From the NCBI RefSeq assembly GCF_964204645.1, contig NC_134030.1:10352278-10416277 (forward strand): 64,000 nucleotides of DNA. Reading direction: 5' to 3'. A program made the translations under genes and the position numbers. A model generated the notes under the pieces. The model saw only the letters and a program-made list of their open reading frames with translations, was not told the origin of the DNA and made no database searches. Of the stretch, positions 1-64,000 are shown in pieces (the first letter of the stretch is position 1; each line of letters opens with the position of its first letter). The stretch comes from Tubulanus polymorphus (taxonomy: Eukaryota; Nemertea; Palaeonemertea; Tubulaniformes; Tubulanidae).

Positions 1-180
1 CAATGGGATAATTAGAGCATTCAACTGCTAGGTCGTGGGTTTGAAACCCATGCAGTAACGTAGTGTCCCTAGGCAAGACACTCTCCACCCAGGAGCAATG
101 GCCGCCTTGCCGGGTAGTTGACTTCCGATCGCTTAGTAGCGGCTACACCCCAGGGAGAGACTTGCCCGCCTTGAAAGAAA
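1..180 (+). repeat. tRNA-derived SINE fragment (left-truncated by window edge)
   Basis: The first 60 bases hold a B-box-like segment (GTGGGTTTGAAACCC) after an A-box-like stretch. It is followed by a SINE-style body with TGTCCCTAGGCAAGACAC near 65-82. The gene-like RNA folding of a real tRNA cannot be checked because the left end is missing. The SINE reading is inferred from the box order and the non-tRNA tail. Confidence 0.4.
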
Positions 181-215
181 AGAAAAAGATATTGCATGAA
201 AAATAAGGTACTCAC

Positions 216-3200
216 TTCGATGAGATCTGTAGCATTTTCATATAAAGCGTTGCCTATAGTTGATAAACTCGGCTCTTTACCGCTGAACACACTGTTCGAG
301 ATCAGCCTATTCACCAAACGGTAGAAGTACGGCACGTTTTTAAACATCGGACACTGATTTGGTTTTTTATTCGACTGTTCGGCAGCAGTATCATCATCTT
401 TCACCATTAGTTCCTCGTATGTCCAAGGGCACGAAGCTGAATTGACGAGATTTCACAGAAAAAATCATTCAAAAAGTTGGTTTCATTGACAAGTGACTGG
501 CTAACACTATTTCAAGTAAAAAATCTGCAATAATTAACTAAAGTTAAACGAGCATTTGACATTTCGACACACCTTTTTTAAAAACACTGAGTTTTAGAAA
601 AAGAGTCCGAAATATTTCCTGAGCTAATACGTAATATTTTCTGCGGTATTTCGACTATAACCTAACAGTCATTGCTGAAGATGATTATTAGGGTATAGCC
701 GAAACGTCAAATGAATATTGCCTCCAGGAAGGCCGAGGACCAGAAAAAAAGAGGACATTTCTCAGATAGAGCAGCCTTGTCAAAGGCCTCTAATGGTGGT
801 TCCGCCCTTGGTTTTAGAAATTTTTGAAGATATACATCAGGACCCAGTTCCACAGTTGTGAGTTAGGGTTAACTCTGGAGTTAAAATTAGTTCATTTTCA
901 ATTACCGTAGACAAATCTTAACACAGAACTGTGGAACTGGGTCCTGAGAGTTTGCAATTTCCGAGACGATGAGTGTTAAATTTGCTGGTTTTAATGATCT
1001 CTGTCTTGACGAAACGGGCCGTCTCAATGGGAAGGCAGGGGTACAAACCCATGAAACCCCCCACTAAACCTGCTCTGGGCCAAGTTTTACAAAAGAGTTT
1101 AAGCCTTAAGTTTGAACTATTGTCCTCATTGAAAACATGAAGTAACCAATGGCAATTACACCAAAAATTTGAGTTTAACTTTTTGGTGAAACTGGGCCTT
1201 GCACATGAAATATTAACACAATTGTAGGATAGAGAAGCTCGCAAAAAAGAGATAAAAGATGTAAATCAATAACGCCCCTTACTTTTTTTAATATACCGCG
1301 CGAATCGCTCTCGATTGTGGATAATACGTAAACGAACGAAGCTCAGATAACTTTTACAACGTTCTCGCTTCTGTTTCACTCCGAGTTCGAACATCGGGTG
1401 GTATGGGCTCGGGAACAGAATCTGTGCGCGTGACATGAAAAAAATGAAGAATAACATCGATCAAGGAAGAATAACCACTCGAACGTGTTGAGCAGATAAT
1501 GAGATAAAAACCCACTACACGCAGATTAAAAGTTTGAAATCAAGAATGCGTGTGATTGATGATTCTCGAGTTTTTTTAGTATGAAAATGACAGATCTGAG
1601 TGTTCAGTTACATCCAAGTAAGTTTGGATGAATTTCAGGGGGCAAAAAAGCATACAATTTTGGTGGCCCACCTCATCAAAGAAAGCCTCGACTATTCACT
1701 ACACAATAATGCCAACTTGTAATACATGAAAATAAACTCGGAACGAGCTATTCTGTTTTGTGATAAATGTGGGATTTTTTGAGGAGTAAAAGACACTACA
1801 TAGTGAAATTCAAAGTACTAATGGGTTTATCTAAATTTTTAGCCTCCCTTAAACTCATAAGACAAATTTTCTCTTCATCGATCTTAATAGCATTCATATA
1901 GCGCAATTTTTATTCATCATTCATAGAATTTTTGAAATCATGGATGGATTTTAATTGAATCTAAGAAGCAATTTGGCATCGTTGTGTGAATTCACATTAG
2001 CGAAACTGGTGGAAACTCGATTGCCACAGTCCCTATTAACATTGAAATACAAGGGCCGGTTTTATAGACTGGTATCAATTTTAACCCGAGGGCTAACTCA
2101 TTCATTTTCAATTGAGTTAGCCCCCGGGTTAAAGATAATACCCGTCTATAAAACCGGGCCCAGGTAGTTTTGAAACCTACGTTATTGGGGTCGATATATT
2201 TGCCGCGGTACCAGTTCGCCTGACCGATGTAACCTTTGAATCCGGTGACCATTTGCGACCCGCCGAATATGAAGTATCCTTCCGTGTCGTAAAACTTTGT
2301 CGGGTTCTGAAAACTAATCGCGCCGAGAGAAAAACATCAATATTCGATTACAGCTTGAAAGCCTGTTTTACACGTTCGTCCAGTGATAACCGTGTACTTA
2401 CGCCCAAGCTGTGCTCTGGTATTTTTTCCAATTTTGTTCCGGTCCATAATGAAGCCCGATTTTGAACTGAAATTAAACAGTTATACAATCAAAATGATAA
2501 CCATATAACAATAATACTTAATGATAGAAATAAAATGAATCGGAGCAATTCCCGAGATGTTCACTTCAAATTTTTGGGTTTGGATATTTGGCAATATTTC
2601 ATTTACTTTATCTTATTTTATTCGAATTCATTCATACGGAAGTAAATCTCCACACCAAGAGCTAACAGAAAGTTACTCTCAGAACCATTCTATAAATAAG
2701 GATCAACACAGTTGATCCTAGAAAGCAAGGCTGATATTAACTGGAACCCTAGTTCAACACATGTTTACAGATTGTGCAAGTTTCTTTCACTTTTTACCTC
2801 CTTGTTTTTGAGCGATAAAACAATGCGAAACCATTCCTTTTTCGGTACCGTAAACGGGGTAAGAATCGCCTCGAAACCCTTTTTAAATGTATCCACCTGT
2901 AAATGTAGGCGGCCTGAAATAAAATGAAAGAAAAGTTTTATTGGATCGAAACATGTTACCCAACCGGTATTCACCTTAAGAATCCCGGACACATTAGTAG
3001 TGTCTCATTTCAATCATCAGTGTTATGTTAAGTATGGACTAATTTTCATTCAAAACTTTTGAGCTGAATGGCTGTGGCTACGTCTTGCAGAATCTACCAT
3101 TGTGATCAATTTCTTTCTAGAAAAGTCTATCATAAGTATATCATAGACCCCTAAATTCACATCTAACAATAATCTAACAAACAATTAAGTCTATAATAGA

Positions 3201-5662
3201 TCCAACACCCTTAACATTCGAAGGATTAATATCTCACATTTCAGTTGTAGTCTTAACTTTAGGAAAATTTAAACTGGTTTTAAGTTCTTGGATTGGCTAT
3301 AGATCCAAGACTGGACTCAAATATACCCATAAGCCTGTACTGTGCGACTGGCCCCTGTGAGTTTATACTGAACTTCATGTCTCCCTATTAAATCGATGTT
3401 CCGACTACACGAAGCGGCCTCCATTGCGCAGTGGGATAAGGCGTGTCAAGTGCTGTTGCATTCACTATCAGTGATGAGTGACAAGCGGGTTCAAGTCCCG
3501 CTGGCTGCTTACAGTGTGCGGGTAACACTTCAAAGGTGTGATTTAACATTAGCAATCCAATAGGGTCGATCTTGGGAAACTGGGAAACCAAGATCCAACC
3601 GACGTATTAATGGTGGGTTGCCTGGAGGTAGATAATCTATTGACACAAAATGGCTCCTCACGTACCTGCTTTGGTAAGAAATAGTTCCGGGGTCAGATAT
3701 ATATCGGCGTCCGTGACATGAGACACAATACTGCAGAGTTCTATCGTACAATTCTGCATTACGTACAACCAAATGGACAGAGTAAACCTGAAACATTTCA
3801 AATTATGATTTTAATTTCTAGGTTGTTCGTTATACATACTTATATTAAGTCCAAAAAAAATGCGATGAAAGATTATAACTTGAAGGTCACTCCAGATGGA
3901 TTCAGCTATTTGATTGTTAATTTCACTACAGTGAGGGTCCACTACAATTCAGCTATTTGATTGGTAATTCCACAATATGATCTACTTAAGCCCTTTCAGT
4001 GCGGTGTATAAATTGGTGAAGAGCTTTACTAGCACACCGCATTGGGGTGTATTAATGTAATCAATAATTAGTTTTCATCTGGTCTAACACAGTTAAATAT
4101 TTGTAACTAACAATAAACCCTATTATCATATGTACAACTGGGATGGAACTTTACAAAAATTCTCAAATCATCTCCAGCACTTTAAGCTATCAATCAGTCA
4201 GCACTGAAAGGGTTTTAAATTCAGCTACTTCATTCACTTTTCTGCTTTTGGTTCATTAAATACTAACTGTGGAACTGAGCTGTCAGTTTCTTTGATTAAA
4301 TCCGGTTCAGTAAATTCCGGATACTTGCGCAATATACCATGATTACGACCAGTCATTATCACTGGGTACTGCACCGTCTCCAAAACCTCTACAAAAACGA
4401 GCAATTGTGATTAATGAAAGGAACGTAAGATTCAATGTTACTGGGGACGACCTAGCGCCACTGCGAGGGTCATTACCTCATTACCAATTCTTCACTTTCA
4501 GTTTAAAACCTTTTTAGTGTGTCTATACCCCAGTGCGGTGTATTCGTAAATCAGTGATGATATCATGTCATTTCATTATTTACCCTCACAGAAGGCCGCA
4601 GGCCTATATACGGACAGCCTCTTAGTTTTAAAGATGGACTTTAGCGAGTACACTGCATCGCGGTGTATCAACATAATAAGTAACACACAACCTAATGACT
4701 CTGTTTTTGTCATGTCATATTTTGCTTACATTTAATAGTGGAACCTCAAAAGATTTATAGGATATTCAGTCTCAGATTGATTGTGGTTACAAAATATGCA
4801 TAGCTACCAACATTCGGAAATACCATGTTCAGTCAACGCCCCCTGGTAAACATAAACTGAAATCAACTACTGGTAGCGGTACCTTGAAACTCGACATAAT
4901 CATAACACATGTCATGAGCTACAATTCTGCAAAATTTGATTATGGTTACAAAATATGCCTATGGAAGGTGTATAACATGTTATTCTATCATTCAATGCCC
5001 CCTGGTGAACAGTCTAAACTTAAAACCCAAGTAGACTAAAAAGCAACACATATATATAAATATATATATATGTATATATATTTACCTGGTTGAACATTGC
5101 AGCGAAGCAAATACCAGAATTTGCGCGATTTCATCACCGAATAATCCCACGCTTCACACGCGTACGACCTCAACGGACGTTCGTGCGGCGCGACCGCGCC
5201 GAGCTTGTAGAACGCGTTCGCCGTGCCATATCTGTACGGATTCGTTCGAATTCTCGGCCACAACTCCGTGTCGACGACCCACGCGCGGAGTTTCGCCGAT
5301 TCGACGACCGACGCAACTCGGCGATTGTAAAAACTCGGCCTATACGCGTACTCGGCGCGAACGTTCAACTCGACGAGTTTTGTCGCCGGCGTCTCGCCGC
5401 GAGTTTGCGAACATTTCCACGAATATCGAAATATCTGTTTCGCGTCGGAACGATCGACGCTGGCCGTGATGTCGACGCCGACGACGCGCGTTTTACTGCA
5501 CGCGTAACGCACGACGATCGGTTCGGTGAACGGGAATTTTTTCGGCGGATCAACGATCTCAATCGAATCTTCTCGATGGCCACCGCCGCCGCCATCGTCA
5601 CGCGCCGGTATGTCATTGATAGTCGGAGCAGCTTCTTGCGAATCTTTACTCGGTAAAATCGG
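216..5662 (-). CDS. SEL1L3: SEL1L3, N-terminal and central part (eight exons, continues off the left edge)
   Basis: Exons in transcript order: 5662-5086, 4388-4238, 3787-3666, 2913-2798, 2466-2402, 2313-2181, 1421-1283, 436-216. All are flanked by AG/GT and every phase join keeps frame, giving 508 codons. The first large exon has the SEL1L3 extracellular block with a YACSK cysteine motif, LRAWV and HERPLRSYACEAWDYS. The next exons give FTLSIWLYVMQNC, GRLHLQVDTF, KKEWFRIVLS and FYDTEGYFIFGGS, which form the LamG/concanavalin-like domain of SEL1L3. The last exons carry ILFPSPYH, then CPWTYEEL. In known family members a run of Sel1 repeats and a C-terminal membrane segment follow; these lie beyond the window. 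The first exon (signal peptide) was not found between 5663 and 7900. The 2313 start uses the AG seven bases upstream of the more obvious one because only that keeps frame. Assignment rests on remembered family sequence; weakest exon is 1421-1283. Confidence 0.85.
838..946. repeat. Palindromic MITE, CAGTTCCACAG family
   Basis: The left end CAGGACCCAGTTCCACAGTT is mirrored at the right end by AACTGTGGAACTGGGTCCTG, an exact terminal inverted repeat. The inside is also foldback (GAGTTA / TAACTC type). It lies in a SEL1L3 intron. No coding capacity. Confidence 0.75.
2053..2161. repeat. 109-bp foldback element
   Basis: Starts GGGCCGGTTTTATAGAC and ends GTCTATAAAACCGGGCC; the two halves are nearly complete reverse complements around TTCATTTTCAATTG. 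It resembles the CAGTTCCACAG family in size and design but has different ends. It sits 20 bases from the donor of the SEL1L3 exon 2313-2181. Confidence 0.75.
3415..3510 (+). repeat. tRNA-like SINE head
   Basis: An A-box-like stretch (GCGCAGTGGGATAAGGCG) and a perfect T-arm (GCGGG TTCAAGT CCCGC) are present, and the ends can partly pair as an acceptor stem. The middle cannot form a 5-bp, 7-nt anticodon arm, so this is read as a tRNA-derived retroposon or tRNA pseudogene rather than a working tRNA. Confidence 0.4.
3988..4214. repeat. MITE, AACCCTTTCAGTGC family
   Basis: Left end CCCTTTCAGTGCGG and right end GCACTGAAAGGG are inverted. The inside carries the family hallmark of chained GCGGTGTA / TACACCGC palindromes. 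Its right end stops about 24 bases before the donor of the SEL1L3 exon 4388-4238, so it decides the length of that intron's start. Confidence 0.7.
4495..4690. repeat. Degenerate copy of the AACCCTTTCAGTGC MITE family
   Basis: Contains AACCTTTTTAGTGTGTCTATACC, a CAGTGCGGTGTATT palindrome half and CATCGCGGTGTATC. The right inverted end is not clear, so boundaries are approximate. Confidence 0.4.
4735..5030. repeat. Two units of the CGCCCCCTGGT dispersed repeat
   Basis: Two units of about 160 bp each contain TGGTTACAAAATATGC and TCAACGCCCCCTGGT or its variant. The same unit forms a tandem array at 27775-29300 and inverted copies at 50735-51180. Noncoding. Confidence 0.6.
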
Positions 5663-5701
5663 CTGAAATGAAAAAATTAGTATAATGCCATGATTGAATT
5701 T

Positions 5702-5983
5702 CTGGGCCCAGTTCCATAGTCATGGCTTAGACTAAAGACCAATTTAAGACCATCTTGGTTCTATAACCAATCTAACAACATTAGACCAATCTTTAATCTA
5801 AGACCATGTTGGGACTTAAGTCTCAACTGAGGACCTAGCCCCAGGGCACAGTTGTGGCTTAAGTCCAAAAGTGGTCTTAAAAACCGGTATCAAGACTGGT
5901 CTTAAGTTGTTAGATTGCCTATAGAACTAAGTTGGTCTTAGACTGGTCTTAGTTCTAAGCTATGACTGCGCAACCGGCCTCAG
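5702..5983. repeat. Tandem pair of foldback MITEs
   Basis: Two neighbouring elements of about 140 bp share the motif GTTCCATAGTCATGGCTTAG or its complement, with inner TCTAACAAC and CTTAAGAC blocks. The ends touch near 5841. A third close copy is at 53991-54136. Confidence 0.65.
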
Positions 5984-7538
5984 GGCTCGTTAACATTGCC
6001 AAGACTTAGATCTGAAGACTGCGGTTGAAGACCATCTCCGTTATGTAACCAATTTAATAACTTAAGACAGTTGCATCCAGACTTCAGATAACTTTCGAAC
6101 CTAAACAAAACAGTCAAACTTAAACGTGGTGGCCACTTCGGTTTTATTTGCTTTTTCCTGACATGCACTTTGTTTTCCCTTAACACTGTCATTAAAACAT
6201 TTAAGACATTGATGTAAACAGCTTGCTTAACGAATAATCCAAGACTTTAACATGATTTTTTGCTTCAAAATTATTTACAATTCCCTGATTTTTTTTAAGA
6301 AAAGAAAATTCCCTGACTCTTTCCTAATTTAGCCACCCTGTTTAAAGGACAACTGTGGAACTGGATCCAGAAGACAAAACATAGTATTCACCTATGTCAG
6401 TAACCTGTCATGATGGTTTAGTTTCAAGATTGGGTTTTTTTCTTCGATTTGGTATGCATCCAATTGAAAGATTACCATCAACAATTAGGTCACTTTCATG
6501 AACGCTGACTTGAAGTAAATATATTGTAGGACTTTTTTCAAAACCTCGAAAATCTTATTAACAATGGGATTCTAAACAATAATTCCCACATTATTATTCA
6601 TACCCTGATCATTTGAAACCGGGTTTTGATCTAATCCAGTACATACCGGTAAATGTAGGCCTACAATAAAATATAATCTGAATTTCTCGTGGACTGTAAT
6701 TAATTTCATTGTTTCAAAATTACGTAACCAATCAAAGAGGGTAGTACCCCAGTAGTAGGAAGTAATACAAAATTGTTCAACAACCTATAAGATAAGTATT
6801 GAATCGATGATCAATTTTCTGTGCCAGTAAATAACATTAAAAACTTTATAATCTATTGCAACACAATGAAATTCTTTTTTGTAAATAGGCCTAAATATTA
6901 GTATTATTTTGATTCAAAGAATTTCTTTATAAATGATTTTTAGTATCATTTCACAAGTTTAAGTAATTTTAAGTTAAAACTGGAAACAATAACATTGAGA
7001 TACCAGTAACATTGTCATCAGATCAACACAGATATCGCCTACAAGTAGGCCTATTTGTTAGATAAACTGATAAAAGCAATTACATATCTCGATAGCCAAT
7101 TAATAAAATGAAAACCAATTATTTCAAATATTAAGTATCAAAGCTCTAACCTTATTATTGGGCCTGCTAAGAGTCAAACTCCAGAAGAGTGCTATAAAAA
7201 ATATCTTGTGAAATAAATGCGATTTCTCCATTTTGCCATAGTGTGATGTGGCTGTTATGTCGTTGCAGTGATTTCATTTGGTAACAGATGATAGGAATTG
7301 ATTTCTGAGCCGGAAGGTTTGTAAATTGCAGAATGGGCCAGATGGTGTCAAGCCACATAGGAGCCAGTTCAGCTGCGGTGTGCCTATATTAGAAGGAACA
7401 TTAATTCAGTTTATTTCAAAATCAAAAAGACTGTCCGCACAAAATTACCAAAAGCATGCATTATTGAGTTCATACACAATTTTAGAGTTCACTACGAGAG
7501 ATTCGAAATTAGCCTAGAATTACAACTGTGGAAAATAC
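5984..7538. other. Noncoding stretch between SEL1L3 and the tRNA
   Basis: AT-rich sequence with no exon I can support. It should hold the missing first exon and promoter of SEL1L3, but no minus-strand ATG exon with a signal peptide and a good donor was recognised. A fragment of the GGTGGCCAC-type hAT-like repeat is near 6290-6345. Confidence 0.4.
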
Positions 7539-7610
7539 GACCCTGATGGGACTCGAACCCACAACCTTCGGCTCCGGAGGCCGACGCCTTATCCATTAGG
7601 CCACAGGGTC
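7539..7610 (-). tRNA. tRNA-Arg (anticodon CCG)
   Basis: On the minus strand a full cloverleaf folds. The acceptor stem GACCCTG pairs with CAGGGTC, the D-arm is GCC/GGC, the anticodon stem TCGGC/GCCGA encloses loop CTCCGGA (anticodon CCG), and the T-arm is GTGGG TTCGAGT CCCAT. It is 72 bases long, with no intron and no encoded CCA, as usual for animals. It would read CGG codons as arginine. It stands alone between the divergent SEL1L3 and HUS1 genes, about 300 bases from the HUS1 start codon. Confidence 0.95.
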
Positions 7611-7917
7611 TTACAACCTAACCGACGCGTAAATAATGGTATAAGAACCCGACCACCCAACAAAAACAAATCCTACCGATAAAATTATATTTTAGCCACA
7701 AACATCGTTAGAAAATTAATAAATGCACTCCATTATATGTTTCGTTAGCATCTTCACAAGCGAATAGGAGGAATTTCTGCATTAGATCCATGCACGCCTC
7801 CCCGCGAAAGGAGAGTTCAAAATTTATTAATGGCGGACTTTGCGAATCTGAAGGATCGCCGATTTAACGTCGATTAACGATCAATAAACCGCACGCTAGT
7901 TACATTAATCGGAGAGA

Positions 7918-10900
7918 ATGCGGTTCAGAGGCAAATTAGTCGATATAGGATGTATTCAGCACTTTACAAGTGGGTAAAACCGAAAATTCGACGATGTAAT
8001 ATTTACCTTTTTACTCGAAGCGGCCAGGTTACCGAGCTCTAGATGGCAGCACTTCCTGGAGATTGCAATTAAATTTCGGCGGGCGGGCGCCGGGTACAAT
8101 ACTCTACCATTGTTTCATATGGTTTTTTCTTCATTTTTTCACTACAGAGGTAATTGGTATGCTGGCGAAACTGGCAAAAACGTGTGTGTTGAGGATGACG
8201 GTTGACAAATTGTATTTCATCTTATCCGAACAAGTAGTGAATGGAGGAGTAAGCATCTGGTGCGAATTAGCGCAGGTAGCCTAATCAATTAATACGATAT
8301 ATCTCTCTATTTGTATCCACGTATTTAAAACCAATTCCCTCAAAAAGATGTCGCTATTACTATTAGATTTTCTTATTTTAATTTTATATGGAGCGATCTG
8401 TAATTAAATAGAATGAGCCATCTCAGTTATCCTACCAGATTGCACTGCATGGAATCAGCATAGCTTTTTTTATGACTAGCGATGATATGACTCATTTGGC
8501 AACCTTGAATCGAATTACCAGTTTCGTGACCAAGTTTAACTCGAAATCTTCGGTTTGGTTGTTATTGGTTACTTCAAAGTTTGAAGTTTTTTCATGGAAG
8601 CACCCTGGATCCAGTTCCACAGTTAGTTCCGAGTTAAAGTTAACTCTGAGTTGAAATCATTTAATTTTCAATGTATTAACTCGGGAGTAAAATCTTAACT
8701 CACAACTGTGGAACTGGGTCCTGGGTCCAGTTCCACCGTTTAAGATTTAACTCTGAGTTAGCTCATTGAAAATGAACTAACTCAGAGTAACTCTAACTCA
8801 CAACTTTGGAACTGGATCCTGGAGTACTGTACTGCTTTCTTAGTAGTTTTGACTCAGATGAGAGTAATTTGTCATAAAAATTGTATATCAATTTAAAAAC
8901 ATCTGATGTCTATTTCAACGTGACTTGAGAACGCACCAGGTGGCCTAGCTCAGTTATTGGTAGTGCATATCCTGAAAATGGAGTCACTTTTATTTTTTTA
9001 ACCCCCTTTCAATGAAGACTTTTTGGATATCCTTCAATACAGTTCAAAATGGAATAAAAATCAACTGCCAGTCCTTTCTGGTCCTAATAAGACTTTTATC
9101 AGGTATGTTCCACCTTGGAGTAATCATTGAATGTAATTCAATGATTACTCCAAGGTTCCACCAAAAATGACCGAGCTAGGCCACTTGATGTGCTCTCAAG
9201 TCAAGTTAAGATAGACATTCGAAATCAAGAAATCATACCGGTACACATAACCTTTTTTCTTGTTAATAGGGTCATTTTTTCAACGAGTACAGCATCGATG
9301 GACTATCGGCTGAAGCGAACGAAATATTTCTCGAGGTCATTCCGGAAAATTTCATGAAAGCGTTGAAAACGTCGCAAGTGTCGAAAAGTATCAAAGTCAA
9401 ACTGACAAAGAAGCATACACCGTGCCTCACATTTGAAATAGAAATGGTTAGAAATGATTTAGTGATAAATGACTGTATAGGGGTAGTCTACTGTACAACT
9501 ACAAACTAGACAAAAATTTCGAATTGTATATTTCTCAAAAATGAAGAAGTTTTGGGTATTTTGCTCAAATCTAAGGAGTTTCAAGCACCTCTAAAATCAT
9601 TTTCCGTTGCTTGAATACAGTTTTTGTGCCTCCATTGATACACAGCTTTCACTGTACATGTATTCTAGTGTCCTCTGGTTATTTTCAGCCTTCAACTCAT
9701 TCGCGGTTTGTAACTCATGACGTCCCAGTTCACGTGATACCAAAGAGACTTTGGGCCGAGTACGACGAACCCGCGATGCCTGAATTTGATGTAAGTTAAA
9801 GTTCCAACTTGTTGAAAAGTCTGGGGCACTACAAGCAAAAATAGATTCGAATGAAGTTGACTAAAGCCTAGCTCAGGTCAACTTACGACCTGACTAAATT
9901 GTCGAATTGATCTTAAAGAACAGTGGTTGTTAACAAGTGACCGCTGATGCAGAATCATTTGTCTCACGATCGTAGGAGCACTCAGGTCATTGTTGATTTA
10001 ACAGTTTATTCTGACGGTTCCGAAGTTTTGACTAATCTTCATCATCAGAAAAATGAAAAAACTTCAAAACACGGTAGAATAAATTGTTAATTCATCAACT
10101 GTGGGTTTCGCTCATTCACTCCGAACTGATATCAATATCGGTAATTACTTAAACCTATTCTCTGGAAACTGGCCCCAGCATTTAGAGACAAGTTTTATTG
10201 CATTCGGCCACTGTTTGAATGGATGATGTTTTTGAGGTATTTGGATTTTTCCACAGGTTTCAATTTATATGCCCTCCCTCAAAGTTCTTCGAAATGTAGT
10301 AGACCGTATGAAAACGATGAGCAACTTTATCGTAAGTATGATACAATATTTTTCCAGTAATTTTCCTTCTCTGTTTCATCGTGATAACGACTATTCCTGC
10401 TGATCCAACCACTCCAGAGTTTGAATACCTCAGAGAGAATTTCGGCTGAAATATGATACCTTGTAATCAGTTCATTTCTTTCGCTGCCGGGTCTGTTTTG
10501 GCTAGCCTGATCATGATTTTTAAAAAAGTAACGTACAGGATAGATAGGCGCTCGGCTGGGTCAACTTTCAAGTAGTCAGGGAGCCAAACCTAATAAGAAA
10601 CTTGCAAAATTTCTGATGTAATCTCTGAAACTTGAACCAGGAAACTGCAAATTGATTCTATATAACTGTTGTTTTTCAGATTATATCGGCCAATCGCAGC
10701 GGAGAATTCATTGTGAAAGTTGAAACTGATTCCGTTACGATAGCGACTCATTTCCGAGATTTGAAAAATCCTGTTTTCGGTAATTACGATTTTCAAATGA
10801 GTTTCGATTTTCGTATTTTACGTGCATTATGTGTATAGCACATATTCCTACCCCAGATTCGAACTGGATAGCCTTGCAAGACGTGACCACTAATCAAGGG

Positions 10901-11903
10901 GCAACCTACAACGGGGTAGTTTGAAAAGTATATCTTTTATTTGTTTGGTGGTCGTGATTTAGAAAAGTTAATTTGAATCTAATTGAAATATTAAGCAACA
11001 CCAAAGACTGGGTTAGTTAGCGGATCAAAGGTTTTCTCAATTGTGCAGAGACTCAAAAGTAGAGTCGATTTCAAGAGGGAGAATGTGTTAATTATATACC
11101 CCGATGATATCTTCAATACAGGCAAACCACATCAAGATGCAGCTGCACAACTTCCATCGCAGTCGACGCAACAGCAAAAACGTGAAGAATTCGCAGAAAC
11201 AAGGATCGACATCAAGAAATTTGCTCAGTTCTTAGCCGGCCAACAAGTCAACCCGAATAAAGTTATATGCAGTACGTATTACCTGAATTACAGTCGATTT
11301 CCGATTGGAGTTTTGGAAGACCTCATTTACCAAGAAGAATATTACATGTGTCGAAAGAATAATGAATAACTCAATTTGAGAATTTACTCGTTACAGGGTT
11401 CATAGTCTCCATGAGCAGTCTCATTCCATGACTTACAATGACCTTTTGACCCCAATTCCATGATCCAATTCAAAATTTCTAACTGATCAGGCCAGGAAAA
11501 TTACTCGAAATAATACGTTCATTGATCTGATATAATGTAGGCCTTTACAATAGATTACTCGATATGTGACCAAAAGTTTCAAAATGTGTTGGCGTGGTAA
11601 GGTAGATACCATTAAAGGACCATGATTCAAGGATTTTAGAAGCCATTCCATGCCTTGAATTGACCCATTCCCATTGATGCCATGACTTCGAGGGACTGCT
11701 ATGAACCCTAAAATAGGAATTGACCGGATCCGACAGAGTCTACCGAATAGATCGACAGTTCTTCTGACTTCATTCGACATCCATCTACGATACATCATCT
11801 CTTTTCAAACATTTCAGACATCGTCGAAAACAAAGTCGCTCACTTCTTCCTACTACACGACGACGTCTCATTGCAGTATTTCATGCCTGCTGTCTCGCTC
11901 TAA
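7918..11903 (+). CDS. HUS1: HUS1, 9-1-1 checkpoint clamp subunit (complete, eight exons)
   Basis: HUS1 forms the ring-shaped 9-1-1 clamp with RAD9 and RAD1 on damaged DNA and supports ATR signalling in the nucleus. Exons: 7918-7969, 8148-8275, 9270-9446, 9689-9790, 10257-10331, 10680-10779, 11122-11271, 11818-11903. All have AG/GT borders and matching phases, giving 289 aa against about 280 in vertebrates. Exon 1 is only 17 codons (MRFRGKLVDIGCIQHFT), which is why it is easily missed. Diagnostic blocks are IGMLAKLAKTC, NGGVSIWCELAQ, FFNEYSIDGLSAEANEI, RFVTHDVPVHVIPKRLW, VSIYMPSLKVLRNVVDRM, TRIDIKKFAQFLAGQQVNP and HDDVSLQYFMPAVSL before TAA. The PCNA-like fold covers the whole protein. Exon 7 could look longer upstream, but the AG at 11121 alone restores glycine across the junction. 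No canonical AATAAA was seen close after the stop. Confidence 0.95.
8604..8822. repeat. Tandem pair of CAGTTCCACAG palindromic MITEs
   Basis: Two foldback copies meet at GGGTCCTGGGTCCAG near 8722. Each has CCAGTTCCAC ends and GTTAACTC / GAGTTA arms. Same family as 838-946. They lie in HUS1 intron 2. Confidence 0.7.
8890..9235. repeat. Inverted-repeat element with a perfect inner hairpin
   Basis: Outer arms near 8898-8965 and 9165-9230 match as reverse complements (for example GTGGCCTAGCTC against GAGCTAGGCCAC). At 9112-9156 lies a perfect 21-bp stem with a three-base loop, ACCTTGGAGTAATCATT on one side. Located in HUS1 intron 2; reads as a foldback transposon. Confidence 0.65.
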
Positions 11904-14476
11904 TTGTAAACTCGTCTCTGCAGGCATCTTAAAACCCACCAGTCGCATTTCTTTATCACAACTATCTTCTATGAATTTGTAATTGTTATATTGTGCTGAG
12001 CAAATAATATGTTGAAAATCATTTGTATGAAAGAAATATTTGTATTCTAATGTTTTAAAGAACAGTTTTACAGTTATTCTGGTATCTAGTAGTGCACAAT
12101 CTTCCACAGGGCATCCAGTTTTCCCTGATGTTTCCATGTGATTACCCCTGGTACACAAAATTCCCTGAGTGAATCTGAGAAATTTCTAGGTTCAAAATGT
12201 TATAATTTAATCATTTTTCATTGAATCACGTACTGATAAAGAAACCTGAGGTCGATAGCATTATCTGAATTCCCCGAGTTTTTCAGGTTTTCTGGAAGAA
12301 TTTGTAAAATTCCCCGAGTTTTTCTAGATTTTTCCAATTCCCCAAGTTTTCCACGTCGATGACCACCCTGTTCCAGATATACATGTAGCATGAAATGTTT
12401 ATTTTAGGTAATTTAATTTCTCTAGACTTGGGCTTAACTGTGTATTAATCTGCTGCCTGGACCCACCCATCAAGACATTCAAGCATTAAATTGTCTAGAT
12501 TTACATGTAGTAACAGTGCAACCTCGTCGCAGGGAACTTCATGGGACCAGAAAATATGTTCGTTATTACCGTGAGTTTGTTATATCCAGTATGAAATTAA
12601 TAAAATTATCTTACTTGGGATTAAATTCTTTGTTCAGCACTAGACATCAGACATAGCCACACCACAAGACTTTCATTACGGTCAAAATCGCTTAAGCCAT
12701 CATCGTAAAAGTCTCCACATCACATCATAAGTCATCATTCGGATAAGTTAGGTCAACATAATGGTCACCTGAACTATGACGCCTTAAATCAGTTTGACTG
12801 TACAATGGTGAATGTCTTGAGAGTGCTTATTCCAGACATCTGACTGAGCGACGACTAAATCAGTTCTACGGGATAAGGTTTCACTCGGGAGTTACTGATT
12901 AATTCCTGGAACATATTCCACATCTTCTAATCCGCTTAAACAAATAACCACAGACAATCATAATACATTAAATTCGATGTATTTTACATTTATATTGGGA
13001 CGGATCATGAACTGTGAGTGACTTGTAACAAATATTCACACATAATATCTAGTACACATGTGCATTAAGAAGACAAAGGAATGAGAATTTTTACGACTAA
13101 CAATGAAATTGACTCATTTGGGAACTTGGAATGGAATCACGAGGCCAATTTCGAAAAAGTTTAACTCAAAATTTTGGTTAGGTATTTATTGGTTACTTCA
13201 TGGTAAGTTGAGGTTTTTTTCATGGACGCAGACCCTGGAGTCATTAGCTTTCACCTCATTCATATTAAGAGTCATTTTACATCAAAAATTGTATTTTAAT
13301 TGAAAACTGGCTAGAAATCAATCTTATTTCAACTGAGCCTTGAAAGGAGCTGATGGCAATTTCCATCAAAGTACAGGAAGTAAAAGACGAAATATACAAA
13401 TTAAAAATTCCATTCAAAATACAATATCCTAAATTCAGCAGCAATAATAATGCAAGAATCAATCTGCTGAATGGACCATGCACCCCGATACATTATCACC
13501 ATTCTTCACATTTTTGATTATCTGGGCTTCACCTCAGACACTTTTAACTGATAAAAATAATAACTAAGGATACCAACTACATGTATGTGAAATGCTTGAT
13601 TATCTCACGATTTCAATATCCAACACCCCCTGGTGAAAAAATAGCGTATCAGTGAATTTGGAACTCATCACAATATATTGTAGAAGTAGTCATAGCCTTT
13701 TGCTATTGATCGAGTCATGGTTACAACATAACCTGCTGACCAAAGTAGGCAAATGTCACAACTAATTTCTCAAATCATTTCACCCAAATTCGTAATTTCG
13801 TAAAATTGTATGGTTCAAATGAATGGAAAATGGATATACAGACAACGAACAATTATCTAGGGATCGGGCCGATAGATCCACCGCACTGAGCTTAGCTCTT
13901 TCAGCGCTCGCTGGTTGATTGATGCCTTCGATCTCTAGAAAAAGTTCCACATATCCTCCGGTAGTACCAATCCCAAATTGCTTCCGCCGGCCCTTTATAC
14001 ATATGGGAATACAATGTTATTCTGCTATTCAACGCCCCCTGGTGAGCAAATATAAAATCAATGAGCTTGAAACTCCACATGATGATCATAGAAAACTATA
14101 CGAGCAAAAGCTTATGCAATAGTCCGCTGTGACTGAAGTCTAAAACCGGAGGAAAAAACCACCAGAAATTTGTGATTTCATCACCACTTTCGAAAAGTGA
14201 TAGTCAAGACTGTCGGTGAATTGGTGAATGCACAGCCTGCAGATTGACACTTGTATTTGATAAGGCATGTCACCTTTAGCGACAGTCGTTGAAACATTTT
14301 CAAAATGAACTCAAATAATACATACATACTCTTATAATGGTTAGAAAAAGCTGAACAGACAAACCAACTTTTCCTGGATGACAATCGCCAAAATGATAGC
14401 CAGTATATAATAATTTGACTAAACATATCCCGATACACACGCTCATATAAAAAGGACGGTTTCTAAAATGTAAATG
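11904..14476. other. Intergenic region between convergent HUS1 and CFAP410
   Basis: No coding exon was recognised. It should contain both 3' UTRs. A repeat rich in TTCCCTGA / TTCCCCGAG with a CCACCCTG end lies near 12100-12372, and two copies of the CGCCCCCTGGT unit are near 13620-13660 and 14020-14060. Confidence 0.45.
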
Positions 14477-17400
14477 CTACCACGTGTCTCCTATTAACTC
14501 GAGTTCGTTATCGTTTTGCGCCAGTCGGTTTTTGATCGAGTTTTGAATCACTTGTAAACTTTCATCGTCGAGATCTTCGAGTAACGTCAAGATCGCTTTT
14601 ACCGTATTCACGTTCTGTAAATAGGAACACGAGAGAGACATATTATACATGAGAACTAACAAAAAAGCGAAGCTCAAATTTTTCTCAGGCCAACATCTAG
14701 GTCCACCTTCATCAATAAGCAGGGGGTGGGTTGGGTCTTTTTTCGATCTAATTACTGAGTAAGGTGGAACTAACGATAGAAATGAATCAGAGTTTCTGAG
14801 GCTATAAAACGAATGTCCATAACGATTAATTCATCTCATCTTAAACACAGCTAACAAGATTTGAAACTCAGAAAATACAATAAGGTAAAGAAAGGAGTTG
14901 AATTCGTCAATTACAAAAACCTAATTGAAGCAGGCAGTGCATGATATATATAAAACAAGGATTCACACGAAGCATTAGGTAATTGAGGTAAAATTGCCCA
15001 GAAACTATTCAGTAAGAAATATAAAACAAGGCTAAAATTGATTCAATAACAGTAGAATAGCCACACTCAAACGTGGAGAATAGATGATATAACGAAAACC
15101 CACTATGTACAGATTTAAAAGTTTGAAACCCAGAATTTATTTAATCAAAAATTAAGAAGACAACGTTTCAAACCCTCGTGCTACAAATCAGGCGCGCGAG
15201 TCGAGTGTTTTAATTTTCGATTGAATAAATTTTTGGTTTTAGAACTTTTAAATTTGTACATGTTTTTATGATATCATTGGTTCAATAACATTTGCGAGCA
15301 ATCATAAGGCCAACATTGAGATACACACAAACACAGAAAAAGAAAAATATACATTAATAAGGGAATTATTTATGATTCACACTTCTTTCATTGAACATAA
15401 ATAACAAAGACTAAAGTATAGAAAATAAGTGTACACTCGGTGCTCGTTTAAAAACTATTAGGTATAAACGCCAAGAATGAGGCGATCACCTAGGGTTTAG
15501 AAAATGTATGCAAATTATGCTAAAAGCTGGTGGCCAAAAGAATCATGTAGGTCACAGTCGACTCGTCCGAACTCGAACCCATTGGTTAGGACCAATGATT
15601 TTTGTTTGATAATTAAAGTTAAACAATGGAAATTTACCCGTAACAGGGTGGCCACTTTCCACCCATTTATAAATTCCCTGATTTTTCTATTTTATAATGA
15701 AAAATTCCCTGAATTAAACCACGGGTCAACCCGGGCCAATTACGAAGGACCTGTCACATGCCAAAAGGGCACTTCAATATCCAAAAAGGCAATATAGGCG
15801 TACTCTCCCGATGAAATGCACCAATTACGTATCTTAGTTGACGAAATGAGGAAGGGAACTCACAAATTTGATGGACTTGTACAAGCCTTACATAACAAGT
15901 CTCCCTGAAGCAACCCTGAATTTGCAAATCACGTATTGATTAAGAAATACCTGGTCAACAGCATATTCCCATTGTAAAATCTGTCAGGAAATTCCCGAGT
16001 TTTCCCCGATTTTTCCAATTCCCTGAGTTTCAAGGTCAGTGGCCACCCTGAGTAATTATCATTGAACACAAACATCAAAAACTTAAAACTTATGTTCGAA
16101 TATAAATTTTCCATTGATCAATTCAGCTTGAAAGATTTCAAGTTCGAAGGAGTCTACCATATTTATATATATAATATCACGATACACCGAAAATTTATCA
16201 AACGTTACTAGAGGCAGTAAATGAGAGAGTGAGGGACGGTAAATGTACCTATCATTTATTTTCTATTCTGTCGTCTTTTCTCCTAAAATTATAGCAAGAG
16301 CGTGAAAATTTTTGACAAATTTTTTCGCAACTTCGAAACAAATTGCCGCGCACGAAATCGCTACTCACCCTTGCTTTGGAATTGGACGATTGAGGTTTCG
16401 ATTTTGCCGGCGACATCTTATCGGCCGTTAGCGGCTTCAAACCAAGTTGTTCGCGTATTTTACTGAAAACGAAAGATTTCTTTTTTGTGAAATCATCGAT
16501 CAATTCGAAAAGTTGTAATCCTAGATAAATCTATTCATTCGAATTAAAAAAATATATTTCGAATCAGCTACTCAATGAAAATACAAGAACAATAGGACCT
16601 TGATCCAACTTATGGTCTGACCAACAGGCCAAATTTTAGCACGGGACAAATGATTGCGTTTGAATTGGTACCGGAAATGACCCACTTCACTTTGTTTGAG
16701 TATTGTTTATCGAATGAGTGGTTTACGCGTGAACGCGCACTCTCTAATTAGGCACGGGCCAAATTTGGCTCCAGCCCGATTCGTACCAAATCATCTCCGT
16801 GTGATCGAGGCTTTAATTTCAATTTTCTGGTACCAATGAAATTAATCCATTTTACGAGAAATGAGTAAGTTCCATATTTTTTGGTTGAGATTTGGTTTTA
16901 ACTCTTAGCCAAATTCACCGTACTTAGCTGAGAATTACGGAATTACGGAATTGGGTCCGGATGCTTAGTCGGACGATGAATAATATCGGATTAAGCAGAT
17001 CTACTTTCATGTTGTAAACATACTTAGTTTCGGCGAATGTCACTGTATTATGATCGGTGATCTTCTCTTCGCGACTCGTTTCGGCCGATTTCGGGCGACG
17101 TTTGTTGTTTTCGTTGAGTTGATGCGGCAAGTTCAATTCGATTCCTTGTTCGATGGCGTCGTTTATTTCTTCCTCTTGAACGGCTATAGAAAAACACGGA
17201 TATAAAAACAATTAAGCATCATAATTCAAAATGTGAATGATCACGACGAGACATTCAATTTAGTATACTATATACTTACGTATATTGTCGAGTTTTTGTA
17301 AGTTCGGCAGCGCTTTCAGTACGGTCATTCGGTATCCATCGCCCATAGCGCACGGATTATCGGCTAACCACAGGGTACGTAGTTGAGGAAGTTTCTTCAG

Positions 17401-20400
17401 ATAGCAGATCTCCGATAGGCTGGCGATTTTATTTCTGCGTATGTACAATTCCTGCAGGTGTCGGCAGTACTGAAACGGTTGCAGAGTCGTGATACTGTTC
17501 ACGCTGAAACGTATAATAAAACCGAAGACGTGGATATATTTCGCAGATCCGACATTATGCTACGCTGCTAAGCCTTACCGGAAGGATCAAATATTAATGA
17601 TTGGAAAATCAGTAATATTATTGCGTTTTATTCAAAAGTCCAAGTTGGCCATGTCTTCGTTAGGCACGTGAGCGCACAATTTCCTCATAGAATAGGTAGG
17701 TAAAGATTTAAGGTTTAGGATTAGGTTTCTATCTACCATTAGACCCAGTGTGCAGTTAGTTGTGGATTTAAACTAAATTCCATTTGATGCTTTCTTGTAT
17801 TTTTTTAAAGTCCAGCAACTTAATGCACATGCGTAACGTTAGTTAACAATCAGAATCATCGCCATATTGTGAAAATATCGGCTTCTTGGTGCAGACATAC
17901 ATGTAATTCTAAATGCCAGTGGCGCTTCTATCAAACTTAAGAGAACAGATCTACACAAAAAGATTAATGGTCCCATGTACCAGCAAGATGTGTAGGCGCT
18001 GAAGGTAAGGTTTGGGTATCACCCTCCCTACAAATATATTTGATAATTTGGTACGCCTATTTAGCAGGGAAATAATCCAGCCTTGTGCCGAAAAATGTGT
18101 GAGAACACGAATTACAAATCGTGTTTTCATCAGATCTTGCAGTAATCAGATTTCAGCACTCCAAGATCAGATAAGTTTACCTACCTCAGACTAACTATTT
18201 CTACTTGCTTCATCTTGCTAACTATTCCGATATCATCCAGTTCACTTGCCCTATAAAAATCAACAGATTGAGACATTACAATTCATTTCTTGCCACTCAA
18301 ATAGGATTTATGCCATTACTCAAAAGATCGAATGATTCATATCGGAAGGCGTTATTGAGCAGGGACGTACGAGCAAAGGCAGTACCGAGCAGCGATGTAC
18401 TGATCGAAGGAGATAATTTTATGAGGCCTGTATGGGATAGCAAGAGGCCCACGAAGCTTCGGTACTGATATTATAAATCGAAGGACATGTATCTTTCTTT
18501 AGAAGCGTTCTTTAGATTGATATGGAATAATCTTTTCAGAGAGGAACCGATGAATAATTTTGTTTACATTTTTTCAACTGAATGGATGGTAGATGTGCCA
18601 GGAACGAATGCTTCAGTTTGGTTTTTTTCCCAATGATTTATGCTAAATAAGTTACGGGACATGTCATGATAGATCTGCATTGAAGTTCTATTTCGACGCA
18701 GATGGAATGGTTAAACTTCGATTTTTCATGCTTAAAATTGCAGAATTTTGGTTTAAACTCTCTTGTGATGCATGATACATTGGATTCAGTTCCGATTCAA
18801 AAAACAAAACAATGAACAATAGCAACACTTCACAAAAGGTGAGAAGCGTTATTAATTGATCGATCTGTACCAGAAACTGAAACATCAATCTTTTATTTCA
18901 TTTAAAAATTCATAAGAAACAAATATTTTTCTTCCTATAATTCAACGTTTCAATAAAAATTCTCAGGCGCGATTCAGACAGTGGCACCGTAGGCAGGTGC
19001 TACCGGCGCGAAAATCTCGTGCCTTTTTTCATGCCCAAAGTAGAAAAGGGCACTTTTTTCCGAGACTAGACGTGAAATTTTAAACAAAAAGCACATAATT
19101 CTTCAAGATTTTGTCTTTATTGCCTGGAAACTAAATCTCAATGCAGTTAATTTGCTAGAAAGCACTGCGTATCAGGACTTTGATTGCTTGGAAATCGCAG
19201 CAAGAAAGCAGATTTCAAAATTGCAGAATGCCCTTTTTGTTTTGAAATACCCTTTTTATAAGTTAGTTGTTCTACCCTCGACACTGGTCCCTGGATCCGT
19301 CCCTAATTCATGACTCTATTCACTAACAGTTATACCCGCTACCATTCTCTGATTACAACAGTTTCTCATTGCCAGGAAGGAATTTGCTCGGGTAGTTCCT
19401 AAATAATTCCAAGTTAGGGCAATTTTCTATTGAAAATTTCATATCTCACTGAAAATAATAATAATATAGATTTGAAATAATTGAAAAGTCGAATGTCTTT
19501 TTAGACCAGAGCAAATTGGATTCAAAATTTAAAATATAGCTGTAAAGCAGCGATAACGGGTTTTCTACACGGTCTTGTTAGTATTATTGTTCTTGTCTGG
19601 ATAATGTGTCGACCACGATTGCTGACGCAGCGGCACCATGTTATCGAAAATGAAGGGAATTTAGAATCCAGTTCAACAGTCAAAACGGTTTTATAAAAAC
19701 AGTCTACAAATAGTAGATTAGGCCTGCTTGAAACCTATGGATGACTGGACCAGATATTTTGACTCTGGAAAATCGATCGAAAGGCCTATAGTCGTCTTGG
19801 ATTTAGAATAAAAGCATTTGATATGGTACTACATCAGCGATTACTAAACAAGCTATTAGGAAACGGCATTAATGATGGCCCTGATGAAGGCAGCTAATGA
19901 AAAGGTGTTTCGTGTCAAGATTTGCGTGGCAATGTCGGCAGTTTCAGTTGACATTAATTGCTCATTATCCTGAACTTTCTAGCTTACTCATATAAAGTCT
20001 CTTGTTATTTGGGAAATTTATCAACTCTCATTTCCTTTCCCTCTGTTTCTTCGTTTTCCTTTCCTTTCTACTGGGGCTTGCGACAGCGGACTTAAGGCTC
20101 TGCTTGGCCCACACAGAAAGCTCACTCTTTTTATAACCGTGCTTGTTTAGAAATTGTAAATTTTATTGTTTGCTTGTTTTTTCTCTCAATCTCTGCACAT
20201 AGCCTGTCATGCTTTCCATGAAATAAATTTGAATTTGAACATTTTCCAAATTGTGTCTAATGAGTGGAACCTTAAAAAAAGAGGTCAACGCACAGTCTAT
20301 TGAGGTAAATCTCTTCCTTTGGAGATTCCGAACCTCCAGGGTCAGTATTATTCCATAAGGTTATGAGACTAATAAGCAAATGGATGTTATGAATTTACTT

Positions 20401-23400
20401 GCCAAGAAAGCTGGTAAAGAGTAAGGGTCTATGTTGACGCTGGAACATACTGGTATAGATTTGTCATTGGCAAACAATGTGGGGACATAAAGTGGACACG
20501 GGCCTTCTTGCACATATAGCCGCGATCACACGGACACGATTTGGCCCAGTCCAAATTGGCACGGGTCAGGCGCGGGCCAAATTTGGCCCGTGCCTAATTA
20601 GAGAGCGCGTTCACACGCAAACCATTCACTCGATACTAAACAATGCTCAAACAAAGCGAAGTGGATCATTTCGGGTGCCAGTTGCAATTCAAACGCAATC
20701 ATTTGTCTGGTGCTAAAATTTGGCTTAGGCCTGATCCGTCCTGATTTGTGTGAACAGTTGTTCCGGGCCAAATTTGGCACAGGCCAAATTTGGGCCAGTC
20801 CAAAAATGCTCGTGTGATCGCGGCTTATAAGTCCCATACGTTCTGTTCGTCGATTCTCCAACATCTTCCGTTCTAAAATAGCCGAGACTTTTTGCTTATC
20901 ACACCCGTGAATACAATCTGAGACAGCAAGTGCTGCATTGAAGTGCAATTCATCTAAACGAGCAATAAAAAGGAGAAATTTGTTAGGAGAAACTCGTAGC
21001 AGATCCCTGGAATGACGATAAACACGCGTGGATTCATCAATGTTTATGGCTCGACAGCGCTTTCAAAATTTAGAGTAGTAAATATCCTGTGGATCGGTAA
21101 CATGTACTGATGAAGAATATCTATGGGTTATCGTTAAAACTACTGTTTGAAGACCGCGGCTGAATGTTTAATTAAGTTGTTTATTCATGCTTGAATTGAT
21201 AATCAAAGTGATGAGCAACCTGCGGTGGATTTCAGAATGACAACTCAGAAACCATGGCGACTCATCGAACAGGGCCCAATCTTTGATGTTGCCGGCCAGA
21301 CAGTGCTTTTGTAACGTTGATTCATCAAAATACGGATGAAGTATCTGTAGATCGAAGTGAGCTAAATAATATCTAACGGATTGTATCAGAAACAGCGGTA
21401 AGCCTATGCATTCTTAACGATAAATGTGTGGAATAAAATAACAATAATAATCACGAGAATAACAATAGGGTCTTCTGTGAAGAAATGGAAAACCCTTATT
21501 AAAATGTTATTTGTGAGTCACTATGCATTTTTAATGAAAAATGTGTGGAATAAAATAACAATAATAATCACGAGAATAACAATAGGGTTTTCTGTGAAGA
21601 AACGGAAAACCCTAATTAAAATGTTATTCGTGAGTCACTGTAACCAGTCCACAGTTGATATGGGTTCAAGTTTTCTGAAGTGAATCACACTTGAAGTCTA
21701 TGGTTATTTGACAGATTTTCGACAGCGGATTTTCATACAGAAATATTCACGAATTTCTCGTCCCAGTAAAAGATATATGTAAAAATTGACGACGCAATTA
21801 CACATTTCGAACTGCGCGAATATGTCGTATAGAAAATCCGTCTGTTCCGGCGGGATCGGTAAAAATGTGGTGATAGTAGATGGGAGCGTACATATCGCGA
21901 ACGCGAGCGAAACCGTTACGAGCATTATCGTCGTACGTTTCGATTTCGTCGTTTTCTGATCGGACGAGACGATTTTCGAACCTCTGAACAACTGAACTAT
22001 TATAACGGAATTCGACGAAATGATCAACGTTAACGGTATGAGGAAAACCTGGATGACGATTATGGAGAAAAACTTTTTTTGGTCGGATAATTCGTGGTAA
22101 CACCCGAAAAACCGGTCGGTGAAATGTATCGACAAAGCGGGGCTGAGGTATATAACCAGAAAATTTACTGCGGTGATTATCAATATGGTGAATCTAGCGA
22201 ATCTAGGTGTACATATCAAACGAGATGTGAACGGGAAGAGAACAACTGCCGCGCGTTCTAGAGATACGGCTACTAGTAACCACGCACTATCGATAACTGC
22301 GAGTTGTATTGTGAACTCATATATTTTACAACTGATCAGCGAATTCATGATGAATATCGGACCGTCTTTAACGTACATGAGAACGAACTGTAAAACGGGC
22401 GTCAGCGTATAGTTGACGCAGACTGCGAAATCGTTGAGCGACAAAACGACGAGATAGTTAGCGTAAGATAAACCGCGGAATCTGCGATTTATCATTATCA
22501 GGAAAGTAGCCGAATTTCCAAACGCTCCGAACAGGAACACGACAGGCAGAACGGCCAGGAACGCAGTACGGTAGATTCTGGACTTGTTCACCACGGACAT
22601 GAGAACTATGTAACTATGAAAAGTTCGACCGATTTGCATCTGAGTAGAATTCATGATTCATGACAATTAATTGTTGAATGTATAAGCAGACCGACGCAAT
22701 ATTCTTGCGACAATTTGTTCGTAAGATTCATTGTTTGTATCGAATTAAAAATCAATTCTCAGAAATCTAACGCAATTTACTCAGATTTCGTGAAAGTTTA
22801 TTATCGTGTAAAATATAAATGGAACTAAATTTAATGTAGATATTCGTTGTACAAGAATTCATTGTAAATGCTGAAGCCAGGAGTTCTCAATTGGTTATTA
22901 CAAAAGAGGCATTTTCTATTTTCTATTTGAAGAATTTTTCTACAAGAAGTGTAAAATGTTTGATGGATTTTTTCACGATATACCGAAACAATGAATCGGT
23001 CAAACTCCAACATTAACAGTGGCAAATAAAGCTGTATCTTCACTCTGAAGTGAAGATACGAGATATCACTGTTAAGTCAAAAGAACCGACTTGAGCAGAG
23101 TTTACTGTACCATCCAACTCAGATATCGCTCTCAAGTCAAATAGTCCGACTTGAGCGGAATGTCTGATCCAACTCAGATCACTCTCAAGTCAAATGATCT
23201 GACTTGAGCGGAGTCTTCTGTACCATCCAACTCAGATATCACTGTCAAGTCAAGTGATCTGACTTGAGCGGAGTCTAATGTGCCATCCAACTCAGATATT
23301 GCTCTCAAGTCAAATGATCTGACTTGACCGAAGTCTACTGTACCATCCAACTCAGATATCGCTCTCAAGTCAAATGATCTGACTTGACCGAAGTCTACTG

Positions 23401-26400
23401 TACAATCCAACTCAGATATCGCTCTCAAGTCAAGTGATCCGACTTGAGCGGAGTCTATTTTATCATCAAACTCAGATATATAGAAACTTACCACGGAAAA
23501 ATGGATTATGCAATTCATGTAATGTCATTGAAGACAAGTTCCACTTGTTTAATTAGAATATATACAATTAAATGATATTAGATTAGACTTGTTCAAAACT
23601 GTGAAATGATATTTACCCAGAATCTCCAAACTGGGACAGCCTAGGAAGTCATAAACAATGATACTATTACTTGATCAAGTTTATGATTGATTTTCGGTGT
23701 ATCTTGGTATGAATATAGCACTGGGTAGTTCTCTGAACATGGAAATCGGAGTCCCCACAGATCAGTCATTCTAGAATTCAAGGACTTTTCAAGGAGAAAT
23801 TTTCAAATTTCAAGGATTGTATGTATCAGTTCCATATCCCAATTACAGTACACTCCTCCTTAGTCAGTTCTGTTTATCTCAGTTAACTGTTAATTCAGTG
23901 ACTTAGTAGGCAAATACAATCCTTTACACAAACTAAACTCTGGTTTTAATTCAGTAACCGCCTAAACCATTTAATTCCATGTAATCTGCGTGTATTAGAC
24001 GACTACTAGCCTAACTAGATGGTACTACGAGTTGAAGTTACTCAGTTAAAGTTTGAAATCAAATTTTTGTATCCAGAACTGTGGAACTGGATCCAGGACT
24101 GTGGGACGGTGGAATTTGATTCAGAACTGTGGAATTAGATCGAGAACCTCTAAATTGAATCTAGAACTGAGGAATTTGATCCAGAACTGTGAATAGAAGG
24201 CCTGATAAAACAATACCTAAATGGTCCTGATAAATGACTGCCGTAATCAAAGAACTGATTGTTGATAGGCCTAGCTGGTTATTTTAGTTTTTAGTTTAGT
24301 TTAGTTTATTTTGCTCAACAAAAAGACATTTCCTTAGAGCACAGAAAAAAATTACAAAATTACAATTCATGTGTGAAAACATACATAGATGGGCAAATTA
24401 CATAAACATACGTATATAGACATAGACACCATAAATCTAACCTATTACCTTTTGGACACTACTGGTACCGTTGAAGCGTGGCGATTGCTTAACCCTTTAA
24501 CCGGCAAGTATTTTTCGGCCTATGAGAGATTTTGGACCTTGCAAGGGGAAAACTTAATAACTCAGTAGATATGAGGGATAACCCCATACTGCATGTTTTT
24601 ATGAAAGCTCTTTTCACATGCTTTCAAATGATACCATGTTTGCGAACTTTGAGAGTTACCTTCAGGGTCTGATCCCAAGGTCACAGATCCCAAGGTCATC
24701 CAGATTTTTGGGCTACCCTTCATCCCAATATGAATTATCATCAGAATCTTTCATTACCATGTCCAAAATATCAGCCAAACTCACTAGAGAACGTCTTTAG
24801 TGCATAGGCCATTACTACTAACGATCAGTGCTTCACCTAGCCAAAAATAGAAGGGCTGTCCGCCCTGCCCCCGAAAATAACCGCCCTTGTGCCCTTCAGA
24901 TGTGTCCCATGCTCGCCCTTGTGCCCTCATCACTTGCCGTAGGTCCGCCATCCTGCCCTTGTCAGTCACGAGTAATGAGTCAGGGCTTTCAAAATAAGCC
25001 GACGCATCCGACTGTTAGTAAGTTTCCTGCGACGGCTATGAAATATCTCGTATGATATCAACGATAGTAGCTCATGTGATCAGTGGTTATATTCAAATCT
25101 ACTGCAGTCAGGGCCAAATTCGGTTTTCGTATCTAGTCGACTAGTGGTCGGAACTAATAACCGAATGCGCTTGATTTTCGAACTATTTCCGGAATATAGT
25201 TCCGACTGACGGACATTCGGTTTCCTTGAGTTCAACTATAGTCGACTAACTCAGATAACCGAAGGTGGCCCTGTGTGCCATCGTGTGAAAACGTGCCTCA
25301 GACGCGTGGCCTAGTTTAAGTTTCCAGGAAATTGGCTGACTTCCAAACTACTGCCAATCATTCTAGCGACTGCTGTTGTAAAGCTGGTAGTGTATATTCC
25401 ATGGATTGTTTCGTTTAGAACACATCGTGATGCTCTGGATCTTTTTATCTAGACTATTAGACAAATTTTATATATACAAGGTGAAAAACTTTGTTGCGTG
25501 AACTCACAGAGAGACTCCCACAGACAATTAGTTTGAGTAGCCTAATAGCAGTAATGTGTTCTTAAGCTGGCTGCTTACCAATTATCAACAGTTACTTGCC
25601 AATCACTAACACTATCAATTTAAATCAATTAATTTGATATTTCTAAGATAAAAAATATGCAATTTCATGTAGGCCTATACACTATTGCTGGTTCTTTTTC
25701 GCTGTATTTGCTACTTGAGCTTTTTTCTGCAATTTTTTTGGTCTGTAACTGGTTTTCCAAATCATTTTGAAAGCCCTATCTAGATTAACTTCTGTTCACA
25801 GGCATAGGTGTAAGGATGTACTGTGGTCAAGTGTGTCACTCATGGCAAAATCAGAGTTAAACATAGTTTCTAGTCCTCAATCGTAGTAGGGGGTACCTCG
25901 ATTCTATGCAATAGGGGACATCGCAGTTTGCCCCTAAAACAGACGTGAGCGCATTATAATGTGCCCTTGCTCCGATGGAATCACGCACAAAAATGCCCTC
26001 ATTTGAAATCAGCACCCTGCCCTTTTTTAATGCAAGATGAAGCACTGAACGATATTCTCAATTTTGGAAATCTGACCCACGTGACATGTGGTTTCCATAC
26101 CCCCTTCTACATGCCAAATGTATGATATATCACTTTCCAACCTTGTTAGACATTGTAGGCCGTCTGGTGTCGCCATCTGCTGATAGGAAAATGAGTTAGA
26201 ATGCTTCACCGAAATCTATACTTGACTATTCTATTCACTATAGCTGGTCTATTCAAATGGGTCGCTAGCGACCGATTGCCATTTAAAGGGTTAAGACAAA
26301 AGTATGGGCTAGCCTTCTTTATAAAATGAGCCAGATTTATTAGGGTTTGTTCGTGGATTTAGTCACACCACACCTGAATGGTCACCACACCGAACTGTCG

Positions 26401-29400
26401 ATCTTCAGTGGTCTAGTAGTTGCCATACCCGAGTTCAAATTCTTTTGTAATAACGAATTGGGAACTCCTGGCTTCAGCATTTACAATGAATTCTTGTACA
26501 ACGAATATCTACATTAAATTTAGTAGCGCATATATACTTTACGCGATAATAAACTTTCACAAAATCTGAGTAAATTGCGTTATATTTCTGTGAATTGATT
26601 TTTGATTCGATGCGAACAATAAATCTTACAAACAAATTGTCGCGAGAATATTGCGTCGGTTTGCTGATACATTCAACAATTAATTGTGATGAATTATGAA
26701 TTCTACTCACATGCAAATCGGTCGAACTTTTCATAGTTACATAGTTCTCATGTCTGTGGTGAACAAGTCCGGAATCTACCGCACCGCGTTCCTGGCCGTT
26801 CTGCCTGTCGTGTTCCTGTTCGGAGCATTCGGAAATTCGGCAACTCCCTGATAATGATAAATCGCAGATTCCGCGGTTTATCTTACGCTAACTATCTGAT
26901 CGTTTTGTCGCTCAACGATTTCGCGGTCTGCGTCAACTATACGCTGATGCCCGTTTTACAGTCCGTTCTCTTGTACGTTAAAGACGGTCCGATATTCATC
27001 ATGAATTCGCTGATCAGTTGTAAAATATACGAGTTTACGATACAACTTGCAGTTATCAATAGTTCGTGGTTACTAGTAGCCGTATCTCTAGAACGCGCGG
27101 CAGTTGTGCTGTTCCCGTTCACATCTCGTTTGATATGTACACCTAGATTCGCTAGATTCACCATATTGATAATCACTGCTGTAAATTTTCTGGTTATATA
27201 CCTCAGCCCCGCTTTGTCGATACATTTCACCGACCGGTTTTTCGGATGTTACCACGAATTATCCGACCAAAAACAGTTCTTCTCCATAATAGTCATTCAG
27301 GTTTTCCTCATACCGTTAACGTTGATCATTTCGTCGAATTCCGTTATAATAGTTCAATTGTTCAGAGGTTCGAAAATCGTCTCGTCCGATCAGAAAACTA
27401 CGAAATCGAAACGTACGACGATAATGCTCGTAACGGTTTCGCTCGCGTTCGCGATATGTACGCTCCCATCTACTATCACCACATTTTTACCGATCCCGCC
27501 GGAACAGACGGATTTTCTATACGACATATTCGCGCAGTTCGAAATGTGAAATTGCGTCGTCAACTTTTACATATATCTTTTACTGGGACGAGAAATTCGC
27601 GAATATTTCTGTATGAAAATCCGCTGTAGAAATTACGTCAAATAACCATAGATTCCAAGCATGATTCACTTCAAACAACTTGAACCCATATTAACTGTGG
27701 ACTGGTTACGATGACTTACAAATTACATTTTAATTTAGATCTTAAATTATTGACTGGTTGCAGTGACTCAGATATTACATCATAGAACATGTCATGAGCT
27801 ACAACTTTTCCATTGATAATGGTAACAAAATATGCCTAGGTGCCAATACAATAAGGGAATACTTATGTTATTGTATTGTTCAACGCCCCCTGGTATATAC
27901 GAATTACCTGGCCATATACAAAATCCAATGACCTTGAATCTCACCACAATTATAGACCATGTCTTGAGCTACAACTTTCCAATTGATTGTGGTAAGAAAA
28001 TATGCATAGGTACGAATATAATATGGAAATACTAAGTTATTGAATTGTTCAACGTCCCATGGTGGCCATTTACAAAACCAATGACCTTAAAACTCACCAC
28101 ATTCATAAAGCATGTCAGCAGATACGATTTTGTAATTGATTGTGGTAACACACTATGCCTAGTTACCAATATAATATGGAAATACTAAGTTATTCTAGTT
28201 ATTCAACGCCCCCTGCCATATGCAAAGCCCAAAGACCGCGAAACTCGCTTAATTCATAGAACATGTTATGGTAATGAGCTACAACTTTGCAATTGATCAT
28301 GGTAACAAAATATGTCTAGGTACCAATATAATAAGGAAATACTAAGCTATTCTACTTATCAACGCCCCCTGGTGACTATATGGAATAATTAATTACCTTG
28401 AAACTCACCGAAATCATTGAACATGTCATGAGCCATAACTTTTCAATCGATTGTGGTAACAAAATATGCATAGGCACGAATATAATATAGAAATACTAAG
28501 CAATTGCATTGTTCAATGCCCCTGGTGGCCATATACAAAAACTTATGACCTTGAAACTCACCACAATCATAGAACACGTTATAAGCTACAACTTTCCAAT
28601 TGATTTTGGTTACAAAATATGCTTAGGTATCAATATAATGTGGAAATACTTTTTTCCACCTACAAATGAACTGATGACACCAAGATGGCCGCCAACTGCG
28701 TCATAAATGGCTGATCAAATTACCAGTCACAGGTATAAAAGATCTCTTCCCAAAGAATACCCATCACAAATTGCAATGAAAACTGGCAAACCCTTAGGAA
28801 GTTACGGGACTCAAAATTGACATCTTTGGGCACAAAAAAGGTCACAGGAAAGCCATCTTGAGTCCGATCGACCCAATTTTTCTAATGCTGATGGGCCCTT
28901 GGGATTTACAAATATATCTAAAAGATCAAGGTAATTGATCAAAGCATCTTCAAAATTTCCCTCGAAAACTTCAACAAGAGCCCCAAGGGGCACAATGGCC
29001 AGCCTGTCAGATTTGCTTTTTATAAATGATGTAATCTGTGGGTTATATTTATCAATATACACTCCCTGCTCAATATCATTTACATAGTAAAATCGTGTGT
29101 TAACACAGACAGCAGGAACGAATGTAATATAGAAATACTAAGTTATTGTATTGTTCAACGCCCCCTGGTGGCCATAAAAAAACCAATGAGCTTGAAACTC
29201 ACCTCGATCATAGAACATGTCATGAGCTACAACTTTCCAATTGATTATAGTAGCAAAATATGCTTAAGTATCAATTATGATGTGGAAAAACTTTTTTTCC
29301 ACCTACGAATGAGTACTGATGACCCCAAGATGGCTGCCAAGTGCGTCATAATTGCCTGGTCAAAAATACCCTCTCGGATATAAAAGATCCCTTTCCAAAG

Positions 29401-32400
29401 AATACCCATTACAAATTGCAATGAAACATGGCGCACCATTAGAAAGCTACAGTACTCAGAATTCAGGCCAAAATTGACATTTTTGGGAACAAAAAAGGTC
29501 ACAGTACGGCCATCTTGAGTCCGATCGACTCAATTTTTCTCATGCCGATGGGCCCTCGGGGGATACAAATATATACGAATGATCAAGGTTATTGATAAAA
29601 GTGTCTTCAAAATTTCCCTCGAAAACTTAAAAAATGTGTAAAAAGTGCTGATTTTTGCGAACAACAATGGCTGCCAGTCGGCCATCTTGAATCTGACAGG
29701 GCCAGTTTTTGGCCTGAAGATGTGTCTAGGGTAGATACACGTATAAAACAAATATCAAGACATTATCTTGAAGCGTCTTCAAAACTTTGGAACTAACACG
29801 AACTATGTAGATGGTTATCTCTCGACCTCAAAAGCTTCAAGACCCATCTCAAAACAACTTTGTTCCATGCAGCATACCATTAACTCTCGGAAAGCGAATT
29901 GTATTTAACATTTTTTGGCAGAATAAAATTTGATTGAATTTGCAATTCGGGCACATGGCTAATTGGCATATCAAGGTCATACACCCGATTTGGTAAAACC
30001 TTTTTTCGCGAACCTTGCGCAATTGTCAAGGATGAATTTTCTGTAGAGCAAATAAAAATTCCTCCCAAACAACAAATCAACTAAAGATTTCATAGAAATC
30101 GATCTTGAAATACAATTTTAAATCTTAAAATAAAACCCGGAAGTAAAACAGCAGACGATACCGCGGATTCACGTGAACACCTGATTTCTGTAAACGAAAT
30201 GTTGGTTGTGACAAAATTGTTCAGACGGTTTTAGGTGGTAATAAGTACGGAAACGTAACAACCATGGTCGACTTATTCGATGAAATCAGGCCTATGTGAT
30301 ATCCAAATTTTGACTTTTTTATTCTCCAGACCTCCCTGATATAGAAATAAAAGATTTTGGTGGTACGAAAGTGCAATCACAGCGCCGACGGGGACAGAGC
30401 CGTGTCAGAGATCGGCGGAGTGAAAATTGAGGTGGACGAACACGAAGAAGTAGGCTATTGCGCTACTTGAATCACGAAAACTCCTGGCGCGGCCCCGACG
30501 CTTTTCGTTGATTAAGTAATACAAATATCATGCAATGGGTTTTCACAATCTACCGCTGGTATTTACCGGATTTCAATATCACTCCAAAATTCAAAGAAAC
30601 CTCGAAATATCGAACCGGAACACTTCCGGTAGATATCCGCGGCTGCCCAACCGGGAAACTTATTTGTTTCAATAGATATTGATAGGATCCATCATCTTCA
30701 CCCGTCAAGGGATTCGAACCCACTAAGCTAAAGCCATGCCAGAATCGGGTCGGGCCAATCACAGCGCTTGTAACAAACCACATTAGGCTTCTGTGGAATT
30801 TCCCAGTAAATGGGCCAATCAGCAAACACGTAGCGAACGCGGAAGTATTGTCGCGTGTTGATACATGACGTCATGCGCAAAAGCGCCAGTAATGAAATCG
30901 CGATAATTCACGTGAACAGCTGCTGATATTTTCAGATAAACCAATCACAGGGAAGACACAACTTCCTGATTGGCTGATAAAAATTGAAATTTTCCCGATT
31001 TAACTTTCGTGAAAAATACAGAAAACATTTTTATGAGACCCTATTTCAAAATTCTGCTCGCTACGATTCCGAGAATGGATTACGCTTAAATACGTGATTT
31101 GTTCGAATATGCCCTCACTTGGCAAGCAAAAGAGCCTTTTGTGTGGAAAAAATGTCATTTAAATTCGCTCCATTTGTATAGAAATAGGCTCAGCCTACGG
31201 CTGGCCTAAAAATGTGTAAAAAGTGCTGAATTTGGCAAACAACAATGGCTGCCAGTCGGCCATCTTGAATCTGAGGGTCAGTTTTTGGCTGAAGATGTTT
31301 CTAGGGTAGATACATGTATGAACCAAATATCAAGACATTGCCTTGAAGCGTCTTCAAAACTTCCCAAAATAACTGGATTCCGTCTACGGACAACGGACGA
31401 AAAGTGAATGCAATAGCCCGCTGGGACTTAAGTCCCAAGTGGGCTAAAAAGGGCATTCTGAAACTTTGAAAATCTGCTTTTTGCTGCAATTTCCAAGCAA
31501 TTCAGTCCTGAAACAAAGCGCTTTCTAGCAAATTAACTGCTTTGAGATGTAGTTTCCAGGTAATAAAGCCAAAATCTTGAAGAATTATGTGCTTTTTGTT
31601 AAAATTACCTACGTCGTCTTCTAAAAATGTTTTTGAGATTTGACGGTAGCACGTGCCTATGGTGCTACCGTCTGAATCCGCGCCTGCATTGTTTTGTGAA
31701 TCAAACATTTGAAATGAACATAGAACTGAATAGAACTGAGCAAGTGGGTCCAGTTCCATACAGTTCCCACTTGAAATTTGAAAGTTGACACATAGGAAAA
31801 GAATTGATTTTAACTTTCTTTGTTTTCTTTTGTAATTCAGATTGGAAGATTTTGTCTAAAAAAAGCGTAAAATGTTTGATGGAGTTTTTAGCCATTTACC
31901 GAAACAATCGGTCGAACTCCAACTTTTACACCAGTAAATAAAGCTAAGCCGCGATCATTCACTCGATATTAAACAATGCTCAAACAAAGCCAAGTGGGTC
32001 ATTTCCAGTAACAGTTATGTACCAGTCAATGTGCCTCGTACATTTACTGCAATGAATATGAAGCACCAGATTGGCAATGATACACTATGTAGGGTTATGT
32101 AGCCTAGTGAAAATTAGTATAATAGAAAATGTCTTGTTTGTAATAATGAATTGAAAACTCCTGATTTCAGCATTTAAACCTACAGCGAATTCTTGTACAA
32201 CGATGATCTAAATTAAATTCAGTAATGTTTAAATCTTACACGAAAATAGACTTTCACGAAACCTGAGCAAATTGCGTTAGATTTCTGAGGATTGATTTTC
32301 AATTGGACGCGAACAGTAAATTTTAACGAACAAATTGTATGTAGAATATCGCGCCGGTCTGCTGATACATTCAACAATTAATTGTCATGAATAATACTCA

Positions 32401-34592
32401 GATGCAAATCGGTCGAACTTTTTACAGTTACATAGTTCTCATGTCTGTGGTGAACAAGTCTGGAATCTACCGTACCGTGTTCCTGGCTGTTCTGCCTGTC
32501 GTGTTCCTGTTCGGAGCATTCGGAAATTCGGCAACTTTCCTGATAATGATAAATCGCAGATTCCGCGGTTTATCTTACGCTAACTATCTGGTCGTTTTGT
32601 CGCTCAACGATTTCGCGGTCTGCCTCAACTATACGTTGATGCCCGTATTACAGTTCGTTCAGTACGTTAAAGACGGTCCGATATTCATCATGAATTCGCT
32701 GATCAGTTGTCAAATCTACGAGTTTACGTTTCAACTAGCAGTTATCGATAGTTCGTGGTTACTAGTAGCCATATCTCTAGAACGTGTGGCAGTTGTGCTC
32801 TTCCCGTTCACGTCTCGTTTGGTATGTACACCGAGATTCGCCAGATTTACTATATTGATAATCATCGCAGTTAATTTTCTGGTAATATACCTCAGCCCCG
32901 CTTTGACGATACATTTCACCGACCGGTTTTTCGGATGTTACTACAAACTATCCGACCAAAAAAAGTTCTTCTCCATAACCGTCATCCAGGTTTTCCTCAT
33001 ACCGTTAACGTTGATCATTTCGGCGAATTCCGTTATAATAGTTCAGTTGTTCAGAGGTTCGAAAATTGTCTCGTCCGATCAGAAAACGACGAAATCGAAA
33101 CGTACGACGATAATGCTCGTAACGGTTTCGCTCGCGTTCGCGATATGTACGCTCCCATCTACTATCACTACACTTTTACCGATCCCGCCGGAACAGACGG
33201 ATTTTCTATACGGCATATTCGCGCAGTTCGAAATGTATAATACTGTCATCAACTTTTACATATACCTTTTACTGGGACGAGAAATTCGCGAATATTTCTG
33301 TAAGAAAATCCGCTGTAGAAATTCATTCAAATAACTATAGATTTCATTACATTTTAATTCGAATTCCAAATCTAATTTGCATGGTTTAAAAAAATACAAC
33401 TGTTCAATTATTTCAAATCTATACCATCATAATTTTGGGTAAAATATGAAATGGAAAAATGCCCTAACTTGAAAATAACTGCTAATAAATAGAGTCAAGT
33501 ATTCTTATTCAAACGTTGAATTACAGGTACATTAACCATTCCATCTTCATCGAAATAGAATTTGAATGCTACTTACTAGGCCTAAAACCTAAATGTTTTC
33601 AAATTGCCAGTTTCTCAATATTCACAGAGTTTTCAAGGACTTTTCGGCATTTTGTTCATGAATTCAAGGATATTCAAGGACCTTGAAAAGCATTTTTCGT
33701 TTAGCAGGAGTTTTCAAGGAATCATGAAGTCGTTGGGACCCTGAGTTGGAATGACGGAAACCGAATAGCGGACGGAGTATCTATCAAAAGGCGGAATGGC
33801 GAAAAACTATGTTGCAATTGTAATAACTAATTACTCATTTATCTGGTTTTTACTGCACGCTACTAAGCGCAGAAAACAATAAACCGGTCGGTGAAATGTA
33901 TCGACAGGGCCGAGGCAGATGAGGTATATAACCAGAAAAAGTCTACTGCGGCGATTATCAATATAGTAAATCTGGCGAATCTTGGCGTACATATCAAACG
34001 AGATGTGAACGGGAAGAGCACGACTGTCGCACGTTCTAGAGATACGGATACTAGTAACCACGAACTATCGATAGGCCTAACAGAAATACATCATCTTCAA
34101 GAATCATCTTACTTGAAGCAGATTTGACCATCAATAATTACGTTAGGCCTACGAGCTATTGAAGTAACATACCTATCGAACAATCTGACGAGAAGTTGGC
34201 TCCCTTGTCTTAAATTCGGTACCTAGGGGTCAAAAACTTTTTGCATTTTCAGGCCCCTTGTTTTTTTTTCTTTATATAGGCCTAGAACCTATGATACTGG
34301 GGTCAAAATTGTATGTGTTTAAGGCCCCTACGGGCAGTGCAGCTTGCTATAGGGGCTGCAAATGGAAACATTGCTTACGACTACTGCTGCTAGCCACCAC
34401 AGTATTTGCCAAATTTGGGCTGTTTGTTTCTCTTTCCGTCAGTATTTAGGCCTATTTAAAATCAACACGAACACTAACAGTCATTGAACATAACAAATCC
34501 TGAATAACTTACCAACAATTCAGTTTTTTGACGCTTTCTAAATCTGACGCTCTTGTTCTGGCCAGTACCAGGTCTTCAGTTAATTTCGGCAT
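14477..34592 (-). CDS. CFAP410: CFAP410 (C21orf2), cilia protein (complete, six exons, 16-kb first intron)
   Basis: CFAP410 is a small leucine-rich-repeat protein of the ciliary base that works with NEK1. Exons in transcript order: 34592-34513, 18250-18185, 17503-17280, 17183-17024, 16462-16369, 14614-14477. All phases agree, giving 253 aa, the family length. Exon 1 encodes [20 protein letters not shown] and ends at VKKLNCW, the family N-terminus. Exon 2 gives [20 protein letters not shown]. Exon 3 holds the LRRs ([46 protein letters not shown]). Exon 4 starts [12 protein letters not shown]. Exon 5 is lysine/serine rich. Exon 6 gives the C-terminal helix [19 protein letters not shown]. The first intron (18251-34512) holds four copies of an intronless GPCR and much repeat DNA. 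The phase match of the distant exon 1 (TG joined to G for tryptophan) and its sequence make the long intron firm. Confidence 0.93.
15644..16050. mobile_element. Nonautonomous hAT-like element
   Basis: Bounded by CAGGGTGGCCACT at the left and GTGGCCACCCTG at the right, the inverted ends typical of many hAT-type elements. Inner sequence repeats ATTCCCTGA motifs. A clean 8-bp target duplication was not seen. It lies in CFAP410 intron 5; a second copy is at 56454-56745. Confidence 0.6.
16600..16815 (-). repeat. Copy of the GCCGCGATCACACG MITE
   Basis: Contains GGCACGGGCCAAATTTGGC, the AATTAGAGAGTGCGC block (as complement) and ends GTGTGATCGAGGCTTTAA. It is the reverse orientation of the better-preserved copy at 20518-20825. 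Confidence 0.6.
18960..19290 (+). repeat. Dispersed repeat, copy 1
   Basis: About 300 bases starting near CAGGCGCGATTCAGACAG, with CAAGATTTTGTCTTTATTGC. The same sequence appears inverted at 31395-31690. Both copies are in the first intron of CFAP410. No coding capacity seen. Confidence 0.55.
19700..20250 (+). mobile_element. LINE retrotransposon remnant
   Basis: At about 19800-19860 one frame reads [15 protein letters not shown], matching the reverse transcriptase block that follows the first catalytic aspartate in non-LTR elements. The preceding residues are broken by drift. About 400 bases later the sequence ends in AAATAAATTTGAATTTGAA, like a LINE 3' tail. The element is short, decayed and not coding now. 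Confidence 0.45.
20518..20825 (+). mobile_element. MITE with AGCCGCGATCACACG terminal inverted repeats
   Basis: Exact 15-bp ends: AGCCGCGATCACACG at left, CGTGTGATCGCGGCT at right. The flanks are TAT on both sides, consistent with a two- or three-base target duplication. The inside carries GGGCCAAATTTGGC palindromes. Further copies: 16600-16815, 47545-47770 and a fragment at 31948-32010. It is noncoding although it gives spurious open frames. Confidence 0.75.
21423..21640. repeat. Tandem duplication, two units of about 115 bp
   Basis: Two nearly identical units begin ATGTGTGGAATAAAATAAC and contain CACGAGAATAACAATAGGG. It lies just downstream of the minus-strand GPCR. Confidence 0.85.
21704..22654 (-). 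CDS. Class A (rhodopsin-like) GPCR, intronless, copy 1
   Basis: A 316-residue seven-helix receptor in one exon. TM1 carries G46-N47-S48, TM2 has N74-D75 (LSLND), and C109 and C185 can form the usual disulphide between TM3 and the second outer loop. TM3 ends S-L-E133-R134-A in place of DRY, TM6 has AICTLP (C255, P258), and TM7 has N290-F-Y-I-Y294 in place of NPxxY. Loop 3 is short and basic (KTTKSKRTT). The ligand is unknown; a peptide or chemosensory role is a guess from general family look. The gene sits inside intron 1 of CFAP410 on the same strand. It is about 91% identical by hand count to the copy at 32387-33334 (27 substitutions and a one-residue gap). The start ATG is supported by the equivalent start in the other copies. 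Confidence 0.9.
   Translation of the reverse strand: MNSTQMQIGRTFHSYIVLMSVVNKSRIYRTAFLAVLPVVFLFGAFGNSATFLIMINRRFRGLSYANYLVVLSLNDFAVCVNYTLTPVLQFVLMYVKDGPIFIMNSLISCKIYEFTIQLAVIDSAWLLVAVSLERAAVVLFPFTSRLICTPRFARFTILIITAVNFLVIYLSPALSIHFTDRFFGCYHELSDQKKFFSIIVIQVFLIPLTLIISSNSVIIVQLFRGSKIVSSDQKTTKSKRTTIMLVTVSLAFAICTLPSTITTFLPIPPEQTDFLYDIFAQFEMCNCVVNFYIYLLLGREIREYFCMKIRCRKSVK
22655..22890 (-). promoter_or_regulatory. Conserved 5' flank of GPCR copy 1
   Basis: About 230 bases upstream of the start match the upstream regions of the other two receptor copies, including AATTAATTGT just before the ATG and GAATTCTTGTACAACGA further out. Likely promoter duplicated with the gene; no TATA box is claimed. Confidence 0.5.
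23050..23480. repeat. 60-bp minisatellite, about seven units
   Basis: Units repeat CATCCAACTCAGATATC and GTCAAGTGATCTGACTTGAG with few changes. Each unit holds a 9-bp inverted repeat, CTCAAGTCA against TGACTTGAG. Because 60 is divisible by three, the minus strand stays open across the array; this is judged to be chance, not a gene. Confidence 0.85.
24490..26295. mobile_element. Host element interrupted by a nested insertion
   Basis: Left end TTAACCCTTTAA and right end TTAAAGGGTTAA are inverted. Removing the inner insertion (24827-26047) joins two halves that flank AACGAT. No transposase could be read, so it is nonautonomous or decayed. Confidence 0.5.
24827..26047. mobile_element. Nested insertion with CAGTGCTTCA ends
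   Basis: Ends CAGTGCTTCA and TGAAGCACTG are exact inverted repeats, and AACGAT lies directly outside both, as a target duplication. GCCCT-rich blocks are near both ends (for example CCGCCCTGCCC). The inner kilobase has no long open frame. Confidence 0.6.
26430..26695 (+). promoter_or_regulatory. Conserved 5' flank of the GPCR pseudogene
   Basis: Matches the upstream region of copy 1 almost base for base (GGAACTCCTGGCTTCAGC, then ATTAATTGTGATGAATT), and more loosely that of copy 3. Confidence 0.5.
26696..27645 (+). pseudogene. Class A GPCR pseudogene, copy 2
   Basis: Collinear with the intact copies from its ATG to its original stop codon. Two breaks are visible. One base is missing in TM1 near 26845-26848 (ACTCCCTGA where the intact copies have ACTTTCCTGA), which shifts frame and stops at 26849-26851. 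A second lesion makes TGA at 27547-27549 in TM7, where copy 1 has a cysteine codon. Between them the frame is clean and includes S-L-E-R-A and the TM6 block, so inactivation looks recent. Plus strand, opposite to its host gene CFAP410. Confidence 0.9.
27775..29300. repeat. Tandem array of the CGCCCCCTGGT unit (about 155 bp)
   Basis: Six adjacent units (27775-28670) and a further one (29110-29300) share CATGTCATGAGCTACAAC, ATTGATTGTGGTAACAAAAT and CAACGCCCCCTGGTG, with spacing of 150-170 bases. The gap between holds another repeat (see 28700-29800). Noncoding. Confidence 0.75.
28700..29800. repeat. Local duplication of a GGTCACAG/TCCGATCGAC repeat
   Basis: Sequence at about 28720-29030 (AAAAAAGGTCACAGG, TTGAGTCCGATCGAC, TTCCCTCGAAAACTT) recurs at 29370-29640. 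The next block (GTGTAAAAAGTGCTGA) recurs at 31204-31365. Noncoding dispersed repeat. Confidence 0.6.
31395..31690 (-). repeat. Dispersed repeat, copy 2 (inverted)
   Basis: Reverse complement of the 18960-19290 repeat, sharing AATAAAGCCAAAATCTTGAAG and TGGTGCTACCGTCTGAATC. Followed at 31735-31765 by a piece of the CAGTTCCA MITE. Confidence 0.55.
32130..32386 (+). promoter_or_regulatory. Conserved 5' flank of GPCR copy 3
   Basis: Shares GCGAATTCTTGTACAACGA, TGAGCAAATTGCGTTA and CAACAATTAATTGTCATGAA with the other copies. More diverged than those two are from each other. Confidence 0.5.
32387..33334 (+). CDS. Class A (rhodopsin-like) GPCR, intronless, copy 3
   Basis: Intact 315-residue receptor, paralogue of the minus-strand copy at 21704-22654. 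It keeps GNS in TM1, LND in TM2, the disulphide cysteines (SCQIYEF and FGCYYKL), S-L-E-R-V after TM3, ICTLP in TM6 and the atypical N-F-Y-I-Y in TM7. It lacks one codon before YVKDGP, and TM7 differs at two cysteines (Y and T here). Differences are spread over the protein, several in the outer loops. It lies in intron 1 of CFAP410 but on the opposite strand, so it must have its own promoter. Ligand unknown. Confidence 0.9.
   Translation: MNNTQMQIGRTFYSYIVLMSVVNKSGIYRTVFLAVLPVVFLFGAFGNSATFLIMINRRFRGLSYANYLVVLSLNDFAVCLNYTLMPVLQFVQYVKDGPIFIMNSLISCQIYEFTFQLAVIDSSWLLVAISLERVAVVLFPFTSRLVCTPRFARFTILIIIAVNFLVIYLSPALTIHFTDRFFGCYYKLSDQKKFFSITVIQVFLIPLTLIISANSVIIVQLFRGSKIVSSDQKTTKSKRTTIMLVTVSLAFAICTLPSTITTLLPIPPEQTDFLYGIFAQFEMYNTVINFYIYLLLGREIREYFCKKIRCRNSFK
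33883..34076 (-). pseudogene. GPCR fragment, copy 4 (TM3 to outer loop 2)
   Basis: The plus strand reads CCGGTCGGTGAAATGTATCG and on to CACGAACTATCGATAG, the antisense of the receptor segment from TM3 to outer loop 2. A small insertion near 33905-33920 disrupts it. Only about 190 bases remain. It lies about 440 bases from exon 1 of CFAP410. Confidence 0.85.
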
Positions 34593-36309
34593 ATTGAAAT
34601 GAATATTCACATTTGAGCTCACAGACCACTATTCGAAAATCTTCTATATCCTATAGTAAAGACAAGAAATTTGAGCGTTTAGTTCACATATAAGCGCGTA
34701 TAAATCCAGGGGAAATCATGCTTTTCATGGCTGCTAGGCCAGCATCTTAAGATGCATTCAATGATAATAATAATTCAAGCACTCAAGTGGTTTTCGCCCT
34801 ATACCCAATCTAAATTTTGATATCATCAGTTTCTTTAGAGTGGGGTATCCCTGCGCAGGTATAGGCCTACCAGTACATGTGAGCCGAATATTGAAGCGGA
34901 TCGTGGTATCCTTACTCCAGACAAAACCAATCTAGGGAACCCCTCGTCTGAATACCAGTCATTGTTACAGGTTGTTTGGGGAACAACGGCTAGATACTAG
35001 ACTACTTTCTTTTTTTTTAGTAGGAATGTCTGTCCGCTGGGATGTCTTCCAGGCCATATGTGACAGGATCATCGTGAGCAGTGCCTTAAGTGTGTCGACA
35101 TGACTCCAGTTAAAAACTGCTGGGTCCAATCTAAGGCAGCGCTTGTCTGATTGCCCGGGACAAGTTTATTCTCATCAGGGCAAATAGGTTATCATTGAAT
35201 ATATACTGCGATGACAACGTAAGCGCGAATTAGTGTCGCAGAGGTGTGTCGTGTGTAAATGGCATGCGGGACCGGACAAGAGCATTGATCGATCTCCAAC
35301 CCGCTTACAATCTCGCGTTCATTTGCCCACCAGACTTGTTTTAGTGCAATTTTATGTCTCAAAGCTAAAGCTTTTTTCCACTCAATAGAAAGGATTATCG
35401 TGCCACCAGTCGGACTGCCTGTGATGTTGTAAGGTCAGTTGATTTATGAGGGGCGAGCGAAATTTCAGATATGCTTGTCCAGGGCCAGAGGCCAAGTCAA
35501 GTGGCTTTTGTTTTTCTTTTGAACTGTTTTTCCTTGACCTTATCGACATCGAATCCCGAGAGATGTCTCAATACGTCATACAACCTTAATTTGACACCTA
35601 TCCTATTTGTAGAACTATGACAACATTTATGGGGGATCTCTTTTTCATTCTGAAACTATTTTTGATCCTGCCTAGCGCATCTTGGAGCTACTAACCTAAT
35701 CAAATACCAGACTCATTCATCAAGATTTATGGATTGATGTCTGTCTGCAGACATCTGTCTGTTTCCAGAACCTGTCATGTCAGGTCCCGAAAAAACCCAA
35801 ACTCATGACAATATTTGACGAAACGGCGAAATATCTAGGCATGTGCTAGACGAATGGAAGAACATTTTGAGTTGAATGAATATTCTGACCCGTCGTTAAT
35901 ATCGAAAATGATTCAACAATAACGATAAGGAAAATGTTCTGACAAATAATTCATTTGAAAGGTTGATTTATAAGAAGAAAATATTTATGTGTAAACTATG
36001 ACTTATTTCTGTATTAAAGGGAAAAAATAAGTTTCAGGCATAGATGAATTAATTAATGTAGAAGTAAGAGCACATTATAAGAGAATATTTTCGCTAGATG
36101 AATCGAGGTCTTGATATTTCGTTTCCGCAATAAGACACTGAAAATTATCTGCTCACTATCACAGTTCGGCAACACTCCTCACTGTCCTGAAGTCCTGAAG
36201 TCTCACTATTTATATTCATTGTCTTTATGATGTACATGTAAAAGAGCCGAATGCAATATAGAGACTGATTTTATTGAGACTGATTTTAAATCAACTCATC
36301 AATTTAAAG
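34593..36309. other. CFAP410 upstream region
   Basis: Should contain the CFAP410 promoter. No exon, strong promoter motif or named repeat was recognised. At 35775-35795 the sequence CCTGTCATGTCAGGTCCCGA resembles the hairpin core of the neighbouring satellite. Confidence 0.4.
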
Positions 36310-39118
36310 CATGAAGTTTTTCTTCTATCTATATCAGTTTTAATGCAGACCTGTCGCCACAGGTCCCGAGAAGCTCTGTAAAATGGCGCGAGCTGCCGTG
36401 TGAGGTCTCGCTTCAAAATTATTGTTTTATAGTAACTTAAGATTAACTATATCCGTGGTTAGCAATCTACATTATATTCATTACCATAAAGATACCATAA
36501 AAAGTGAAGTTTTTCCCAATTCATCAGTTTTAATGCAGACCTGTCACCACAGGTCCCGAGAAGCTCTGCAAAATGGTGCGCGTTGCCGTGTGAGGTCTCG
36601 CTTCAAAATTATTGTTTTATGGTAACTTAAGATTAACTCTATCTATGGTTAGCAATTTATATTATACTTATTACTATATAAAGGTTATAAAAAGTAAAGT
36701 TTTTTCCATTTCATCAGTTTTAGTGCAGACCTGTCACCACAGGTCCCGAGAAGCTCTGCAAAATGGCGCGAGCTGCCGTGTGAGGTCTCGCTTCAAAATT
36801 ATTGTTTTATGGTAACTTAAGATTAACTATATCCATGGTTAGCAATTTATATTATACTCTTTACTATAGAGAGACCAGAAAAATTAATGTTTTCCTTCAT
36901 TTCATCAGTTTTAATGCAGACCTGTCACCACAGGTCCCGAGAAGCTCTGCAAAATGGCGCGAGCTGCCGTGTGAGGTCACGCTTCAAAATTATTGTTTTA
37001 TAGTAACTTAAGATTAACTATATCCATGGTTAGCAATCTATATTATATTCATTACTATAAAGATACCAAAAAAGTGAAGTTTTTCCGATTTCATCAGTTT
37101 TAATGCAGACCTGTCACCACAGGTCCCGAGAAGCTCTGTAAAATGGCGCGAGCTGCCGTGTGAGGTCACGCTTCAAAATTATTGTTTTATAGTAACTTAA
37201 GATTAACTATATCCATGGTTAGCAATCTATATTATATTCATTACTATAAAGATACCAAAAAAGTGAAGTTTTTCCGATTTCATCAGTTTTAATGCAGACC
37301 TGTCACCACAGGTCCCGAGAAGCTCTGCAAAATGGCGCGAGCTGCCGTGTGAGGTCTCGCTTCAAAATTATTGTTTTATGGTAACTTAAGATTAACTCTA
37401 TCTATGGTTAGCAATTTATAATATACTTATTACTATATAAAGGTTATAAAAAGTAAAGTTTTTTCCGTTTCATCAGTTTTAGTGCTGACTTGTCACCTCA
37501 GGTCCCGAGAAGCTCTGCAAAATGGCGCGAGCTGCCGTGTGAGGTCTCGCTTCAAAATTATTGTTTTATGGTAACTTAAGATTAACTCTATCTATGGTTA
37601 GCAATTTATAATAAACTTATTACGATATAAAGGTTATAAAAAGTAAAGTTTTTTCCATTTCATCAGTTTTAGTGCAGACCTGTCACCACAGGTCCCGAGA
37701 AACTCTGCAAAATGGCGCGAGCTGCCGTGTGAGGTCTCGCTTCAAAATTATTGTTTTATAGTAACTTAAGATTAATTCTATCCATGATTAGCAATTTATA
37801 TTATACTCTTTACTATAGAGAGACCATAAAAATTAATGTTTTCCTTCATTTCATCAGTTTTAATGCAGACCTGTCACCACAGGTCTCGAGAAGCTCTGCA
37901 AAATGGCGCGCGTTGCCGTGTGAGGTCTCGCTTCAAAATTATTGTTTTATAGTAACTTAAGATTAACTATATCCATGGTTAGCAATCTATATTATATTCA
38001 TTACTATAAAGATACCATAAAAAGTAAAGTTTTTTCCATTTCATCAGTTTTAATGCAGACCTGTCACCACAGGTCCCGAGAAGCTCTGCAAAATGGCGCG
38101 AGCTGCCGTGTGAGGTCTCGCTTCAAAATTATTGTTTTATGGTAACTTAAGATTAACTCTATCTATGGTTAGCAATTTATATTATACTTATTACTATATA
38201 AAGGTTATAAAAAGTAAAGTTTTTTCCATTTCATCAGTTTTAGTGCAGACTTGTCACAACAAGTCCCGAGAAGCTCTGCAAAATGGCGCGAGCTGCCGTG
38301 TGAGGTCTCGCTTCAAAATTATTGTTTTATAGTAACTTAAGATTAACTCTATCTATGGTTAGCAATTTATATTATACTTATTACTATATAAAGGTTATAA
38401 AAAGTAAAGTTTTTTCCATTTCATCAGTTTTAGTGCAGACTTGTCACAAGTCCAGAGAAGCTCTGCAAAATGGCGCGAGCTGCCGTGTGAGGTCTCGCTT
38501 CAAAATTATTGTTTTATAGTAACTTAAGATTAACTCTAACCATGGTTAGCAATCTTTATTATATTCATTACTATAAAGAGACCATAAAAAATGAAGTTTT
38601 TTCCATTTCATCAGTTTTAATGCAGACCTGTCACCACAGGTCCCGAGAAGCTCTGTAAAATGGCGCGAGCTGCCGTGTGAGGTAGCGCTTCAAAATTATT
38701 GTTTTATAGTAACTTAAGATTAACTATATCCATGGTTAGCAATCTATATTATATTCATTACTATAAAGATACCATAAAAAGTAAAGTTTTTTCTATTTTA
38801 TCAGTTTTAATGCAGACCTGTCACCACAGGTCCCGAGAAGCTCTGCAAAATGGCGCGAGTTGCCGTGTGAGGTCTCGCTTCAAAATTATTGTTTTATAGT
38901 AACTTAAGATTAATTCTATTTATGGTTAGCAATCTTTATTATATTCATTACTATAAAGAGACCATAAAAATTAATGTTTTCCTTCATTTCATCAGTTTTA
39001 ATGCAGACCTGTCACAGTGGTGTTTTATAGTAACTTAAAATTAACTCTATCTTTGGTTAGCAATTGATATTATACTCATTACTATAAAGATATACTATAA
39101 AGAGACCATAAAAATGAA
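36310..39118 (+). repeat. 190-bp satellite array, about 14.5 units
   Basis: Units repeat TCATCAGTTTTAATGCAGAC, GACCTGTCACCACAGGTC, AAAATGGCGCGAGCTGCCG and GGTAACTTAAGATTAACT at a period of 190-191. Each unit opens a short ORF of 65-69 codons starting MFY. Since 190 is one more than a multiple of three and the units overlap, these are judged not to be genes. The last unit (from about 39006) lost its middle. The array fills most of the space between the divergent CFAP410 and TMEM245 genes. Confidence 0.95.
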
Positions 39119-39299
39119 ATTGCAATTGCAAATTGAAATTTGCACAGCGTATTGTTGAGTTTACCAAGGAAAACTCGTGTTATATAAAGAAATTTATATC
39201 CAAATTCAATTTGCACAGTAGGGCTCAAGTGTTGATTTTAATATAAAATATTCATTTTAGAATTCACAATCATTGTTTTTTATTTCCTGACGGTGTTTA

Positions 39300-39481
39300 G
39301 TATAACCCGTGAGTTCATGACGGTGTCTGACGGTCTTCCTGACGGTGTCTGACGGTTCCTGGCGGTTCCTGACGGTGTCTGACGGTGTTTAGTATGACCA
39401 CAATTAGCGCTATCCCAGTCGGGATTCCGCCGCAAGTGACGTCACTGGGGATGCCAGCTGTCAAAATTTCGAAACCAAACG
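39300..39481 (+). promoter_or_regulatory. TMEM245 upstream region with TGACGGT repeats and a CRE-like site
   Basis: At 39292-39395 the short motif CTGACGGTGTCTGACGGT is repeated in a tandem way. At about 39436-39447 the palindrome AGTGACGTCACT contains the full CRE core TGACGTCA, some 40 bases before the ATG. Promoter function is inferred. Confidence 0.5.
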
Positions 39482-60272
<20,791 letters not shown>

Positions 60273-60775
60273 GGTAAGACATACGTAACCTTCACAGTCT
60301 GTGTGTTCAGTATTGACCGGGCCCGTAGCCATTTAGGTCAGGCACATTTCGCGTAAGAAGAGTAGCCACCACCAGCAGTAAATAACCCGCAACCTGTTTC
60401 AATGAATAACTTAGTGCCAGTGGCATTGGAACCGTAGTAACTGCAGCAGCGCCGCAGCAATAATTTACTGAATGGCATTGTTTTTCTTTCTAGACAGTAC
60501 TATTTTTTTCTTTGACAAAATTGATGTAGATTTTGAAGTGGCAATATAAGAACCTGTCAAAAATCGGCAATTGGCCGCGGCAATCAAAAATTGCTTCCAA
60601 CGCGCCTGAGTACGTACGCCCTGAAGGGGATTTCAATATCATTATAAAAGTATAGATTGGTGGGTGGGGTTCGTGCCATAATAGACATACTTTATTTGGG
60701 GTAGGGGTAGAAATAGTTTGTACTTCATGTGCGGTACGGGAGTGGTTTTTCATGAACGTGATAAAATTTTCAATT

Positions 60776-60957
60776 CAACCTTTTCAGTGCATCTAACTGC
60801 GGTGTAGAAATCGGTAATGGACTTTGCTAGTACACCGCGCTGTGGTGTAGAAGCACTGTAGTGGTAAGCCTGTTATTCAACACACTGGGGTGGAACATTT
60901 TGAAATTTTCTATCTCAGCACTTTCGGGAATTAATTAGTCAGCACTGAAAAGGTTAA
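60776..60957. repeat. AACCCTTTCAGTGC-family MITE, short form
   Basis: Starts AACCTTTTCAGTGCATC, ends AGCACTGAAAAGGTTA, with ACACCGCGCTGTGGTGTAG inside. Inner part shorter than in other copies. Confidence 0.7.
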
Positions 60958-61194
60958 TATTCGTATATTTCTAAATAATTGTTTCCAGACATCATATAAT
61001 TATACATTGATTCATTGTTCCTTAAATGGGGAGGGTGTTATAGTACGTACGCTTAGGTGGGTTCTAGAAAATTTAAGATTGAAATTTTTAGCATGCATAC
61101 TTTAAGCACGGCCCCTTACGTAACATGAAAGGTTGAACAGTAGTACAGTCGGTATTGTGGTACCCTGGTAATGAAACAGAAACCAGCTCACAAA

Positions 61195-61320
61195 GAACTA
61201 GTTCATCGGAACTGCATTGAAGTTGTTATTTGAATTGTTATGCTTTGTAAAGCGCTGTGATTAAATTCCATTTGTACGGCACTTTATAAGAAAATGAATT
61301 ATTATTATTATTATATTTTG
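61195..61320 (+). repeat. Retroposon 3' tail with ATT repeat
   Basis: TTTGTAAAGCGCTGTGATTA and TACGGCACTTTATAAG are followed by (ATT)n. This is the usual 3' end of invertebrate SINE/LINE families; the 5' part was not identified. Confidence 0.5.
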
Positions 61321-61720
61321 AATATGGCATACAATCGGTTACCTGGCAAATCGCAGTTACTAGAATAAATGTTCACCATTTGGTGATATAAAAGAACGGG
61401 GTTCATCTCGGTGATCCCGCTGGCTACGGACCCGGCATTCTTGTCAGTCTTGTCAGGTGATAAGTGCAAGTTACTGGTACAAGGTTGATTTCACTGTGGT
61501 CTCGGCTTTTTGAATTGAATATAATATTCAGTTGATTTAGGTGACAAATTACTTAAGTTTGTAAAAAGGTAAATATGCAGGCAGAACTGTTATTTTCTCC
61601 TAGCTTTCTGCTGCCATGCTTTTGGGCCACTATCATTGATCATATTTACAATGCTTAGCTGTTTTCATAAATTTTCGATTTTTCCTGGTGATTCTTGCTA
61701 TGAATTGTTGGAAGAATGCC

Positions 61721-61993
61721 GTTGGTCCCACATCTCATTGGTCCCACAATTTATTTGACGTGTCATTGGTCCCACGTATCATTTAAGTCCCACGTCTCAT
61801 TGGTCCCACGATCAACCTAGAACATAAAACAGGTGTGAAAATCAATACGCCAATTCAGTATGGCCCTGGTGTGATTATATGTAACTAGGAGTATGGTGCC
61901 TGGACTGGGTCCAGTACCTTGTAGATGTGGGACCAATGAGATGTGGGGCTTATGAGACGTGGAATAGATTGTGGGACCAATGAGACGTGGGAC
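61721..61993. mobile_element. Foldback element made of GTGGGACCAATGAGACGTGG units
   Basis: Left half repeats CTCATTGGTCCCAC, right half repeats GTGGGACCAATGAGA. The spacer of about 110 bases is unrelated. Noncoding. Confidence 0.7.
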
Positions 61994-62446
61994 TATCCCC
62001 GAATTGTTAATCCGAGTGCTCTTTATTAAGTAAATACAATTAAGAAAATATTGGAATTTCAATTGAAAAACTCGTTAACCTTTTCTGTACCTCATTTCCA
62101 AACCTGAAATTGTGTATATTAATTACTAGGGCAGGCTGTATACAACGTGAACTGGAAAGCTCAATAACTGAAAATAAAACCCAGCTTGACTTAGATCAGT
62201 TGATTTTTGTAACCCCCCCTCCACCATTTCTGACCAAAAGTTTTTCAACTAATCTGTTATTCTGTGTGTGTTCGGTCGTTTCCTGCTGAATGTCACAATT
62301 TAGATACCAGACAAAAGGGTTAATTCTTTAGATACGAAATGTTTCGAATCACTTATTGTGAACCTGGTTCTGGCAATTATTAGTTATTGCGGTATATTCG
62401 TGAGTGTTGCTGGCAGTGCTAGAAAATACAATTGAATGATATAATC

Positions 62447-62825
62447 AGAATTCCACATTAAAGACGAAGAAATTAAGTCGGAAAAGGTTTCCTTAGGCTG
62501 GTAGTTTATTTGACATTTCGACTATAAACTTATAGTGATCTTCAGGAATACTGAACAAGCTAAAGAAGTTACAGTCTAAAGCAGATTTGATAAATCTGCT
62601 TTAGCTTGTGACTATGTCATACCATTCCTTAGTTTGTATCATTTTTTATTACCGGGGTACTTAAAATTACCAGTAAGTCTCTTTGTTCTGGATTGTTTCC
62701 TAATTTCTCTTGTAACTCAGTATTCCCGGAGATGACTATAAGTATATAGTCGAAACGTCGAATAAAACTACTAGCTCAAAGAAACATTTTCCGACAAAAT
62801 TTTTTCGTCTTTACTGTGGAATTCT
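62447..62825. mobile_element. 379-bp foldback element, hammerhead-like superfamily
   Basis: Ends AGAATTCCACATTAAAGACG and CGTCTTTACTGTGGAATTCT are inverted. Inward lie AGTTTATTTGACATTTCGAC and GTCGAAACGTCGAATAAAAC. In the GAAACGTCG half the box is GGAGATGA rather than CTGATGA. Confidence 0.7.
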
Positions 62826-62931
62826 CATGTTATATTATCATCACTCTATAGTGTTTTACCAATGGTGTACAGTTGAAATTGAAGACTTTATCATCGATTT
62901 TTGACTTTTTTCCCATTAATTTTAATTACAG

Positions 62932-63099
62932 GGCAAACAGCACGTTTTCATAGATGACGAAAACTACTTCCAGATCTTCCCGCGCACATTTTTCGACGAC
63001 GAATCAGCTGCGTCTATGAGTCATATTTCCGTGGAGAACGTAGTGTTCGGAAAGCTGTTAAATCATCAGATTCATCGAAGGTTCATTTACTTAAAATAG
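62932..63099 (+). CDS. Unassigned coding exon (55 codons to a stop)
   Basis: Acceptor TTTTAATTACAG leads into an open frame that only works in phase 0. It starts GKQHVFIDDENYFQIFPR and ends NHQIHRRFIYLK before TAG at 63097-63099. Third positions are C/G-rich like the real exons here, and the other two frames stop early. A weak donor (GAAG then GTTCAT) at 63080 would allow the exon to continue instead of ending. No family was recognised. It may be an alternative C-terminus of TMEM245 reached through a phase-0 donor at 58476, or the exon of a next gene. Confidence 0.45.
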   Translation, partial: GKQHVFIDDENYFQIFPRTFFDDESAASMSHISVENVVFGKLLNHQIHRRFIYLK

Positions 63100-64000
63100 T
63101 TGTTACTCAAGGAAATGAAGAAGTTGATTATAAGATACAAATAATTGATAATAACTGGATTATCAGAGATGACAATTTTGTGATACTTTTATAAGCTAGA
63201 ATTATAACACAAATTTACATTACGTTTTTTGATGAGATGTTGTAGAATTTGCTTACTAGGTAGCTAGGATTTCTTTGGTTTTTTGCCGATGTTTTTGTGG
63301 TCACAGTCAATTTACAGTATTAAAAATGACAGGTGTTTGTTGTTACTACTGATCACTGGGTAACATTTTTGCTTTAGTAGAAAAATGTGCATTCGTATGT
63401 TTGGTCTTACGTACCTTGAACATTGCGGTACTATCCAATTACGAAAAGATTGTGGATATACCCTGCTTCTGTGTGGAGTACTGGAAATTAGTACTGGTAT
63501 TGGTTTGATTGCAAGCTTTCAAGTGGCCCAACTTTTCCCTGCTTCATTGGTGAAGAAGAAGGTCCGTTTTTCCTTCTTTTTCCAAAAGATGCCAGTCCAA
63601 AAGAGATAAATATCGCAAATCTTTTGGAATGCTTATGTTAGCGTGTTTCAGATCTCCATATCCTTGGTGCAAGTTCTTGTACTGTCACCTGGGAAGGCGA
63701 TGCCAATTCCTATTTTAGTGCAACATATTTTCATGGTGAAAGAGTACCAGAAAATGATAGCTGAAGATATAGGAACATTCCTGTAGCATGGATAAAACAT
63801 TATTTGTGAGAGAATTCCTCGTCATCATTTTCAGATTTTTGGCTAATAGCCATAGTTTGACCTTGCGCCAAGCCTGTCTGAAAGATGGGCATTGAACATT
63901 TGTTAGATCAGTTAGAATTGTTGCCAAGTAAACATGTTACACTTCAAGACAAGTCTAAAATATTGATATCCATAATTTATCATTTCAAGTTTAGTTGTTA
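63100..64000. other. Right end of window, nothing recognised
   Basis: No exon with convincing splice sites, no RNA gene and no known repeat was found. A 74-codon open frame at 63385-63609 has no supporting features. Confidence 0.35.

Follow-up and report, generated by a model that had tools for sequence, protein, structure and literature searches.

Receptor genes nested in CFAP410 intron 1 look like a by-product of the spread of a very large single-exon GPCR family in Tubulanus polymorphus

Several GPCR genes lie in the first intron of CFAP410, a cilia gene, in Tubulanus polymorphus. Does this nesting tie the receptors to the cilium, or is it what a spreading gene family leaves behind? We addressed the question in the window, by which we mean the whole 64,000-nucleotide stretch of DNA analysed. 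An earlier note on this DNA had offered two readings, one in which nesting couples receptor and cilia gene expression and one in which the intron is simply permissive. It had also joined exons 1 and 2 of the host in phase across the intron, and they do join where it placed them, in phase 2 across 16,262 bp. The host gene was modelled as follows:

34592-34513, minus strand: CFAP410 exon 1 (coding), with its ATG at 34592 and a GTAAGT donor, inside the one-piece alignment to 8axj_A
18251-34512, minus strand: CFAP410 intron 1, 16,262 bp, phase 2, GT-AG
18250-18185, minus strand: CFAP410 exon 2, with a TTTTTATAG acceptor, placed by a genome match, the 8axj_A alignment, and splice and frame
17503-17280, minus strand: CFAP410 exon 3 (LRR), placed by profile and by frame and splice fit
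17183-17024, minus strand: CFAP410 exon 4, placed by frame and splice fit, within the span aligned to 8axj_A
16462-16369, minus strand: CFAP410 exon 5, placed by splice sites and frame only
14614-14477, minus strand: CFAP410 exon 6, the C-terminal segment and stop, placed by splice site and frame

The intron had been said to hold two intact intronless receptors, one broken copy and one fragment, in both orientations. Open reading frames and alignments confirmed this inventory:

21704-22654, minus strand (the host strand): receptor A, an intact intronless rhodopsin-class GPCR of 316 aa; Pfam 7tm_1, 64.4 bits
21614-22907, minus strand: copy unit of A in common with B, from 253 bp 5' of the ATG to ~90 bp past the ORF, 94% identical and with abrupt ends
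~26696-27645, plus strand (opposite to the host): receptor B, a pseudogene whose frame is shifted by one base near 26846 and interrupted by TGA at 27547-27549
26441-27735, plus strand: copy unit of B, homologous to the unit of A
32387-33334, plus strand (opposite to the host): receptor C, an intact intronless rhodopsin-class GPCR of 315 aa; Pfam 7tm_1, 66.1 bits
32121-33346, plus strand: copy unit of C in common with A, 89.9% identity
33881-34073, minus strand: receptor fragment of 193 bp, 87-89% identical to A, B and C (88.6% to A), left out of the tree

Receptors A and C both exceed the Pfam 7tm_1 cut-off of 30.5 bits, which places them in class A, and each lies whole within a single host intron, as nested genes do. 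The match of C to A (E 4.6e-181) excludes chance. By sequence, the solved structure nearest to the nested receptors was galanin receptor 2 (E 8.9e-11); a structure model was poor (mean pLDDT 60.8). An Rfam scan of window positions 17000-40000 gave no match at E ≤0.1. The intron also carries tandem arrays, with units of 153 bp and 60 bp, at 27909-28650 and 23061-23479, beside receptors B and A. A relative of the sequence beside B was found at L020:4197-5139.

The nested receptors belong to a much larger family. With receptor A as query, at least 126 scored genome matches were found among those listed (1,864 first-look candidates), all with at least 68% identity. These 126 were spread over all 12 large contigs (C1-C12, together ~262 of 268 Mb) and contig C40, and 123 of them had no stop. 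A distant member used as query also gave at least 126 listed matches, from 1,949 candidates, and more than 20 of these were absent from the listing for A. We then counted a 26-base signature that 81 of the 82 copies examined carry with ≤3 mismatches. At the same tolerance it occurs at 421 places in the genome (181 forward and 240 reverse), and its reversed control at none. The family therefore has at least 421 genomic places, broken copies included. At 100-kb linking, the 126 listed matches fell into 59 groups, the biggest with 11 members, and 36 copies were solitary. Between 6.8 and 8.1 Mb of contig C2 the family members are dense and, among the matches listed, mostly stop-free.

The canonical motifs of class A receptors are E/DRY, CWxP and NPxxY. 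In 37 aligned copies of the family, the motifs read ERA or ERV, CTLP or FTLP, and NFYIY, and eight residues were invariant (E133, R134, P207, P258, N290, Y294, C109 and C185), which we take to be class A landmarks. Substitution rates show purifying selection, with no relaxation in the nested copies on pairwise averages, because dN/dS was 0.10 (A/B), 0.22 (A/C) and 0.24 (B/C) within the cluster, against a median of 0.30 among the other 79 copies (3,081 pairs). The corresponding dS values were 0.14, 0.19 and 0.18 within the cluster and a median of 0.50 elsewhere; between A, B or C and the other 79 copies, median dS was 0.72-0.80. A large single-exon gene set under purifying selection is what marks a chemoreceptor-type expansion, and class, family size and selection together suggest a putative role of these receptors as sensors of external chemicals or peptides.

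How the cluster arose was read from a tree of 82 copies, 79 fetched from the genome plus A, B and C. The three nested copies formed one clade with a support of 1.0, which suggests a single arrival followed by short-range copying within the intron. The node next to this clade had a support of 0.30, too low to place its sister, and the outside copies closest by plain identity (L001 and L002, on contig C2) did not fall within the next larger groups of the tree; for both reasons any source named for the founder copy would be tentative. None of the sequences examined showed an empty insertion site. Receptors A and B lie 4.3 kb apart in inverted orientation. Their homology stops sharply at -253 and at ~+90 while still at 94% identity, so the copied piece was short; the abrupt ends rule out a long segmental or head-to-tail duplication for this pair.

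We consider it likely that the locus is a nested-gene arrangement of the usual kind, arising from the dispersal of a very large family of class A, chemoreceptor-like GPCR genes with a single exon. One family member would have entered CFAP410 intron 1 on a short DNA segment, together with some upstream sequence of its own. This founder would then have been copied at least twice within the intron, in both orientations, and one copy decayed. The decay is plain in receptor B; the direction and order of the copying, like the single arrival, are the course that the clade and the unit ends favour. The receptors are most likely separate transcription units that are removed with intron 1 from the CFAP410 transcript, and the host presumably tolerates them since no exon or splice site is touched.

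The route by which such pieces travel was approached through the ends of the homologous unit, in 33 copies with 780-bp flanks (1056 ordered pairs). Homology was lost less than 40 bp past the last codon in 979 of the 1056 pairs and persisted for more than 100 bp in 8. On the upstream side it extended for a median of 206 bp (upper quartile 291 bp), and fell below 50 bp in 376 pairs; the copies therefore lack a common upstream end. Some of these upstream matches may have been broken by length changes of a minisatellite: a repeat of ~19-20 bp (CTCAGACAGTCAGTACACT-like, by eye), variable in copy number, sits between the shared upstream block and the ATG in one group of copies, for example L034, L047 and L055. 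By eye, over 60 rows (58 fetched copies plus A and C), differences in the distance from block to ATG came mostly from this minisatellite. The nearest sampled relative was on another contig for 47 of the 82 copies. For the other 35 it was on the same contig, against a mean of 9.5 after shuffling, and in 17 cases it was within 100 kb; local copying therefore also occurs. Taken from alignments, these patterns suggest that what is copied is short and ends sharply on its 3' side, and that it moves by a route that we leave unnamed. The combination of a sharp 3' end, no poly(A) and nearest relatives often on different chromosomes is the most unusual feature of the family.

A bolder reading, possible but on balance doubtful, makes the receptor gene a mobile cassette. 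Such a discrete unit, ~1.2-1.5 kb long, would break off sharply at its 3' end just past the stop and would usually bring a few hundred upstream bases with it. Hundreds of copying events, between chromosomes and into introns, would have placed it in both orientations and without poly(A); the upstream sequence could let copies work anywhere. A promoter role of the upstream block is putative. As a constrained promoter the block did not stand out: over 666 pairs of 37 copies its divergence had a median of 0.251 and that of fourfold sites a median of 0.265, and it was the less divergent of the two in 398 of the 666 pairs, in a comparison biased toward conservation in that 45 of the 82 copies had been dropped for lack of a near-full-length block and 149 of 286 columns were kept.

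Dispersal as reverse-transcribed mRNA, with one copy landing in intron 1, would account for single-exon genes over all large contigs and for the common 3' end. We think this unlikely. No poly(A) or A-rich stretch followed the 3' end in the 33 copies (A fraction 0.28-0.39 per 6-base bin from +30 to +149), no target-site duplication was visible by eye at A or B, and upstream homology stops at variable points. The 60 rows were searched, as a test for retroposition, for a 5'-UTR intron that some copies have and others lack; none was found, nor was there an intron-bearing relative among the copies inspected. The poly(A) tract and target-site duplication expected of a retrogene were thus not seen in the copies inspected for each; old copies could have shed them. 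Alternatively, gene conversion confined to the genes could keep them alike while their flanks drift; at A and B, the abrupt ends of this young pair argue against it.

Nesting was also looked for elsewhere in the genome. Among the 126 listed matches, the copy nearest to the window outside it lies at C6:10338134-10339081 (L019:5857-6804), ~13 kb past the left edge. On one side it is flanked by same-strand Sel1-repeat exons at L020:6997-7218 (PF08238, 41.9 bits) and L020:6250-6528 (27.2 bits, below the cut-off of 30.7). On the far side are same-strand exons at L019 ~3113-3007 and 2849-2722, for which Pfam gave no match and, for ~3113-3007, PDB gave nothing useful; we take them to be SEL1L3-like. 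This receptor probably sits inside a Sel1-repeat gene. An open frame with a reverse-transcriptase match lies near this copy, at L020:558-2717.

A copy counted as isolated if no other of the 126 listed lay within 200 kb, which held for 29 of the 126. We sampled 13 of these 29, taking every other copy in genome order and leaving out the last two of the series (on C11 and the short contig C40). A codon score, trained on 609 codons, served to rank the flanking segments, and Pfam was run on 22 of them, taken from 11 of the 13 loci, with none from L081 or L083. One copy was shown to be nested. It lies at C8:2048261 (L089:3457-7062), between same-strand exons of a cytosolic carboxypeptidase-like protein 5, which match residues 132-217 (E 0.0023) and 275-333 (E 7.7e-10) of that protein; the second exon also matches Peptidase_M14 (25.2 bits, cut-off 21.6). 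With 5 kb per side and few segments, the survey is insensitive and the nested fraction of 1 in 13 is a floor. The neighbours of the sampled copies included ELO, P450, BCAS2, ribosomal L16, guanylate cyclase, sulfotransferase and reverse transcriptase, as well as a TPR exon of IFT80/172 type, another 7tm_1 gene and a weak, below-cut-off match to VKGC.

Nesting is therefore probably not special to CFAP410. Since other genes host at least one further copy, and probably a second, nesting looks like a by-product of the spread of the family and not like a special link between receptor and cilium. Of the two readings in the earlier note, the permissive intron fits better, given the at least 421 places, the single clade, and the copies in the carboxypeptidase and probable Sel1-repeat genes. 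The special link found no support, with the family at so many places and with other copies in other genes (one shown, one probable).

In its functional form, that link would be an open chromatin domain of ciliated cells in which chemosensory receptors and a ciliogenesis gene can be co-expressed. Two of the three hosts, CFAP410 and the cytosolic carboxypeptidase, are by function what we take to be ciliary or microtubule genes, and the exon matching the IFT80/172 TPR is within 5 kb of a further sampled copy. A set of three hosts is too small, though, and the third is the probable Sel1-repeat gene; other neighbours (ELO, BCAS2, ribosomal L16, P450 and sulfotransferase) are presumably not ciliary by function, and two of the four nested pieces are a broken copy and a fragment. 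Overlapping genes are co-expressed above expectation in human cDNA libraries, according to PMC2330155. We nevertheless regard such coupling as very unlikely, and nothing in the analysis would require the expression of receptors and CFAP410 to be coupled.

The host gene model is well supported, with the splice from exon 1 to exon 2 predicted from sequence. The six minus-strand exons give a single open protein of 253 aa; their introns 1 to 5 measure 16,262, 681, 96, 561 and 1,754 bp. Residues 4-133 of the joined product (exons 1-4) align unbroken to PDB 8axj_A (E 1.2e-25), the top hit of 93 PDB sequences with E ≤0.001; the runner-up was a general LRR protein (E 2.3e-19). Exons 1, 2 and 3 have one match each in the 268-Mb genome, exon 2 at just E 1.9e-4, and the remaining three of the six genome matches to CFAP410 exons lie elsewhere, at 33-42% identity. 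The product of exon 6 is presumed to resemble the human CFAP410 C-terminus. The window has zero N letters and sits on a 23-Mb contig. An artefact, with exon 1 taken from another gene or a contig misjoined, might be suspected from an intron 1 of 16,262 bp beside four others of 96-1,754 bp and a splice read from sequence, and is hardly credible when the residues of exons 1-4 are collinear with 8axj_A, exon 1 matches the genome once, no N occurs across the window, and phase and splice sites agree.

Repeats of other kinds lie around CFAP410. A dispersed repeat copy (34612-34945, ~310-330 bp) has at least 41 other scored matches among those listed, mostly at 71-74% identity over its length and at ~92% over the last 90 bases. 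Because it ends ~20 bp upstream of the CFAP410 ATG, the 5' region of the gene looks repeat-derived. Fourteen tandem copies of a 190-bp unit (36333-39015) separate CFAP410 from the next gene, a multi-exon membrane-protein gene on the plus strand (39482-53848), divergent from CFAP410. We take this gene to be TMEM245-like; Pfam gave no match for three pieces of it.

Several known systems resemble parts of this locus. 8AXJ is the N-terminal domain of Trypanosoma brucei CFAP410 (PMC11865075); the protein described there and the one modelled here share the N-terminal LRR domain, as aligned over residues 4-133, whereas the gene here differs in a 16.3-kb intron 1 occupied by receptors. Nested genes are described as common in animals (PMC2330155; PMC13309782), with Syn-Timp an example from a metazoan host intron (PMC2330155), and PMC2330155 also reports that gene overlap is selected against overall, same-strand overlap most. 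Like the nested genes of that account, the receptors are complete genes in one host intron, on either strand; here, instead, one intron holds several members of a single large dispersed family. The surreal-GPCRs of sea urchins and the ApORs of the crown-of-thorns starfish are, by description, similar in being large lineage-specific rhodopsin-class sets with bidirectional clusters, thought to be chemosensory (PMC5442662). According to that source they often form tandem arrays, whereas 36 of the 126 listed copies here are solitary at 100-kb linking. The AcCRb genes of Aplysia are likewise described as intronless and rhodopsin-like, some clustered and some with stops (PMC2700072). They encode 319-364 aa and are called lineage-specific in that paper, which gives 38 full-length genes, against at least 421 places here, broken ones included. 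Nested genes and large single-exon chemoreceptor-like families are thus both already known kinds; no description of receptors within CFAP410 was found in the open-licence literature searched.

The nesting is real and has an ordinary explanation; its moderate interest lies in how large the family is and how it spreads. It cautions against over-reading one nested cluster, and it shows that a large receptor family can land in unrelated genes without a functional link. If true, spread as discrete units would make this family a usable system for the dispersal of single-exon receptors in animals, which is usually credited to tandem duplication.
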